DNA of 64,000 bases, taken from Thiospirochaeta perfilievii. GTDB taxonomy: Bacteria; Spirochaetota; Spirochaetia; DSM-2461. Positions 1-64,000 of the stretch are shown piece by piece. The first letter of the stretch is position 1. Each line of letters begins with the position of its first letter. Made by a program: the position numbers and the translations under genes. The notes below the pieces were generated by a model. The model was not told where the DNA came from, ran no database searches, and worked only from the letters and a program-made list of their open reading frames with translations. Where the stretch lies: assembly GCF_008329945.1 (NCBI RefSeq), contig NZ_CP035807.1, forward strand, positions 1,426,001 through 1,490,000. The letters run 5' to 3'.

Positions 1-261
1 AGAAGCGGCAATTAAGTTTATTTTTTGTTCCGGATCTCCAACTGCCATTTCAACATCTAGTTTAACACCAGTTTTTTCCATTATATACTTCCCTGTATCA
101 CTCTCCATGTTATCCCAGTTAGGGTTAGGGTCTGAGAAAAAACCTGTAAATGTTACAGTTCCATCTTCTGATTGCACCTCTTGATTACCATTTGAATAGA
201 CTGGTAAAACAAGGGAAACAACTAGTGCCAATAAAACACTAATTTTTGTTAGTTTTGACAT
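1..261 (-). CDS. ABC transporter sugar-binding protein, N-terminal part
   Basis: The window edge cuts this gene; the first 87 codons are visible. The product starts with a basic-hydrophobic signal sequence, followed by SNGNQE and then a typical family 1 solute-binding start (FTGFFSDPNPNWDNM, later EKTGV and DPEQKINLI). It should bind an oligosaccharide in the periplasm and pass it to the two permeases encoded just upstream (303-2130). There is no lipobox cysteine, so export by signal peptidase I is likely, as in the other binding proteins here. The ATG at 261 is preceded by a GGAGA ribosome site at 266-270. It is the last visible gene of the LplABC/YesMN-like operon. The family is clear; the substrate is unknown. 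Confidence 0.85.
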   Translation of the reverse strand, partial: MSKLTKISVLLALVVSLVLPVYSNGNQEVQSEDGTVTFTGFFSDPNPNWDNMESDTGKYIMEKTGVKLDVEMAVGDPEQKINLIAAS

Positions 262-302
262 ATAATCTCCTTTTTTGTTTATTATATATATAAAGAGCTT
301 TG

Positions 303-1207
303 TTAACTCTTTACTGCACCAATTGTCATTCCTTTAACAAAATATCTTTGTAGGAATGGATAAACCATTAAAATTGGAACTACTGTAACAATTGTAATAG
401 CCATTTTTATACTCTCAGGAGTTATTGATTTCATCACCTCTAAAGTGGAATTATTTCTAGCTTGATCCGCACCGGTTTGTGTACTTTGTAAAATCTTCAT
501 TAGCTCAAATTGTAATGTAGTTAAAATATCGCTAGAACCGTTGTATAGATATGTATCAAACCATGAGTTCCACTGCCCAACAGCTATAAAAAGGGCTATT
601 GTCGCTATAACAGGGGTACATAGAGGAAGCACTATTTTAAAGAAAATCTTTATATCATTGGCTCCATCTATAAATGCAGACTCCTGTAGTTCAAAGGGTA
701 GACCATCCATATATGTTCTAATCATAAAGATGTAGAAGGCATTAACCATTGAAGGAAATATATAGACCCAGAAGTTATTCATTAAATGAAGGTCCCTTAT
801 TAATATAAAACCAGGAATTAGCCCTCCGGAAACATATAAGGTCAAGGCTAGGAATACGGAAAAAGGTCCCCTTGCCTGGAAGTCCTTTCTACTAAGAGTA
901 AAGGCAACCATAGTACATGCTGTTAACCCTGTAATTGTTCCTACAACCGTCCTTAGTGTGGACATAATAAATGCGTTTAACAGGTTCTCGTATGTAAATA
1001 TTATTTTATAATTATCAAGGGTAAATTTTCTTGGAAATATGGTTAATCCCCCTTAACCGAATCCAAAGACTCATTTAAAGAGATAGCTAAAACGTTTAAA
1101 AATGGATATAGGGTAACAACCCCTACTATTATCATAATAATAATGTTTGTTAAATCAAAAATATTATCACCAGTAATCTTCTTTTTTCTCATCAACTTCT
1201 TCTCCAT
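303..1207 (-). pseudogene. LplC-type sugar ABC permease with a one-base frameshift
   Basis: This inner-membrane permease of the LplC/YtcP (carbohydrate uptake 1) type ends in the classic YPFLQRYFVKGMTIGAVKS. It holds the EAA loop (ESAFIDGANDIKIFFKIVLPL). The reading frame starting at 965 gives only 220 residues, too short for the family (about 290-310). The missing N terminus lies upstream in another frame: the ATG at 1207 reads MEKKLMRKKKITGDNIFDLT through a first membrane span to SVKGD-stop. Adding one G to the five-G run (C's at 1048-1052) joins it to LTIFPRKFT and the rest. The 1207 start overlaps the stop of the partner permease by one base (TAATG), which supports it as the true start. 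It is either a real mutation in a decaying operon or a homopolymer sequence error. Confidence 0.82.
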
Positions 1208-2130
1208 TACATTACACTCTCATCGCTATACCGTTTAAATAGACCATTAGCGGTTAATAGAAGCCCAACACTAACAAGTGAGCTAACCATTCCTATGGCA
1301 GTACCAAAGGAGAACCGGTTTAATCCTAGACCATATTTAAGAGCATAAAGATCTAAAACTTCAGAATAGTCGTACACAAGTGAGTTTGCTAATAACATCT
1401 GCTTCTCGAAACCTATTCTAATCAGGTTTCCTATGGATAAAATAAGTAAAACAGTAATAACACTTCTTATACCAGGAAGGGTAATATGCCATATTTGCTT
1501 AAATCTTCCACAACCATCCACTTTGGCTGCATCGTACAATTCAGGGCTTATAGCAGATATGGATGCTATAAAAATAATGGAGTTCCAGCCCATCTCTTTC
1601 CATAAATCCGCAATAGTAACTATCCACCAGAATAGTTTTCCCTTAGCCATAAACTGTATTGGTTGGTTAATAAAGCCCAATTTAACTAGAACATCGTTAA
1701 CGACCCCACCATCAACTGATAATATTTTATAGAAAATACCTGCTACAACTACCCAAGAGACAAAATGGGGAAGATAAGATATTGTTTGTATAGCCTTTTT
1801 GAAAGGACCATTTTTTACTTCATTAATTGATACTGCAAATATTACCGGGATTGTAAAACCACCAATAAGTCCCATAATACTCATCGCTAATGTATTTCTT
1901 AATACTTTATAGAAAAGTGGATCAGCAAATATTTCAATAAAATTGGCAAAACCAACCCATTCCTGTTCAAAAAAAGATCTTCCCAATCGAAATTTCTGAA
2001 AAGCCATTGTCCACCCCCATATAGGGATATAGTTAAAGACAAGGACTAATAATAAAAATGGAACGGACATTAAATATAGATATTTTTGCTGTCTCATTTT
2101 CTTAAAAAAAGGCTTAAGCTTTTCTGCCAC
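1207..2130 (-). CDS. LplB-type sugar ABC transporter permease
   Basis: A 307-residue inner-membrane permease of the LplB/YtePlike carbohydrate uptake group. It has about six hydrophobic spans and the EAA loop ELYDAAKVDGCGRFKQIWHI that docks the ATPase. It starts at GTG 2130 after an AAAGGAG ribosome site. Its stop overlaps the start of the LplC-type gene, so the two are translationally coupled. It is the partner of the binding protein at 1-261. No ATPase gene is present, as is normal for this class, where a shared MsmK/UgpC-like ATPase encoded elsewhere serves several importers. The gene itself is intact, but its operon partner and regulators are damaged, so the importer may not work. Confidence 0.9.
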   Translation of the reverse strand: MAEKLKPFFKKMRQQKYLYLMSVPFLLLVLVFNYIPIWGWTMAFQKFRLGRSFFEQEWVGFANFIEIFADPLFYKVLRNTLAMSIMGLIGGFTIPVIFAVSINEVKNGPFKKAIQTISYLPHFVSWVVVAGIFYKILSVDGGVVNDVLVKLGFINQPIQFMAKGKLFWWIVTIADLWKEMGWNSIIFIASISAISPELYDAAKVDGCGRFKQIWHITLPGIRSVITVLLILSIGNLIRIGFEKQMLLANSLVYDYSEVLDLYALKYGLGLNRFSFGTAIGMVSSLVSVGLLLTANGLFKRYSDESVM

Positions 2131-2227
2131 AAATTAACTCCTTTACTAAATAATAACTTATTGTAGTAGAGGATTTTTTAATCAAATACCCACAAATTCA
2201 AGATAGATATCATATAGAAATTAGATA

Positions 2228-3481
2228 CTAACTCTCTAACTTTCGGTATTCTAGAGGTGACATTCCTGCATATTTTTTAAATTTAGTATGAAAATAATCT
2301 ACATATGAGTATCCTACTTTCTCCGCAACTTGGTAGACTTTATAACCTTGGGATAGATATTTTTTTGACATTTCAACCCTATATTTATCTAGATAGACGC
2401 TAAAACTCTCACCAACTTCCGCTTTAAAAACCTTTCCAAGGTAGGCACTGTTATAGTTTAGAACTTGGGAAAGGTCCTTTAGTTTAAGATTATCCATATA
2501 GTGATTCTCCACTATAAATTTCATATTTTTGACAAGAGTTTTACTAGACTGAATATCCTGTTTATCTATAGCGTTGTATAAAATACCTGTTATCTTATCC
2601 TCCAGTTCATATAATCTAGTGCAGCGCTGAATTTCCATTATAATATCACTATTACCTGGAAGATTTGCTCTAGATAGTTTATTAGCCTCTACCACAGCAG
2701 TTAACGCCCCAAGGGTTAATCTACAAAACCAATCCTTTACCATACTCTCTGAAAAACTTTGATTTATCATTTGATGGGAGAAATTATCTAACTCTATTTT
2801 TATTCGATGTTCGTTTCCAACCTCTATTAGCTTTTGCATAACATCTATAGTATCCTCTAGGCTAGGTTCTAATCCAATTAGAGTTGGGTATACTCTAAAA
2901 AACATCTTGGAAGTAATGCCCTTATATGTGGAGAAAAATCGATTATCCATTAGATCTTCTAAATCGTCCAAGGAGTTTGGTAAGTCTTCAATATTGTGAA
3001 CAACCCTGCCGATACAACCATCATAGTTTTGTCCTTTTAGAAATTTTGTAAATAATTTGTTTATTGTTTTTATTCCTGCTGCTCTTAAGTAGTAATTTTT
3101 TAATAAAACTATATTTGGGCTTCCAATAATTAAAACAACACCTAAGTCCTCTTTTTTTATCCAATCTTCAAATCTTTCCTCTTGATCTTTTGGGATATTA
3201 ACCATTAGTAGCTGATAACTACTCCAGTTTATCTCCCTTGGCTCAATATTTGGGATTTTTTCTGTAGATAGCCCTAGATAGGATCTAAAATAACTTTTAA
3301 TTTTTCTATCCTGAGTTACAGGATTATTAGACTTCTCAGCTTCTATTATTTTTGCAACACTATTTAGACTCTCTATTAGCTCCTCCTCATCAATAGGTTT
3401 TAACAGATAGTTATCAGCATGATAGTTAAGAGCCTGCTTAATATAGCCAAAGTCCCTATGGCCTGTAAGTATTATAAAATG
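2228..3481 (-). pseudogene. AraC-type response regulator, C-terminal fragment (cut by IS)
   Basis: This is the downstream piece of a YesN-like response regulator. The open frame runs without a start from the insertion sequence edge. It begins HFIILTGHRDFGYIKQALNY and includes the receiver-domain lysine (LLKPID). It then has a long linker and a two-helix-turn-helix AraC domain (DLSQVLNYNSAYLGKVFKAEVGES through AGMSPLEYRKLES). The receiver start with its phosphorylatable Asp lies on the other side of the IS (5394-5611). An internal ATG at 3205 could give a 325-residue protein lacking the receiver, perhaps a constitutive DNA-binding fragment. It sits between the sensor kinase and the LplB gene and would have regulated this transporter. 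Confidence 0.88.
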
Positions 3482-5393
3482 GGGGCTGTTGCAAAAGTAA
3501 TATTTTGTAACAGTCTTTTTTGTTTATAAACATAAAGAATATAAATTATGATAAAAATTGTATAAAAACGGAAGAAAATCCTCTTCTAACAGCTTTTTAA
3601 TTTAAAGTTAGATTGTAATACCAAATAAAATGAGACGACTTATAATAGTTATCAACTCTAAAGTCTAAGCGGAATTTTCAAGGGTATGGTAAAATGGGAT
3701 ACCAAGTTCATTTCTTGCTAGTCTATAACCCAAGTGAATAATATTCATAGACATACACATCAGATTCCAATCTGTATGTATACCTTTAATCCCTTTTCTT
3801 AAGAACCTTTTAAATGACCAGTTATTTTTTATCTGTGCAAAAGCTCCTTCAGCTTGAATACTTCTGTTAACCCTTATCTCTTTACCTAAGGGACTAGAAA
3901 TCCTTTCAGTAGATTTTCTCTGAAACTCTGCAAGAGTATGATTTATCTGTACCTGTTTATATTTTGCTTTACTTTTTTTCATACAGGCAGATTTTACAAG
4001 GCAACTTTTACACCCTCGTTTACATCTGTATACATGCGTAACTTGCTCATTACCATACTTATCCTTCTTAACTTTCAGATGTTTTAGAACTAACTTTTTA
4101 CCTCTAGAACAGATGAAACAATCATTGTCCTTATCATAGGTCATATTATCCTTTAGCCCAATGTCTGATTTTACTTTCCTCTTTTTTGAGTGTTCATATT
4201 TCATTGGCTTTATATATGACTCAATGTCCCTTTTTTCCAATGCCTCATGGTTGTGCTGACAATCATACCCACTATCAGCACAATATTTTTTATACTTCCA
4301 ATCTATTCTTTCATGCATGTGGTCGATAGCTGGAATCATTGTTGCATAATCAGTTCTGTCTGAACTAGCGTAGTTTCCAACAATATAACCTCCATCAACT
4401 AGAACCTGAAGATTATATGCAGGTTTCAATTGTCCATTCCGCATATGGTCCTCTTTCATCCTCATAAAAGTAGCATCGGGATCAGTTTTACTCATACTAT
4501 TTCGCTCGGGCATAGCATCTAGTTGACTCTTATAATCCTCTAATTTCTTTAAATATATGTTAGTATCTCTAAATATTCTCTGTTCCGCTGTAATCCGATG
4601 ACCACGTCCTGTTTTATTTGGCTTCAGGTTATCAGTAGTTCCCATTAAATACTCTATTATACTTTTTAGAGCATCTTCGGGAGAACTATTCTCTAATTCT
4701 ATTGGATATAAGTTTACAGATTCATGTATTATTTCTTCTATATGATTTATTAGTTTAGGAAGGTTCTTTTTAATAGATTTTTTCCAAATAAATGTATATC
4801 TGTTAGCTTTGGACTCAATTTTGGTTCCATCTTGGAAAACTATATTTTTTGTTAATTCTCCCAAAGATCCGAGACGATTAATTTGCTGATAAAAAAGGTT
4901 GTCTATTGCATCTGAGTGCTGTTGTATGAATCTATCTATGGTTGAATGGTCAGGAGCTTTTTTACCATCAAGAACTTTTAATAGAAAGAGATCTCTCTTG
5001 CATAACTTCTCGGTATCACGAGAGCTATACTTTCCCTGTGTTCGAGCATATAGAAGTATCAGCATCATTGTATAACTATCCACAGCAGGAGGTCGTCCAG
5101 ACTTTTTCTTAGGTTTTTCAAATTTACTATAATCTAGACCCTGTAACATAAGCATTAGTGCCGCTTCATGATCTGTTACTTTTAATGGAATAGAAATATT
5201 TAAGTCTAAATATGATTGTTTATGATTGGAAAAGTCTGTAATATACATTTACGTGCTCCTTTTTGATGTCAACAACCAAATTTTAGCACGTTGGGACTAC
5301 TTTGTGGTCCCTTTTATTTTGAAAACTACTGAAAATCACGTTTATAAATAAAAAAAGGCTGTTGAAAGTCATAATGACTTTTGCAACAGCCCC
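3482..5393 (-). mobile_element. IS1182-like insertion sequence, complete
   Basis: A 1,912 bp element carries one transposase gene on the minus strand. Its ends are perfect 17 bp inverted repeats (GGGGCTGTTGCAAAAGT at 3482-3498 and its complement at 5377-5393). Each end can also fold on itself into an imperfect hairpin. It splits a response-regulator gene: codons before and after the element belong to the same receiver domain. No target duplication is evident. The host bases next to the ends are ATG on one side and CAT on the other, so the target was probably a small palindrome. The family assignment rests on the transposase; the exact repeat boundary may shift by one G. Confidence 0.9.
3665..5248 (-). 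CDS. IS1182 family transposase
   Basis: A 527-residue DDE transposase. The N-terminal DUF772-like region (SGRPPAVDSYTMMLILLYAR, then DHSTIDRFIQQH) is followed by the first catalytic Asp (VFQDGTKIESKANRYTF). The second is in KKYCADSGYDCQHNHEAL. A cysteine-rich stretch (CKRGCKSCLVKSACMKKS) comes next, then the catalytic Glu (QAEGAFAQIKNNWSFKRF). This layout and length fit the IS1182 group. The ATG at 5248 is preceded by an AAAAAGGAG ribosome site. The gene is intact with all three acidic residues, so the element could be active. It is the only transposase in the window. Confidence 0.93.
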   Translation of the reverse strand: MYITDFSNHKQSYLDLNISIPLKVTDHEAALMLMLQGLDYSKFEKPKKKSGRPPAVDSYTMMLILLYARTQGKYSSRDTEKLCKRDLFLLKVLDGKKAPDHSTIDRFIQQHSDAIDNLFYQQINRLGSLGELTKNIVFQDGTKIESKANRYTFIWKKSIKKNLPKLINHIEEIIHESVNLYPIELENSSPEDALKSIIEYLMGTTDNLKPNKTGRGHRITAEQRIFRDTNIYLKKLEDYKSQLDAMPERNSMSKTDPDATFMRMKEDHMRNGQLKPAYNLQVLVDGGYIVGNYASSDRTDYATMIPAIDHMHERIDWKYKKYCADSGYDCQHNHEALEKRDIESYIKPMKYEHSKKRKVKSDIGLKDNMTYDKDNDCFICSRGKKLVLKHLKVKKDKYGNEQVTHVYRCKRGCKSCLVKSACMKKSKAKYKQVQINHTLAEFQRKSTERISSPLGKEIRVNRSIQAEGAFAQIKNNWSFKRFLRKGIKGIHTDWNLMCMSMNIIHLGYRLARNELGIPFYHTLENSA

Positions 5394-5611
5394 ATAGATC
5401 TAACCTCTTTAATAACTTCAAGACCACTTTTACCCGGCATTCGTATATCAATAATACAGACTTCTGGCTTAAGGGTATTTAACTTTTCTAAACACTCTTC
5501 TCCATCCCTAGCATCTGCAACGATCTCAAAACCAAGACTTTTCCAATTTATTATGGTTTTTAACCCCTCACGGATTAATCTCTCATCATCAGCAATTATC
5601 AGTTTAATCAT
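5394..5611 (-). pseudogene. Response regulator receiver domain, N-terminal fragment (cut by IS)
   Basis: This is the start of the YesN-like response regulator. It reads MIKLIIADDERLIREGLKT with the acidic pair (DD), and the phospho-acceptor Asp lies in PEVCIIDIRMPGKSGLEVI. Host codons end at RSM; after that the frame enters the insertion sequence and stops within it (at 5369). The missing half continues at 3481. Its ATG overlaps the stop of the sensor kinase (ATGA), so the two were co-translated. Without the rest of the receiver and the DNA-binding domain, this fragment cannot act as a regulator. Confidence 0.9.
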
Positions 5612-7421
5612 AATACTCTCTCTTTTGGAATTACAAATTCGATTTTAACACCACCTCCATTTGGTTCGGAGATACGTAGTCCATACTCCTCTCCAAATGA
5701 GAGTCTTAACCTCTCGTTAACATTTCTTATACCAATCCTTGTTCCATTATTTTTAGGAATTGTAAAAAGATGTTTTAATTTTTCTTCAGAAATACCTGGC
5801 CCATTATCTTCAATGCATATGGCCATATCTTCACTCTGCATTTTTATTTTTAATTTTAATTCCCCTCCCCGGGTTTCTTCTCTATTCCATGAATAAGGGC
5901 ATTTTCAATTAGTGGCTGTATTAGTAAAGGGGGCATCATTACTTCTAAACATTCATCTTCCACATCTATATAATAGTCAAAATTACTGTCTAATCTAAAT
6001 TTTTCTATTTCTAAAAAACTCTTTATTATTTCAAGTTCATTTTTAAGGGAGAACCAAGAACCTTCTACTTCTAAAACCCTTCGCATTAGACGGCCTAACT
6101 GCTTAACTATGTTGGCAATCTCTGGTTGGCTGTCCATATGTGCCTTCATTCTAATTGCCTCTAAAGAGTTAAAGAGAAAGTGTGGATTTATCTGACTTGC
6201 GAGCATTTGAAGCTTTATCTCGTTTTGGTGATTCTCTAAGGCCCTTTTTTGTCTATTTGTAATATCTATTTGGGTAACAAGCCTATTAATATTTTTAACC
6301 ATGTTATTAAAGTGGTGTGCTAACTTCCCTATCTCATCCTTCCCATCTATCTCAATGAATGAGTGAAAATGTCCATTGGCTACAATATCCATAGACTCCT
6401 GAACCCTTATTAATCTTCGAACTAGTATTGAATATAGAATATAGAGGGCTAAACTAGCTATTATAACAAGCAGTATTATAGAACGAAAACCAAATAACCA
6501 TACCTCATTAGCCTCCTCTATAATTGAAGAGACAGAAAAAATAGAGAAGATCTTTACCCCATTACTAGAGTTTTCTGTGGTAATATCATCTACAATCATA
6601 TGGTACTTCTTATTATCAATCAAAATATTATACTGACCTTTAGCCTCTCTCAAATTCGGAAATTCCTCCTCAAATTCATAATAACTATTACTCTTTCTTC
6701 CAGCATTATTTGTGGAAATGATTTTTCCATACTCATCAACTATAAATGTTTCATATGACTCTTTTGAGAAAAGATTATTTAGTCTTTTTGTATCTATATC
6801 AATAACTAACACAGCATAATTTCCATGCTCTTTAAAGTATAAAGTTCTAACTAAACTTAGGTTTGTATTATTTTTTTTAGTAATATCGCTAAAGGATAGC
6901 CATGTGTTTTGTCCGTTAGAGCCTAAAGCTCTTTTATACCAAGCTCTATTAATAATTTCATTGTTTACAGGTATAAACTCCCAGTTATTTAACATTGTAT
7001 TATTATCTACATAGATTTTTATAGCAGTAATTTCAGGATAATCATTTATATACTCTCGAAAAGTAGTAAATTCTCTATATGTCTTAAAAACCTCTAAACT
7101 ACTTTGATACTCTCTATTTACAATATCTCCTATAGTGTACATTAAAGAAACTTTATCAGATATGGTTAAAGCCCTCTGTAGAGCCTCAGTTGTACTAGAT
7201 TTTGATCTAACCATATTCTCAAGGGATTGATTATAAGCTTTATCAATCATAATATCCCTAAAGTGTTGAACCATAAATGAAGTAATAAATGTAAATGGTA
7301 GTATAATTAATATAAGAAAGCTAATAACCATCTTTCCCCTAAGGCCTAAATCGTTAAAAGTTCTAAGTAGTCTATTTTGCATATAATTATATTTACATAG
7401 GTTTCTTATTTTATCCAACAA
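5608..7421 (-). pseudogene. YesM-like sensor histidine kinase with a one-base frameshift
   Basis: A membrane sensor kinase. It has a first span at about residues 28-50, a Cache-like extracellular domain, a second span near 310-330 and a HAMP-like linker. The His_kinase box QINPHFLFNSLEAIRMKAHM carries the phosphorylated His. The frame breaks after LIENALIHGIEKKPGEGN: one missing G in the GGGG run (C's at 5862-5865) separates it from the ATP-binding half (ICIEDNGPGISEEKLKHLF and the G2-type GTRIGIRNVNERL). Restoring it gives KKPGEGELKLKIKMQSEDMA, a natural junction. It overlaps the response-regulator start. As drawn it would lack ATP binding and be inactive. It may be decay after the IS insertion, or a sequence error. 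Confidence 0.85.
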
Positions 7422-7515
7422 ATAAGTATCAAAATATAAAATCTCTAATTTTTAGGGTATTTTTAGTCTATTTTATTCCGTATACAACTTCTACCTCATC
7501 CCTAAAAATATAGTC

Positions 7516-9912
7516 ATGATTGATGGACATTTAAAAAGGGTTAAACCCTTAGTTGAAAGACTAACACTAGAGAATAAGATAAACTTAATGTGCCAGTACC
7601 AGGAAGATATACCTGAATTGGGAATTGGTAAATATAAACATGGAACAGAAGCGGCCCATGGTATATCCTGGCTAGGGAAAGCAACTATGTTCCCTCAACC
7701 TATCGGTTTGGCAGGTACTTGGGATAAAGAACTTTTAAAAAAAGTTGGTGAAGTTATAGGGATTGAAGCTAGAGGATTTTATGCTAGGGACCCAGAAGTA
7801 AACGGACTAACACTATGGGCTCCAACAATTGACTTAAATAGAGACCCAAGATGGGGAAGGACAGATGAGGGGTATGGAGAAGACCCTATATTAGTGGCAA
7901 ATATGGCGTCCGCCCTTATTAATGGGATCCAAGGTGATGACCCTAAGTATCTAAGAGCTGCAGCAACTTTAAAACATTTTTATGGTAATAATAACGAGAT
8001 TGATAGAGGATTCTGCTCCACTAATATATCTGAGAGGATAAAACGTGAGTACTACCTAAAAGTTTTTAAGCTTGTTATTGATAAAACCCAGGTTATGTCT
8101 ATGATGACTGCTTATAACTCTGTAAATGGAGTCCCCGCAAATATACACCCTGACCTACACAACATTGTAAGAGACGAATGGGGATGGCCGGGGTTTGTAG
8201 TTAGTGATGCAGGAGATGTTTTATCATTAATAAGTGAACATAAATATGTTGAAAATACTGTTGATGCAGTATCTTTATCCATTAAAGCTGGTATTGACAG
8301 TATAACTGATGACCACGATATTAGTAAAAAAGCTCTTAGAGAAGCCTTAGATTGTGGAAAACTAGTGGAAGAAGACTTAGATAAAGCCATAACCAGGGCT
8401 CTTTTAGTTAGGTCTATGATAGGAGAATTTAATAAAAACAACCCCTATTCCAATATTACAGAGGATATTATAGGAGCCGAGGAACATGGGAAAGTAGCTC
8501 ATGAAGCATCTAAAAAGAGTATTGTATTACTAAAAAATAGTAATAAGATACTACCTCTGACTTCAAAGGATACTGGAATATCTCTATTGGGTAACATGGC
8601 GGATAGAATTTATAGAGATTGGTATAGTGGAGAATTTCTGTATGAAGTAACTGCTGATAAAGCTTTTAAAAACAATTATGCTAGAGTCTCTGTATGTGAT
8701 GGTAACGATAGAGTTACAATACAGGATAATACTTCCGGCCTATATCTTTCTCATGATGGATCTTTTACAAAGGAACCAACAATTTTTGAAATGGAAGAGT
8801 GGGGATGGGGGGCTACAACCTTTAGATACCCAGAGACAAAAAAATATTTAACAAGTTTAGATAACTCAATATCCTGCGAAGCTGACTCTATCTTTGGGTG
8901 GTTCACTAAGGAAGTTTTTTATACCAAGCAGAGTGAATCAACACAGATCATTACATGGAATAATGTTGATACATATGTAGAAGATGCAAAGTTAGCTTTT
9001 AAACATAAAGGTGCAACTGATGGGGATATAGGGATTTCAGCATCAACACCCCTTAATCCTGTCTATGCAGGAGAAGGTAACTTTTCTATAAAACAAGTTT
9101 CAGATGGAATATCTAAAGCAGTAGAAATGGCTGAAAATACTAAGTACCCTATTGTTATAGTAGGGAATCACCCATTAATTAATGGTAAAGAGACAATTGA
9201 TAGGCACGATTTAGTTCTAGCTAAGAGACAGATAGAATTGGCCAATAAAGTAATAGACATTAATAAAGATGCAATATTAGTTTTAATTGGTAGTTACCCA
9301 TTTGCCCTAGGAGAATTAAAAGAAAAGTACAGCACTATCCTCTATGCATCACACCTTGGTCAGGAGTTTGGAAATGCAATAGTGGATGTTATATCCGGGA
9401 AAGAAAATCCAAGTGGTCGACTACCTCTAACCTGGTATAAATCATCTAAGGATTTAGGAGATATAATGGATTATGAGCTCCCAACTGGGGGAAAAACATA
9501 CCTTTATTATAAAGGTGATGTGGAATATCCATTTGGTCACGGTTTAAACTACTCTAATATAGAGTATTCTGATTTAAAGGTTAATAATAAAACAATTAGG
9601 AGTAATGATAATATAGAGCTATCTTTTAAGATAAAAAACAGTGGCCCCTATGATGCTAGAGAAGTTGTTCAGATATATATTAAACATTATGGAAACAGAG
9701 TTATACGTCCAATACAACAACTTGTTGATTTTGAAAAGGTACTTATTAAAAATGGAGAGTCCAAGATTATTGAGTTTGTTGTAAGTGCATCTGAGTTTAA
9801 CTACTGGGATGAAGATAGTAATAAATTTCAATGGGAGAAGGGTTATGGAGAGATATTTATTTCCAAATCATCTAGAAATAACATTTTAAAACAAAAATTA
9901 GAACTAGCTTAA
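7516..9912 (+). CDS. GH3 family beta-glucosidase / beta-glycosidase
   Basis: A 798-residue glycoside hydrolase family 3 enzyme that removes terminal beta-linked sugars from oligosaccharides. The (beta/alpha)8 domain covers about 1-330 with KHGTEAAHGI, WAPTIDLNRDPRWGR and LKHFYGNN. The likely nucleophile is Asp231 in GFVVSDAGDV. The (alpha/beta)6-like domain holds an extra aromatic-rich stretch at about 375-500, reminiscent of the fascin/beta-trefoil inserts seen in some GH3 enzymes. A fibronectin-like C-terminal domain follows (YPFGHGLNYSNIEYS onward). There is no signal peptide, so it acts in the cytoplasm on imported oligomers. It diverges from the sensor kinase. No ribosome site is visible before the ATG. 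Glucosidase is favoured over xylosidase by context only. Confidence 0.9.
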   Translation: MIDGHLKRVKPLVERLTLENKINLMCQYQEDIPELGIGKYKHGTEAAHGISWLGKATMFPQPIGLAGTWDKELLKKVGEVIGIEARGFYARDPEVNGLTLWAPTIDLNRDPRWGRTDEGYGEDPILVANMASALINGIQGDDPKYLRAAATLKHFYGNNNEIDRGFCSTNISERIKREYYLKVFKLVIDKTQVMSMMTAYNSVNGVPANIHPDLHNIVRDEWGWPGFVVSDAGDVLSLISEHKYVENTVDAVSLSIKAGIDSITDDHDISKKALREALDCGKLVEEDLDKAITRALLVRSMIGEFNKNNPYSNITEDIIGAEEHGKVAHEASKKSIVLLKNSNKILPLTSKDTGISLLGNMADRIYRDWYSGEFLYEVTADKAFKNNYARVSVCDGNDRVTIQDNTSGLYLSHDGSFTKEPTIFEMEEWGWGATTFRYPETKKYLTSLDNSISCEADSIFGWFTKEVFYTKQSESTQIITWNNVDTYVEDAKLAFKHKGATDGDIGISASTPLNPVYAGEGNFSIKQVSDGISKAVEMAENTKYPIVIVGNHPLINGKETIDRHDLVLAKRQIELANKVIDINKDAILVLIGSYPFALGELKEKYSTILYASHLGQEFGNAIVDVISGKENPSGRLPLTWYKSSKDLGDIMDYELPTGGKTYLYYKGDVEYPFGHGLNYSNIEYSDLKVNNKTIRSNDNIELSFKIKNSGPYDAREVVQIYIKHYGNRVIRPIQQLVDFEKVLIKNGESKIIEFVVSASEFNYWDEDSNKFQWEKGYGEIFISKSSRNNILKQKLELA

Positions 9913-9917
9913 TTATA

Positions 9918-9949
9918 TCTACTGGGCTAATTATTTTTAGTCCGGTAGA
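9918..9949. terminator. Bidirectional terminator between GH3 and AraC genes
   Basis: A 13-bp stem (TCTACTGGGCTAA at 9918-9930 with 9937-9949, two G-U pairs) has a loop TTATTT. It lies tail-to-tail between the GH3 stop and the AraC gene and covers the AraC stop codon. T-rich bases follow on the plus side. Confidence 0.55.
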
Positions 9950-10808
9950 CTTTAGGTGTTACTCCTGTCATTTTCTTAAAAATCTTAATAAAATAACTAA
10001 TATTCTCAAATCCTACCTCCTCGCTTACAATTGAGATAGGTTTATCACTATCTTTTAGTAAGGATAGAGATGTATTTATCCTATAGAAGTTAAGATACTC
10101 AAAAACTGTTTTCCCTACAAGGGCTTTAAAAGTTCTACAGAAGTAGGCTTCACTCATCCCAGCAGCAGAGGAGATATCTCTTAAACTTAGACTCTTTTCA
10201 TAGTTTTTATGCATAAATAGAAGAGCATCCTTAATATTCTGTTTTTTATTACTCTTTTTTTCTATAGGAATATTGGAAATGATCTCTTTACCTAAACTCT
10301 TAAATAATATTGAAAAAATCTTTAGTAGCTCAATTTTGATCTCTAACTCATACAAGGAACTCTTTTTTTTAGCTATTAAGTCAATTTCTTTAAGAATATT
10401 GATAATATATAGGTCATCCTCATTACTGCTTTTTAATATTTTTCCTTGCTGAGCTAGATAGTTCAAGACAGGGTCTATATATAATATATTAATTCTATCA
10501 TTATTTGCGCCAGAGATAAGATTAGGGTTAACTACAACTGCTATAAAACTGCAACTTCGACCACTCTTTGTTTTAGCTCTATGTAGTGTTCCCCCATTTA
10601 TTATCACTCCATCTCCCTCTTCTAGCTCTATTTCATTCTCATCTAAATAGAAGATTCCACACCCCTTAGTTACAATTAGAAACTCTAGTTCGGAGTGCCA
10701 ATGTAGGTCTAAAACTATTGAGTCTTTAGGGTAGTTTAGGCTGTAGGTTGCAAGGGGGAAAAGAGTATCTCCGTGTCTTCTTTCCTCTAGGGTTGTTAAT
10801 GATCTCAT
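9927..10808 (-). CDS. AraC family regulator with cupin sensor domain
   Basis: A 293-residue transcription regulator. The N-terminal cupin barrel (LDLHWHSELEFLIVTKGCGIFYLDENEIELEEGD) probably binds a sugar. The C-terminal domain has two helix-turn-helix motifs (SLRDISSAAGMSEAYFCRTFKALVGKT and PISIVSEEVGFENISYFIKIFKKMTGVTPKVYR). It faces GH3 tail-to-tail and diverges from the GH74 gene, so it is a likely activator of the xyloglucan genes. A perfect 12-bp palindrome (AATGTTAACATT at 10815-10826) sits just before its start and could be an autoregulatory site. The sugar is unknown. Confidence 0.9.
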   Translation of the reverse strand: MRSLTTLEERRHGDTLFPLATYSLNYPKDSIVLDLHWHSELEFLIVTKGCGIFYLDENEIELEEGDGVIINGGTLHRAKTKSGRSCSFIAVVVNPNLISGANNDRINILYIDPVLNYLAQQGKILKSSNEDDLYIINILKEIDLIAKKKSSLYELEIKIELLKIFSILFKSLGKEIISNIPIEKKSNKKQNIKDALLFMHKNYEKSLSLRDISSAAGMSEAYFCRTFKALVGKTVFEYLNFYRINTSLSLLKDSDKPISIVSEEVGFENISYFIKIFKKMTGVTPKVYRTKNN

Positions 10809-10980
10809 GGTTTTAATGTTAACATTTTATATAAAGAAATAACATATAATTTTTAGTTTATAGATATCACTAATTATTCTTGTACTTTTGATAAGTTTTA
10901 TATGAAAAGATATCTATTTCTCACTGTATTCGATTCCTAAATTCACCATTTATCCTTAATTAATAACAAGGAGAATTATC

Positions 10981-13383
10981 ATGAAGAACAGGATGAGGAA
11001 CATATTTTTATTAATTGTTTCACTCACAATTATCACCGGTTGTACAACAACAACAAGAAGCTCATCAGAGAAAAAATTAAACAGCAATAAACTACCTCAA
11101 TACACCCAAGAAGGGTGGAAAAATGTCCGAATAGTAGGCGGAGGTTACATTCCTGGCTTTGTTTTTAGTACAAAACAAAAAGATTTGATTTATGCAAGAA
11201 CAGATATGGGAGGAGCCTATAGATGGAACCCTGAAAATAATTCATGGTTACCTCTTACTGATTTTGTAGGGGTTGAGGATTATGGGAGACTAGGAATAGC
11301 AAGCATCGCTACTGACCCAGTAGAACCTAATAGGCTAGTTATTGCCGCTGGAACCTATACAAATGATTGGGATCCAACAAATTCACAAATGCTTGTTTCG
11401 GAAGACTATGGAGATACATTTTTAAGGGTTGATATGCCATTTAAAATGGGAGGAAATATGCCAGGGCGTGGTGCTGGTGAAAGGTTAGCCATTGATCCGA
11501 ACAGTAATAATATAATTTATTTTGGCTCTAATGATGCAGGTTTATGGAGAAGTGAAGATTATGGGCATACCTGGGCTGAAGTTACATCTTTCCCTACTCC
11601 TGGAAATATTTATGATGGAAACTTTGAAAAATTTGCAGGAGGATTTAGACACTTTTTTGGTATAGTTTGGGTTATGTTTGATCCAGCATCAAATAGTGAA
11701 GCCAATGGCTCTCAAAACATATACGCTGGAGTTATAGACACAGAATATACCATTCTTGAATCTAATGATGCAGGTAAAACCTGGCACCCACTAGAAGGGC
11801 AATTAGATAATATAAACCCCAATTTTAAACTTAATGAGGAAGGTGTTTATGCTCAATGGGATGAAAACCCTGATACAGGGAAGTACTACCCAATAAAGTC
11901 TACATACTCATCTGATGGGGCTATGATAATTTCATATAATGCTGGAATAGGACCATACAGTTCAAGTTTTCAGGGTGGAGCAATATGGAAATACACCTTT
12001 GCAACAAAAGAGTGGAAGGATATATCTCTACCTAAACATGACTTCGATCCAAGCTATGTAACAACTGACAGAGGGGTTGGTAGTGTATCGGTTCAATGGG
12101 ATAACCCTAAAGTATTGGTTGCAACTACTTTAAATGAGTGGTGGCCGGATGAAATTATATATAGATCCACAGATGGAGGAGAGAACTGGGATCCTATTTG
12201 GTATATAGATAGTTATCCTGAGAGAATAAATAAATACTCTATGGATATTACAGAAGCACCATGGCTAGATTGGGGTGGAGAAAAGACGCTGCCAGAACAA
12301 TCCCCTAAGCTTGGCTGGATGTTAACAGATATTGAGATTGATCCCTTTAATCCAAACAGAATGATGTATGGAACAGGGGCAAATGTTCATGGAACTAATA
12401 ATTTAACAAATTGGGATAAAAATAAAAAGATAAAAATAGAAGTTATGGGACTAGGGATTGAAGAGACTGCAATATTAGATCTTGTAGCTTCTCCTTTAGA
12501 AGATGGACCTATTCTCTACAGTGGGATGGGGGACATAGGTGGATTTGTTCATTGGGATTTAAATAAGTCTCCCAATATGATAGTAAATCCACAAGTTAGT
12601 GCTATTAACAGTATTGATTATGCCGAACAAAAACCAACCTTTGTTGTAAGAATGGGTGATGGGAAACTTGGAATATCTGAAGATGCAGGTAGAACATGGA
12701 GAAACTCCGAGTCCATTATACCAGGGATAGAAAGTGGATGGAGTGGACAGATAGCAGTATCTTCAGATGCATCGACAATTTTATGGGCTCCCTCACAGGG
12801 AAAGGATGTCCACTACTCTCCAGATACTGGAAAAACATGGATTAAAAGCCAAGGAATACCAAGCAATGTGAAAATTGTTTCAGATCGGGTTAATCCTAAT
12901 AAGTTTTACGCTATTTCAGACAGTATTTTTTATTCTAGTAATGATGGGGCAAGAACATTTGAAATAATAAATGACACTACTTTTGTAACAGAAAACAGTG
13001 ACTTAAAAACAGCTTCTGACCTAACTTCAGTTGTAAACCACGAGGGCGATTTATGGTATGCAGGAGGGAAACAAGGACTCTTTCACTCTACAGATGGAGG
13101 TGTTACCTGGGATGCAATTCAATACATTGATGAGTGTCCAATAATTGGTTTAGGGAAAGAAGCACCAAATGCAAATTATCAAACTCTTTATACAAACTCA
13201 AAAATAGATGGCCAATGGGGTTTCTATCGATCAGAGGATATGGGATTAAGCTGGACAAGGATTAATGATGATGAACATCAATTTGGAGCAGCAAACTCTA
13301 CAATTACTGGGGACCAAAGAGTTTATGGAAGAGTTTATATTGGAACAAATGGTCGAGGGATTCAATATAGAGATCTTAAATAA
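10981..13383 (+). CDS. GH74 xyloglucanase, lipoprotein
   Basis: An 800-residue glycoside hydrolase family 74 enzyme, the family of endo-xyloglucanases and xyloglucan-oligosaccharide-specific hydrolases. The lipobox (TIITGC, Cys near residue 21) marks it as a lipoprotein, likely on the cell surface or in the periplasm. Several BNR/Asp-box repeats (SEDYGHTW, SNDAGKTW, STDGGENW, SEDAGRTW, STDGGVTW, SEDMGLSW) build the paired seven-bladed propellers. The catalytic regions are recognisable: ARTDMGGAYRWN near the N terminus and YSGMGDIGGFVHWDL in the second half. The ATG at 10981 has an AAGGAG site. It starts a run of extracellular-type genes (lipoprotein, two barrels, GH5), so it probably makes the first cut in xyloglucan. 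Confidence 0.93.
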   Translation: MKNRMRNIFLLIVSLTIITGCTTTTRSSSEKKLNSNKLPQYTQEGWKNVRIVGGGYIPGFVFSTKQKDLIYARTDMGGAYRWNPENNSWLPLTDFVGVEDYGRLGIASIATDPVEPNRLVIAAGTYTNDWDPTNSQMLVSEDYGDTFLRVDMPFKMGGNMPGRGAGERLAIDPNSNNIIYFGSNDAGLWRSEDYGHTWAEVTSFPTPGNIYDGNFEKFAGGFRHFFGIVWVMFDPASNSEANGSQNIYAGVIDTEYTILESNDAGKTWHPLEGQLDNINPNFKLNEEGVYAQWDENPDTGKYYPIKSTYSSDGAMIISYNAGIGPYSSSFQGGAIWKYTFATKEWKDISLPKHDFDPSYVTTDRGVGSVSVQWDNPKVLVATTLNEWWPDEIIYRSTDGGENWDPIWYIDSYPERINKYSMDITEAPWLDWGGEKTLPEQSPKLGWMLTDIEIDPFNPNRMMYGTGANVHGTNNLTNWDKNKKIKIEVMGLGIEETAILDLVASPLEDGPILYSGMGDIGGFVHWDLNKSPNMIVNPQVSAINSIDYAEQKPTFVVRMGDGKLGISEDAGRTWRNSESIIPGIESGWSGQIAVSSDASTILWAPSQGKDVHYSPDTGKTWIKSQGIPSNVKIVSDRVNPNKFYAISDSIFYSSNDGARTFEIINDTTFVTENSDLKTASDLTSVVNHEGDLWYAGGKQGLFHSTDGGVTWDAIQYIDECPIIGLGKEAPNANYQTLYTNSKIDGQWGFYRSEDMGLSWTRINDDEHQFGAANSTITGDQRVYGRVYIGTNGRGIQYRDLK

Positions 13384-13393
13384 TTTATTAAAA

Positions 13394-13408
13394 CCCCTCA
13401 TAGAGGGG
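13394..13408. other. Intercistronic hairpin after the GH74 gene
   Basis: A tight CCCCTC/GAGGGG stem with a 3-base loop lies 10 bases after the GH74 stop and 22 before the next start. On the plus strand it is followed by A's, not T's, so it is more likely an mRNA-stabilising or processing stem than a terminator. Read from the minus strand it is followed by a T run. Confidence 0.45.
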
Positions 13409-13429
13409 AAAAAATAGAAGGAGTCAAAA

Positions 13430-14047
13430 ATGACAAAAAAATTATTTGTAAAAATTATTGTAGTACTTTTTTCTTTAGTAGCTATAGTTGCATGTGGAAA
13501 TCCCGCGGATACCAGCGTAAAAGATGATCAAAAAACTGATCCAGTATTAGTATCATTAGCTGGGACAGAGATTACGAATGCAACTTTGACAACAGAGATT
13601 ATTAGTGAAAAAAGTAGTGGAGCTGAATTAACAACATTAGATGGTTCAGATGTCATTAAAGTGTCATCAGCTGCTATAGATGATGGATATGAGATTAGAT
13701 GTGAAATTATTTTTGATCCGGCATTAGATCTAAGTACTGCAACAACAATTTCCTTTAAAACGCTAATGTCTTTCGATTACTCTTTTATTAGTATCAACAC
13801 AGAAAATAGTGATACAACATTAGATGATTTAAATACAATGATTACAGACTGGCACGGAGCACAGGCTGAATTATATGAACACTCTTATACTTTAGCAGAT
13901 CAACCGAGTCAAGACTGGGCAGGAACTCCATGGGCAAATACAACAAAAAAAGTTACTAAAATTGAGTTCTACTCAACTGTAACAGCGGAAAATTATTTAT
14001 CACCAGACTTTGATACTGCTAACATAAGTGAAGTAGCATTTAACTAA
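13430..14047 (+). CDS. Unknown lipoprotein, possible carbohydrate-binding protein
   Basis: A 205-residue lipoprotein (signal sequence, lipobox VAIVAC, Cys about residue 22). I do not recognise a family. After the anchor, the sequence looks like a beta-sandwich (EIRCEIIFDPALDLSTATTI, FDYSFISINTENSD, KVTKIEFYSTVTAENY) with several exposed aromatics (DWHGAQ, QDWAGTPWAN), as in carbohydrate-binding modules. It lies between the GH74 lipoprotein and two outer-membrane barrels in one operon and starts with a GAAGGAG site. By position it could be a surface glycan-binding protein analogous to SusD/SGBP, but no similarity to them is visible; that role is inference. Confidence 0.7.
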   Translation: MTKKLFVKIIVVLFSLVAIVACGNPADTSVKDDQKTDPVLVSLAGTEITNATLTTEIISEKSSGAELTTLDGSDVIKVSSAAIDDGYEIRCEIIFDPALDLSTATTISFKTLMSFDYSFISINTENSDTTLDDLNTMITDWHGAQAELYEHSYTLADQPSQDWAGTPWANTTKKVTKIEFYSTVTAENYLSPDFDTANISEVAFN

Positions 14048-14061
14048 TATCATTTCTAAAT

Positions 14062-14096
14062 AAAACCCATTACAAAGACTTTCTTTAATGGGTTTT
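14062..14096 (+). terminator. Hairpin terminator/attenuator before the first barrel gene
   Basis: AAAACCCATTA (14062-14072) pairs perfectly with 14086-14096, ending in TTTTG. It lies after the lipoprotein gene and before the outer-membrane protein genes, so it may reduce, rather than end, transcription into them. It also covers an ATG at 14088 that could be mistaken for the next gene start. Confidence 0.65.
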
Positions 14097-14126
14097 GTCA
14101 TAAAACAGAATTACAAAGGATACAAA

Positions 14127-15533
14127 ATGAAAAAATCAGGAATTATTATCTTGGCTTTAATATCTTCGTCACTACTATTTGGTGAGACATTAAAAACAGG
14201 AGATACAGGAACTTTAGGAATAGAAACTTCAACTACTTTCAGTGCAGACTTAAATGATGGATCAACAGGATTAGAGACGAAGGCTGGTATTGAGGCGATT
14301 TTTAATCTATTCCCCAAAGAGGATCGGGGTCTAGCTCCTGAAGATAGTAGTACACCCGCTGTTAGAATTGAATTAATTGATTCATCATTTAATTGGTGGA
14401 ATAAGTATAAAACTGTGGGGGGAAACCTTGAACAGGATGATTTTAATTCTTGGACATCACAACCCCTTGTACTCACATTTGAAAGTTTAACTACTGATGT
14501 AATTTGGAAAGATTATTACTTTAGAGTAGCAGGTTCTAAACCAGAAATGGTTCTAAACTCATCATCTTTAAAAACAATTTTTGATGATGTTATGGATGCA
14601 TCAAAGAACAGATGGTATATAAGTAGAAAAAAAGCACTATATTATAGTGATAGATACAATAAGTTAAATCTTCCTCTTTTAGGTGATGAACTTAAAAGGG
14701 ATCTTGTAAGTCTCGATTTTTCAGACGAAGTTACAGGACAACTAGGCTTTGGAATTGAGAAAGAGAACTTTAATCTAGATACTCTTATAGGTTCACTAGG
14801 CAATGGAGTTGATAACAATAATAATGCTTGGGTTTTTAGTATAGACACAGAAATAAATCCTACTGATAATTTAGAAATTTCCACAGATATATTACTAGGT
14901 TTAAACCTTGGCTTAGATAAAACAATAACTCCTAAGGCTTACCAAAACCCAATAGCAGTTGGCCTTGGAGCAAAATACTTAGTGAACCCAGAAAGTAATA
15001 TAAAAGCTCTTCCATTTTTAGGTTTTGATGCAGTTTATGAAACAGATTCATCAGAATTTAACTGGGAATTTGGAGGAGGGTTATTTTTATACTTCTCGGA
15101 TATAGAGAAATTCACTTCCCATAGATCAATAGATATGGATGAAGTTATTACCCAAGGTTTATCAATTTCTGTAAATTACGATAACAATAAGAAGTCAAAT
15201 TTAGTATTTTCTTGTTTTGAAGACACTTCTAAAGGTTCACTTTTTGGAAATTTAGGAGGCTTTATCGAGTTTGAAGCTACAAATATACTTGAAGTATCAA
15301 ATTTAATATGGGCAGTTGCGACCCAAGGAGAGTTCCTGATTAAAGATAAATATCTTCCATATTTAAGGGAAACAATAACTCCAAATTCTGGGAATACTCT
15401 TTACAACACTGTAGTGGGATTAAAAGCAACGCCATTAAAAAATCTAACTCTTGATATTAAGTATGAAAGAGAAGATACACACACAACAAATAGTAACGGA
15501 TTAATTAGTTTTGAATTTAATATAAGCCTTTAG
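14127..15533 (+). CDS. Outer-membrane beta-barrel protein, xyloglucan locus (copy 1)
   Basis: A 468-residue exported protein. The chosen start is ATG 14127 (MKKSGIIILALISSSLLFGETLK), because AAAGGA lies 7 bases before it and the upstream ATG at 14088 falls in a hairpin. After the signal peptide the sequence alternates polar and hydrophobic residues and ends with FEFNISL, as in outer-membrane barrels. It is a paralogue of the next gene; shared blocks include ETST-FS-DLNDGSTGLET, NGVDNN-NAWVF and NPIAVGL. I know no named family. Context (GH74 and GH5 lipoproteins on both sides) suggests a porin for xyloglucan oligosaccharides, which is inference. Confidence 0.75.
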   Translation: MKKSGIIILALISSSLLFGETLKTGDTGTLGIETSTTFSADLNDGSTGLETKAGIEAIFNLFPKEDRGLAPEDSSTPAVRIELIDSSFNWWNKYKTVGGNLEQDDFNSWTSQPLVLTFESLTTDVIWKDYYFRVAGSKPEMVLNSSSLKTIFDDVMDASKNRWYISRKKALYYSDRYNKLNLPLLGDELKRDLVSLDFSDEVTGQLGFGIEKENFNLDTLIGSLGNGVDNNNNAWVFSIDTEINPTDNLEISTDILLGLNLGLDKTITPKAYQNPIAVGLGAKYLVNPESNIKALPFLGFDAVYETDSSEFNWEFGGGLFLYFSDIEKFTSHRSIDMDEVITQGLSISVNYDNNKKSNLVFSCFEDTSKGSLFGNLGGFIEFEATNILEVSNLIWAVATQGEFLIKDKYLPYLRETITPNSGNTLYNTVVGLKATPLKNLTLDIKYEREDTHTTNSNGLISFEFNISL

Positions 15534-15542
15534 GAGAAAGAA

Positions 15543-17003
15543 ATGGATAAAAAGATATTTTATATACTACTTATGCTGATTCCTACAATACTAATGGCTC
15601 AGATGACAACTGATTATCTAGGAGGCAACAACTTTAACATAGAAACATCAACTATTTTTTCCGGTGATTTAAATGATGGCTCAACAGGTTTAGAGACAGC
15701 TATGAGTATAGGATTATGGTTTGAGTTTATGGGTTACTCTGATAGAGGGATATTACCATTAAAAGATGAATTAAGTGTGTCTTTAACTTTAACAAACTCT
15801 GCGTTATATGCATGGAGAGGATATACTTTAGAGTCTGGAGAATATGTTTCATTTACCCCGGATGATGTAACTTCTGATCAAGCAGATAGTATTTGGTTCG
15901 ATAACATATCTGCAGAGTTAATGTATGGAGATTTTTGGTTAAAAACAACAGGTTTATCTCCAGAAATATCTGTTTCACAAGCATCAATTTTCTCTGTTTT
16001 TGACTCAATTATGGCAAATACTACAGCCAGTGATAAAAACCCAATGCCTCTCCCATTATTTAGCCAAGGGAATTGGTATGTTGATGGAATTATGTCAGTA
16101 ATTGGCCGGGACTTACTAGGAGCTGTTAATGTACCTAAAAACAGACAGGTTCCAGTTGGAGGTCTTCTAAGTAGTGGTTATGATGGTGAAGATTTTCAAA
16201 TAGATGTTTCAGCAGGATCATGGACAAATGGAGTTGATAATAATGAAAACGCATGGGTTTTTGGATTAAATTTCAACTGGAAGCCTACACTAGACTCAAC
16301 TTTAGAATTTAGCAGTCTAGCTGCATTTAATTATGAGAATATAATTGATGAAGATAATAATTTGACTGTTATAAGTAAAAATCCTATTGCTGTTGGACTA
16401 AATTATGAAAGGAGAGTGAAAATTGGTGAAAAAAGTATATTAAAACCAGTAATTGGAACTGATATATTTTATAACCAAGAGCAGAATAACTTAGAATGGG
16501 AAGTTGGTGGAGGATTAAAAATATATCAACATGGTTCTAACAATTCCTACTACTATGAAGTCTTAGGAGGCTCTGGGGATGTGGGACTTTTTATTGCGGC
16601 CAATATAAATCAAGATAACCAAGTTAATAGTATTATTACATTTAATGAAGACCCCAATTTATCTTTTATTCCTAAAACTGGTGGTTTTTTCCAGATTGAG
16701 TTAATGAATATAACAGAGATAAATAACCAAGACTTTTTGTGGGCAGGAGTAGGTCAAGTTGAGCATCTAATTAATGATAAGGCGACTGTATATATCTTCG
16801 AAAAATATATTCCAGGAGATGTTGAAAATAAAACATATTCTAAAGAGATAAAAACATTTAACTCCAAAATAGGACTAAGACTACTAATTACGGATAATTT
16901 TGACATTGATATATCCTATGAAAGAACAGATATATTAAATAAATTTACAGATGATGTAGTTGATTTAGGACTAATCTCTACAATGTTTAGAATAACTATG
17001 TAA
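15543..17003 (+). CDS. Outer-membrane beta-barrel protein, xyloglucan locus (copy 2)
   Basis: A 486-residue paralogue of the preceding gene. It has a signal peptide (MDKKIFYILLMLIPTILMAQ), beta-rich repeats of short amphipathic strands and a C terminus LISTMFRITM typical of an outer-membrane barrel. It starts 9 bases after its neighbour with an AGGAGAAAG site, so the two are one transcript. The N-terminal block FSGDLNDGSTGLET and the NGVDNNENAWVFGLNF block are shared, while much of the middle is diverged. That suggests an old duplication with separate substrates or a hetero-oligomeric pore. No TonB box or plug domain is visible, so TonB-driven uptake is unlikely. Confidence 0.75.
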   Translation: MDKKIFYILLMLIPTILMAQMTTDYLGGNNFNIETSTIFSGDLNDGSTGLETAMSIGLWFEFMGYSDRGILPLKDELSVSLTLTNSALYAWRGYTLESGEYVSFTPDDVTSDQADSIWFDNISAELMYGDFWLKTTGLSPEISVSQASIFSVFDSIMANTTASDKNPMPLPLFSQGNWYVDGIMSVIGRDLLGAVNVPKNRQVPVGGLLSSGYDGEDFQIDVSAGSWTNGVDNNENAWVFGLNFNWKPTLDSTLEFSSLAAFNYENIIDEDNNLTVISKNPIAVGLNYERRVKIGEKSILKPVIGTDIFYNQEQNNLEWEVGGGLKIYQHGSNNSYYYEVLGGSGDVGLFIAANINQDNQVNSIITFNEDPNLSFIPKTGGFFQIELMNITEINNQDFLWAGVGQVEHLINDKATVYIFEKYIPGDVENKTYSKEIKTFNSKIGLRLLITDNFDIDISYERTDILNKFTDDVVDLGLISTMFRITM

Positions 17004-17018
17004 TGGAATTATATAGAT

Positions 17019-17048
17019 AGGGAATGCCTAATGGTATTTCCCTCTTTT
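17019..17048 (+). terminator. Hairpin between the barrel genes and the GH5 gene
   Basis: AGGGAA-TGCC (17019-17028) pairs with GGTA(T)TTCCCT (17033-17043), with one bulge, then CTTTTTA. It lies 15 bases after the barrel stop. The GH5 start follows 18 bases later with no clear promoter, so read-through or attenuation is likely. Confidence 0.6.
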
Positions 17049-17065
17049 TATGAAAGTTGGAATTA

Positions 17066-18243
17066 ATGAATACAAAGAAAAAACCTATAATAGTCGTCCT
17101 AATTTTAATAATGCTTAGCGGGTGTAACACAGGGAATACGAACTTTGATGAGAAAACACCTAACATTACAGGAATGGAAAGTTCTGCCACACAACTTGGG
17201 TCAAAAATGAGTTTAGGATGGAACGTTGGTAACAGTTTAGAGGCAATCGGGGGGAGACTGCTTGGGGAAACCCTAAAGTGACAAGGGAGTTAATTCAATT
17301 AGCTAAACAAAATGGTTTTAACTCTATTAGACTTCCTTGTGCATGGGATCAATACATTATTAATGAAGAAACTTATGAGATTGATGAAGATTGGCTAGAA
17401 AGGGTAAAAGATGTTGTTAAATACTGTATAGATGAGGATCTATACGTATTATTAAATGTTCACTGGGATGGAGGCTGGTTAGAAAACAACTGTACAATAG
17501 ACAAACAAGAAATAAATAATGAAAAACAACAAGCAATATGGTCTCAGATCGCAACATATCTTAGAGATTTTAATGAAAAGTTATTATTTGCTAGTGCTAA
17601 TGAACCAAATGTAGATAATGAAGAAGAGATGGCTGTTTTGAACTCGTATCACCAGACATTTATTGACACGGTACGTCAAACAGGTGGTAGAAATGCCTAT
17701 AGAGTTTTAATTATCCAAGGACCATCTACAGATATAGAGAAAACTCTGAATCTAATGAATGTAATTCCTACAGATAAAACACCAGATAGGTTAATGGTTG
17801 AAATTCATTATTACACACCATGGAATTTTTGTGGAATGGAAAAGGATGAAGATTGGGGTGATATGTTCTACTATTGGGGTAGTGGTAACCACTCATCAAC
17901 GGATACTATTCATAACCCTACTTGGGGAGAAGAATCAACCATAGACCAACTTTTCAAATCTATGAAGACAAAGTTTGTGGATGAAGGTATACCTGTTATC
18001 ATTGGAGAATTTGGGGCAATACGACGAACAAGATTAAGTGGTGAGAGTTTAGAACTACATCTTAAATCTAGGGATGATTATCATAGAAATATTGTTAATA
18101 AAGCTACAGAATTGGGGCTTATACCATTTTACTGGGATAATGGAGGAACTGGAGATAATAGTACAGGTATATTTTATAGAAATAAAACTCAGATTTCTGA
18201 TCAAAGAACTATAAACGCCCTACTTTCTGGATTAGCACATTAA
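17066..18243 (+). pseudogene. GH5 (subfamily 4-like) endoglucanase/xyloglucanase lipoprotein, frameshifted
   Basis: Start ATG 17066 gives MNTKKKPIIVVLILIMLSGC, a lipobox signal. The frame then reads MSLGWNVGNSLEAIGGRLLGETLK-stop. The catalytic domain continues in another frame from about 17255 (VTRELIQLAKQNGFNSIRLP). Adding one G to the six-G run at 17249-17254 gives IGGETAWGNPKVTREL, the normal GH5_4 sequence. The acid/base Glu (ASANEPN) and nucleophile Glu (IIGEFGA) are present, as are LNVHWDGGW and EIHYYTPWNFCG. GH5_4 enzymes cut xyloglucan, beta-glucan or cellulose internally. It is placed to work with the GH74 lipoprotein outside the cytoplasm. Because catalytic residues are intact, a sequencing error in the G run is quite possible. 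Confidence 0.85.
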
Positions 18244-18339
18244 AGCAATATAGTATTATTTTTTGGCAAGATAAGAGGACATATAAATCATTCTAAGCAT
18301 TATAGTATTATTATATAAAGTTAATAAAGGAGACAACCT

Positions 18340-20616
18340 GTGAAATTCACAAACGGTTTTTGGTTACTTCAAGATGATGTAACAGTATTTAGTCCAATGG
18401 AAGTTCGGGATGGTGTAGAAGATAATAATAAATTAACCCTTTTTGCTCCCTCAGCTAAAATTACAGGTAGGGGTGATACCCTAAACAGACCACAACTTAC
18501 TGTTGAGCTAACATCCCCTATGGAAGATATTATTAAGGTTAAAATGTATCATCATAAAGGTGGAATAGATAATAGCCCTAAATTTGAACTAAACGAAAAA
18601 AGTGTAAAGCCTATAATACAAAACAAACAAGACTCTGTCTCTTTTAAATCAGGAAACTTAGAATTCTCTATCAAAGATAACAAAAAATGGGAAACACAGA
18701 TTAAATATAGTGATAAAGTTATTACAGGAAGCCAGTTAAAAGGTGCAGGTTTTGTAAAAAAAGATGATGGTTCTAACTATTTTAAAGAGCAATTAAACTT
18801 AGATGTAAACGAAACGATATATGGTCTTGGAGAGAGGTTTACTCCCTTTGTTAAAAATGGACAAGTAGTTGACACATGGAATGAAGATGGAGGAACATGC
18901 AGCGAGCAATCATATAAAAGCATTCCATTTTATCTATCTAATAAGGGTTATGGAATATTAGTAAACCATAGTGAAAAAGTATCTTTTGAAGTAGGGTCAG
19001 AAATTGTATCTAGAGTGCAGTTCTCTGTTCCCGGGGAATCTATAGAGTACTTTATTATCGGAGGGGAGACTCTAAAAGATGTTGTTAAAAATTATACTAG
19101 CTTAACTGGTAAACCAGGACTACCTCCAGCATGGTCTTTTGGCCTATGGTTAACAACATCTTTTACGACTAGTTACGATGAAGATACTGTAAACTCATTT
19201 ATTGATGGTATGTCAGATAGGGACATACCACTGCAAGTTTTTCACTTTGATTGTTTCTGGATGAAAGAGTTTCAATGGTGCGACTTTAAATGGGATTCAG
19301 AAGTTTTCCCAGATCCAGAAGGGATGTTAAAAAGATTAAAGGATAAAGGTCTTAAAAACTGCTTATGGATTAACTCATATATTGCTCAGAAATCATATAT
19401 GTTTGATGAGGGAGCACAAAACGGTTATCTTGTTAAAAACCCAGATGGATCAGTATGGCAAACTGACCTGTGGCAGGCAGGAATGGGGCTTGTAGACTTT
19501 ACAAATCCAGATGCAACAAAGTGGTATCAAGAAAAATTAAAAGAGCTAATAAATCAGGGTGTAGACTCTTTTAAAACTGATTTTGGCGAGAGGATTCCAA
19601 CTGATGTAGTCTATTTTGATGGTTCTGATCCTGTTAAAATGCATAACTACTATACTTACCTATACAATAAGGCTGTATATGAAGTTTTATTGGGAGCTAA
19701 GGGTGAAAAAGAGGCGATGCTATTTGCTAGATCTGCTACAGTTGGTGGACAAAAATTCCCTGTTCACTGGGGTGGAGATTGTTCTGCGACATACACCTCA
19801 ATGGCTGAATCCCTAAGGGGAGGATTATCCCTATGTCTATCCGGGTTTGGTTTCTGGAGCCACGATATTGGGGGGTTTGAACAGACAGCAGAGGCGGATC
19901 TATATAAAAGATGGGCAGCTTTTGGACTACTATCAACCCATAGTAGACTTCACGGTTCAGAGTCATACAGAGTTCCGTGGAATTTTGATGAAGAGGCTGT
20001 AGATGTTGTAAGATTCTTTACTAAACTAAAAAACAGCTTAATGCCATACCTATATAACAGTGCAATTTACACATCTAATACTGGGGTTCCAATGATGAGA
20101 GCAATGGTTTTAGAATATCCAGAAGATCCAGCATGTAAGTATTTAGATACGCAATATATGTTAGGAGACAATCTTTTAGTAGCCCCTATATTTAATGATA
20201 AGGGAGATGTTTCCTACTATCTTCCTAAAGGAGAGTGGACATCTCTAATAGATGGGTCAATAAGAGAAGGAAGTAAGTGGTACAGTGAAAACTACGACTA
20301 TATGTCTATCCCTCTAATGGTAAGAAATGGCTCTGTTATCCCCATGAATAGTGGAGATAAAACTACAGAGTATACCTACTCTAAGGGTGTAATCTTAAAA
20401 GCTTTTAACTTTAAAGATGGTGAGAGTGTAAAAACTGTAATAAATGAGAGTGACTACTCAGTTTCATTAGAAGTAACAATCAGTAGAAGTGGGGATAGTT
20501 TTATTATTAAAGCAGAAGGAGATACATCAGAGTGGAGTATTCAGTATAATAGTGGGAAAATTATAGATCTATCTGGTTTAAAAAATAAAACATTAAGCCT
20601 AGATCAGTTAAGATAG
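18340..20616 (+). CDS. yicI: GH31 alpha-xylosidase, YicI-like
   Basis: A 758-residue family 31 enzyme very like E. coli YicI, which releases alpha-1,6-linked xylose from xyloglucan oligosaccharides. The signature DCFWMKEFQWCDFKWD, the nucleophile Asp414 in SFKTDFGERIP and the acid/base Asp480 in HWGGDC sit at almost the same positions as in YicI (416 and 482). There is no signal peptide, so it is cytoplasmic. The start is GTG 18340 with an AAAGGAG site at 18326-18332. It follows the GH5 gene after about 95 bases and precedes the GH1 gene. It is the enzyme that most strongly marks this region as a xyloglucan pathway. Confidence 0.95.
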   Translation: MKFTNGFWLLQDDVTVFSPMEVRDGVEDNNKLTLFAPSAKITGRGDTLNRPQLTVELTSPMEDIIKVKMYHHKGGIDNSPKFELNEKSVKPIIQNKQDSVSFKSGNLEFSIKDNKKWETQIKYSDKVITGSQLKGAGFVKKDDGSNYFKEQLNLDVNETIYGLGERFTPFVKNGQVVDTWNEDGGTCSEQSYKSIPFYLSNKGYGILVNHSEKVSFEVGSEIVSRVQFSVPGESIEYFIIGGETLKDVVKNYTSLTGKPGLPPAWSFGLWLTTSFTTSYDEDTVNSFIDGMSDRDIPLQVFHFDCFWMKEFQWCDFKWDSEVFPDPEGMLKRLKDKGLKNCLWINSYIAQKSYMFDEGAQNGYLVKNPDGSVWQTDLWQAGMGLVDFTNPDATKWYQEKLKELINQGVDSFKTDFGERIPTDVVYFDGSDPVKMHNYYTYLYNKAVYEVLLGAKGEKEAMLFARSATVGGQKFPVHWGGDCSATYTSMAESLRGGLSLCLSGFGFWSHDIGGFEQTAEADLYKRWAAFGLLSTHSRLHGSESYRVPWNFDEEAVDVVRFFTKLKNSLMPYLYNSAIYTSNTGVPMMRAMVLEYPEDPACKYLDTQYMLGDNLLVAPIFNDKGDVSYYLPKGEWTSLIDGSIREGSKWYSENYDYMSIPLMVRNGSVIPMNSGDKTTEYTYSKGVILKAFNFKDGESVKTVINESDYSVSLEVTISRSGDSFIIKAEGDTSEWSIQYNSGKIIDLSGLKNKTLSLDQLR

Positions 20617-20730
20617 TTTATACTAAGGGGGTGTATATACTCCCTCTATTCATCTTTTAACTCTTTAATATCTAGTTTATAATGTTTACCTAAACATTCA
20701 TTGGCTATTTTAAAATAAAAGGAAAAAATT

Positions 20731-22092
20731 ATGGGTTTTAAAAAAGATTTTTTATGGGGTGCTGCGTCAGCTTCATATCAGATAGAGGGAGCATGGGATA
20801 AGGATGGGAAAGGGATGTCTACCTGGGACCACTTAACAGAAAAGCCTGGTGCGATATATCAGGGACACACCGGCAAAGTAGCATGCGACCACTACCACAG
20901 GTATAAAGAAGATATAGCATTAATGAAAGAGATGGGACTAAAATCCTATCGGTTCTCAATATCCTGGCCAAGGATTCTCCCAGATGGAATAGGAAAAATA
21001 AACCAAGCTGGATTGGATTTTTATAGTGATCTAGTTGATGAGTTATTAGCTAACGATATAATACCATTCCCAACACTATTCCATTGGGACTTCCCCTACG
21101 AACTCTATTTAAAAGGAGGCTGGTTAAATAGAGAGAGCTCTAATTGGTTTGCAGAGTATACTAAGGCTGTAGTAGAGAGATTATCAGATAGAGTTAATCA
21201 CTGGTTCACTCTTAATGAGCCCCAAGTATTTGTAGGACTTGGTCATATAACAGGAGAGCATGCCCCAGGCTTAAAACTTCAAAAGAGAGATATAATAACA
21301 ATAATCCACAATGTTTTACTAGCTCATGGGAAAAGTGTAAAGATGATTCGAGAGTTCTCTAAATTAGAAGCAAAAGTTGGGATGGCCCCAGTGTGTAATG
21401 TATTTATACCAGCAGATAATAACCCCAGGAGTATAGTTGCTGCAAGGGAAGCTATGTTTAGTAATAACAATGGAGAGCACTTCTCAGGTTGGTCAAACAC
21501 CTGGTGGTTAGACCCTGTCTATTTTGGAGAATACCCTAAAGATGGGCTATTGGAAGCAGAGAAATACCTACCCCCTACATGGAAGGAAGACCTAAAAACT
21601 ATTAGTCAGAAAGTTGATTTTCTAGGTAACAACCACTATCAGGGGTCCTATATTAAGGCAGATGAGAAGGGTAATCCAGAACATCAAAGACCTGAAATAG
21701 GAGAAGCATTAACAGGATTTAACTGGAGAGTAACCCCTGAAGGACTCTATTGGGGACCGAAATTCCTTTATGAGAGATACTCTAGTCCTTTAATTATTAC
21801 AGAGAATGGATTATCGAATAAAGATTGGGTAAGTATTGATGGAAAAGTTCACGATCCACAGAGGATAGACTTTACCCACAGATACCTTAGGGAGTATAAA
21901 AAAGCGGCTGAAGATGGAGTAGAAATAGAAGGATATTTTCACTGGTCAATAATGGATAACTTTGAGTGGGCCTTTGGATATAAAGAGAGATTTGGTTTAA
22001 TCCATGTAGATTTTAATACCCAAAAGAGAACAATAAAAGATTCTGGTTATTGGTATAAAAAAGTTATAGAGAGTAACGGAGAGAATCTTTAA
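20731..22092 (+). CDS. bglA: GH1 beta-glucosidase
   Basis: A 453-residue family 1 beta-glucosidase with the N-terminal signature FLWGAASASYQIEGAW. The acid/base is Glu163 in FTLNEPQ and the nucleophile is Glu358 in ITENGLS; the length is normal. It is cytoplasmic, with no signal. It would remove glucose from the non-reducing end of oligosaccharides once the GH31 enzyme has removed xylose, giving the alternating action needed for xyloglucan. Non-phospho substrates are expected, since the neighbourhood has ABC importers rather than PTS genes. The preceding gap (20617-20730) holds a weak imperfect hairpin near 20635-20650. Confidence 0.95.
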   Translation: MGFKKDFLWGAASASYQIEGAWDKDGKGMSTWDHLTEKPGAIYQGHTGKVACDHYHRYKEDIALMKEMGLKSYRFSISWPRILPDGIGKINQAGLDFYSDLVDELLANDIIPFPTLFHWDFPYELYLKGGWLNRESSNWFAEYTKAVVERLSDRVNHWFTLNEPQVFVGLGHITGEHAPGLKLQKRDIITIIHNVLLAHGKSVKMIREFSKLEAKVGMAPVCNVFIPADNNPRSIVAAREAMFSNNNGEHFSGWSNTWWLDPVYFGEYPKDGLLEAEKYLPPTWKEDLKTISQKVDFLGNNHYQGSYIKADEKGNPEHQRPEIGEALTGFNWRVTPEGLYWGPKFLYERYSSPLIITENGLSNKDWVSIDGKVHDPQRIDFTHRYLREYKKAAEDGVEIEGYFHWSIMDNFEWAFGYKERFGLIHVDFNTQKRTIKDSGYWYKKVIESNGENL

Positions 22093-22123
22093 AAAAAGAA
22101 ATAATAGTTGTAAAAAGGAAAAG

Positions 22124-22160
22124 GCTTCATATACTTTTGAATATGAGGCAAAAGTTTTTT
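22124..22160 (+). terminator. Hairpin over the hybrid kinase start, possible terminator of the GH1 gene
   Basis: GCTTCATAT (22124-22132) pairs with ATATGAGGC (22141-22149), with one G-U pair. A T run follows at 22154-22160. It fits a terminator for the GH1 transcript, but the stem holds the ATG of the next gene (22143) and so might also limit its translation. Confidence 0.45.
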
Positions 22161-25100
22161 TACACAACATTTATTTTATATTTAATTTTTATAACTCCAC
22201 AGTTGTACTCACAATCAGTTGTCGCAGGGTGTGAAATTTCATACCCTCCCTACTCCTTTGTTGACAACAATAATAATCCTCAAGGTTTTTCAGTAGAACT
22301 ACTAAATGCAGCATTAGAAGTTATGGGTTATGGCTACAAATACCAAATAGCACCATGGAGTGAAGTATTCCAAAAATTAAAAAATGGGGGCATCGATGTA
22401 CTACCTGTAGTAGGGATAACACCTGAAAGGGAAAGTATATTTGAATTTACAATTCCATATCTAACAATGCATGGTTCATTTGTTGTAAAAGAAGGTAGCA
22501 TGGTACCAAAGAGGCTAGAGCAGCTAGAGGATAAAAGCATTGCAGTAATGGAAAGTGATAATGCCCAAGAGTATCTTGATAGTCATAAGGATTTGGGCTT
22601 TTCTACAATATTAACAGAGACCTTTGAAGAAGCACTAATAATGTTATCTAAGGGGGAAGTTGATGCTGTTCTTATACAAAGATATTTAGCACATCAATTA
22701 GTAAGTCAGCTGAAATTAGAGAACTTAATAATCTCTGATAATCTAGTTGAAGATTTTAAACAAACTTTTACTTTTGCTGTAACAAAGGGAAATACAAAGC
22801 TGTTAAGTATACTAAATGAAGGGTTATCAATAGTAATAGCAAATGGTACATTTGAAAAACTTCAAAGCAAGTGGTTTTTAGCAAATTATAAGCTAAGAGA
22901 CTCGGGAAGATTGTTAATTTTTGGAGGTGATAATAACTATCCTCCATATGAGTATATTGATAAAAATGGTCAACCTGCCGGTTATAATGTAGATTTAACT
23001 AGGGCTATCGCCAGAGAGATGAATTTAGAAGTATATATACAACTAGGCCAGTGGAGTGATATCTATAACAAACTAAACAATGGCGAAATTGATGTTGTTC
23101 AGGGACTATTCTACTCTAAAAAAAGGGCTAAAACCCTAGCATTTTCATCCCCCCATACTGTAATAAAACATGTTATTGTCCATAGGGAGGATGAGTATAA
23201 AAATTTAACAAAGGATAACCTTGAAAACCTAAATATAGTTGTAATGAAGGGTGATATTATGGAGGGGTATCTTAATGACCAAAATATAAATAACAATATA
23301 ATATTGGCAAAAAACTATTCCCACGCTTTAGAACTACTATCAAATGGTGTTGGAGATTGTGCCTTGTTAGCACAAATCCCAGCTAACTACTGGGTTAAAA
23401 AAAATGGGATAAAAAACATTATAGTTGGACATAATGCGGTATTATCCCCTGAGCTTAATTATGGAACAATGGATTATAATAATAAACTTCTACTATCAAT
23501 AAATGAAGGGTTATCCATTTTAAAATCAACAGGTGAGTATAGAGAGATTTATACAAAGTGGTTTGGAGAGCTAGAAACTACAAGTTCCTTAAATCTACAA
23601 CCAATAAAAAGGGTTTTAATATATCTATTAGGTCCACTAACTCTAGTAGTTATACTTGTAATAATTTGGCTTAGATCCCTTAAGGTACAAATTAGAAAAA
23701 GGACTCATGAACTACTATTAAGTGAAAAAAAACTAGAAAATATTATAAATAGTGTTTCCTCTTTTATTTTTGTAATTGATATAAACAATAAAATTATTCA
23801 TAGAAATAATGTCGATATGAAGATTGTAGATGTAAAAAAAACTCCTATAATTGGTAGCTCATATAAAATCCTAAGTTTTATGAGGGATATCGATTTAGAT
23901 GAAATTTTCTTTAGCAAGCTGAACTCTAAGGACTATTTTCAAATAAAACATACAACAAAGGTAAATTTTTCAGATTATGATAATAATGAACAGTGGTTAC
24001 AGGTAATTCTAACACCATTAGATGAAGAGATATTTAATTCTCCAGTTGTTATTGGAACAGCAACAAATATAACAACATCAATAAAACAGGAAGAGGAAAA
24101 CATCAGTCTACAAAAGCAACTACTACATAAGAGTAAAATGGATGCTGTAGGTCAGTTAGCAGGAGGTATATCCCATGACTTCAATAACGTTTTAAGTGGT
24201 ATAATTAACTCTGCCCAACTAATTAAAATGACTCAGAAGTACTTAGATAATAAGGGGTTAAAATATGTAGAAATGATTTTAAAAGCTTCAACCCATGCAG
24301 AATCCCTAGTATCAAAACTTCTATCATTTAGTAAAAATACCAAGGAAGCAGAAAAAAGTGTAGATATCCACAAAATGATTAAAGAGACAGAGGCTATATT
24401 GCAAGAGACAATGGACAAATCCATAACTCTAATAACAAAATTAGAAGCTGAGGATTACAATGTTTTTGGGAATGAGTCTAGTCTCCATAGCAGCTTACTT
24501 AATCTCTGTATTAATGCTAATCATGCAATGAAGGGAGGAGGAAGATTATTAATCAAAACTGAAAATATACGCTTAGATGTGGAAGATTGTAATAGAATTG
24601 ATTTTGATCTAAAGCCTGGTAAATTTATTCTTATTAAAATTGAAGATAATGGGATAGGTATGAAGAGGGAAGTTCAAGAAAGAATATTTGAACCTTTTTA
24701 TACAACTAAGGGTCTGGGGGAAGGAACAGGTCTTGGTCTAGCTGCTGTTTATAATACAATACAAACCCATAAAGGTTTAATTGAAGTCGAAAGCGATTAT
24801 GGTTATGGTACATCCTTTAAAATATATATTCCAACATCCCAAATAGTTGAAGAGAGGGAAGAGACAAGTAGCAGTACCGTAGAGAGAGGAAAGGGGAGAA
24901 TTCTTTTTGTTGATGATGAGGAGATAAATAGGATTCTAGCTAAAGATATATTAGAGTCCCTTGGTTATAGTGTCATTTTGGCTAATGATGGGTTCGACGC
25001 AATAAATATCTATAAAGATAAAATGGAGAATATTGACTTAGTAATTTTAGACTATATGATGCCTCGAATGAATGGGAAGGAAACATTTATCAATCTAATG

Positions 25101-25253
25101 GACATTAATACAAATGTTAGGGTCATACTCTCTACTGGGTATTCAGACTCTGAGGCTGTTAACTTTATGAAGAGTCATGGACTGAATTTTATTATAAAAA
25201 AACCGTATAAAATAGCGGAATTAAGTGGGGTGATCAAAAAGTTATTATCTTAA
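22143..25253 (+). CDS. Hybrid sensor kinase with two periplasmic SBP_bac_3 domains
   Basis: About 1,036 residues, BvgS/EvgS-like. A signal segment is followed by two tandem bacterial solute-binding type 3 domains (VVAGCEISYPPYSFVDNN and LLIFGGDNNYPPYEYIDKNG start them). A membrane span (RVLIYLLGPLTLVVILVIIW), a PAS-like region, a HisKA with the phospho-His in LAGGISHDFNNVLSG, and a HATPase (DNGIGMKREVQERIFEPFYTTKGLGEGTGLGL) come next. The C-terminal receiver has Asp in LVILDYMMPRMNGKE. It should sense a small molecule in the periplasm. No separate response regulator or Hpt protein is encoded nearby. An alternative TTG start at 22137 adds two residues. It ends overlapping the convergent AraC gene by 4 bases. 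Confidence 0.9.
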   Translation: MRQKFFYTTFILYLIFITPQLYSQSVVAGCEISYPPYSFVDNNNNPQGFSVELLNAALEVMGYGYKYQIAPWSEVFQKLKNGGIDVLPVVGITPERESIFEFTIPYLTMHGSFVVKEGSMVPKRLEQLEDKSIAVMESDNAQEYLDSHKDLGFSTILTETFEEALIMLSKGEVDAVLIQRYLAHQLVSQLKLENLIISDNLVEDFKQTFTFAVTKGNTKLLSILNEGLSIVIANGTFEKLQSKWFLANYKLRDSGRLLIFGGDNNYPPYEYIDKNGQPAGYNVDLTRAIAREMNLEVYIQLGQWSDIYNKLNNGEIDVVQGLFYSKKRAKTLAFSSPHTVIKHVIVHREDEYKNLTKDNLENLNIVVMKGDIMEGYLNDQNINNNIILAKNYSHALELLSNGVGDCALLAQIPANYWVKKNGIKNIIVGHNAVLSPELNYGTMDYNNKLLLSINEGLSILKSTGEYREIYTKWFGELETTSSLNLQPIKRVLIYLLGPLTLVVILVIIWLRSLKVQIRKRTHELLLSEKKLENIINSVSSFIFVIDINNKIIHRNNVDMKIVDVKKTPIIGSSYKILSFMRDIDLDEIFFSKLNSKDYFQIKHTTKVNFSDYDNNEQWLQVILTPLDEEIFNSPVVIGTATNITTSIKQEEENISLQKQLLHKSKMDAVGQLAGGISHDFNNVLSGIINSAQLIKMTQKYLDNKGLKYVEMILKASTHAESLVSKLLSFSKNTKEAEKSVDIHKMIKETEAILQETMDKSITLITKLEAEDYNVFGNESSLHSSLLNLCINANHAMKGGGRLLIKTENIRLDVEDCNRIDFDLKPGKFILIKIEDNGIGMKREVQERIFEPFYTTKGLGEGTGLGLAAVYNTIQTHKGLIEVESDYGYGTSFKIYIPTSQIVEEREETSSSTVERGKGRILFVDDEEINRILAKDILESLGYSVILANDGFDAINIYKDKMENIDLVILDYMMPRMNGKETFINLMDINTNVRVILSTGYSDSEAVNFMKSHGLNFIIKKPYKIAELSGVIKKLLS

Positions 25254-26071
25254 ATAAACTTGTAGGTCTCCCTGTACTCCCTGGGTGTAAATCCACTTTT
25301 CTTTTTAAAAAAACGGGAAAAATATAGAGGATCTTGAAATTTCAACTCTCTAGCTATTTCTGAAACCAGAAGATCACTATTTATTAGTAAATCACATGCT
25401 AGAGATAGTTTTAAGTCCCCAATAAATCTATTTGGAGCAACACCAATATACTTTAACCAGTACCTTCTAAATGTAGGTAGAGCCATTCCGTTACTACTGG
25501 CTATCAAGTTAAAATCAAAATGACCTAATGGATCAGCCTTAATATTTTCAGCTATTTTATTAATAAATTTCTCCTTAGATGAAGTTTTATCAGTTGGTAT
25601 GTATAGGAAAGACTCATTTATACACCTCCAACATAGTAGATCTAACCTATCAGCAGGGAAAATAGTATTTTTTGCCTTAAGTAGATGTTCAATTTCATAT
25701 AACAACTTTGAACACTTCTGAAAACTATTTAACTTAAGAACTGGTTTATTAATATTAAAAATCCCACTATTAGTTAGAAGGTCATAATAACCTGCCTTAT
25801 ACATAATAAAGTACTCATCCCAGGTATCATCTGGTCCATAATTATTTGCTTCCCCAGGCCACTGTATTAATATAGCTGGAGCGGTAACCCTTATTTTTTG
25901 CCCTTTAGAAACATACCATCCATCTCCCCTTAAAATAAAAGAGAAATTACATGAGTTAAATGTCTGATACACTGTCTCAGTTTTGTTTATGATAAATCCA
26001 AAATCTGAAACCTCAGGGAGAAGTTTAATCTGTCGGTTATAGTGTCCTGTAAAATAGATCATTTTGTCCAT
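25250..26071 (-). CDS. AraC family transcriptional regulator
   Basis: A 273-residue regulator. The N-terminal region resembles a degenerate AraC ligand-binding cupin (SFILRGDGWYVSKGQKIRVTAPAILIQWPG). The C-terminal double helix-turn-helix is clear (FNLIASSNGMALPTFRRYWLKYIGVAP and LVSEIARELKFQDPLYFSRFFKKKSGFTPREYRE). It diverges from the GH52 beta-xylosidase gene with only 69 bases between them, so it probably controls that gene. Its tail overlaps the hybrid kinase stop by 4 bases. The effector is unknown; xylose or xylo-oligosaccharide is a guess from context. Confidence 0.9.
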   Translation of the reverse strand: MDKMIYFTGHYNRQIKLLPEVSDFGFIINKTETVYQTFNSCNFSFILRGDGWYVSKGQKIRVTAPAILIQWPGEANNYGPDDTWDEYFIMYKAGYYDLLTNSGIFNINKPVLKLNSFQKCSKLLYEIEHLLKAKNTIFPADRLDLLCWRCINESFLYIPTDKTSSKEKFINKIAENIKADPLGHFDFNLIASSNGMALPTFRRYWLKYIGVAPNRFIGDLKLSLACDLLINSDLLVSEIARELKFQDPLYFSRFFKKKSGFTPREYRETYKFI

Positions 26072-26095
26072 ATTATATATTATTTCATCTATTTT

Positions 26096-26122
26096 AAAGG
26101 AGGTGATTCAGTGTTATTTTGA
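26096..26122 (+). promoter_or_regulatory. Perfect Shine-Dalgarno followed by a three-codon ORF upstream of the GH52 gene
   Basis: AAAGGAGGTGA at 26096-26106 is fully complementary to the 16S rRNA tail. It is followed 7 bases after the GGAGG by GTG TTA TTT TGA (26111-26122). The real GH52 gene has its own AAAGGAG and ATG 18 bases further on. A minimal leader ORF, ribosome standby site or translational coupling device is possible. Confidence 0.4.
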
Positions 26123-26140
26123 AAAAAAGGAGATTTAATT

Positions 26141-28237
26141 ATGAGTATTTTTTTCAATGCCTTTCATGCCCCATTAGGAGCCCATTCGAGTTTTACCCTA
26201 GGGTGCAAAGGTAGGTCTGGAGGATTAGGTCTAGAAATGGGAACCCCCGCCTGTGAAAATGTATATATAGGTTTAGAAAATAGGGATAATGAAAAATTTA
26301 AGCTACTTCCATTTTTTGAATATGAAGAGAGTGAGAGCTATAGATATGATCATGATTCTACTCTTAATGATGAAGATAAAAAAAATGAATCATTCATCTC
26401 TGTTTTTAAGGACAGCTCCATATCTCGGGATTTTAAAACAGGAAGCGATACATGGTCAGCAGAAGATCTAACATTTAAAATCTTATCCGCACCTGTAACT
26501 GCTGTAGATCCTACGACCAGTAGTGTCGAGGAACAGATGTTTACATACTGTCCAGGAGTTTTGGTTGAATTAATTATTGATAATAGGGAATGCTCCAAGG
26601 AGAGAAAGGCCGTTTTTGGTTACACCCCAAGAAATAGTACCGACTCTCTAAATATTATTCATGACCTTCCATTAGGATATAAGGGACTTGCAAAGGGAAG
26701 GAGTACAGGGATTTTTACAAACGATAAAGATGCAATCCCCGCTTCTGGATTCTCTGCAGAAGATATTATAAAAGAAGAGATTAGAGAAAACTACAACTTT
26801 GGACTAGGAACAACAGGATTGTTACAGTTTAAGGTTCCTCCAAAAAGCAAGAAATCATTTAAAATAGCTATAACTTTTTTTAGGGATGGGATTGTTACTT
26901 CTGGAGAAGAGACATCCTACTGGTATAGCAGATTTTTCAAAACAATCAGTAGTGTTGGTATTTACGCACTTAATAATTTTAATAAGTACAAACAGCTAAC
27001 AGCAGATATTGATAAAGATTTTGACTCCCCAAAACTAAATAGTGCCCAAAGATTCCAGTTAGCCCACTCTATAAGAAGTTACTTTGGTTCAACCCAACTG
27101 CTAGATTGGGATAATAGTCCATTCTGGGTTGTAAATGAGGGTGAATATAGAATGATGAATACCTTCGATTTAACAGTGGATCAAATATTTTTTGAATTAA
27201 AACAAAATCCATGGACGGTTAAAAACGAACTGGATATGTTTGTAAAAAGATATAGTTATGTAGATAAGCTACACTTCCCAGGGGAAGAGAATATTTATGA
27301 TGGAGGCATTAGCTTTACCCACGATATGGGTAGAGAAAATCATATATCAAGGCCTGAGTACTCGACTTATGAGCAGTTTGGACTTAAGGGTTGCTTCTCC
27401 CATATGACCCATGAACAACTAATAAACTGGGTATTATGTGGGGCCCTCTATATAAAAAAAACGGGGGATATTAATTGGCTTAAAGATAATAAGGTAATTT
27501 TCGAAGCCTGCCTTGATTCAATGTTACAAAGAGATAATCCTGACCCCAAAAAGAGAAATGGAATAATGTCTCTAGATAGTTCAAGAACACTTAATGGGGC
27601 TGAAATTACAACATATGATAGTTTAGACGAGTCCCTTGGACAGTCTAGAAACAATCTATATATGGCTGTAAAGTCATGGGCTGCATATATATCAATGGAA
27701 ACGTTACTTGATGGATTAAGATCAGTAACATGTAAGGAACAGGCTGTTAAAGCTGCAATTACTATAGAGTCTCATTTTAATAATGAAGGTTATATTCCAG
27801 CTATTATGGGAGAGAGCTGTGACTCTAAAATTATTCCAGCTATTGAGGGATTAGTTTTCCCATACTATCTAGGAATGTTTGAGAGTGTCTCAGAAACAGG
27901 GCAATATGGTTCTCTAATAAAGGTTTTAAAAGAGCATTTTAATAACGTTTTAAAAAAGGGAATATGTTTATACAATGATAATGGATGGAAACTATCTAGC
28001 TCAGCAGATAACTCCTGGTTATCAAAAATTTATCTTTGTCAGTATGTTGCTAGGGAAATTTTAGACATTAAGACTCCTGCCACAGGAGTTGACGCTGATA
28101 ATGCCCATATGATGTGGTTGTTAAAAAAGGAGAATCTACCATATGCATGGAGTGACCAGATGAAGTCAGGAGTTGCCCATGGAAGTCTATACTACCCTAG
28201 AGGAGTTACATCGATATTATGGTTAGACGAGGCGTAG
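26141..28237 (+). CDS. GH52 beta-xylosidase
   Basis: A 698-residue enzyme that closely follows Geobacillus XynB2-type GH52 beta-xylosidases from end to end (start FFNAFHAPLGAHSSFTLGCKG, end SLYYPRGVTSILWLDEA). The nucleophile Glu333 lies in VVNEGEYRMMNTFDLT and the acid/base Asp493 in TTYDSLDESLGQ, near the characterised Glu335 and Asp495. It retains xylose-releasing activity on short xylo-oligosaccharides by family. There is no signal peptide, so it is cytoplasmic. The ATG follows AAAAAGGAG. It diverges from one AraC gene and its stop directly abuts the stop of another (28237/28238). GH52 is a small family, best known from Bacillales. Confidence 0.95.
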   Translation: MSIFFNAFHAPLGAHSSFTLGCKGRSGGLGLEMGTPACENVYIGLENRDNEKFKLLPFFEYEESESYRYDHDSTLNDEDKKNESFISVFKDSSISRDFKTGSDTWSAEDLTFKILSAPVTAVDPTTSSVEEQMFTYCPGVLVELIIDNRECSKERKAVFGYTPRNSTDSLNIIHDLPLGYKGLAKGRSTGIFTNDKDAIPASGFSAEDIIKEEIRENYNFGLGTTGLLQFKVPPKSKKSFKIAITFFRDGIVTSGEETSYWYSRFFKTISSVGIYALNNFNKYKQLTADIDKDFDSPKLNSAQRFQLAHSIRSYFGSTQLLDWDNSPFWVVNEGEYRMMNTFDLTVDQIFFELKQNPWTVKNELDMFVKRYSYVDKLHFPGEENIYDGGISFTHDMGRENHISRPEYSTYEQFGLKGCFSHMTHEQLINWVLCGALYIKKTGDINWLKDNKVIFEACLDSMLQRDNPDPKKRNGIMSLDSSRTLNGAEITTYDSLDESLGQSRNNLYMAVKSWAAYISMETLLDGLRSVTCKEQAVKAAITIESHFNNEGYIPAIMGESCDSKIIPAIEGLVFPYYLGMFESVSETGQYGSLIKVLKEHFNNVLKKGICLYNDNGWKLSSSADNSWLSKIYLCQYVAREILDIKTPATGVDADNAHMMWLLKKENLPYAWSDQMKSGVAHGSLYYPRGVTSILWLDEA

Positions 28238-29044
28238 TTAAACTAACTCTCGATACTCTTTTCTATACTGTCTTGGGGAGAAACCAGTGTGGGCTTTAAA
28301 AACCTTACTAAAATGGAATTCTGAATAAAAACGTAGCTTTGTAGAAATTTCATATATCAATTCTGTAGATGAAACCAACATCGAAGAAGCAGCTTCAATT
28401 TTAAGCTTAGTATAATACTTCATTGGTGTTGTTTTCATCTTCTTTTTAAATAACCTAATAAAATAGGAGTCAGTTAGGTTTAGTTTTTCAGCTAGCTCCC
28501 CTAGTGTCAATTCCTGAAAAACACTATTCTGCATAATCATAAGCGCTTTTTCAATATGAATACTCTCATTCTCTCCTAGATTGACCTCATAGGGACTCTC
28601 ATTTAACTTATATAAAAATGATAAAAGTTGATAATTGGCTGCCCTTTGCAGGTTTCGACTATTAGAGAGTCCATGATCCTTTAACTCTTCAAAAAAGAAA
28701 CGGTAATTTGTTCCTATCTTATAATAGTTACTATTTTTTAAATCACTATCCAGTAGCTTTTTAATCTCTTCATCACTATCTTCAGTCTTAATAAGTATTG
28801 CATAGTAAGTTAATGGTCTAGAAATATTTGTACTTTTTATTGAGTGTATCTCATGGGGCTGAGTTAAAAATAGAGACCCTCTAGAAATATTGTAAACTGT
28901 CTGCCCAGTTTTAAAAGTCCCTTCCCCCTGGAGAAAATAGTGTAATTCATACTCATTTTCAGGGTGTGAGTGGAGCCTGTTATGCCACTCCACATCAGTT
29001 GTGTAACTTAACTGGTAAACAAAAAAAGCATCTTTTATGATCAT
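28238..29044 (-). CDS. AraC family regulator with cupin domain
   Basis: A 268-residue regulator. The N-terminal cupin (VEWHNRLHSHPENEYELHYFLQGEGTFKTG) has the usual His-rich start. The C-terminal domain has two helix-turn-helix motifs (LTLGELAEKLNLTDSYFIRLFKKKMKTTPMKYY and LIYEISTKLRFYSEFHFSKVFKAHTGFSPRQYR). It diverges from the xylulokinase gene; about 73 bases separate the two translated starts. This suggests it is a xylose-responsive activator of xylB-tkt, though the ligand is not shown. Its stop abuts the GH52 stop with no spacer. Confidence 0.9.
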   Translation of the reverse strand: MIIKDAFFVYQLSYTTDVEWHNRLHSHPENEYELHYFLQGEGTFKTGQTVYNISRGSLFLTQPHEIHSIKSTNISRPLTYYAILIKTEDSDEEIKKLLDSDLKNSNYYKIGTNYRFFFEELKDHGLSNSRNLQRAANYQLLSFLYKLNESPYEVNLGENESIHIEKALMIMQNSVFQELTLGELAEKLNLTDSYFIRLFKKKMKTTPMKYYTKLKIEAASSMLVSSTELIYEISTKLRFYSEFHFSKVFKAHTGFSPRQYRKEYRELV

Positions 29045-29117
29045 AATGTCAATAATATATATGTTTTGTCATTTATGTCCATTGTTTAAGTCTATTTTTG
29101 ACCCAATAATTTATTAC

Positions 29118-30608
29118 ATGAAAACATTAATTGGAATTGATAATGGGACACAGAGTACAAAAGTTCTGTTCTTTGACGTAGAAAAAAAAGAGATAGTAGC
29201 TACTGCATCAGCTCCACATAAACTGATAAGTAGAGAGGATGGATCAAGGGAACAGGAAGCTTCTTGGTGGATAGATGCTGCAGTAAAGGCCTTTAATCAA
29301 ATTGATGATAAAATAAAAAAAAGTGCCATAGCTGTAGGAGTTTCAGGTCAGCAACACGGTTTTGTTCCCCTTGATAAAGATGGAAAGGTATTAAGTCCAG
29401 TAAAACTATGGTGTGATACTTCCACCGGAGAACAATGTAATACTATAAATAGTAGGGTTGGTGGAATTGATGAGATTATATCTAAGGCAGGAAACCCAGT
29501 ATATGCCGGTTATACAGCATCAAAGATTTTATGGCTTAAAGAGAACCATCCAGACATATATAAAAAAATGGCAACAATACTTCTACCCCACGACTACCTT
29601 AATTATGTTTTAACTGGCAATCTGGTAATGGAGTATGGTGATGCTTCAGGTACTGCGTTATTAGATGTTAGAAAAAGAGTTTGGAGTAAAGAGGTAGTAG
29701 AAGCCCTTGATAGTGATAGAGATTTAATGGAAGCTCTACCAAAACTAGTTGAGGCCCATGAGCCAGCTGGTTATGTAACAAAAGAAGCATCTAAACTCTT
29801 TGGAATTCCCCAGGGCATTTTAGTATCCTCAGGGGGTGGGGATAATATGATTGCAGCAATAGGAACTGGAGTTGTATCCGATGGTGTAATGACCATGAGT
29901 CTTGGAACTTCTGGAACTCTATACGGTTACTCTGATAAACCAGTTATTGATAAAGATGGGAATATTGCAGCATTTTGCTCATCTACAGGGGGATACCTGC
30001 CACTACTGTGTACAATGAACTGTACAGTCTCCACTGAAATAATGAGAAAATTATTAAGCATTGAGGTTTCTGAAATTGATGATATTGCAAGCCAAAGTGA
30101 GGCTGGTAGTGGAGGCCTAATAACACTCCCCTTCTTTAATGGAGAGAGGACACCAAATCTACCCAACGGTAAAGGAACATTAGTAGGTATGGATATGGAG
30201 AATGTAACTCCATCAAATATTTTAAGGTCATCAATGGAAGCTGCAATTTTAGGAATGAGATATGGCCTAGATAGCTTTAAAAAACTAGGCTTTAAACCTA
30301 AAGAGATTATCTTAACAGGTGGAGGATCTAAAAGCTTAGTATGGAGACAAATAGCTGCGGATATTATGAATACAACAATTGTTGTAACAGATAACTCTGA
30401 AGCTGGAGCTCTAGGAGCTGCAATACAAGCACTTTGGGCTCTGAATCATAAAGAGGGTGGAGAAAAGGATATCCAAAAGCTAGTAAAGGATTACTTAACT
30501 AGTAAAAATGAATTACGGTACAAACCCGGAATCGATGTGGCAAAGTATAATGAAGTGTATAAAAATTATATTAAGTACTTAGAAACTCTAAGTGTCGTTT
30601 TTAAATAA
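29118..30608 (+). CDS. xylB: Xylulokinase
   Basis: A 496-residue FGGY-family kinase that phosphorylates D-xylulose with ATP to xylulose 5-phosphate. I set the start at ATG 29118 (MKTLIGIDNGTQSTKVLFFD), since the family begins at the phosphate-binding DNGTQSTK and the longer frame from 29037 runs into the AraC gene. Other marks are GVSGQQHGFVPLD, the catalytic-base region LLPHDYLNYVLTG and the ATP-domain EIILTGGGSKSLVWRQIAADI. No ribosome site is evident, so the start is not certain. It is followed 14 bases later by transketolase. No xylose isomerase gene is in the window. Confidence 0.93.
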   Translation: MKTLIGIDNGTQSTKVLFFDVEKKEIVATASAPHKLISREDGSREQEASWWIDAAVKAFNQIDDKIKKSAIAVGVSGQQHGFVPLDKDGKVLSPVKLWCDTSTGEQCNTINSRVGGIDEIISKAGNPVYAGYTASKILWLKENHPDIYKKMATILLPHDYLNYVLTGNLVMEYGDASGTALLDVRKRVWSKEVVEALDSDRDLMEALPKLVEAHEPAGYVTKEASKLFGIPQGILVSSGGGDNMIAAIGTGVVSDGVMTMSLGTSGTLYGYSDKPVIDKDGNIAAFCSSTGGYLPLLCTMNCTVSTEIMRKLLSIEVSEIDDIASQSEAGSGGLITLPFFNGERTPNLPNGKGTLVGMDMENVTPSNILRSSMEAAILGMRYGLDSFKKLGFKPKEIILTGGGSKSLVWRQIAADIMNTTIVVTDNSEAGALGAAIQALWALNHKEGGEKDIQKLVKDYLTSKNELRYKPGIDVAKYNEVYKNYIKYLETLSVVFK

Positions 30609-30622
30609 TTTAGGAGATGATT

Positions 30623-32689
30623 GTGAATATAGAAGTAAATAAGGTAAAACAATTAGGAGATTATGTAAGATATCTTTCAACTATGGGAATCCAGAGGGCA
30701 AATTCAGGGCACCCTGGTCTTCCACTTGGTTGTGCTGATATTGGGATCTCTCTTTATGGGAATTTAATGAAGGCTACATCGGCGAAACCAGACTGGATGA
30801 ATAGAGATAGGTTTATTTTGTCCGCAGGCCATGGTTCGATGCTAGTATACTCATTAAATTACATTTTTGGTTATGACTTTTCAGTAAGTGATCTTGCAAA
30901 CTTTAGACAGTTACACTCAAAAACAGCTGGTCACCCTGAGTATGAATTAGAGCTAGGAATAGAGACTACAACAGGACCTCTAGGACAGGGTTTTGCCAAC
31001 GCTGTAGGAACTGCAATAGAGTCAAAAATGATGGCGGCTAGATTTAATAAACCAGACTATAATCTATTCGACTATAAAACCTATGTATTAATGGGTGACG
31101 GATGTACAATGGAAGGAATGACCAATGAGGCAGCATCTATCGCAGGCTCACTTGGTCTAGATAACTTAATAGCAATATATGATGATAATAGTGTAACGAT
31201 TGACGAGTCATCAATGGATCTTTTTAGAGAGGATGTTAAAGGTAGATACCAAGCTTTAGGTTGGGAAGTTTTAGAGGCACCCCTAGGAACCGATATTGAG
31301 GATGTTAATAATAAATTAGCTACTCTTAGGGATTCAAAATCAGGTAAACCTAAACTTTTAATTGTTAAAACAAAAATTGGTCAGGGGCTTAATAGTCTAC
31401 TTGGTAGTCACAAAGCTCATGGTGCGCCAGTTGGAGCAAAAGAGATTGCCTACTTAGTTGAAAACTCCGATTTAAAATCTGTTGCTGGAACTAGTGATCA
31501 AGTTGAAGCCCAAGAGTTATTAGAAAAACAACTTCTAACTGGAGACTTCTTTAATATTTCTAATTTTAAAGATGCTCTTGGTGATGTTTTAGAGAAAAGA
31601 GAGTCGTACTATACAAGTTGGGAAACTATGTTTAATGATTATAAAACAAAGTTCCCTAAAGAGTATGCAGAATTACTAGAGTACAGATCTACAGGTTTAA
31701 CACAAGAGTTAAGATCCGAACTATTAAACTATAGTGCTAAAGCTGATGCAACTAGAAACACATCGGCAGATGTACTACAAATTGTTGCGAAACATACACA
31801 AAAAATAATTGGAGGCTGCGCAGATTTAGTAGCTTCAACTAAAGCCACTGTAAAAGGGGCAGACTATATAACAAGGGATGATTTTTCTGGTAGAAACATA
31901 GCGTTTGGTATTAGGGAAGCTGCAATGGGTGGTATTGGTAACGGTTTAGCTCTAAGTAGAGATTTTATCCCCTTTACATCAACATTTTTTACATTTATAG
32001 ACTATATGAAGCCAGCAGTAAGACTAGCTTCAATTATGAAATTAAACCACCTATTTGTTTTTACCCATGACTCAATATATGTAGGGGAAGATGGTCCAAC
32101 CCATGAGCCTATTGAACATCTAGGGGCAACAAGACTAATTCCAGGACTATATACATATAGACCTGCAAATGATATGGAAATGGCTTTTTCTTATCTTGAA
32201 TTTATGGAGAATGAGGGGCCAGCTGTAATACTAGGAACAAGACAGGTCTTAAATCAGAAGCTATTTGGTTTAGAACTAGATAGAGCTAAAGCCTATGAAG
32301 GATTTAAAAAGGGTGGTTATGTTCTACTTGATACTCAGACTACTCCAGATATTACCCTTGTAGGCTCAGGGTCAGAGGTAAGTACCCTATTAGAGAGTAA
32401 AGAGATGCTAGAGTCTAAGGGTAAAAGTGTTAGACTAGTCTCAATACCTTGCTTAGAAAAATTTGAAGAGCAAGGTTCTGAATATGTTAACAATATTCTT
32501 GGAAATGGACCAATATATCTAATGGAAGCTGCATCCCATAGGGGTAATAAAGCATTTTATAGAGATAATATTCTAGTAAGGGATATTACAACTTTTGGAA
32601 TGTCTGGAAGTTATAAAGATGTTTCAAAACACTTTGGTTTTGTTGCGGAAGCTGCTACTAAAGAAATTCTAGAATTTATTAGTAAATAA
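30623..32689 (+). CDS. tkt: Transketolase
   Basis: A 688-residue thiamine-diphosphate transketolase that moves two-carbon units between xylulose 5-phosphate, ribose 5-phosphate and erythrose 4-phosphate in the pentose phosphate pathway. Signs are RANSGHPGLPLGCADI, the ThDP motif GDGCTMEGMTNEAASIAGSLGLDN and THDSIYVGEDGPTHEPIEHL. AGGAG at 30612-30616 runs straight into an ATG at 30617, so the in-frame GTG at 30623 with 6-base spacing is the better start. It forms an operon with xylB, sending xylulose 5-phosphate into central metabolism. The operon ends at a strong terminator. Confidence 0.95.
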   Translation: MNIEVNKVKQLGDYVRYLSTMGIQRANSGHPGLPLGCADIGISLYGNLMKATSAKPDWMNRDRFILSAGHGSMLVYSLNYIFGYDFSVSDLANFRQLHSKTAGHPEYELELGIETTTGPLGQGFANAVGTAIESKMMAARFNKPDYNLFDYKTYVLMGDGCTMEGMTNEAASIAGSLGLDNLIAIYDDNSVTIDESSMDLFREDVKGRYQALGWEVLEAPLGTDIEDVNNKLATLRDSKSGKPKLLIVKTKIGQGLNSLLGSHKAHGAPVGAKEIAYLVENSDLKSVAGTSDQVEAQELLEKQLLTGDFFNISNFKDALGDVLEKRESYYTSWETMFNDYKTKFPKEYAELLEYRSTGLTQELRSELLNYSAKADATRNTSADVLQIVAKHTQKIIGGCADLVASTKATVKGADYITRDDFSGRNIAFGIREAAMGGIGNGLALSRDFIPFTSTFFTFIDYMKPAVRLASIMKLNHLFVFTHDSIYVGEDGPTHEPIEHLGATRLIPGLYTYRPANDMEMAFSYLEFMENEGPAVILGTRQVLNQKLFGLELDRAKAYEGFKKGGYVLLDTQTTPDITLVGSGSEVSTLLESKEMLESKGKSVRLVSIPCLEKFEEQGSEYVNNILGNGPIYLMEAASHRGNKAFYRDNILVRDITTFGMSGSYKDVSKHFGFVAEAATKEILEFISK

Positions 32690-32710
32690 GCATAATAAAT
32701 AGAATTGGGG

Positions 32711-32734
32711 GGGGAGGAAAAACTCCCCTCTTTT
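32711..32734 (+). terminator. Terminator after transketolase
   Basis: A GGGGAG/CTCCCC stem (32711-32716 with 32723-32728), loop GAAAAA, followed by TCTTTT. It is preceded by extra G's forming an eight-G run at 32707-32714. It lies between two convergent genes. Confidence 0.75.
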
Positions 32735-32746
32735 AATAATAATAAT

Positions 32747-33838
32747 CTAAATCTTCTTTACACTTTCTCTAATAATCAAGCTAGGTTCAAAAATAAGCTT
32801 TTTGGGGTGGGTACTATTTTGGCCTCTTATCTCATTTACTAAAAACTTTGCAGCCCAATATCCCAAATCTTCTTTTGGATGATCTAAAGTGGTTAAAGGA
32901 GGAGAAATGGATGCCCCTGTAATATAATTATCAAAGCCTATTACTGATATATCATCAGGAATATTTAAACCGTATTGGTTTATAGCCTTGTATCCCTCAA
33001 TGGCGATTAGGTCATTAAAATAAAATATTGCTGTTAATTTATTACCTGTTCTTTCTAAAAGTTCATTTGTACAAAAGACTCCATACTCTTCAATATCTAA
33101 ACCGTCTATATCTTCATTAAATGTTGATATAAATTCCTCATTTAATGGGATTCCTGCCTCCTTTAATGCCCTAACATAACCTTCATATCTAAGTATTCCT
33201 GCCTGGACACCGGATTTGTAAATTATACCGATATTTCTGTGTCCATTATCAATTAGGAATTTAACAGCTTTGTACCCGCCATGTTCATCATCTAAAGCCA
33301 CTGTGGAAAAATTTTCAGAGTAACCTGACCAATGAGTAGTAGTAACAGGAATACCAACTGATCGTACTAATTCCATTGCGGGAGTTTCAATTTCCCCATC
33401 AATATTTCTAGAGAGATCCATAATAAGGCCCTTGACCCCCTGGTCTAAGACCATCTTTAATGAAGATATATTTCTTAATGAATCCATATTATTAGTAGCC
33501 ACAACCAAAGAGAACCCCTCTTCATAAAGAGCATCCTCTATCCCTCTTATTATTTGAGGATAAATATAACCCAAACCAGAAAAATTAGCTAATCCAACTA
33601 ATCCTCCCTTCGATACACCCTCTTCTTTATGTCCAATATAAAAAGTTCCACTACCCTGTTTTCTTATAACAATTCCATCGACTTCCATTTCAGTGATTGC
33701 TTTTCTAATAGTATTACGCCCAACACATAATTCCTTCATAAGGGAGGACTCTGTTGGTAATTTATCTCCTTCCTTATATCTTTCTACAGAAAAATACCTT
33801 AAAAGGTAATCAATAACTTGTTTATATTTAAGATCCAT
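32747..33838 (-). CDS. AraR-like regulator (GntR-type HTH plus LacI-type sensor)
   Basis: A 363-residue repressor with the AraR architecture. The GntR-type winged helix covers residues 1-70 (GDKLPTESSLMKELCVGRNTIRKAITEMEVDGIVIRKQGSGTFY). A periplasmic-binding-like sugar sensor follows (GLVGLANFSGLGYIYPQIIRGIEDAL, DNGHRNIGIIYKSG, DDISVIGFDNYITGASISPPLTTLDHPKEDLGYWAAKFL). It diverges from the first pentose-type ABC operon, which it probably represses until arabinose, xylose or an oligomer binds. A close paralogue is encoded at 41733-42830 beside the second ABC operon, so each transporter seems to have its own regulator. Confidence 0.9.
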   Translation of the reverse strand: MDLKYKQVIDYLLRYFSVERYKEGDKLPTESSLMKELCVGRNTIRKAITEMEVDGIVIRKQGSGTFYIGHKEEGVSKGGLVGLANFSGLGYIYPQIIRGIEDALYEEGFSLVVATNNMDSLRNISSLKMVLDQGVKGLIMDLSRNIDGEIETPAMELVRSVGIPVTTTHWSGYSENFSTVALDDEHGGYKAVKFLIDNGHRNIGIIYKSGVQAGILRYEGYVRALKEAGIPLNEEFISTFNEDIDGLDIEEYGVFCTNELLERTGNKLTAIFYFNDLIAIEGYKAINQYGLNIPDDISVIGFDNYITGASISPPLTTLDHPKEDLGYWAAKFLVNEIRGQNSTHPKKLIFEPSLIIRESVKKI

Positions 33839-34108
33839 TTATACCCCTTTTAAGTAATTATCTATTTTTTGAAATATGTTGTCGAGGGGGAAGTTGACAA
33901 ACATTAAAAACAAAAAGGTTCCTAATACATACCTATCATATTCATATAAAGTCTTATTTTTAGCATAAAAGATACCATAAATATTAGATAATATTGATAA
34001 ATTCGTTTGACATATGAAAAATTCACTCATATCATAAATTTAAACAATCCTAAAAGATACCTTTAAAAGAATCAATTAGGAATCAATTTTGAAAAAGGAG
34101 AAAGACAA
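33839..34108 (+). promoter_or_regulatory. Divergent control region of the AraR-like gene and first ABC operon
   Basis: A 270-base non-coding region. It holds a strong promoter at 34007-34035 and two copies of the decamer AAAAGATACC (33967-33976 and 34052-34061) on either side of it, 85 bases apart. These are candidate half-sites for the adjacent repressor. A TTGACA at 33894-33899 has no matching -10. A 63-codon open frame on the minus strand here has no ribosome site or protein-like features and is left out. Confidence 0.5.
34007..34035 (+). promoter_or_regulatory. Sigma-70 promoter of the first pentose ABC operon
   Basis: Perfect -35 TTGACA (34007-34012), 17-base spacer, -10 TATCAT (34030-34035). 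Transcription would start near 34042, about 67 bases before the binding-protein ATG. Confidence 0.75.
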
Positions 34109-35443
34109 ATGAAAAAAATTTTGATGTTGGCTAGTTTAGTCCTGTTATCCGCAGGGTTTTTATTGGCAAATTCGAACACCGAAAAATCTACAACTTCCCA
34201 GGATAATTGGGACACAATGGCGCCTGCTGACTTTAAGGGTAAAATTGTCCTATGGTCATTTACAGACGAAGTACAGGGTATGATTCCATATTTTAATGAA
34301 GTATACCCAAATATTGAAGTTGAATCTGTAGTTATACCAAACGCAGATGAAGTATACCTTAACAAGATTAATACTACTTTAAGATCAGGTGCTGGTGGTC
34401 CAGATGTATTTACAGGTGAATCGGCATATTACAAACAATTTATAGACGCGGGATTTTGGGAACCAATTTCAGATGCACCTTACAATGCAGATGAACTTTT
34501 AGGAGACCTAGTTCCATATGTTCCAGGATCAACTAAGGACGCTAATGGCAAAGTAACTGCCTTATCATGGCAGGCTACTCCAGGGGCTCTATTTTACAGA
34601 CGTAGTATAGCAAAAGAGGTATTAGGAACAGATGATCCAGCTACTGTTTCAAAATACACAAGTGACCTTAGTAAATTCTATGAGTTAGGATCAATGATTA
34701 ATGATAAATATAATGGTGAGAAGTTTTTATTAGCTGGTTATAGCGATATGTCACAATTTATCTACAACCTAAGAGATGAACCATATGTTGTTAATAATAA
34801 GTTAAATATTCCTCAAGGGTTTTATGACTACATGAAGTTATCTAAAGAGATGAGGGATAACAATATAGAGAGTGGAACTACTACATGGCAACCACCTTGG
34901 TTTTCATCTATGGCAGACGCATCTGTTATGTGTTACATACTTCCAACATGGGGTCTACACTATGTTCTTAAGCCAAATGCTGAGCCAGAAGCAGATAAAG
35001 GGGAAAAAGAGTTTTCAGGAGATTGGGGTCTAGCTGTTCCACCAGCATCTTACAGTTGGGGTGGAACATGGATAGGTGTAAATAGTATGAGTAATCAAAA
35101 AATGCTTGCATATCAATTTGTTAAGTTCATCGGCTCCAATGCTGATTTCCTTGAAAAGTGGGCTAAGAAGACTGGAGACTTTGTTTCTAATACTAAAGTA
35201 ATTGAAAAAGTAAAACCAACTTTTTCCGAGCCTTTCCTTGGTGGACAAAATCACTATGAGTACTTTGCTAAAGAAGCTAAAAAAATCGATGTTAGCATGA
35301 GGGGTCCATGGGATTTTCAAATCGAAAACGCATGGGGTGACCAGGTTGAACTTTATGTAACTGGTAGTAAAACCTTTGATGAAGCTGTCGCAGACTTTAA
35401 AAAAGCAGTATCAGAAATTCTTCCTGATTTAGATGTAGAGTAA
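34109..35443 (+). CDS. ABC transporter sugar-binding protein (pentose-type operon 1)
   Basis: A 444-residue family 1 extracellular solute-binding protein. A signal sequence (MKKILMLASLVLLSAGFLLA) leads to NSNTEKST, without a lipobox Cys. Typical features are GKIVLWSFTDEVQGMIPYFNEVYPNIEVE, GAGGPDVFTGESAYYKQF, LSWQATPGALFYRRSIA and SWGGTWIGVNSMSNQK. It is the first gene of an operon with two permeases and a GH43 enzyme, so it likely binds arabinoxylo- or xylo-oligosaccharides. It has a close paralogue at 38524-39861. GAAAAAGGAG precedes the ATG. A hairpin just after it probably keeps its level above that of the permeases. Confidence 0.92.
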   Translation: MKKILMLASLVLLSAGFLLANSNTEKSTTSQDNWDTMAPADFKGKIVLWSFTDEVQGMIPYFNEVYPNIEVESVVIPNADEVYLNKINTTLRSGAGGPDVFTGESAYYKQFIDAGFWEPISDAPYNADELLGDLVPYVPGSTKDANGKVTALSWQATPGALFYRRSIAKEVLGTDDPATVSKYTSDLSKFYELGSMINDKYNGEKFLLAGYSDMSQFIYNLRDEPYVVNNKLNIPQGFYDYMKLSKEMRDNNIESGTTTWQPPWFSSMADASVMCYILPTWGLHYVLKPNAEPEADKGEKEFSGDWGLAVPPASYSWGGTWIGVNSMSNQKMLAYQFVKFIGSNADFLEKWAKKTGDFVSNTKVIEKVKPTFSEPFLGGQNHYEYFAKEAKKIDVSMRGPWDFQIENAWGDQVELYVTGSKTFDEAVADFKKAVSEILPDLDVE

Positions 35444-35464
35444 TACATTATTAAATATTATTTT

Positions 35465-35493
35465 AACGGGTATCAGAATGATACCCGTTTTAT
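35465..35493 (+). terminator. Attenuator hairpin between binding protein and permeases
   Basis: AACGGGTATCA (35465-35475) pairs perfectly with 35479-35489, loop GAA, ending in TTTT. It lies inside the operon, which fits partial termination that gives more binding protein than permease. Confidence 0.75.
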
Positions 35494-35533
35494 AACACAT
35501 AGATAGAATAATCCAAAAAAGAAGGAGTTTATT

Positions 35534-36421
35534 GTGTTTAAGAATTTTTTCAAAAATCGTGATAACAAGGGTTATCTATTTATATTGCCATATTTTATAG
35601 CAATGCTAACATTTCAAGTATACCCTATAATTTATACATTTATTTTAAGTATGTATAAGCCCATAAATATAGTTAAGAGTGAGTTTGTAGGGTTTGCAAA
35701 CTTTAACAGAGTATTTACAAACGAGCTTTTCTACAAAGCAATTGGAAATACCTTTTATATATGGATTATGAATTATATTCCACAAATTGTTTTTGCACTC
35801 CTGTTAGGTGTAATCTTAACAAGTACAAAAATTAAAGGAAGGGAAATTCTAAGAACGGTCTATTTTTTACCAAATCTGGTTACTGCTTCATCCATTGGTG
35901 TATTATTCGCCGTTTTACTAGACTGGAGGTTTGGAACATTAAACCATGCATTAATGAAGTTACATATTATTTCAGAACCAATTAACTATCTATCTAAAGG
36001 TATAATTGTCCAAGGTTCTGTTTCATTTATTCAGTGGTGGCAGTGGTTTGGCTACACTATGATAATTATGATGGCTGGATTAAACGCTATATCAAGCGAG
36101 CTCTACGAAGCTGCCCACATAGATGGCGCTTCTAGAATACAGGCATTTTTTAAAATAACACTACCCCTACTAAAACCTACACTGCTATACGTAATGATAA
36201 CCTCACTAATTGGAGGACTGCAAATTTTTGATATTCCTAAGGTATTAACAAATGGTCGGGGAGCACCGGACAACTCAATATTAACAATGGTGTTATATCT
36301 ATATAATCAAGCATTTAAAAACTTCAACCTAGGTTATGCCGCAGCATTAGCATACGCACTTTTTATTATTATTTTAATTTTATCTGCGTTTATTTTCAAG
36401 TTTTTAGGAGAAAAGGAGTAA
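35534..36421 (+). CDS. Sugar ABC permease, MalF-type (operon 1)
   Basis: A 295-residue inner-membrane permease with six predicted spans. It begins FILPYFIAMLTFQVYPIIYTFILSMYKP, and the EAA loop is ELYEAAHIDGASRIQAFFKITLPLLKP. It starts at GTG 35534 after GAAGGAG. It pairs with the next permease (3-base gap) and the preceding binding protein. No ATPase is encoded in the operon. The substrate is inferred to be a pentose oligomer from the GH43 gene downstream. Confidence 0.92.
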   Translation: MFKNFFKNRDNKGYLFILPYFIAMLTFQVYPIIYTFILSMYKPINIVKSEFVGFANFNRVFTNELFYKAIGNTFYIWIMNYIPQIVFALLLGVILTSTKIKGREILRTVYFLPNLVTASSIGVLFAVLLDWRFGTLNHALMKLHIISEPINYLSKGIIVQGSVSFIQWWQWFGYTMIIMMAGLNAISSELYEAAHIDGASRIQAFFKITLPLLKPTLLYVMITSLIGGLQIFDIPKVLTNGRGAPDNSILTMVLYLYNQAFKNFNLGYAAALAYALFIIILILSAFIFKFLGEKE

Positions 36422-36424
36422 ATT

Positions 36425-37258
36425 ATGGTTTTAGAAAAGAAGAACCCTTTAAAAAGAGTTTTATTATATACGTTTCTTATATTTATTGCTTTTATCTGCA
36501 TAGTACCTTTTTATATGATGGTTATAAACTCAACCCATAGTAATGTAGAAATATCTCAAGGGATATGGTTAACCCCTGGGGACCAGCTTCTAAAAAACTA
36601 TGAAATAATTCAAGGTAAGGTAAATATATGGCTTGGATTTGCAAATAGTGTAATCATTGCAGTTCCTGCAGTATTGCTATCAGCCTTTTTTAGTACATTA
36701 ACAGCCTACGGTTTTGCTAAATTTAGGTTCAAAGGTAGGAATGTACTATTTTGGTTAATATTAGGAACTATGATGATTCCACAACAACTTGGACTTATTG
36801 GTTTTTATGATTTAATGGTAAATTTTAGACTTATAGACAGCTATCTACCACTAATTCTACCCAATATAGCAAATGCAGCCATGGTATTTTTTATTAAATC
36901 TTATATCGAATCAAGTATTCCAGATTCCCTAATAGAAGCAGGGTTAATAGATGGTGCTGGAGAATTTTTTATTTTTAATAAAATAATAATACCTTTGGCA
37001 ATGCCTTCTATAGCCACAATGTCAATTTTTACTTTTATAAACAAGTGGAATGACCTAATCAACCCTCTAGTATTATTAAACTCTGCAAATAAATTTCCAA
37101 TGCCTATAGTTGTTTCTAATATTAGAGGATTATACGAAGCAAATTTTGGAGCGATCTATCTAGGAATAGCAATATCAGTAACTCCAATTATAATTGTAGT
37201 AATAACTTTTTCAAAACAGTTGATTAGTGGTTTAACAGTAGGAGCTGTAAAGGGTTAA
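36425..37258 (+). CDS. Sugar ABC permease, MalG-type (operon 1)
   Basis: A 277-residue inner-membrane permease. The EAA loop is SLIEAGLIDGAGEFFIFNKIIIPLAMP and the C terminus is KQLISGLTVGAVKG, the standard MalG-type ending. It starts 3 bases after its partner's stop, with AAAAGGAG lying within the end of that gene. Its own stop is 2 bases before the GH43 start, so uptake and hydrolysis are produced together. Confidence 0.92.
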   Translation: MVLEKKNPLKRVLLYTFLIFIAFICIVPFYMMVINSTHSNVEISQGIWLTPGDQLLKNYEIIQGKVNIWLGFANSVIIAVPAVLLSAFFSTLTAYGFAKFRFKGRNVLFWLILGTMMIPQQLGLIGFYDLMVNFRLIDSYLPLILPNIANAAMVFFIKSYIESSIPDSLIEAGLIDGAGEFFIFNKIIIPLAMPSIATMSIFTFINKWNDLINPLVLLNSANKFPMPIVVSNIRGLYEANFGAIYLGIAISVTPIIIVVITFSKQLISGLTVGAVKG

Positions 37259-37260
37259 CT

Positions 37261-38232
37261 ATGGAAAAGACAGTAATAATAACAGACAATTATACAGCGG
37301 ACCCTTCAGCCCATCTATTTGAAGATAAAATATACCTCTATCCATCCCATGACTTAGATATAGAGATGGAAAGTAACGATAATGGAGATCAGTACTGTAT
37401 GACTGATTACCATGTCTACTCCATGGAGAAACCAGGCGCTCAAGTTACAGATCATGGAGAAGTTCTACATATAAACAGTGTAGATTGGGCATCTAAACAG
37501 ATGTGGGCTCCTGATGCAGCTGAAAAAGATGGAGAGTATTATTTGTACTTTCCTGCAAGGGATCACAAAGGAATATTTAGAATTGGTGTTGCAAAATCCA
37601 ACAGACCCTATGGTCCTTTTAAAGCTAATAAAAGCTATATAAAAGGCAGTTTTAGTATAGATCCTGCAGTTTTCAGAGATGATGATGGCTCCTATTATAT
37701 CTATTTCGGAGGACTGTGGGGAGGTCAATTACAGAATTGGAAAACAGATAAATTTGATAAAGACGGAACAGAACCTAAACCGGATGATCTAGCACTACTA
37801 CCTAGAATTGCCAAACTTGATTCATCTATGGAAGAGTTTGAAGAGAACCCAAGGGAGATAGAAATTTTAGATAAAAAGGGAAACTTGCTCCTTGCAGGAA
37901 ACGAGGATGCAAGATACTTCGAAGGTCCTTGGATGTTTAAGTACAGAGGGAAATACTACTTCTCTTACTCTACAGGAACTACTCATAAAATTGTTTATGC
38001 TATATCAGATTCACCTTATGGTCCATTTATTTATCAGGGAACAATACTAGAACCTGTAATAGGCTGGACAACTCACCACAGCATAGTTGAACAGAATGGT
38101 GACTGGTATCTGTTTTACCACGATTGCTCCTTATCTGGAGGAGTAAACCACAAACGATCAGTAAAATATGCAAAATTGGATTTCACTGATGATGGAAAAA
38201 TAATACCCATTTCAGATTTTGTACAAGATTAA
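37261..38232 (+). CDS. GH43 family glycosidase (xylosidase/arabinofuranosidase)
   Basis: A 323-residue five-bladed propeller enzyme. The general base is Asp14 in TADPSAHLFEDKIYLYPSHD, the pKa-tuning Asp lies in SIDPAVFRDDDGSYYIYFGG and the acid Glu in ARYFEGPWMFKYRGKYYFSYS. There is no signal peptide, so it works in the cytoplasm on imported oligomers. It is the last gene of the ABC operon (2-base gap). Family 43 members release arabinose or xylose, and the exact specificity cannot be told from sequence here. A clear terminator follows. Confidence 0.92.
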   Translation: MEKTVIITDNYTADPSAHLFEDKIYLYPSHDLDIEMESNDNGDQYCMTDYHVYSMEKPGAQVTDHGEVLHINSVDWASKQMWAPDAAEKDGEYYLYFPARDHKGIFRIGVAKSNRPYGPFKANKSYIKGSFSIDPAVFRDDDGSYYIYFGGLWGGQLQNWKTDKFDKDGTEPKPDDLALLPRIAKLDSSMEEFEENPREIEILDKKGNLLLAGNEDARYFEGPWMFKYRGKYYFSYSTGTTHKIVYAISDSPYGPFIYQGTILEPVIGWTTHHSIVEQNGDWYLFYHDCSLSGGVNHKRSVKYAKLDFTDDGKIIPISDFVQD

Positions 38233-38276
38233 ACAACATTAAAAAACTATTAAACTCGAACAACTAATAAAAAAAT

Positions 38277-38312
38277 AAAATAAGCTATATTCATATATAT
38301 AGCTTATTTTAT
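38277..38312 (+). terminator. Terminator after the GH43 gene
   Basis: AAAATAAGCTATAT (38277-38290) pairs perfectly with 38297-38310, ending in TTTT. Confidence 0.8.
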
Positions 38313-38428
38313 TTTGTATAAAACCGTTAAAAGACATATAAGCACATTTCAATTAGGCCAAAAACATAATATATTCACCTAAATAGTTTCCAAAAAAAAC
38401 TTTTTATATATTTTTTTAAAAAAATACT

Positions 38429-38457
38429 TTGACAAATTAGTTTCCAACCCCTACTAT
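38429..38457 (+). promoter_or_regulatory. Sigma-70 promoter of the second pentose ABC operon
   Basis: Perfect -35 TTGACA (38429-38434), 17-base spacer, -10 TACTAT (38452-38457). Transcription would start near 38464, just ahead of the palindrome. Confidence 0.7.
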
Positions 38458-38469
38458 TTAAAAGTTAGA

Positions 38470-38494
38470 TAAAAGTTTCTAATAGAAACTTTTA
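38470..38494 (+). promoter_or_regulatory. 25-bp palindromic operator candidate
   Basis: Perfect 11-bp arms: TAAAAGTTTCT (38470-38480), centre AAT, then the exact complement (38484-38494). It lies about 6-30 bases after the predicted transcription start, where a bound repressor would block elongation or initiation. The AraR-like protein at 41733-42830 is the obvious candidate. No T run follows, so it is not a normal terminator. Confidence 0.6.
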
Positions 38495-38523
38495 TAGAAA
38501 AACAAAAAATAGGAGAAAAGCAC

Positions 38524-39861
38524 ATGACAAAATTAACAAGATTCTTTTTTGCTCTAGCTATTGCTAGTTTGTTTGTACCATCAGTATTTGCTAATGGAAA
38601 CAAAGAGGATTCAAAATCAATGGACCAAGGCAAGGTATTAAATATCTATGCATGGAATGATGAGTTTCAAACAAGATTCAACGATTATTATGCAGCAAAA
38701 TTACCTGCTGATGTAACTGTAAATTGGATAATTACTCCAAATGCAGATAACGCTTACCAAAACAAACTTGATGAAGCTTTACTAGCACAAGATAGTGTTT
38801 CAAATGATGAAAAAATTGATATATTTTTAGTAGAAGCAGACTACGCATTAAAATATGTTGATACTCCATATACATTAGACGTTAATAAAACTATTGGTTT
38901 AACAGATTCAGATTTAGCTAATCAGTACCAGTATACTAAAGATATAATGACTGATTCTAAGGGTGTTTTAAAAGGTGTTTCTTGGCAAGCATGTCCAGGA
39001 GGATTTATCTACAGAAGATCTATTGCAGAGGATGTTATTGGATCATCAGACCCTAAAGATGTTCAAGCAGCTTTAGATTCATGGGATAAGTTTGACAGTG
39101 TCGCAGCTGAAGCAAAGGCTAAAGACTACTTTATGTTAAGTGGTTACGATGACGCATTTAGAGTTTTCTCTGACAACATGAGTAGTAAATGGGTTAAAGG
39201 AAATAAAATTAACATTGATCCTTCAATTGAAAGATGGATTGATATGACAAAAGAGTATACGGATTTAGGTTACAATAATAAAGCAAACCTTTGGTCAGCT
39301 GAAAGCTGGGGTGGAGCTGCAGTTGACGGTAGAGTATTTGGTTACTTTGGACCAGGTTGGTTTGTAGATTTCTGTTTAGGACCTGCAACATTAGATGATC
39401 CAGATGCAGAAAAAACTATTGGAAACGGATCTTATGGAGACTGGGGATTAGTAAAAGGACCACAGGGATTTAGCTGGGGTGGAACATGGATCTGTGGAGC
39501 TGCAGGAAGTGACAACTTAGACCTTATTAAAGATATTATGTATACTTTAACAGTAGATGAAGATGTTTTAGTTGCAATAGCTCAAGACAAAGGTGACTTT
39601 ACTAATAACGAAGCTTCAATGGCTAGATTAGCTGCTTCTGATTATCAAAATAGTTTCTTAGGTGGACAAAACCATATGGCAGAATTCCTAGAATCTGCAA
39701 AAAGTATTGATAGAAGCAGTATGAGTGCATATGACCAAGGTATGACTGAAAAACTAATGAACTCTTTTAGTGACTATTTCAATGGAACTGTAACAAAAGA
39801 GCAAGCATGGGATAACTTCTATACAGCAGTATTAGAACTTTACCCTAACTTATCAAAATAG
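38524..39861 (+). CDS. ABC transporter sugar-binding protein (operon 2)
   Basis: A 445-residue family 1 solute-binding protein with signal MTKLTRFFFALAIASLFVPSVFA and mature start NGNKEDS, no lipobox Cys. It is a paralogue of the 34109 protein; shared blocks include VSWQACPGGFIYRRSIAEDV, SWGGTWICGAAG and FLGGQNHMAEF. It starts the second operon with two permeases; no hydrolase follows. Binding of a pentose or related oligomer is inferred from similarity and from the adjacent AraR-like regulator. The ATG follows AGGAGAAAAG. Confidence 0.92.
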   Translation: MTKLTRFFFALAIASLFVPSVFANGNKEDSKSMDQGKVLNIYAWNDEFQTRFNDYYAAKLPADVTVNWIITPNADNAYQNKLDEALLAQDSVSNDEKIDIFLVEADYALKYVDTPYTLDVNKTIGLTDSDLANQYQYTKDIMTDSKGVLKGVSWQACPGGFIYRRSIAEDVIGSSDPKDVQAALDSWDKFDSVAAEAKAKDYFMLSGYDDAFRVFSDNMSSKWVKGNKINIDPSIERWIDMTKEYTDLGYNNKANLWSAESWGGAAVDGRVFGYFGPGWFVDFCLGPATLDDPDAEKTIGNGSYGDWGLVKGPQGFSWGGTWICGAAGSDNLDLIKDIMYTLTVDEDVLVAIAQDKGDFTNNEASMARLAASDYQNSFLGGQNHMAEFLESAKSIDRSSMSAYDQGMTEKLMNSFSDYFNGTVTKEQAWDNFYTAVLELYPNLSK

Positions 39862-39880
39862 ATTAACTATTAATAAATCC

Positions 39881-39905
39881 AGGGGGGTGGAATAATCCCC
39901 CCTTT
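39881..39905 (+). terminator. Attenuator hairpin between binding protein and permeases (operon 2)
   Basis: AGGGGGG (39881-39887) pairs with CCCCCCT (39897-39903), followed by TT. It is in the same position within the operon as the hairpin at 35465, consistent with partial termination. Confidence 0.65.
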
Positions 39906-39925
39906 ATAATTTGCGAGGGAAATTT

Positions 39926-40852
39926 ATGCTCAATAAAACTTTGAGGAAAAAAAAATTTATTAGCTATTCTAAGTGGGGTTATCTTTTTCTTGCACCCTTC
40001 TTTATAATCTATACAATTTTTGCTCTAATACCACTTCTTTCTACCTTCTACAACAGTTTTTTCGAAAACTATAGGGTTGGACTTACCCAGGTAGGACCAA
40101 CATTTATTGGTTTAGACAACTATAAAGAGATATTAACAAATGCAGGTGTTCCAAAATATGCCATGAATACTTTAATAATGTGGTTACTTGGCTTTGTTCC
40201 TCAAATAGTGGTATCTCTACTACTTTCAGTTTGGTTTGCAAGTAGTGCTTTAAAAATTAAAGGTCAATCATTTTTCAAAACGGTTATATACCTACCAAAC
40301 CTTATAATGGCTGCTGCATTCTCTATGTTATTCTTTACTCTCTTTTCAGATGCAGGTCCAATTAATAGTATATTAACTAGCGCTGGATTGATAAACGAAC
40401 CTATTAGATATCTATCTATGACAAATACATCTAGAGGATTAATAGCCTTAATGAACTTTTTAATGTGGTATGGAAATACAACTATTTTATTAATGGCTGG
40501 AATTCTAGGAATAGATGAGAGTCTTTTCGAAGCTGCAAGAATGGACGGAGCTACATCGGGACAGATATTCTCTAAGATAATTATACCTCTTTTAATACCT
40601 ATTTTAGTATTTGTTATGATTACTAGTTTAATAGGTGGAATACAGATGTTCGATGTACCACAAATTTTAACAAAGGGTGATGGTCTTCCAAATAGAACAA
40701 CAATGACCTTAATAATGTATTTAAACAAACACCTATTTAGTCGAAATTTTGGTTTAGCAGGTGCGGTTTCTGTAATGATTTTTCTTATTACTGCAGTTCT
40801 AAGTTTTATAGTCTATAACTTTTCAATGAAGAGTTATTATGCTGATAAGTGA
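39926..40852 (+). CDS. Sugar ABC permease, MalF-type (operon 2)
   Basis: A 308-residue inner-membrane permease. The start ATG 39926 (MLNKTLRKKKF) is chosen because GAGGGA lies 7 bases before it; a TTG at 39911 would add five residues. It has six spans, FLAPFFIIYTIFALIPLLST at the start, and the EAA loop SLFEAARMDGATSGQIFSKIIIPLLIP. It is a paralogue of the operon 1 permease. Its stop is followed closely by the next permease start. Confidence 0.9.
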   Translation: MLNKTLRKKKFISYSKWGYLFLAPFFIIYTIFALIPLLSTFYNSFFENYRVGLTQVGPTFIGLDNYKEILTNAGVPKYAMNTLIMWLLGFVPQIVVSLLLSVWFASSALKIKGQSFFKTVIYLPNLIMAAAFSMLFFTLFSDAGPINSILTSAGLINEPIRYLSMTNTSRGLIALMNFLMWYGNTTILLMAGILGIDESLFEAARMDGATSGQIFSKIIIPLLIPILVFVMITSLIGGIQMFDVPQILTKGDGLPNRTTMTLIMYLNKHLFSRNFGLAGAVSVMIFLITAVLSFIVYNFSMKSYYADK

Positions 40853-40863
40853 GGTTTCAAGAG

Positions 40864-41712
40864 ATGTATAATGAACAAAAAATGCTAAAATTAGAGCGAA
40901 CAATAGCCTATATAGTCTTAATTTTTATGACTTGTTTATCACTATTTCCATTTATTATTCTAATTGTAAACTCCACAAGATTACACAGTGATATTAGTAA
41001 AGGATTCTCAATTTTACCTAGTAAATATTTTTTACAAAACTGGATTAACTTATTTTCAGATAAGAATATTCCAATTTTAAGAGCTCTATGGAATAGTGTA
41101 TTAATTTCAACCTTAACTGCCTCTCTTTCTGTCTACTTTTCAGCTGTAACAGCCTACGGGATTCATATGTATAGCTTTAAAGGTAAGGAAGTAGCTTTTA
41201 GATTTATAATGCTTGTTATGATGGTTCCTCCCCAGGTTTCAGCTCTTGGTTTTTTAAGACTGATTATGAAGATGAACCTGTTAGATAACTTTATACCTCT
41301 AATTATTCCTACAATAGCAGCTCCAATTGTATTCTTTTTCATATTACAATATATGAAATCCTCCCTACCTTTTGAAATTGTAGAGGCAGCGAGAATTGAT
41401 GGGTCTGGAGAGATAAGAACTTTTAATACTATAGTTCTACCAATTTTAAAACCAGCTATAGCTGTACAGGCAATTTTTGGTTTTGTAGGATCCTGGAACA
41501 ACTACTTTATGCCTGCACTTATTATTAATTCTAAGGGTAATAAGACAATTCCAATCTTAATAGCCCAATTAAGAAGTGCAGACTACATGAAGTTTGACCT
41601 AGGAAAGGTCTATATGCTTATATTTATTGCAATTGTCCCATTAATGATAGTATATCTTCTATTATCTAAATACATAATTAGAGGAATTACTATGGGAAGT
41701 GTTAAGGGTTAA
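40864..41712 (+). CDS. Sugar ABC permease, MalG-type (operon 2)
   Basis: A 282-residue inner-membrane permease. I prefer ATG 40864 (MYNEQKMLKLERTIAYIVL), since GAGG at 40851 gives normal spacing; a GTG at 40849 that overlaps the preceding stop is the alternative. The EAA loop is EIVEAARIDGSGEIRTFNTIVLPILKP and the C terminus is KYIIRGITMGSVKG. It completes the second importer. The shared ATPase must be encoded elsewhere. Confidence 0.9.
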   Translation: MYNEQKMLKLERTIAYIVLIFMTCLSLFPFIILIVNSTRLHSDISKGFSILPSKYFLQNWINLFSDKNIPILRALWNSVLISTLTASLSVYFSAVTAYGIHMYSFKGKEVAFRFIMLVMMVPPQVSALGFLRLIMKMNLLDNFIPLIIPTIAAPIVFFFILQYMKSSLPFEIVEAARIDGSGEIRTFNTIVLPILKPAIAVQAIFGFVGSWNNYFMPALIINSKGNKTIPILIAQLRSADYMKFDLGKVYMLIFIAIVPLMIVYLLLSKYIIRGITMGSVKG

Positions 41713-41716
41713 ATAG

Positions 41717-41748
41717 AAAGGATAGATATAAATTATCTATCCTTTTTT
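41717..41748. terminator. Bidirectional terminator after ABC operon 2
   Basis: AAAGGATAGATA (41717-41728) pairs perfectly with 41734-41745, followed by T's to 41748. The stem contains the stop codon of the convergent AraR-like gene (41733-41735), so it can serve both transcripts. Confidence 0.8.
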
Positions 41749-42830
41749 AAATTTATAACACTTTTTCGTTCAACTAACAGGGGCTCAAAAACTAGACTCT
41801 TTGGCTGATGTAAACCAATTTTAGATATTTCATCAATTAGAACATTGGCAGCCCACTTACCTAGTTCTGCCTTAGGATGTTCAAAAGTGGTTAATGGAGG
41901 GGTTACTAATGCTGACGAGTGGTAGTTATCAAAACCAATAACGGAGATATCATCAGGAACAGTTAGGTTTTCGCTCTCGATAGCCTTATACCCTTCCATT
42001 GCGCACTTATCAGTATAATAAAAAATTCCTGTTAACTTTCCCCCAGTTTTTGAAATTAGATCCTTTGTACAGTTATAGGCGTGTAATGTATCCATAGAGT
42101 CATCAAAGTCGTCATAACTTACAACATAATCCTCATTAAACTCTATTCCCGCTTCTTTTAAAGCCTTTTTATAGCCGCTAAACCTATATAATCCAGCTTG
42201 AGTATTACTTTTATAAACCATTCCAATATTTTTATGACCTTTACTAATAAGGTAATTCGTTGCGTCAAAACCACCCTTTTCATCATTAATGGATATAGAT
42301 GAGAAGTTATTTAAAGAGCCCTTCCAATGGGTTGTAACAACAGGAATGTTAAAAGACTTAACCAAGTCCATAACTCTTGCCTGCTCTCCTAGGGTATAAT
42401 ATTTAGAAAGATCAATAATAAGACCTTCAACTTTTTGATCTATTAGAAGTTTTAAGGATGAGATCTCTCTTTCTATATCATAACAACTTCCAGCTAAAAC
42501 CAGGGAGTAACCAAAATCGTATAAAGTATCTTCGACTCCCTTTATAATTTGAGGAAAGATATAACCCATATCAGAGAAATTTACTAAACCAATAAGTCCT
42601 CCGCTCTTTTTATTAATATCCAAGCCAGTATAAAAAGTACCACTTCCGTGTCTTCTCTCTACTAGATCATTCTTCTCCATTTCCAAAATTGCTTTTCGTA
42701 CGGTATTTCGACTAACACCTAGTGCATCCATTATTTCGAACTCAGTGGGTAACTGTTTTCCAGAGACGTAGGAGTTTGTATTAAACAAATTTAGTAGATA
42801 TTCAATAACCCTTTTATATTTTAGTTCCAT
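41733..42830 (-). CDS. AraR-like regulator (GntR-type HTH plus LacI-type sensor), second copy
   Basis: A 365-residue paralogue of the 32747 gene with the same layout. The winged helix (GKQLPTEFEIMDALGVSRNTVRKAILEMEKNDLVERRHGSGTFY) is followed by the sugar-binding sensor (GGLIGLVNFSDMGYIFPQIIKGVEDTL, SKGHKNIGMVYKSNTQAGLYRFSGY, DDISVIGFDNYHSSALVTPPLTTFEHPKAELGKWAANVL). It is convergent with ABC operon 2. The palindrome at 38470 in front of that operon is its likely operator, which is inference. Confidence 0.9.
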   Translation of the reverse strand: MELKYKRVIEYLLNLFNTNSYVSGKQLPTEFEIMDALGVSRNTVRKAILEMEKNDLVERRHGSGTFYTGLDINKKSGGLIGLVNFSDMGYIFPQIIKGVEDTLYDFGYSLVLAGSCYDIEREISSLKLLIDQKVEGLIIDLSKYYTLGEQARVMDLVKSFNIPVVTTHWKGSLNNFSSISINDEKGGFDATNYLISKGHKNIGMVYKSNTQAGLYRFSGYKKALKEAGIEFNEDYVVSYDDFDDSMDTLHAYNCTKDLISKTGGKLTGIFYYTDKCAMEGYKAIESENLTVPDDISVIGFDNYHSSALVTPPLTTFEHPKAELGKWAANVLIDEISKIGLHQPKSLVFEPLLVERKSVINLKKDR

Positions 42831-42923
42831 AATTTTAGTATATCACTACTAAATATATAAATAAATATTGTTTATATATATAAATTTATTTACGAAGTTG
42901 GCAATAGAGCTTAAAATATTTGT

Positions 42924-43682
42924 ATGACCATTGATACAGGGATATTTTCAACAGAGACAGAGATTGTAAACCACACCCAAGAGATAATTAATTTATCTGA
43001 AATAGAACATGAAACCCTCCTTGAAGAGTATAAACACCTGGCAAAAAGTTATGCAAAGATATTAAAACAGACTAAAAAATTAATTAATTTGGCTGACAAT
43101 ACTCAAAAAAGACTAAAAGAATCTAATAACTTGGTAGAGGATAAGATTCATCAACTATTAGTTGCAGAAAAGAATCTAAAAAAATTAGCTACAACCGACT
43201 CCCTAACTGGTCTTAAAAATAGGAGGGGTATTAGTAGGTGTTTAGAAAATTGTGTAAAAAGAAGTCAGAATGAAAATTTACCATTTACAATTTTCTTAAT
43301 GGATATAGACCACTTTAAAATTGTTAACGACAAATATGGCCATGCAACAGGAGATCGAGTTCTAAAAAGGTTATCGGCAATATTAAAATCAACTCTTAGA
43401 TCCCACGACTGTATTGCAAGATGGGGTGGGGAAGAGTTTTTAATTATCCTACCAGAGACAACCTTAGATAGTGGATACCTAGTTGCCGAGAAGATTAGAA
43501 AAAACATTGAAAAGATTGAGATTAACTATAATAATTATAAAATAAAAGTTACTGTCTCCCTTGGCGGTTGCTTATACAACAACAACTTATATATAGAACA
43601 GAGCATTCATAGTGCAGATGAAGCTCTATATGTAAGTAAATCTAATGGAAGAAATAGAGTGAGTTTATATGAAGATATCTGA
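42924..43682 (+). CDS. siaD: SiaD-like diguanylate cyclase
   Basis: A 252-residue cytoplasmic protein with an N-terminal coiled coil (LLEEYKHLAKSYAKILKQTKK, NTQKRLKESNNLVEDKIHQL) and a GGDEF domain from about residue 92 (TTDSLTGLKNRRG). The active site is GGEEF. An RxxD inhibitory site lies five residues before it (RSHD-CIARW-GGEEF), so both catalysis and product inhibition by c-di-GMP are expected. In Pseudomonas aeruginosa the coiled coil of SiaD is the docking region for SiaC. Here siaB overlaps its 3' end, and siaC and siaA follow on the opposite strand, which supports the assignment. No clear ribosome site is seen. Confidence 0.85.
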   Translation: MTIDTGIFSTETEIVNHTQEIINLSEIEHETLLEEYKHLAKSYAKILKQTKKLINLADNTQKRLKESNNLVEDKIHQLLVAEKNLKKLATTDSLTGLKNRRGISRCLENCVKRSQNENLPFTIFLMDIDHFKIVNDKYGHATGDRVLKRLSAILKSTLRSHDCIARWGGEEFLIILPETTLDSGYLVAEKIRKNIEKIEINYNNYKIKVTVSLGGCLYNNNLYIEQSIHSADEALYVSKSNGRNRVSLYEDI

Positions 43683-44235
43683 TATTTCCAAGTACTACAG
43701 AATTTTTGATGATGATGGAATAGTTCTAAGCTATCAAGGACCTTTTATACAAGAGATGATAGAGGAGATTAGTTCAGTTATGAATGAGAAGATTTCTAAC
43801 TATTCAGATCTTAAACTAAATGCTAAATTTCTTAGTCTTTTTATAGAACAAGCACAAAACATACTCCACTACTCTGCAGATAGAATAACAGGTGAGAGTG
43901 GAACCCAGTTAAGTCATGGCTTTATATTAACAGGGGTTAAAGATGGTACAATATTTATTATTAGTGGAAACCCAATAGACCCTAGCCATGAGAAAATATT
44001 AAAAAGTAAACTTGAATCTATAAATAAATACCCAAAAAGCGAACTAAAAAAACTATTTAAGGAACAGTTAAAAAGTGAAAATGATAACTTTTTAAGTAAG
44101 GGAGCAAGTCTAGGCTTAATAGAATTATGTAGAAAATCCGATAATATGGAGTATCACTTTGATAAGACCCCATCTGGAGAACTATTTTTCTCTATAAAAA
44201 CAGAGTATTATTACTCTGAAACAACAATAGAGTAA
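43669..44235 (+). CDS. siaB: SiaB-like protein kinase
   Basis: A 188-residue protein of the SiaB/DUF6272 type, an atypical histidine-kinase-like fold that phosphorylates SiaC on a threonine or serine. Visible features are LFIEQAQNILHYSADRI (the N-box-like helix), HGFILTGVKDGTIFIISGNPI and FLSKGASLGLIELCRKSD (G-box-like). It overlaps the diguanylate cyclase gene by 14 bases and is translationally coupled. Its 3' end overlaps the convergent siaC gene by 25 bases. The family assignment rests on pattern and on the complete set of partners next door. Confidence 0.82.
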   Translation: MKISDISKYYRIFDDDGIVLSYQGPFIQEMIEEISSVMNEKISNYSDLKLNAKFLSLFIEQAQNILHYSADRITGESGTQLSHGFILTGVKDGTIFIISGNPIDPSHEKILKSKLESINKYPKSELKKLFKEQLKSENDNFLSKGASLGLIELCRKSDNMEYHFDKTPSGELFFSIKTEYYYSETTIE

Positions 44236-44582
44236 GGTAGTACTAAATCTTCTAATAGCTCCTCCCCTGTATCCCTAGCCATTTCATTTTCCTTATCATA
44301 TAACCACTGTATTTTAATATCATGACCCTTTTTATAAGCTTCATCTAATAAATCAAAGATATAAAACATTGCTTTTGTACTACTTGTATTAAGGTATAAT
44401 AGTTTTACAATTAACTCCAGGGCACGGTTATCTTCTTGTAAATAAGCGTTAAACCATCTAATAATTGGTTCATAAAAAGCACTGGAATTCTCAGGATATG
44501 ACTGCCCTTCTATTATAAACTTTTTATTTTTATCATCCAATAAAACTCTTGGAGTAGATTTTCCCAATGGAATATCAATCAT
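44211..44582 (-). CDS. siaC: SiaC-like regulatory phosphoprotein
   Basis: A 123-residue protein of the SiaC (DUF1987) family. It has the family start TPRVLLDDKNKKFIIEGQSYPENSSAFYEPIIRWFNAYL and the phosphorylation loop KLLYLNTSSTKAMFYIFDLL, where the serines/threonines are the expected target of SiaB. In Pseudomonas, unphosphorylated SiaC binds and activates SiaD, while SiaA removes the phosphate. Here it is encoded just after siaA (8-base overlap) and runs head-on into siaB. Confidence 0.88.
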   Translation of the reverse strand: MIDIPLGKSTPRVLLDDKNKKFIIEGQSYPENSSAFYEPIIRWFNAYLQEDNRALELIVKLLYLNTSSTKAMFYIFDLLDEAYKKGHDIKIQWLYDKENEMARDTGEELLEDLVLPYSIVVSE

Positions 44583-46644
44583 TCTTATCGACCTCTGCCT
44601 TCTCTTTTATCTTAAATCCAATCAAGGTAATATCATCTCTTTGCTCAGCTAAACCACGATAATCATCAAAAAATGTATCTAAGTTAATTTTCTGCTTGTC
44701 CATATCCAGTTTATATCCTGATTTAATTAAGTTTAAGTATCTTGTCCAACCTAAACCAAAATCTTGATCGCCACCATTTTGATCTAAATATCCATCTGTA
44801 GTCATATAAAATGAAGTTGATGGATCAACATTAATCTCATGATTTGTATAATTATAATCAATTTTTGATCTTTTGTAACCTATCCCCTGTCGATCACCCT
44901 TATACTCAGTCAACTCTCCATTAGCATCTACTGTATGTAAACGTATCTTAGAGCCTGCAAATGTTAACTTACTACTATTAATATCATAATAACATAACCC
45001 AATATCTAAACCATCATCTGCAATATCAAAAGGGTTATCCTGACTTAAGATTCTTTTTAAAATTCTATTTAGTTCATACAATATTGTTGCGGGATCAGAG
45101 TTATTAATATGGCTAACAATTCTTTCTAATACATTATTAGCAGTTGTTGACAATATTGCACCTGGAACTCCATGACCAGTACAATCAATAACTGCAATTA
45201 AAAAACCTTTATCATGCTTATAAAACCAGTAGGAGTCCCCTCCTACAACATTTTTTGGTTTCCATATTGTATAAAAATCTGATAGATACTCAGCCATAGT
45301 GTATTTATTAGGTAACATAGAGTTTTGGATTTTTGACGCATACTCTATACTATCCATAACCATTCTGTTTTTCTCTTTAAGCTCTAGTGTTCTAACAAAA
45401 ACCCGATCTTCCAATGTTCGATTAAGATCTAGATTTTTTTCGTACTCAACCTCTAAATTCTCATGGGTATTCGCAAACCTTTTAGCTAGTACAATAGAGA
45501 ATACAGCAGCCATTAAGAAAAAGCCTTCTCCAATTAAAGGATCTTTATATATAATTGTAGAAAAACACAACATACTATATATAAACGTTAGTCCTAATAG
45601 AAAAATACTTAGAAATAGTAATTTAGAATACATAAGTCTTTTTCTTAAGGTTCCTATTGATATGGCAAATAGATAGATTACCACTAAAATATAACTTAAC
45701 TGGAACAACATATATAGAGATCTATTAAATATAAATAGTTGACCAGTAATAAAGAACTCAATTAAAACAAAAGCTGCTAAAAAAAGATAAAAAACAGTAA
45801 ATATTTTTCCTACTAATCTAATTTTCATATTATAAAAAGCGTGGAAGAAAAGTATAGGAAGCAGATACATAAGTATACCACCAATAAAAGTTAATACCCA
45901 ATATGCCCATGGATAGTTAAATATATAGAACCATAAGCCGTTAAACCCCATTATAAATAATGCAACAGAGAAACATAACCCTGCAAAAACCAGATTAAAG
46001 GTGTCTTGCCTTCTAAAAAGATAATGAAATATAAAAAATAGGGATAAAAATAGAGATATAAAGGAGATTCCTACATTCCTTATAATAAATGAGATAAAGA
46101 ACTTATAAACAAAGTTATAGGTTCCTAAATGGGGCATTCCACTAAAACCACCCCAACCACTAAAGGATTTCACCCTAACTGATATATCATTAACACCAGC
46201 TTTAATCAACTCTTTAGGAATATCTACCGAAACGGCTTTAGTACCAAACTTATTCTCCGATTCATATAAAAACTGCCCATTTAAATATACAGAATATCCT
46301 CCATAACTAAAGGGTAAAAAGAGACCAAGATGCTCCGATGCTACAGATGGATCAATATCCATATATAACTTAAACCAACCTGTCCCTGTGTAGTTTTTAG
46401 CTTCTGGTACTTGCAAGTACCACGCTCCAACTATATTACAATTATACCAATCATTAATATTATTAATTTTATCTTTATACATTAAATTGTCATCTGGAAT
46501 AAAAAGCCAGTTTCGGCTCAGATTTACTCCCTCTTCTTTGTTATTAAAAGATACTACATCAATATTATTTTTTTTAAATTCTTGTGATTGTAAATTAAAT
46601 GAAATGAATAACAAGATATAGATAAATGACAATTTAATTTTCAT
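44575..46644 (-). CDS. siaA: SiaA-like membrane PP2C (SpoIIE) phosphatase with 7TMR-DISM sensor
   Basis: A 689-residue protein. A signal peptide is followed by an extracellular jelly-roll like the sugar-binding fold of GH2 enzymes (about 25-165, GTGWFKLYMDIDPSV, YSVYLNGQFLYES). Seven membrane spans cover about 185-400 (7TMR-DISM). A coiled coil (VRTLELKEKNRMVMDSIEYASKIQ) and a SpoIIE-type phosphatase domain come next, with PKNVVGGDSYWF, AVIDCTGHGVPGAILS, TTDGYLDQNGG and RDDITLIGFK holding the metal-binding acidic residues. Its role should be dephosphorylation of SiaC to turn on the diguanylate cyclase. The input domain differs from Pseudomonas SiaA. The gene overlaps siaC by 8 bases and has an AAGGAAAG site. 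Confidence 0.87.
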   Translation of the reverse strand: MKIKLSFIYILLFISFNLQSQEFKKNNIDVVSFNNKEEGVNLSRNWLFIPDDNLMYKDKINNINDWYNCNIVGAWYLQVPEAKNYTGTGWFKLYMDIDPSVASEHLGLFLPFSYGGYSVYLNGQFLYESENKFGTKAVSVDIPKELIKAGVNDISVRVKSFSGWGGFSGMPHLGTYNFVYKFFISFIIRNVGISFISLFLSLFFIFHYLFRRQDTFNLVFAGLCFSVALFIMGFNGLWFYIFNYPWAYWVLTFIGGILMYLLPILFFHAFYNMKIRLVGKIFTVFYLFLAAFVLIEFFITGQLFIFNRSLYMLFQLSYILVVIYLFAISIGTLRKRLMYSKLLFLSIFLLGLTFIYSMLCFSTIIYKDPLIGEGFFLMAAVFSIVLAKRFANTHENLEVEYEKNLDLNRTLEDRVFVRTLELKEKNRMVMDSIEYASKIQNSMLPNKYTMAEYLSDFYTIWKPKNVVGGDSYWFYKHDKGFLIAVIDCTGHGVPGAILSTTANNVLERIVSHINNSDPATILYELNRILKRILSQDNPFDIADDGLDIGLCYYDINSSKLTFAGSKIRLHTVDANGELTEYKGDRQGIGYKRSKIDYNYTNHEINVDPSTSFYMTTDGYLDQNGGDQDFGLGWTRYLNLIKSGYKLDMDKQKINLDTFFDDYRGLAEQRDDITLIGFKIKEKAEVDKND

Positions 46645-46666
46645 ATAAGTCTTTCCTTAATGTTTA

Positions 46667-46873
46667 TTAGTATAAGAGTCCTAAATTAGAGTTTTTAATT
46701 TCTTCTTTATTATCAACCATCTTCTTAACATCGTCCTCATGAACATCATACCCCTTACTACTTAACCAAGATGATATTGTTTTATGATCAGAACCTTCAA
46801 TATGAGTTTTTAACTCTTCTGCTAACGTACTCTCTTTTGCTGAGTCTACAACAAAATCAATAAAATTTTTCAT
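46667..46873 (-). CDS. Nif11-leader-like small peptide, possible RiPP precursor
   Basis: A 68-residue protein, MKNFIDFVVDSAKESTLAEE to NSNLGLLY. The first 50 residues resemble Nif11-type leader peptides (FIDFV...STLAEELKTHIEG...ISSWLSSKGYDVHEDDVKKM, compare a generic FLEKV..DPELQEKLK...LAKEAGYDFSAEEL). The last 15-18 residues would be the core; no Gly-Gly cleavage site is visible. It has an AGAGG ribosome site and a good promoter, is the first gene of the operon with siaA and siaC (22 bases before siaA), and diverges from three radical-SAM/methyltransferase genes. It could be their substrate, or a small partner of SiaA/SiaC. Confidence 0.6.
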   Translation of the reverse strand: MKNFIDFVVDSAKESTLAEELKTHIEGSDHKTISSWLSSKGYDVHEDDVKKMVDNKEEIKNSNLGLLY

Positions 46874-46907
46874 AACTGTTACCTCTTTTTAAATGTATAT
46901 ATTTAAT

Positions 46908-46936
46908 ATCTTATTATTAGTGGCTCTTGGTGTCAA
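46908..46936 (-). promoter_or_regulatory. Sigma-70 promoter of the small peptide-siaA-siaC operon
   Basis: On the minus strand: TTGACA (46936-46931), 17-base spacer, TAAGAT (46913-46908). It lies about 35 bases before the peptide start codon. Confidence 0.65.
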
Positions 46937-47080
46937 ATATTATTGAATAATTAAATTCCCATTACTGTGCATTTATCCAGCTAAAATCAAGGAAAAGTAG
47001 TTCTAACAGGTATTGTTAATCAATTACCACACTAATGACTTAACTTTAAAATTAAGATTCTTTAATCGACATCTTACAAT

Positions 47081-48094
47081 TTGTATACTAATATTTTATC
47101 TATGTTATCTTTAGAAGTTACAACAAGGTGTAATTTACGCTGTTTAAACTGCTTTGCCCATGAGGGAGGGGAGTTCTCTGATATAAGTTACAAATTAGCA
47201 GAAGATGCACTTAATGAGGGTAAAGAGCTGGGATATTCTAAACTGAGTATAACAGGAGGAGAACCTCTATTATGGCTTAGACTATTTGACCTGTTAGATT
47301 ATGCCTTTAAAATAGGTTATAAATATATTTTAGTAAATTCTAATGGCCATCTATTTACTCAGGATATATGTAAAAGACTAAAAAAATATGGGGACAAACT
47401 ACATATAAGCTGTACAATAAATGGGGATAAAAAGGAGCATGATAATACCCGTGGTTCTGGATCTTATAACAAAGTAATAAATGGAGTAAAAACAGGCCTT
47501 AAGTTTGGATTAAATATATATATCTATACCGTAATAACATCTAAAAACCTAGAAAGCCTCCCCTACTTCACCCAGAATATTTTTAGAGAGCTAAAGGGTA
47601 TTAAAACCCTACTATTTATTCAACTTAGGGGAGTAGATAATGACTACTACAAGGTCGATGGATTAAAAATAACAGAGACTAGGTTTATAGAATTTGTTAA
47701 TATGGTGGCATTTTTATCCCTTGCAGTATACAAGGTAGAGATTCTTGAGAACTCCCTTGCTACTGTTGTGGCTAAGAAGTTAAAACTTAAATGGTTTCCT
47801 AAATCTCCTGATATTTCCAGAGAAGGAAAAGTTGTTATTCTTCAAAATGGAAATATTACATTTAACCACTCATCCAACGTATACTTGGGGAAGTATAATA
47901 AAGGAAAACTAAAAGAGACCTTAAGTTCAAAAACTTATTTAGAAGGAACTAGGGAAGAAAGCATAAGCTGTAAGACATGTAAATATATAAAGATATGCAG
48001 GAATAGTGGGAAACTTAGACCATCTGATGATTACCACAATACTGGAGATACAAGAGAACTATACTGTAAAAAAGTATTGGATTTAATACCGTGA
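47081..48094 (+). CDS. Radical SAM protein, SPASM/twitch-type
   Basis: About 337 residues. The radical SAM cluster motif CNLRCLNC (C-x3-C-x2-C) near the N terminus is followed by SITGGEPLLW and HISCTINGDKKEHDNTRG. A C-terminal set of cysteines (SCKTCKYIKICRN, later ELYCKK) could hold an auxiliary iron-sulfur cluster. Such enzymes commonly modify peptides. The start is uncertain: TTG 47081, or ATG 47102 (MLSLEVTTRCNLRC), neither with a good ribosome site. It begins a three-gene overlapping operon and diverges from the Nif11-like peptide gene (about 207 bases between). Confidence 0.85.
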   Translation: MYTNILSMLSLEVTTRCNLRCLNCFAHEGGEFSDISYKLAEDALNEGKELGYSKLSITGGEPLLWLRLFDLLDYAFKIGYKYILVNSNGHLFTQDICKRLKKYGDKLHISCTINGDKKEHDNTRGSGSYNKVINGVKTGLKFGLNIYIYTVITSKNLESLPYFTQNIFRELKGIKTLLFIQLRGVDNDYYKVDGLKITETRFIEFVNMVAFLSLAVYKVEILENSLATVVAKKLKLKWFPKSPDISREGKVVILQNGNITFNHSSNVYLGKYNKGKLKETLSSKTYLEGTREESISCKTCKYIKICRNSGKLRPSDDYHNTGDTRELYCKKVLDLIP

Positions 48095-49881
48095 AGATAC
48101 TATTAATAGTCCCACCCTTTGGACCTATTGAGTTTCAATCCCTTGGGCTACACAATCTACAAGCCTTAGGTAGGTTAAATGGTTTTGAAGTTGATATACT
48201 TTATGCTAATATTCATTTTGCCTCCCAGATTGGTGAAAAGTATAACTCCCTGTGTAATATGAACTACTTTCTTCTAGGAGAGAGAATTTTTGCAAGATCT
48301 GCCTGGGGTTGTAGTGTAGATAGTCTATTAAACCAAGAGATATATAATTATACGACAGTTTACAATAGAGATGAAAACCCAGTTAGGTTTTTCCCTAAAA
48401 CAGATGAGGTTAAAATATCAAGATTAATAGAGTATGAAAAGATAGCTTATAATTGGATAGATAGTTTTGTAGAAAATTTCCTTGAGTCCCACTATGATAT
48501 AGTTGGTGTTACATCTAGCTTTGAACAGACAAATGCAGCTGTATCAATACTAAAAAAAGTAAAACAAAAACAGCCTAATGTTATAACTATTTTTGGAGGG
48601 TTTAATTGTGAAGGGGATGGGGCAGATGGAATAAAAAGCCTTGATCCCGGGAACAAATTTATAAACTATATTTTTAGTGGAGAGAGTGAACTAACATTTA
48701 TTAGTTTCCTAAATAAAATTAGAGTTGATGGGTATTACAGTAATAGAATTATTTATGGAAAACCCCTAGAAGACCTGGATCTTATACCCAATTTAGATTA
48801 TTCAGACTATTTTGATGCATTAGACAAATTCCTTCCAAATAAAAGTAGATCAAACATTAATTTAGTAATGGAAACAAGTAGAGGGTGTTGGTGGGGGGAG
48901 AAAAATCAGTGTAAATTCTGTGGAACATCTGAGAGAATTTGTTACAGAGTAAAGAGTGAAGAGCGAGTATTAAAAGAGTTAACATCTATGAAAAAGTGGG
49001 GTGTTAATTATATACACATGGCTGATTTAATTATGCCACAAAGATATAAAAATGGGCTTCTAGATAAAATAATTAATAGGAATGATGCCTGGAAAATATA
49101 TTACGAACAAAAAGTAAGCCTAAGTTATAATGATTTAAAACTTTTAAAAAAGGCAGGGATCACAGAGATTCAGCCTGGTATTGAGAGTTTATCCTCTGAA
49201 ATATTAAAAAAGATGTCTAAGGGTACAGATCTTAAACAGAACATAAAATTTTTAAGAGATGTTACTGATATCGATATAAACCTCTACTGGAACATTGTAT
49301 GGGGTATCCCAGGGGAGAAAATTACACATTATAAAGAGATTAATAGATTAATCCCTTTGATTTCCCATCTAATTCCACCAATTGGGATGTTCCATATGAC
49401 TCTATTAAAATTTAGTCCATATTTTAAAGATCCTAACCAATACGGTATTTATAATATTAGACCCTTAGATTCATACAATAAAGTCTTTCCTGAATGGGTA
49501 GACAGAAAAAAAATAGGGATAATTTTTAGCTGTGACTATGATTATGAAACAAAAGAGGATGATAATGAGATTAAAATATTATTAGAGAATATTAATAACT
49601 GGAATAATTGTTGGTTTCGCAGTTTTAATAGGCCAAGACTACATATATGTAGAAAGGGTGATGGTGAAACGATTTTATTAGATACAAGAGGAGTTGCAAA
49701 TTTAAATATTCAAACTCTCATAAGCCCAGAAAAGATTAAGCTTTTGATAAATAATGATAAATTTAATAACACAGAGTTACAGTTGTGGGCGTTAAAATAT
49801 AGCTATGCTATTTTAGATGGGGATAATTTTATACCCCTACCAACAATTGAGGATGAGTTAAGGATTAGATATGAAGATTGA
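48091..49881 (+). CDS. B12-binding radical SAM protein, RiPP maturation type
   Basis: A 596-residue protein. The N-terminal cobalamin-binding-like domain (ILLIVPPFGPIEFQSLGLHNL, later IFGGFNCEGDGADGIKSLDP) is followed by a radical SAM domain with the unusual C-x7-C-x2-C motif in SRGCWWGEKNQCKFCGTSER. That motif and the early segment FASQIGEKYNSL match the 'RiPP maturation radical SAM protein 1' group, related to the peptide C-methyltransferases PoyB/PoyC. WNIVWGIPGE and KFSPYFKDP also fit. It overlaps the preceding gene by 4 bases and the next by 11. It most likely methylates or otherwise alters carbon centres of a ribosomal peptide. Confidence 0.88.
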   Translation: MKILLIVPPFGPIEFQSLGLHNLQALGRLNGFEVDILYANIHFASQIGEKYNSLCNMNYFLLGERIFARSAWGCSVDSLLNQEIYNYTTVYNRDENPVRFFPKTDEVKISRLIEYEKIAYNWIDSFVENFLESHYDIVGVTSSFEQTNAAVSILKKVKQKQPNVITIFGGFNCEGDGADGIKSLDPGNKFINYIFSGESELTFISFLNKIRVDGYYSNRIIYGKPLEDLDLIPNLDYSDYFDALDKFLPNKSRSNINLVMETSRGCWWGEKNQCKFCGTSERICYRVKSEERVLKELTSMKKWGVNYIHMADLIMPQRYKNGLLDKIINRNDAWKIYYEQKVSLSYNDLKLLKKAGITEIQPGIESLSSEILKKMSKGTDLKQNIKFLRDVTDIDINLYWNIVWGIPGEKITHYKEINRLIPLISHLIPPIGMFHMTLLKFSPYFKDPNQYGIYNIRPLDSYNKVFPEWVDRKKIGIIFSCDYDYETKEDDNEIKILLENINNWNNCWFRSFNRPRLHICRKGDGETILLDTRGVANLNIQTLISPEKIKLLINNDKFNNTELQLWALKYSYAILDGDNFIPLPTIEDELRIRYED

Positions 49882-50527
49882 TGTTAATGATAAAATTATT
49901 TGGGATGAAATATATCAAAAAGAGAAATTCTCCCCAGGATGGGCTATACCAGGTTTGGATCACAATATTGTTAGAATAATTAAAAATTCTTATCCTATAA
50001 ACAGCAGAATAAAGGTTTTAGATATTGGTTGTGGGAATGGAAGAAATTCAGAAATTGTAGAGAGGTTAAATGAGTTACACATTACTTATACGGGTATTGA
50101 TTTCTCATTTGAAGCTATTAAATACTGTATTAAAACATATAATAGGGATAAAAAGTTCTTGCATTTAGATATAACCCAGGATGTTAATCATATTAGTGAT
50201 AAGTTTGATATAATTATAGACTCAGGATGTTTTCATAGTATCCCCCCTAATTTAAGAGAGAGTTATATTAATACAGTTTTAAAGTTAAGCAAAGAGGGAA
50301 CAAAATTAATAATTGCAGCATGGTGGAGACCTAAAGAGATAGAATTTTCCATTAAACCATCATACTTTCCATACCTTTATCTAGATGAGTGGGTATTTAA
50401 TAGGTCTGATATTAAAAAAATATTTAATCAAAACTTTGAATTAGAGAAGGAATATGTAGATAACAATATCTATAAGGACCTTAAAAGGGGATTTGCCTAC
50501 TTTACCCTATCGAGACTCCCCATATAA
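49871..50527 (+). CDS. Class I SAM-dependent methyltransferase
   Basis: A 218-residue protein with a Rossmann methyltransferase fold: motif I VLDIGCGNGRNSEIVERL, acidic strand end YTGIDFSFEAIKYC, FDIIIDSGCFHSIPP and LIIAAWWRPKE. It resembles the TehB/TPMT-like group. It overlaps the B12-type radical SAM gene by 11 bases and is the third gene of this operon, so an extra methylation (N-, O- or S-) of the same product is likely. Its 3' end overlaps the convergent SBP_bac_3 gene by 21 bases. The substrate is unknown. Confidence 0.85.
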   Translation: MKIDVNDKIIWDEIYQKEKFSPGWAIPGLDHNIVRIIKNSYPINSRIKVLDIGCGNGRNSEIVERLNELHITYTGIDFSFEAIKYCIKTYNRDKKFLHLDITQDVNHISDKFDIIIDSGCFHSIPPNLRESYINTVLKLSKEGTKLIIAAWWRPKEIEFSIKPSYFPYLYLDEWVFNRSDIKKIFNQNFELEKEYVDNNIYKDLKRGFAYFTLSRLPI

Positions 50528-51286
50528 TTTAAATATTTGATCAATTTTACCACTACTCTCTAGAGTATTATATGCATCTTGGAATCTATTAATTATTTCA
50601 TCTGGAGTATCTTTATTAAAAGCGAAGAATAGTTGGGAAGTACTTGCCAAATATACTGGTTCAAAATCTTTATGATTAAGATTAAGAGTTTCAACATCAC
50701 TTAAGAAGGAGGATGTTTCACTTAATAACATATCAATACGCCCCTTATGTAAAACTTTAACAACATCGGAGCCAACATTAGCCCTAATCATACTATCCAA
50801 GGAGATACCTAGTTTTAATAAAAAGAGTTCACTTGCGTCATCCTTAACAGAACCAAACTTATACTTATATAAATCATTTTTATTGTTTATAACTATATTT
50901 CTATCCTTCCTTGCATAGAGGTAGTTATTATAAGTTTTTAAGGGACCAACCCACTTAAATAGATCCTTTCTCTCCCTTGTCTGTGTCATTAAAAAAAGTA
51001 TAGAATCACTATTATTTATAGTTAGATTATACGCTCTAGTCCATGGTAAAAACTCAAAGTCATATCTATCTTGACTACTTCCTAGATACTTAAGCATAAG
51101 TTCCATAACATCTACAGAGATTCCACGAATCCCATCATAATCAATATACTGATAGGGTTTCCAATCCTCTGTATATATAGAAAATTTAGGAAAGTCATAA
51201 TTAACAATATCTACGCTATTTAAATTGATAGCTAAAGAAATAAAGAGTAATATTATTATCCTATTCAACACCATTATACCCCACAT
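50507..51286 (-). CDS. Secreted SBP_bac_3 family protein
   Basis: A protein of 255-259 residues; the starts ATG 51286 or ATG 51274 (MVLNRIIILLFISLAINLNS) are both possible. After the signal sequence it has one type 3 solute-binding domain (FSIYTEDWKPYQYIDYDGIRGISVDVMELMLK, LPWTRAYNLTINN, RIDMLLSETSSFLSD), ending QIFKLYGESR. No permease is nearby. Stand-alone proteins of this kind often sense or scavenge amino acids. No terminator lies between it and the convergent methyltransferase gene. The ligand is unknown. Confidence 0.82.
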   Translation of the reverse strand: MWGIMVLNRIIILLFISLAINLNSVDIVNYDFPKFSIYTEDWKPYQYIDYDGIRGISVDVMELMLKYLGSSQDRYDFEFLPWTRAYNLTINNSDSILFLMTQTRERKDLFKWVGPLKTYNNYLYARKDRNIVINNKNDLYKYKFGSVKDDASELFLLKLGISLDSMIRANVGSDVVKVLHKGRIDMLLSETSSFLSDVETLNLNHKDFEPVYLASTSQLFFAFNKDTPDEIINRFQDAYNTLESSGKIDQIFKLYGESR

Positions 51287-51536
51287 CTATCTACTATTTC
51301 CACATTAGTTATATGATCCAAAAATGTAATCCAGTATTTTTTTACAACTAAATATAGTAATTAATGTTTATTTAATAAGCTTAGTATAACCTGTTATATT
51401 AAAGTACTTTTTTTTACTATTTGGTTTGTTATACAACTTAAACATAGGTTAAGTATCGGAGATTTTAGATATATTATAACTCCATTTATAACTTAACAGA
51501 TAAAAATGGAGTTATTTAAAGTTAAAAAGTTTAGAA
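51287..51536. other. Intergenic region with long inverted repeat after the PII gene
   Basis: A 250-base AT-rich gap. It holds a 12-bp perfect inverted repeat (ATAACTCCATTT at 51476-51487 with 51504-51515, 16-base loop) that could end the amtB-glnK transcript, although no T run follows on the minus strand. Nothing else is recognised. Confidence 0.4.
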
Positions 51537-51878
51537 TCAGCCTATAGCTTCAGCACCCTCTTCTCCTGTTCTTATTCTTATACACTCTTTTAGTTCTGTA
51601 ACAAAAATTTTACCATCCCCAATTGTCTCGGTCCTAGCACCTTTGATTATTGCTTCAATAGTTGCATCTTTATACTTCTCATTTACGGCGATGTCTAGCC
51701 TCATTTTATTTAGTAGATTAACTTCAGAAACTACACCTCTAAAGGACTCTTCATAACCTTTTTGTTGCCCACAACCTTTAACAGAAGAGACTGTCATTTT
51801 GTGTATATTTGCATCAAATAGTGCCTTCTTTACTTCTTCAAACCTCTGTGGCTTAATCATTGCTGTTATTAAATACAT
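51537..51878 (-). CDS. glnK: PII nitrogen regulatory protein lacking Tyr51
   Basis: A 113-residue PII signal protein that binds ATP, ADP and 2-oxoglutarate and gates AmtB. The T-loop reads VKGCGQQKGYEESFRGVVSEV, and the signature GDGKIFVTELKECIRIRTGEEG is intact. Residue 51, the uridylylated Tyr in enteric PII, is Ser here, so GlnD-type uridylylation at that place is impossible. Control would be by ligands alone or another modification. It lies 8 bases after amtB in the same operon. Confidence 0.93.
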   Translation of the reverse strand: MYLITAMIKPQRFEEVKKALFDANIHKMTVSSVKGCGQQKGYEESFRGVVSEVNLLNKMRLDIAVNEKYKDATIEAIIKGARTETIGDGKIFVTELKECIRIRTGEEGAEAIG

Positions 51879-51886
51879 ACTACCCC

Positions 51887-53215
51887 CTACTCTATTATCT
51901 GGAATCCAGAATATGATTCCAAGCCGTGCTCACCAATATCTAGACCTATGTTCTCTTCATCAACCGATGCTCTTAAACCAATAGTTTTATCAATAATTAA
52001 AAAGATTATTCCCATTGCTACAATTACAAATGTTGCTATTGTAAATACACCTAAAGCCTGAACTCCTAATTGGGAGAAGCCTCCACCAAAAAATAATCCC
52101 TCGGATGTTAGTCCTAATGATTGTCGACCAAATAATCCTAGTGCTAAAGTTCCCCAAATACCATTTACTCCGTGAACAGGGAAGGCTCCTACAGGATCAT
52201 CAATTTTTAATCGGTCTAATAATAGGGATACCAATACTACTAAGATTCCGCCTACAGAACCTATTATTATTGCTGACAGGGGACTAATAAATGCGCATGG
52301 GGCTGTTACAGCAACTAAACCAGCTAAAGCACCATTTAGAGCCATTGATAAGTCAGGTTTACCTGTGGTACCCCATACAACTATCATTGCTAAAATCCCA
52401 CCAGCTGCTGCGGCAAGGTTTGTATTTATTGCTACTAAAGAGATTAAAGAACCATCTCCAACACTTAAAGTTGATCCTGCATTAAAACCAAACCAACCAA
52501 ACCACAATATAAATACACCTAGAGATGCCAATGGAATATTGTGTCCAGCAATCATTTTAACAGAACCATCTGGCCTATATTTCCCTGTTCTAGGTTTTAA
52601 TATAATTGTACCAATTAGTGCTGCAACTCCACCAGTAGTATGAACAACCGCCGACCCTGCAAAATCTGTAAAATTTAGGGCTGATAGCCAACCGCCACCC
52701 CATACCCAGTGACCAACTATTGGATATATAAAAGCTGAAATTAAGAAGGAGTAGACTAAATATGCTTTAAATTTCATTCGCTCAGCCATTCCACCTGCAA
52801 CAATTGTTGCAGCAGCTCCACAAAATGCAGCCTGAAATAACCAGAATGCAAATAGGGGAACATCAGCTCCACTTTCTGCACCAACCATAGCAAAACCAGA
52901 CCAACCTAAAAAGCCGTTACCCTTACCAAACATAATGGCATAACCAAAAACAAAAAAACCAATAGAAGCCATACAAAAGTCTAAAAAGTTTTTAGTCAAA
53001 ATGTTAGTAGAGTTTTTTGCCCGAATAAACCCAGCCTCTACCATACCAAAACCAGCCTGCATAAAGAATACTAAAAATGCTCCTAATAAAACCCATACAG
53101 TATCTAAACCCATTGCAATTTCAACAACCTGATTTGTATCAGCTGCTGCAGGAGATATAATAAGCCCCCCTAAGATAAGTGAAAACACAACTCTCTTATT
53201 TTTAAAAAATTCCAT
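51887..53215 (-). CDS. amtB: Ammonium transporter AmtB
   Basis: A 442-residue inner-membrane channel for ammonium. It has a cleavable signal (ending SPAAADTNQ) followed by eleven spans. Characteristic pieces are FFMQAGFGMVEAGFIRAKN, FCGAAATIVAGGMAERMKF, the Asp and first pore His in NFTDFAGSAVVHTTGGVAAL, and the second pore His in VHGVNGIWGTLALGLF. GGAG lies 7 bases before the ATG. The upstream region has a sigma-54 promoter. It is co-transcribed with the PII gene that blocks it when nitrogen is plentiful. Confidence 0.95.
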   Translation of the reverse strand: MEFFKNKRVVFSLILGGLIISPAAADTNQVVEIAMGLDTVWVLLGAFLVFFMQAGFGMVEAGFIRAKNSTNILTKNFLDFCMASIGFFVFGYAIMFGKGNGFLGWSGFAMVGAESGADVPLFAFWLFQAAFCGAAATIVAGGMAERMKFKAYLVYSFLISAFIYPIVGHWVWGGGWLSALNFTDFAGSAVVHTTGGVAALIGTIILKPRTGKYRPDGSVKMIAGHNIPLASLGVFILWFGWFGFNAGSTLSVGDGSLISLVAINTNLAAAAGGILAMIVVWGTTGKPDLSMALNGALAGLVAVTAPCAFISPLSAIIIGSVGGILVVLVSLLLDRLKIDDPVGAFPVHGVNGIWGTLALGLFGRQSLGLTSEGLFFGGGFSQLGVQALGVFTIATFVIVAMGIIFLIIDKTIGLRASVDEENIGLDIGEHGLESYSGFQIIE

Positions 53216-53246
53216 AAATTACTCCATTGTAAGTATAACTATTTAA

Positions 53247-53262
53247 TGCAATAGATATGCCA
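53247..53262 (-). promoter_or_regulatory. Sigma-54 promoter of amtB-glnK
   Basis: On the minus strand TGGCATATCTATTGCA matches the RpoN consensus TGGCAY-R-N4-TTGCW: GG at -24 and GC at -12 with correct spacing. Transcription would start about 20 bases before the amtB ATG. An NtrC-type activator would be needed; none is encoded in the window. Confidence 0.8.
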
Positions 53263-53406
53263 ACATTTATGAATGCTTTGTTAAAAACGTATAAAATATT
53301 ACTAGATAAAGAGATAAAAATATTTACAACAGAAATAAAAATTCTAAAATAGTAGAATAACATAATTGTAGCTACAAAAAAGTATCTATTTTTAAGTAAT
53401 AATACA

Positions 53407-54594
53407 TTATTGTAAGATATTTTTTATAAATTCATCCCATTTTGTATCCTTTGTAAAGTCTATATTTTCATCGTTATAATAATACAGCTCCCCCCAGTTA
53501 TTAGGTGCTGGGAAATATATCGCAAGACCTCCGCACTTTTTGTAAAACTGGTTACTCCAATTGTTAAAAACAATACTATCAATCTTATTTATTAAAGTAA
53601 TGGCCTCACTGCTTGAAGTAAACTGGCATGCAAAATCTCTTAGATCGATATTTGTATCATTGTTAAAATCAACAGTAAAACCTCTAGCATCTAGAATTTG
53701 AAAGGTATCTATATGTTGCAAATATGCAATAAAACTATCTAGCTTTGAGACAAGAGCCTCAAAATCCTTTGTATAAAATGCTGATAATGTATAGTTATAT
53801 GGAGAAGAGTTTTCTCTATAGGAATCTACAATTACATTGGCAAAGTTTAGGGGATCACTATTTAAGAGTATAGCCGAGGTAAAAATATCTCTATAATCCC
53901 ACCCATCTTCTGGTTCCTCATCCTCTGACCCTATAATAATTCCTGTTATATCTTTAAGTTGATATCCCACCTCTATCATCCCCATATAACAGGCATCAAA
54001 GCCGATTAGATCAAAAGACTCTCCTTTAAGTCCCTGGGATAACTCAGCCATCAGAAGGTTATCGAAGTTATCACTATAGTCCCAACATATACTTTTAAAA
54101 ATCTTCTCTTGATCCACACTTAAAGATCGCCAGCCACCTCCATGATTCCAAATTATAAGGGAGCTGTATTTAAAATCATAACTACTCTTTACAAATGTGA
54201 TAAAGGTTTTAATAGTATTAGGATCTCCCATATTAAGCTCTACATTTTGACCTTCCTTAAGCCCCATTCCATAGAGTCTCTTTGATACTATCCTATTATC
54301 TAATCCATTTTTGTCATAAGTAATTTCAAAAAGACGGGTATCTGTCCAATCTCCATTTGATTTATCGTAACCACCTATTCTATCTAGTAGAACAACTATC
54401 TTAAATCCACTATCTGTAAGGTCAATGGATTCTAGTTCGTTTATATCTTCTATTGCAGCTTTTTCTAAATCATTATCTGCATCCATATAGATAAGTACTA
54501 AATGCTTAGAGGTATCACTCTTTTTAGTCTCTATTGAATGATCTATTTGACACCCAAATCCTAGCAAGATCAAAAAATATATAACATATTTCAA
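53407..54594 (-). CDS. Clostripain family (C11) cysteine protease, lipoprotein
   Basis: A 395-residue lipoprotein (MKYVIYFLILLGFGC lipobox). It has the C11 peptidase core: LVLIYMDADNDLEKAAIEDINEL, the catalytic His in LIIWNHGGGW and the catalytic Cys in LIGFDACYMGMIEVGYQL. Family members cleave after Arg or Lys. The end GLAIYFPAPNNW...YYNDENIDFTKDTKWDEFI is typical. It would act on the cell surface or in the periplasm. The start is TTG 54594 with an AAAGG site. It follows the TPR-GGDEF gene by 69 bases on the same strand. Confidence 0.88.
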   Translation of the reverse strand: MKYVIYFLILLGFGCQIDHSIETKKSDTSKHLVLIYMDADNDLEKAAIEDINELESIDLTDSGFKIVVLLDRIGGYDKSNGDWTDTRLFEITYDKNGLDNRIVSKRLYGMGLKEGQNVELNMGDPNTIKTFITFVKSSYDFKYSSLIIWNHGGGWRSLSVDQEKIFKSICWDYSDNFDNLLMAELSQGLKGESFDLIGFDACYMGMIEVGYQLKDITGIIIGSEDEEPEDGWDYRDIFTSAILLNSDPLNFANVIVDSYRENSSPYNYTLSAFYTKDFEALVSKLDSFIAYLQHIDTFQILDARGFTVDFNNDTNIDLRDFACQFTSSSEAITLINKIDSIVFNNWSNQFYKKCGGLAIYFPAPNNWGELYYYNDENIDFTKDTKWDEFIKNILQ

Positions 54595-54663
54595 AATGTA
54601 TTCCTTTATAAGTTCTTTATAGAAACTCCATAAAGGTTTTTTGACTTTAAATTCAGTAAATTA

Positions 54664-56733
54664 TTATTTGTACTCTTCGACTCTATTACGACCACTATTT
54701 TTAGCTACATATAGAGCCTTATCCACATTAGAAACTATCTGCTTAACAGATAATAGCTTATCATCTTCTGGATATACGGTAATAACCCCTAGACTAGAAG
54801 TAATAGAAAAATTTATTCCTTTAAACTTCAAATCTAATGCAGCTATACTCTCTCGGATCCTATTAGCAACTATTAAAGCTCCATTTGAATCTGTATTATT
54901 TAACAATACACCAAACTCTTCTCCACCTATTCTACCCACATCATCGTTAGCTCTATAGATAGACTCTTTTAATACTTTTGAAACCTCAATTAAACAGAAA
55001 TCTCCAGCTGGGTGACCATATGAGTCATTTATTTTCTTAAAATAATCAAGATCTAGCAATATTAGAGAGAATGGAATTTTATTTCTTAAGGACCAGGCTC
55101 TACTTTTCTCTATAGATTCAAAAAATGCTCGCCTATTCTTAATTCCTGTTAAGCTATCGGAAGTGGCTAATATAGATAACCTTCTATTTTGCTCGGTAAT
55201 TTTATTTGATTGAAGTGCGTTATTTAATCCAATAGCCGCATAGGAGGACAAAATATTAAATGCTTCTACAGCTTCTACAGGATAGGCTGCTACCTTATAG
55301 CTCTGTACAGTTATAAGCCCTATAATTTTATCTTCAATTTTAAGGGGATTATATAGAACGGATTGAGGTGTTTTATTATTAATTTTCCAATGAGCACTAC
55401 TTAAAATATTTTCAGTCTCTACATACTTATGATACTCTTCTTTATAATTAGAAATTATAACAGGCTTCTCATTTCTTACGACCCAGGCTGCAACACTATT
55501 TGTATCACTCCTATTTGTGTATACATTAGGAAGAATATTCCCATCTTCTAAAAAAAGCTCATAGGAAATATCCCCTGTTTTAGAGTCGTATTTAGCTATT
55601 CCAATAATTGAAAAATCAAATAACTTAGCTGCATTTGTTTTAATCCTAGATAACATAGTACTAAGATCGAGACTCTCTGTTATTTCCCTTCCTATTTTTC
55701 CTAAAATAACTAGCCGATCCCTACCCTTTGTTAAAGTATCAACCTTAACTCTATTTAACTCCCTAATAGACTCCTGAGTTCTAATCTCCCTATCTAGCTC
55801 TGTGTACTTTTTATAATTATTTAATGCCTCAAAGAAATTCCCCTGGGATTCAGATATTTTTGATTCCAACCTATAGATCTCTATAAGATCAATCCTTGAT
55901 CTAGTTCTATTACACATAACATGGGCTGCATCCAGGTAGCTACGAGCCTCAGACCAATTTTCAACAGAGATATAATAGTCTGCAAGGTTTATATTTGGAG
56001 CAGTACTATTATAAGACACCCCCCTTTCCTGATCTATTTTAATAGCTTCTTTCCAGCACTCAATAGCCTTATTATATAACTTCTTTTTCCTATAGATAAT
56101 TCCTAACTCATCTAAAGCTGGCATTAGAATATTTCTTAAACCCTCATTTTTGGCTTTTTTTATACAGAGATTTAAATAACCCTCAGCCTCCTCTAACATA
56201 TCTAGAGAGTTATAGACCCAACCAATATTATTTAAAGATTTTAGAACTACCTCAACATTACCGTTCTCTTCTGCGGCCTCTTTTGCATCTTGATAATACT
56301 CTAAAGCATCACTATTAGAGCCTTTATAAGCCAATACTGTTCCAATCCCCATTAAAGTGTTTGGTTTTTTAATTTTCTCATTTAATTCTATGGATAAATT
56401 TAGCGAGGACATATATGATTCAAGGGATAATTCCAACTCTCCAGTACCTAGATAAAAACTTCCTAGTGTACTATATACCTGTATTAAAGGGGATTTATCT
56501 CTACTCTCTTCTAAAAGTTCATGGGCCTCAAAAAGAGTATTAGTAACCTGATCAATGCACCCTTTATCTGCTAAAACTCGGGCTAAAACAGTAAGACTCT
56601 CTGCAAGTTCTAGTTTTAAGTTTAAAGATCTAGATAGCTTAACAGCTTTTAATGCACTTTTTTCAGCCGCGTCAATATCAGAGATGAATAACTTCTTACT
56701 AGATTCAATTAGACCTAAAACTTGACTATTCAC
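54664..56733 (-). CDS. TPR-GAF-GGDEF diguanylate cyclase
   Basis: A 689-residue cytoplasmic protein. Seven or more tetratricopeptide repeats (about 1-330, for example NIGWVYNSLDMLEEAEGYLNL) are followed by a GAF-like domain (about 345-505, WVVRNEKPVIISNYKEEYHKY) and a GGDEF domain (TSDSLTGIKNRRAFFE, GGEEF active site). The RxxD inhibitory site is present (RAND-DVGRI-GGEEF). It should make c-di-GMP in response to a ligand or a protein partner held by the TPRs. It is the second diguanylate cyclase of the window, not linked to the Sia set. A perfect palindrome ACTAATATTAGT (56754-56765) lies upstream of its start. Confidence 0.92.
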   Translation of the reverse strand: MNSQVLGLIESSKKLFISDIDAAEKSALKAVKLSRSLNLKLELAESLTVLARVLADKGCIDQVTNTLFEAHELLEESRDKSPLIQVYSTLGSFYLGTGELELSLESYMSSLNLSIELNEKIKKPNTLMGIGTVLAYKGSNSDALEYYQDAKEAAEENGNVEVVLKSLNNIGWVYNSLDMLEEAEGYLNLCIKKAKNEGLRNILMPALDELGIIYRKKKLYNKAIECWKEAIKIDQERGVSYNSTAPNINLADYYISVENWSEARSYLDAAHVMCNRTRSRIDLIEIYRLESKISESQGNFFEALNNYKKYTELDREIRTQESIRELNRVKVDTLTKGRDRLVILGKIGREITESLDLSTMLSRIKTNAAKLFDFSIIGIAKYDSKTGDISYELFLEDGNILPNVYTNRSDTNSVAAWVVRNEKPVIISNYKEEYHKYVETENILSSAHWKINNKTPQSVLYNPLKIEDKIIGLITVQSYKVAAYPVEAVEAFNILSSYAAIGLNNALQSNKITEQNRRLSILATSDSLTGIKNRRAFFESIEKSRAWSLRNKIPFSLILLDLDYFKKINDSYGHPAGDFCLIEVSKVLKESIYRANDDVGRIGGEEFGVLLNNTDSNGALIVANRIRESIAALDLKFKGINFSITSSLGVITVYPEDDKLLSVKQIVSNVDKALYVAKNSGRNRVEEYK

Positions 56734-56803
56734 TTTTAAATAATAGTAGCGTCACTAATATTAGTCAATAAAGTAATCTTTTTTGCAATTTTTCAAAAAT
56801 AAA

Positions 56804-56817
56804 TGTTTACGGAAACA
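56804..56817 (+). promoter_or_regulatory. LacI-type operator O1 of the third ABC operon
   Basis: TGTTTACGGAAACA, a near-perfect palindrome with the central CG typical of LacI/GalR sites. It overlaps the -35 region of the promoter candidate and lies 32 bp (three helical turns) from O2. Confidence 0.7.
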
Positions 56818-56834
56818 TAAAGCCGTGTTAACTT
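56806..56834 (+). promoter_or_regulatory. Promoter candidate of the third ABC operon
   Basis: TTTACG (56806-56811), 17-base spacer, TAACTT (56829-56834). Each box is a weak match, but the geometry puts one operator on the -35 and the other at the start site. Confidence 0.45.
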
Positions 56835-56835
56835 A

Positions 56836-56849
56836 TGTTTACGCAAACA
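56836..56849 (+). promoter_or_regulatory. LacI-type operator O2 of the third ABC operon
   Basis: TGTTTACGCAAACA shares 13 of 14 bases with O1. It covers the likely transcription start, just before the ribosome site. Confidence 0.7.
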
Positions 56850-56864
56850 AAAAAAGGAGATGAA

Positions 56865-57782
56865 ATGGAAACTAAATTAGCTCTTAACAAGAGAATATAT
56901 CATCAGCGTTTTCTACTACTAATGGCTCTTCCTGCAGTAGTTTGGATGATAATATTTAACTACATACCTATGTATGGTGTAATAATTGCATTCCAAAACT
57001 ATAGAATAATAAAACCTATTATAGGACAGCCCTTTGTTGGCTTTGAACACTTTGTAGAGTTATTTACTAGTGGTGACTTTGGCAACGTTATGAAAAATAC
57101 ACTTGGTATTAGTTTTCTACGTCTATTTATTGGGTTCCCACTACCTATTATTTTCGCAATATTCCTAAATGAGATAAAGAGTATAAGCTTTAAGAGGTTT
57201 ATACAAACTGTTTCATACCTTCCCCACTTTCTATCATGGGCAGTATTAGGTGGAATAATGGTTAACTGGTTATCAGATGTAGGTTTTATTAACGAGCTGT
57301 TAATGAATATGGGTTTTATAAGCGAACCAGTATTTTATTTAGCTGAACCAGATATGTTCTGGGGAATTGCTGTATTCTCAGATATATGGAAAGAGCTTGG
57401 TTGGGGTGCGATAATTTATCTAGCAGCTATTGCTGGTATTAATCCATCACTATATGAAGCTGCGACTGTTGATGGATGTAATAGATTTCATAAAATGATC
57501 CATATAACACTTCCTTCAATTGCACCAACAATATCAATTTTCCTAATCTTAGCTATTAGTGGAATGCTTAATACTAACTTTGAACAGATTCTTGTATTAA
57601 GAAATTCTTTAAACCAATCTGCAAGTGATGTTATAGATGTGTTTGTATATAGAACAGGTATGATAGCTGGAAGATACTCCTACGCCCAAGCTATTGGTCT
57701 ATTTAAATCTGTGGTTGCTCTAATTCTACTAGGTGGAGCAAATAAAATTACACAAAAAACCAGTGGTCATTCACTATATTAA
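56865..57782 (+). CDS. LplB-type sugar ABC permease (operon 3)
   Basis: A 305-residue inner-membrane permease. The start ATG 56865 (METKLALNKRIYHQRFLLLM) is chosen because AAGGAG ends 6 bases before it; an earlier ATG at 56835 lies in the operator. Motifs are FNYIPMYGVIIAFQNYRI and the EAA loop SLYEAATVDGCNRFHKMIHITLP. It is related to the LplB-type gene at 1207. It is the first gene of a complete importer (LplB, LplC, binding protein) controlled by LacI-type repressors. Confidence 0.92.
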   Translation: METKLALNKRIYHQRFLLLMALPAVVWMIIFNYIPMYGVIIAFQNYRIIKPIIGQPFVGFEHFVELFTSGDFGNVMKNTLGISFLRLFIGFPLPIIFAIFLNEIKSISFKRFIQTVSYLPHFLSWAVLGGIMVNWLSDVGFINELLMNMGFISEPVFYLAEPDMFWGIAVFSDIWKELGWGAIIYLAAIAGINPSLYEAATVDGCNRFHKMIHITLPSIAPTISIFLILAISGMLNTNFEQILVLRNSLNQSASDVIDVFVYRTGMIAGRYSYAQAIGLFKSVVALILLGGANKITQKTSGHSLY

Positions 57783-57792
57783 GGGAAGAAAA

Positions 57793-58674
57793 ATGAATAA
57801 ATATAAAAAGAAAATAGAAGCTTTTCCTATAGTTAATACAGTTTTAATGGTATTTCTTGCATTTATTACTCTGTACCCTATTTGGTATACCATTGTATTA
57901 GCATTTAACGATGCATCAGATGCGGCCCTAGGTGGAATTTACTGGTGGCCCAGGGAGTTTAGCTTAGAGAGTTTCCAAAAGGTTTTTGAGGAAGATGTTA
58001 TAATCCAAGCCTTTACAATATCTGTTTTAAGAACAGTTATAGGTACTGTTACAGCAATACTGTTTACAGCGATGACAGCATATGCATGGTCTAAAAAACA
58101 TCTAATTGGAAGAAACATATACCTAGCTCTAGGTACATTTACAATGTTCTTTAACGGTGGTTTAATCCCAGGTTTTATTAACCTTAAAAACCTAGGTCTT
58201 CTGGATACGTTTTGGGTATATATCATTCCTACAATGTTTAACTTCTTCAACTTGATTATCTTTACCTCATTTTTTAGATCTATACCAGAGAGTCTAGAGG
58301 AGTCAGCATATATAGACGGAGCCCATGAGGGAATAATATTTACTCGAATAATTTTACCTCTATCAGGTCCAGTTTTAGCAACAATATCACTATTCCATGG
58401 TGTATGGCACTGGAACGACTTTTTCATGGGTGTAATTTATGTAAACAATAGGGACTTAGAGCCTATTCAGACATATCTTTATAGAATAATTACTAGTGGA
58501 AGTGTAAATACTCAGATGAGTGCAACTCCAGCAGCTGTAAGGTCAAATGCTGTAAATAGTACATCTTTAAGGTTGGCTACTATGATTGTTGTTACCTTTC
58601 CAATTGTTTGTGTTTACCCATTTTTACAAAAGTACTTTGTTCAAGGAATGACTGTAGGGTCAGTAAAAGGTTAA
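57793..58674 (+). CDS. LplC-type sugar ABC permease (operon 3)
   Basis: A 293-residue inner-membrane permease. The start ATG 57793 (MNKYKKKIEAFPIVNT) follows AAGGGAAG and lies 10 bases after the LplB stop. The EAA loop is SLEESAYIDGAHEGIIFTRIILPLSGP and the C terminus is PFLQKYFVQGMTVGSVKG. It is the intact homologue of the frameshifted permease at 303-1207, and comparison with it confirms where that gene is broken. Confidence 0.93.
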   Translation: MNKYKKKIEAFPIVNTVLMVFLAFITLYPIWYTIVLAFNDASDAALGGIYWWPREFSLESFQKVFEEDVIIQAFTISVLRTVIGTVTAILFTAMTAYAWSKKHLIGRNIYLALGTFTMFFNGGLIPGFINLKNLGLLDTFWVYIIPTMFNFFNLIIFTSFFRSIPESLEESAYIDGAHEGIIFTRIILPLSGPVLATISLFHGVWHWNDFFMGVIYVNNRDLEPIQTYLYRIITSGSVNTQMSATPAAVRSNAVNSTSLRLATMIVVTFPIVCVYPFLQKYFVQGMTVGSVKG

Positions 58675-58714
58675 TAATTCCGTAAGGATTTATATATATA
58701 AAAAGGAGATTTTT

Positions 58715-60346
58715 ATGAAACAACTATTTTTAAGATTAACTTCTGTTTTGATGTTCCTAATGTTAGCTACATCAATGTTTGCAAATGGTAATGGTGAAAA
58801 ATCATCAACTGCTGCAACGAATCTAACTGCAGACCAAGCTGGTTGGCAGGTGGATACTAGTCCAATTACTTTTGACTGGTATTTACACTTCTCATGGTTC
58901 CCAAATCAATGGGGAGATGACCCAACATCTAGATATATTACAGAAAAAACAGGTGTTGATATTAACTTTGTAGTACCTGCAGGTTCTGAAGCAGAGAAAT
59001 TAAATACTTTAATTGCCGGAGACCAACTACCAGATATTATAACTTTAGGTTGGTGGGAAGCGCAGATTACTGATATGATCGATGGTGAGATGGTTTATCC
59101 TCTTGACGAATTAGCAGAAAAATATGATCCATACTTTTTTAAAGTTGCAAACCCAGCACGTTTAGGTTGGTACACTAAAGAGGATGGTCACATTTATGGT
59201 TATCCAAATGCATCTTATACTCCAAGTGACTACGATAAGTTTGAAATTCCATCAAACTCTGTATTTATAGTAAGAAAAGATATGTATGAAGCGTTAGGTA
59301 GCCCTTCTATGAGAACTCCAGAAGGATTCTTAGATACTTTAAAAAGAGCTAAAGAGATGTTCCCTGAAGTTAATGGTAACCCTCTAATTCCTTTTGCTGG
59401 TGAACCGTTTAATGAGCAAGGTAATAACTCTTTTGAGAAATACCTACAAAACTTCCTAAATATTCCTCAACAAATTGATGGGAAATTATATGATAGAACT
59501 TCTCACCCTGAGTATAAAAGATGGTTAAAAACATTTAGAGAAGCAAATGAAATGGGTCTTTTATCACCAGATATTTTTATTGATCAGAGACCACAAATCG
59601 AAGAGAAACAAGAGCAGGGTAGATACTTCTCAATGTTATACCAACACACAGATATGGCTAACCAGCAGATGTCATTATACCAAAGAGATCCAAACAGTAT
59701 CTATATTGCTGTAGATGGACCAGCTAACGCTAAAATGGACGATCCTGTATTAGAAGGTGGTGGTATTTCAGGTTGGACAGTTACATTAATTTCTAAAAAC
59801 TGTGAAGATCCAGCAAGAGCTATTAGATTCTTAAGTTACTGGATGTCAGAAGAGGGTCAACACGACTTTACATTAGGTGCTCCTGGTCAGTGGGAAACAG
59901 TAGACGGTCAAGATCAACTAACTAAAGAGGCTATGGACTTAATGATTAACGATAGATCTGCCTACGATAAAGAGTATGGTGGACAACAGACTTACTGGAT
60001 GTTAATGGATAACCCTATGTTTGAAGGTAAAAAATGGGCTCCACAACCTGTAACTCCAATGAAAGAGTTAATTAACTGGACTAAACCATATACAGCAAGT
60101 TTTGCACAATTTTCAAACTTAACTATTCCTGGTTATGAACCAGAATCTGTAATTGGAACAAAGCAACAAACAATGGAAGGAAAATACATACCATTATTAA
60201 TAATTGCCGAGTCAGATAAAGAGTTCGAAGATATCTGGGCTGAGTGGCAACAAAAGAAGGAAGATATTAACCTTCAAGCTATGTATGACTACCAACAACC
60301 AATGTATGAAGCAAACTGTGAGAAATTAGGTGTTCCAGTAAAATAG
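58715..60346 (+). CDS. ABC transporter sugar-binding protein (operon 3)
   Basis: A 543-residue LipO-like family 1 binding protein. Signal MKQLFLRLTSVLMFLMLATSMFA is followed by NGNGEKSS with no lipobox Cys. Typical parts are FDWYLHFSWFPNQWGDDPTS, ITLGWWEAQITDM and GISGWTVTLISKNCEDPARAIRFLSYW. It is the third gene of the importer. It belongs to the same group as the truncated protein at 1-261. The neighbouring GH16 gene suggests laminari-oligosaccharides as ligand, which is inference. AAAAGGAG precedes the ATG. Confidence 0.93.
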   Translation: MKQLFLRLTSVLMFLMLATSMFANGNGEKSSTAATNLTADQAGWQVDTSPITFDWYLHFSWFPNQWGDDPTSRYITEKTGVDINFVVPAGSEAEKLNTLIAGDQLPDIITLGWWEAQITDMIDGEMVYPLDELAEKYDPYFFKVANPARLGWYTKEDGHIYGYPNASYTPSDYDKFEIPSNSVFIVRKDMYEALGSPSMRTPEGFLDTLKRAKEMFPEVNGNPLIPFAGEPFNEQGNNSFEKYLQNFLNIPQQIDGKLYDRTSHPEYKRWLKTFREANEMGLLSPDIFIDQRPQIEEKQEQGRYFSMLYQHTDMANQQMSLYQRDPNSIYIAVDGPANAKMDDPVLEGGGISGWTVTLISKNCEDPARAIRFLSYWMSEEGQHDFTLGAPGQWETVDGQDQLTKEAMDLMINDRSAYDKEYGGQQTYWMLMDNPMFEGKKWAPQPVTPMKELINWTKPYTASFAQFSNLTIPGYEPESVIGTKQQTMEGKYIPLLIIAESDKEFEDIWAEWQQKKEDINLQAMYDYQQPMYEANCEKLGVPVK

Positions 60347-60370
60347 GATTTATTTAATATAAAATAGTTT

Positions 60371-60393
60371 AAAGGGGCAATATCTGCCCCTTT
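60371..60393 (+). terminator. Terminator/attenuator after the binding protein of operon 3
   Basis: AAAGGGGCA (60371-60379) pairs perfectly with 60385-60393, loop ATATC, ending TTTATTT. It separates the importer from the LacI genes. Confidence 0.7.
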
Positions 60394-60410
60394 ATTTAGG
60401 AGAAGTAATA

Positions 60411-61433
60411 TTGGCCACTCAAAAAGATGTTGCAAAGTTGGCAAACGTATCTTTTATTACAGTTTCTAGAGTAATAAATAACATGGGAAATGTAAAAAAA
60501 GAGACGAGGCTACGAGTAGAAAAAGCAATTAAAGAGTTAAATTACTACCCTAATACCATTGCCCAGGGGCTTAATAGTAACAAAATAAAAACTTTAGCCA
60601 TCCAGACACCACTACCAGTTGAATCTTCAATTGAAGGGACATCTTATTATAGGCGAATATTAATTGGTATAGAAAAATACTGTATTCTCCACGGCTACGA
60701 CCTTCTTTTATCATCCCAGAGAGCTGGTAAAGGAGAGTTAGACTTTTTAAAGCCTTTTTACGAAAGAAAAGCTGATGGTATAGCAATTATTGCATCTCGA
60801 CCCAATACAAAACAGTTAGAGAGTATCTCAAAGGATAATATTCCCTGTGTAATTGTTGGGGATAGACATCCAAGTATTAAGCTAAACTACATTGATACCG
60901 AAAATTTCCAAGGTATGTGTAACGCAGCTGAATATCTTATATCTAGAGGTCATAGAAGAATTGGATATATAAAAGGAAATCAGGAGAATCAAAATGCAGT
61001 TGATAGATTTTCCGGGTTTTTAGAGGCTATGAGAGTTGAGAAGATAAAAATTGATCCCACCCTAATTTTTGATGGTGATTATACTAAAGAATCAGGGGGT
61101 GAGGCATTAAAGTACTTTATAAAATTAAAAGAGCCTCCAACAGCTGTTATCTCAAGTACGGATTTAATGGCTATAGGTTTTTATGAAGAGTGCGTAACTA
61201 TGGGAATAAATATTCCTGATGATATATCAATAATTGGTTTTGATGGTCATGAAATCTGCTCATATACAAATCCCCAACTTGCAACAATGTATCAACCCCT
61301 TGAGGATATGGGGATGGAAGCAGCAAAACTTTTAATTAATCAAATTGAAAAGAACTATAATGAACCACAACACCTAATTTTCCCGGTTACACTACATCCA
61401 GGTTTATCGGTAAAAGATCTAACTAGACATTAA
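60411..61433 (+). CDS. LacI family repressor (tandem copy 1)
   Basis: A 340-residue LacI/GalR regulator. The HTH (ATQKDVAKLANVSFITVSRV), hinge helix and sugar-binding core (YYRRILIGIEKYCILHGYDLLLSSQRAG, RGHRRIGYIKGN, DDISIIGFDGHEICSYTNPQLATMYQP) are all present. The start is TTG 60411 with AGGAG at 60398-60402. It probably binds the two TGTTTACG-type operators before the importer and releases them on sugar binding. It is followed 27 bases later by a paralogue. Confidence 0.92.
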   Translation: MATQKDVAKLANVSFITVSRVINNMGNVKKETRLRVEKAIKELNYYPNTIAQGLNSNKIKTLAIQTPLPVESSIEGTSYYRRILIGIEKYCILHGYDLLLSSQRAGKGELDFLKPFYERKADGIAIIASRPNTKQLESISKDNIPCVIVGDRHPSIKLNYIDTENFQGMCNAAEYLISRGHRRIGYIKGNQENQNAVDRFSGFLEAMRVEKIKIDPTLIFDGDYTKESGGEALKYFIKLKEPPTAVISSTDLMAIGFYEECVTMGINIPDDISIIGFDGHEICSYTNPQLATMYQPLEDMGMEAAKLLINQIEKNYNEPQHLIFPVTLHPGLSVKDLTRH

Positions 61434-61460
61434 ACCAACCACCAGATATTATATATTAGT

Positions 61461-62477
61461 ATGGCAACTCAAAAAGATGTAGCTAAATTGGCTAATGTAT
61501 CATTTATAACGGTATCTCGAGTAATTAATAATATGGGAAATGTAAAACCCGAGACTAAGAAAAAAGTTGAAGCAGCTATTAAGGAGTTAAATTACTACCC
61601 TAACAGTATAGCCCAGGGTTTAAACCGTAATAGGGTAATGACTATAGCTATTGAGGCCCCACTTCCATCAAGCGAAACAGTTGAAGCCAACTCATACTAT
61701 ACAAGGCTATTATCTGGTATTGAAAAACACTGTATAAAATTAGGTTATGATATTCTATTATCTTCCCAACGGGGTAAAATATCTGATTTTGACACCCTTA
61801 GTCCATACTATAGCAGAAAGGCTGATGGAATTATAATATTAGGATCAAAACCAACAGAGGAACAGTTAAAAAAAATAACTAAGGATAGTATCCCCTGTGT
61901 GATAATTGGGGATAGAGATCCAAGTTACAAGATAAACTATGTAGATACAGATAACTTTACAGGGATGTACAGTGCAACTAAACATTTAATTGAGAATGGT
62001 CATAAAAAAATTGCCTTTATAAAGGGTAATATTTTGACTCAAAATGTCACTGAAAGACTTAAGGGGTATAAGGCTGCAATGAGGAAGTTTAACTACCCAA
62101 TAAAGGATGAGTGGATATTTGAGGGAGACTATACAATAGCTTCAGGGAGAAGATGTTATAAATATTTGTCTACACTGGAAGATAAACCTACAGCATTAGT
62201 TAGCTCTACAGACATAATGGCTTTTGGAGTCTATGAAGAGTTACATGCAACAGGAGAGAGTGTTCCTGATAAGATGTCAATTATTGGTTTCGATGGACAC
62301 GAGCTATGTAAATATACAAAACCACCATTAACAACAATTAGACAGCCCCTTGAAGATATGGGGGAAGAGGCTGCTAAAATGCTTATAAACCAAATTGAAG
62401 ATAGTAACACAACTAATAAACACCTTATATTCCCAGTTGATTTACAATATGGCGGAAGTGTAAAAAATATTAGTTAA
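61461..62477 (+). CDS. LacI family repressor (tandem copy 2)
   Basis: A 338-residue paralogue of the preceding gene. The first 28 residues are identical, including the recognition helix, while the sugar-binding core has diverged (YYTRLLSGIEKHCIKLGYDILLSSQRGK, NGHKKIAFIKGN, DKMSIIGFDGHELCKYTKPPLTTIRQP). Both should therefore read the same operator with different effectors, or form heterodimers. No good ribosome site precedes the ATG, so translation may depend on the first gene. Its 3' end overlaps the convergent GH16 gene by 8 bases. Confidence 0.92.
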   Translation: MATQKDVAKLANVSFITVSRVINNMGNVKPETKKKVEAAIKELNYYPNSIAQGLNRNRVMTIAIEAPLPSSETVEANSYYTRLLSGIEKHCIKLGYDILLSSQRGKISDFDTLSPYYSRKADGIIILGSKPTEEQLKKITKDSIPCVIIGDRDPSYKINYVDTDNFTGMYSATKHLIENGHKKIAFIKGNILTQNVTERLKGYKAAMRKFNYPIKDEWIFEGDYTIASGRRCYKYLSTLEDKPTALVSSTDIMAFGVYEELHATGESVPDKMSIIGFDGHELCKYTKPPLTTIRQPLEDMGEEAAKMLINQIEDSNTTNKHLIFPVDLQYGGSVKNIS

Positions 62478-64000
62478 CTATTTCTAACTCTATCCAATTA
62501 ATATTAATATCTACACCAGAGAGTTTTAAATCAGATATCCCCTTAGGAAGAGTTATCTCTCCCTCTATGGTCTTCCAACTCTGCCAATCCCCTGACCCTT
62601 TAAAATCCTGTTTATCAAAACCTAAAACTGTTTCTGCTTTTAAAGGTATATTAGACTTCTCTGAAGCTACTCTATATCTAATTTTATATAGTCCAGCTTT
62701 CTCAACATCTAAGCGATATTTTAACCAATCCCCATCTGTCATCCATCCAATATTAAGAGTTCCTTCAGAACAATCTTGGGTTTGAGGGGTATCACTTTTA
62801 CTAAAAAAGTCTTCAGCTTCTATTTTACTATATTTAGAAACAACAACTGGTTTTTTAAGTTTAATAAAAGAGACATCATCTAACATAACATTTGCAGATG
62901 AATCTCCAAGGGATGGAATAAAGGCGACTCTAACCCTATTATGATCTTCTATTATATTAAACAGTACAGAAAACTCTTTTTTATCCTTTGATAGGTCAAC
63001 AAAATTAGGGCCATAAATTATATCTCCACTATTAGATAGTAGTGCTACAGCTAATTGTCTATTACTTAAACTATAGGATTGGAATTTCATCTCATAGGTC
63101 TCGTTTCCTATAAGGTCTATATTATCTTGATAAAAAATGATTCCATTTGATGTCCCACTAGTGTCAAGAGTTACTATCTTTGCCTCTCTTTGATAAATAT
63201 CAGGGCTTATGTTTATCATAACATCACTACTGCTATCTAGATCTAGCTTCCAGAAAGCCTGCCTGTTATCTCCTCTATCAAAAGTTCCATTATATATTAA
63301 GTTCCCATTAAATAATGGTGTTCTTGATGGTTTTTCTCTCTTTGTAGTTGAAGCCAACTCACCACCAATTTGGGTAAGTTTAACATCGTCAATCCATATA
63401 TCAATATCACTTAACCCCATATTAAACTCATATCTAGCCTTAGGGTCGCTCTTCTCCTTCATTATAAAGTTATAATTGTACTCTCTCATCTCTTCAAAGA
63501 GATCAACATCTATCTCTTTTGAATAGGCAGCCCAACCTCTAGCTTCTAAACCACCAATTTTTAACATTATTTTTCTGGATTTTGCAGCTCTAGCTTTAAA
63601 TGAGATGTTATACTCAATACCCTGTTTTAAATTCATTCCACCCTGGGTTAACTGATTTGCCCATTTCTGCCCACCAGCTGATTTAATCTTTACATGGACT
63701 TCACCATTTTCTACTGCTACAGAGCCAGAACCACTCTCAAAATTACCAAATTCCCAATGATCTAAACCATCATCAAAACCACTATTTAATGTAAAATTTC
63801 CCTCTTTATCAGGGTCTCTTCCTGGTACTTCAGCTTGGGTAGGTCTATCCTTTTTAGGTTTCATTCTAGGGTAAGGTTTAGAGGGTTGATAGACTCTAAT
63901 CCAATCAATCAGCATTTTTTGTGGAAACTTGGTTGTTTCATCAGGACTTCCAGGCCAGTTACCCCCTACTGCAAGATTTAACTGTAGATAAAAATCCCGA
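62470..64000 (-). CDS. GH16 beta-glucanase with CBM4/9 and CBM6 modules, C-terminal part
   Basis: The window edge cuts this gene; 510 codons are seen. The upstream end reads LNLAVGGNWPGSPDETTKFP and MLIDWIRVYQ, the unmistakable C-terminal end of a GH16 laminarinase-type catalytic domain; the catalytic motif itself lies outside the window. Two CBM4/9-like jelly rolls follow (about LNSGFDDGLDHWEFGNFESG to IWIDDVKLTQIG, and IYNGTFDRGDNRQAFWKLDL to VMLDDVSFIKL). A C-terminal CBM6-like module comes last (KIEAEDFFSKS, WMTDGDWLKYRLDV, INWIELEIVN). It is probably secreted. Next to the LacI-controlled importer it points to beta-1,3-glucan use. Confidence 0.9.
   Translation of the reverse strand, partial: RDFYLQLNLAVGGNWPGSPDETTKFPQKMLIDWIRVYQPSKPYPRMKPKKDRPTQAEVPGRDPDKEGNFTLNSGFDDGLDHWEFGNFESGSGSVAVENGEVHVKIKSAGGQKWANQLTQGGMNLKQGIEYNISFKARAAKSRKIMLKIGGLEARGWAAYSKEIDVDLFEEMREYNYNFIMKEKSDPKARYEFNMGLSDIDIWIDDVKLTQIGGELASTTKREKPSRTPLFNGNLIYNGTFDRGDNRQAFWKLDLDSSSDVMINISPDIYQREAKIVTLDTSGTSNGIIFYQDNIDLIGNETYEMKFQSYSLSNRQLAVALLSNSGDIIYGPNFVDLSKDKKEFSVLFNIIEDHNRVRVAFIPSLGDSSANVMLDDVSFIKLKKPVVVSKYSKIEAEDFFSKSDTPQTQDCSEGTLNIGWMTDGDWLKYRLDVEKAGLYKIRYRVASEKSNIPLKAETVLGFDKQDFKGSGDWQSWKTIEGEITLPKGISDLKLSGVDININWIELEIVN

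Follow-up and report, generated by a model that had tools for sequence, protein, structure and literature searches.

The Sia switch controls production of c-di-GMP, the 'settle down' messenger, and in Pseudomonas it has been described through surfactant, carbon and temperature or membrane cues. The locus considered here lies in a 64,000-nucleotide stretch of Thiospirochaeta perfilievii (contig NZ_CP035807.1, positions 1,426,001 to 1,490,000), referred to as the window; the organism is a free-living spirochaete. The locus shares its components with SiaABCD of Pseudomonas aeruginosa (PMC7647112, PMC8457831): a PP2C phosphatase, the SiaB kinase, a SiaC protein with the motif LLYLNTSS, and a GGDEF cyclase whose stalk carries a putative SiaC-binding motif. 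It differs in its split, convergent gene order and in the RiPP precursor and maturases attached to it. The SiaA sensor combines a GH2-like ectodomain with a putative 7TMR-DISM region, whereas that of P. aeruginosa consists of two membrane spans and a HAMP domain. The SiaD stalk has one motif rather than two. We propose, with moderate confidence, that this SiaABCD partner-switch takes its input from a peptide signal that is made on the ribosome and then modified by enzymes.

In ComQXPA, too, a membrane receptor adjoins a small precursor whose aromatic residue is C-terminal or nearly so. In the wider spirochaete system, the likeness extends to a histidine-kinase receptor and a polyprenyl-synthase-like protein, which has no Pfam match as a single sequence but, as a set from non-Sia relatives, gives weak PF00348 matches (4/8, best E 0.0012). 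The spirochaete system differs from ComQXPA in having Tyr for Trp, a Nif11-like leader, radical-SAM enzymes and a 7TMR-DISM receptor with an ectodomain. At the locus of the window a prenyl-synthase gene is absent, and the output is a PP2C phosphatase where relatives have hybrid histidine kinases. Pfam scans gave no match to ComX (PF05952), and a census of ComQXPA recorded none outside Firmicutes (PMC4008528). On the proposed reading the spirochaete system would act in the manner of ComQXPA without belonging to it.

RiPP clusters with Nif11 leaders and TIGR03975 enzymes share with the window a Nif11-like leader, a B12-radical-SAM C-methyltransferase scoring above cut-off and an extra methyltransferase. 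The window differs from them in its very short core with a fixed C-terminal Tyr, in having no exporter in the locus, and in a precursor gene that lies on the strand of the receptor and not with the maturases. Mycofactocin (MftA/MftC) also combines a short peptide ending in Tyr with a SPASM-type radical-SAM enzyme. The final residues of its precursor are invariantly Cys-Gly-Val-Tyr (PMC3023750), whereas here the residues before Tyr vary, the leader differs, the precursor is receptor-linked and no mycofactocin dehydrogenases are seen nearby. Receptors of the 7TMR-DISM type have seven transmembrane spans and a jelly-roll-like domain outside the cytoplasm, and their cytoplasmic outputs are interchangeable, as is predicted here too; few have been studied functionally (PMC6107284). 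The peptide-linked sensors stand apart from other 7TMR-DISM receptors as one distinct clade (support 100/100), with histidine-kinase and SiaA types inside it, tied to a RiPP-type precursor gene.

Organization of the sia locus

The siaD and siaB genes lie on the forward strand and siaA and siaC on the reverse strand, forming convergent pairs (Table 1). A preliminary description, made from the sequence of the window, had recognized a complete Sia set, arranged as two gene pairs that converge and overlap, in contrast to the single operon of P. aeruginosa, with a 25-bp overlap at the 3' ends of siaB and siaC. ORF coordinates bear out both layout and overlap. Each of the four gene products matches a known Sia protein, and the catalytic residues and the phosphorylation site are preserved. 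Within the pairs, siaD and siaB share 14 bp, and siaA and siaC share 8 bp. The split order is kept in five loci of the spirochaete family (the window, G001, G004, G009 and L050), and the arrangement is therefore not due to chance. In L050, the gene order and neighbours (amtB and a clostripain-like ORF) agree with the lineage of the window. The split order was not found in sia loci outside this family; those of the rest of the phylum are co-directional. It is ancestral to this family, as judged from the five loci checked. Sugar-uptake genes adjoin the window locus.

Table 1. Features of the sia locus and adjoining genes, numbered from the first nucleotide of the window.
Feature	Position	Strand	Remarks
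siaD, GGEEF diguanylate cyclase with coiled-coil stalk	42924..43682	+	GGDEF E 1.2e-46
siaB, SiaB-family protein kinase	43669..44235	+	N-box QNILHY, aa 63-68; NF038262
Terminator-like hairpin at siaC stop, within siaB 3' end	44201..44218	-	Consensus scan only, weak
Tail-to-tail overlap siaB/siaC, 25 bp	44211..44235	both	ORF coordinates
siaC, regulatory phosphoprotein	44211..44582	-	PF09345 E 4.9e-38
siaA, chimeric receptor-phosphatase (putative)	44575..46644	-	Signal peptide, GH2-N-like ectodomain, 7TMR-DISM 7TM, coiled coil, PP2C/SpoIIE
SiaA linker and PP2C phosphatase, aa 409-679	44608..45420	-	NF038263, 6k4e
SiaA ectodomain, ~aa 33-175	46120..46548	-	Jelly-roll like GH2-glycosidase N-terminal domain; diagnostic of peptide-linked receptor clade
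Nif11-like RiPP precursor (predicted), 68 aa	46667..46873	-	22 bp upstream of siaA; ribosome-binding-site-like AAGAGG precedes
Proposed core region NSNLGLLY, aa 61-68	46670..46693	-	Ends in near-invariant C-terminal Tyr; predicted disordered
Promoter-like TTGACA-17-TAAGAT, upstream of peptide-siaA-siaC genes	46908..46936	-	Consensus scan only
Radical-SAM enzyme rSAM1, C-terminal Cys motif	47081..48094	+	Retained next to peptide throughout Spirochaetota; ATG 47102 is a possible alternative start
B12-binding radical-SAM RiPP C-methyltransferase	48091..49881	+	TIGR03975 452 bits, cut-off 282
SAM-dependent methyltransferase, last gene of maturase operon	49871..50527	+	Pfam scan, gene-order census

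The Sia proteins

The cyclase SiaD has its active-site GGEEF motif at aa 168 and an RxxD I-site-like motif, RSHD, at aa 159. Its best NCBIfam match is SiaD (NF038266, 190 bits, under the equivalog cut-off of 290), and 7e6g is a structural relative. The stalk carries a single SiaC-binding-like motif, LINLADNTQ (aa 53-61), in which D and Q are kept and the Ser equivalent to S82 is replaced by Ala; this motif is kept among relatives. With the stalk alone as query no meaningful PDB match was obtained, and it was compared with relatives instead. Family searches support the assignments of SiaB and SiaC. SiaB reaches 143.6 bits against NF038262 (cut-off 85) and matches DUF6272 (E 2e-31), staying under the narrower SiaB equivalog NF038264; its structural relative is 6kko_A (E 2.3e-15). 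SiaC matches PF09345 and has 6kko_C and 6k4f as structural relatives (E 9e-26). Its phospho-site motif is kept, and T66 aligns with T68 of 6kko/6k4f.

SiaA is, judged by its sequence, a chimera of the SiaA phosphatase and the GH2-like-ectodomain/7TMR-DISM sensor of the peptide-linked clade. The match to NF038263 (E 1.4e-71) covers the phosphatase half only, and the full-length equivalog cut-off (700, against 242 bits) is unreached because the sensor half differs. The PP2C domain matches 6k4e (E 4.8e-53), with the metal-binding Asp residues of the active site and the motifs GGDSYW, DCTGHG, TTDGYLD and QRDDIT preserved. Its N-terminal half does not belong to the Sia sensors. Here, a helical bundle is predicted to follow a beta-sandwich; against PF07695 (7TMR-DISM 7TM, cut-off 29), it scores 26.3 bits in the window and 55 bits in the relative L058. 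The ectodomain is present in 6/6 peptide-linked SiaA proteins (E 1e-33 to 1e-54), and the 17 other SiaA proteins compared all lack it (best E 0.005). The sensor domain also occurs in spirochaete histidine kinases. GH2-like jelly rolls are usually sugar-binding.

The precursor peptide and its maturases

The order peptide-siaA-siaC given in the preliminary description stands, while the RiPP-type identity of the peptide, the maturases and the peptide-linked sensor of SiaA had been missed. The small gene upstream of siaA is predicted to encode a Nif11-like RiPP precursor, with a helical leader and a short core ending in Tyr. Five of the six family members match PF07862 (Nif11; best E 0.0046); scores against TIGR03798 (15.2-17.8 bits) lie under the curated cut-off of 32.3, hence 'Nif11-like' only. 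Third-codon-position bias points to coding constraint. The product is helical and mostly folded by prediction, with its last six residues disordered, and a fold search with the model gave no match. Contig scans with the precursor sequence recovered close relatives only, distant members requiring a profile search. Among intact linked precursors the C-terminal residue is Tyr in 29/30 and Trp in 1/30 (Tyr background 2.9%), and the residues ahead of it vary. The precursor of G259 extends 16 residues beyond the Tyr.

The precursor gene is divergent from the adjoining genes for rSAM1, the TIGR03975 enzyme and the methyltransferase. These genes, at 47081-50527, belong with the precursor. The TIGR03975 maturase next to the precursor is kept across the family, and in 22 loci, spread over distant families, a homologue of rSAM1 is found at a distance of ~10 kb or less. 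A C1A protease adjoins the cluster in G004, G009 and L050 and is absent from the genome of the window. With no match in G000, G001 and G013, it is ruled out as a general leader peptidase.

Linkage of precursor and receptor in Spirochaetota

The ectodomain was searched for in 393 Spirochaetota genomes, and a threshold of E<=1e-28 gave 24 matches. The precursor gene lies directly upstream of the receptor, on the same strand, in 22 of the 23 decidable loci. The exception, G078, has a clade sensor without a precursor; in G107, the contig end cuts the locus, which is thus undecidable. Nine sampled weaker 7TMR-DISM matches had no precursor (0/9). The linked outputs are SiaA or a hybrid histidine kinase, and in other families the linkage occurs without any siaB/siaC overlap. 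No description of this linkage was found in the open-access literature, which is not proof of absence.

Proposed mechanism and alternatives

In relatives the sensor almost always adjoins a gene for a modified peptide, and it is therefore probable that the Sia switch of the window responds to a peptide signal and has undergone more than a change of gene order. In the best reading, the receptor would take a modified peptide pheromone as its input and could be coupled to either of two outputs, one being the Sia switch. We infer that the peptide is modified, exported and bound by the receptor, in the following steps. (i) The radical-SAM enzymes would recognize the precursor leader. (ii) The C-terminal Tyr and a few residues next to it would be modified, released and exported. 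(iii) The product would bind the SiaA ectodomain from the periplasm. (iv) Binding would change PP2C activity on SiaC phosphorylated at T66. (v) Unphosphorylated SiaC would then activate SiaD to produce c-di-GMP. (vi) Finally, SiaB would reset the switch. Split transcription may allow the peptide, receptor and target side (siaA, siaC) to be tuned separately from the kinase and cyclase side (siaB, siaD). Several observations weigh against this reading: the Nif11 scores under cut-off, the lack of an exporter in the locus, the sensor of G078 with no precursor, the extended precursor of G259, the single SiaD stalk motif with its Ser-to-Ala change, and the sugar-binding habit of GH2-like jelly rolls.

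Alternatively, the adjacency may reflect control of peptide synthesis by the receptor, without any sensing of the peptide. The peptide might be a bacteriocin-like or other secreted product, with receptor and Sia proteins responding to another cue (for example a glycan, via the GH2-like domain) and so governing entry into biofilms or the making of the peptide; the two would then be linked by co-regulation. TIGR03975 enzymes and Nif11 leaders are known from bacteriocin-type clusters (Nif11: PMC3023750), and the resemblance of the ectodomain to GH2 sugar-binding domains and the neighbouring sugar-uptake genes would fit. We nevertheless consider it unlikely, since same-strand adjacency recurs in >20 loci with different outputs, neither an immunity gene nor an exporter is apparent, and the C-terminal Tyr is near-invariant where bacteriocins should have fast-changing cores. 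Less probable still is that the peptide gives rise to an intracellular redox cofactor built on the C-terminal Tyr, as in mycofactocin or PQQ, the receptor only adjusting supply. Cores ending in Tyr beside a lone SPASM-like radical-SAM enzyme do recall mycofactocin (PMC3023750), and a cofactor would suit a locus with no exporter. However, linkage to the receptor is tighter than to any oxidoreductase, the core of a cofactor should be fixed up to its Tyr, and scores for the mycofactocin maturase are generic (~54-58 bits; 53.7 bits for the window enzyme against TIGR03962, the MftC type, with a cut-off of 265).

The proposal of the preliminary description, that mutually antisense siaB and siaC transcripts set kinase and substrate dosage, found no support and is very improbable. 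The tail-to-tail layout is real and kept in the family, but the overlap measures 25, 17, 10, 4 and 4 bp in the five loci checked; its length drifts, so that only compactness is conserved. The terminator-like hairpin at the siaC stop would limit read-through and keep any antisense stretch very short, and the precursor-receptor linkage of other families does without the overlap. We read the 25-bp overlap as a by-product of compaction. A small protein that stays unprocessed and works with or inhibits the receptor from the cytoplasm, with the radical-SAM genes as chance neighbours, would suit the weak Nif11 score and the mostly helical, folded prediction, but is no less improbable given the conserved disordered tail with its C-terminal Tyr and the recurrence of rSAM1 in distant families.

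Significance

Returning to the peptide as signal, a wider proposal, to which we give about an even chance, is that Spirochaetota hold an undescribed peptide-pheromone system. In it, a Nif11-like precursor whose core ends in Tyr would be processed by its own radical-SAM enzyme, assisted by either a prenyl-synthase-like or a B12-radical-SAM partner, and a receptor clade of the 7TMR-DISM type, dedicated to this peptide, would sense it and could drive different outputs. The window would represent its SiaABC(D) phosphatase-switch branch, a RiPP input to c-di-GMP, and the system a separately evolved diderm counterpart of ComQXPA. The near one-to-one tie between receptor clade and precursor provides a concrete, testable ligand candidate for 7TMR-DISM receptors and for Sia. 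If the proposal is true, diderm bacteria would gain peptide pheromones with radical-SAM chemistry, and a constant peptide-receptor pair would have had its output swapped from a histidine kinase to a phosphatase switch.

Identity and order of the sia genes

The four Sia genes lie where the preliminary description placed them and pass the family tests. SiaC matches PF09345 (E 4.9e-38) and SiaB scores above the cut-off of the kinase model NF038262. For the GGDEF cyclase the top NCBIfam model is SiaD, and for the PP2C phosphatase it is SiaA, the latter match being limited to the C-terminal 270 residues. Close matches to SiaC, SiaB and the SiaA phosphatase are the solved Pseudomonas aeruginosa proteins; those to the cyclase include solved SiaD (7e6g). 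SiaC carries the phospho-site motif LLYLNTSS, which also occurs in the P. aeruginosa SiaC peptide shown to be phosphorylated at T68 (PMC7647112). SiaA has intact metal-binding motifs, and in SiaD both the GGEEF and the I-site-like motif are intact. A single SiaC-binding-like motif remains in the SiaD stalk, its Asp and Gln retained and its Ser replaced by Ala, whereas P. aeruginosa SiaD has two (PMC8457831). Judged by sequence, these genes very probably encode a working switch.

When SiaC was searched for in 393 Spirochaetota genomes and in relatives, sia loci turned up in scattered lineages. Outside the family of the window, the genes are co-directional in every locus with readable order, mostly A-B-C-D (B-C-D-A at locus L016, B-A-C-D at L190). 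Within the family, siaA-siaC converge on siaB-siaD in all five loci readable on both sides. The split order first described is therefore real, ancestral for the family and no assembly artefact. The tail-to-tail siaB/siaC overlap is 25 bp in the window, 4 bp in genomes G001 and G004, 10 bp in G009 and 17 bp at locus L050. Compaction is conserved; a defined antisense segment is not. A terminator-like hairpin stands at the siaC stop on the minus strand, so the siaAC transcript may extend into siaB by no more than a few tens of bases. Given this hairpin and overlaps of 4–25 bp, the earlier proposal that antisense overlap sets siaB/siaC dosage finds no support.

In other Spirochaetota sia loci the SiaC-binding-like stalk has a partner that is not GGDEF: it is fused to a class III adenylate/guanylate cyclase, to a histidine kinase with receivers or to a SpoIIE/PP2C domain. 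Enzymes of several kinds may be under SiaC control.

Coordinates of features in the window and in related loci
Locus	Position	Strand	Feature
Window	42924-43682	+	siaD
Window	43669-44235	+	siaB
Window	44211-44582	-	siaC
Window	44575-46644	-	siaA
Window	46667-46873	-	precursor
Window	47081-48094	+	radical-SAM enzyme rSAM1
Window	48091-49881	+	TIGR03975 enzyme
Window	49871-50527	+	methyltransferase
Window	53407-54594	-	clostripain-type (C11) peptidase
Window	60411-61433, 61461-62477	+	LacI-type regulators
L016	9429-10325		stalk fusion
L181	2518-3573		stalk fusion
L178	6254-7720		stalk fusion
L189	7935-9731		stalk fusion
L017	9990-11663		stalk fusion
L185	6849-7889		stalk fusion
L050	2462-4189		7TMR-DISM-GGDEF protein
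L062	11668-11892		orphan precursor
L065	9850-10143		orphan precursor
L068	7242-7837		tandem precursors
L069	9458-10307		tandem precursors

The precursor peptide and its maturases

The most informative gene of the locus is the 68-residue open reading frame upstream of siaA. It is conserved within the family (41–72% identity), and substitutions relative to the L050 copy number 12/10/28 by codon position, enriched at the third. Pfam Nif11 matches five of six family copies weakly, and the top NCBIfam match, TIGR03798, falls below cut-off; the precursor is thus Nif11-like without being a certified member. Structure prediction gives a helical leader followed by six disordered residues at the end.

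Divergent from the precursor, away from siaA, lie rSAM1, a RiPP C-methyltransferase (TIGR03975, 452 bits against a cut-off of 282) and a methyltransferase. These three also accompany the precursor in G001, G004, G009 and L050, on the siaD side in G004 and G009; the G001 locus is divided between two contigs, both ending at the siaA start. A C1A papain-type protease adjoins them in G004, G009 and L050 and is absent from the genome of the window. No exporter was found in the window locus. The C11 peptidase, with a lipoprotein-like N-terminus, pairs with amtB about 3 kb from the window maturase genes, and a similar pair lies near the L050 cluster. The 7TMR-DISM-GGDEF fusion adjoining the L050 RiPP genes is a possible second c-di-GMP output there. 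The two tandem LacI-type regulators of the window are closely similar, an apparent recent duplication.

Among the 30 intact precursors that have a sensor or maturases linked to them, the last residue is Tyr in 29 and Trp in the other, against about 3% Tyr among open reading frames of precursor loci, although these related sequences are not independent trials. Preceding residues vary (LGLLY, VGYY, LGLYPY, VKSY, NLKDY, VQPLY and others). One copy (G259) extends 16 residues beyond Tyr, possibly through a frameshift. An invariant last residue within a variable tail is the pattern that would be expected of a modified, released core. The two orphan precursors, which have no linked receptor, end in FLFLTR and YLFLTH, with no Tyr.

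Linkage of precursor and receptor

A precursor profile search found the peptide in 18 of 393 genomes, mainly in Spirochaetota families other than that of the window. There the next gene downstream on the same strand typically encodes a protein of 650–1135 residues that matches window SiaA in its N-terminal half; L058, the only such protein scanned with Pfam, has a hybrid histidine kinase output (HisKA, HATPase, receiver). An rSAM1 homologue occurs within about 10 kb of the precursor in 22 loci. Within the same distance, 16 loci have a protein of about 335 residues with two acidic motifs, D-[DN]-H-x2-DG and DDxxD; polyprenyl synthetase PF00348 matched four of eight of these proteins (best E 0.0012). 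Locus L060 holds two precursor–receptor pairs and two B12-binding radical-SAM-like genes within a few kilobases, and the third precursor of that genome is the orphan at L065. At L068 and L069 two precursors, both with terminal Tyr, precede a single receptor, possibly two signals for one receptor.

Were the adjacency accidental, sensors of the same type without a precursor would be expected elsewhere. When all 24 ectodomain profile matches at E<=1e-28 in the 393 genomes were examined, the precursor was immediately upstream in 22, and it was absent from all nine sampled loci among weaker matches (E about 3e-24 to 1e-14), a boundary sharpened partly by construction, since precursor-linked sensors were the source of the profile. 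An independent single-sequence search with window SiaA gave the same split. The remaining two matches are one cut by a contig end (G107) and one without precursor (G078). All linked sensors form one clade (support 100/100), with the SiaA-type sensors as one sub-clade (100/98). The G078 sensor is nested inside the linked clade and therefore looks like a secondary loss of the precursor.

Every one of the six precursor-linked SiaA proteins has the ectodomain, which is absent from all 17 SiaA proteins of co-directional loci (best E 0.005). Window SiaA is therefore a chimera of a Sia phosphatase and a receptor of the peptide-linked clade. Structure prediction from a four-sequence alignment (mean pLDDT 76) gives its ectodomain a beta-sandwich fold resembling the N-terminal domain of GH2 glycosidases.

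A proposed peptide input to the Sia switch

The simplest account is a modified-peptide input. The peptide would be modified, freed of its leader and exported by the cell or its neighbours, and its binding by the SiaA ectodomain would adjust PP2C activity on SiaC~P. Free SiaC would activate SiaD, and SiaB would reset SiaC, steps taken from P. aeruginosa biochemistry (PMC7647112, PMC8457831). We lean modestly towards the precursor peptide being the signal of this switch.

The system resembles ComQXPA, for which a five-residue geranylated pheromone is known, in its precursor, modifying enzyme and adjacent membrane receptor. It lacks, however, the features that define ComQXPA, and a published census lists no ComQXPA system outside Firmicutes (PMC4008528). 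Terminal Tyr recalls mycofactocin (PMC3023750), but the window radical-SAM enzyme scores as generic. The peptide–receptor pair appears undescribed within the literature searched. The locus is a Sia-type switch, probably with a new input, and is of greater interest than was first stated, for a reason other than antisense dosage.
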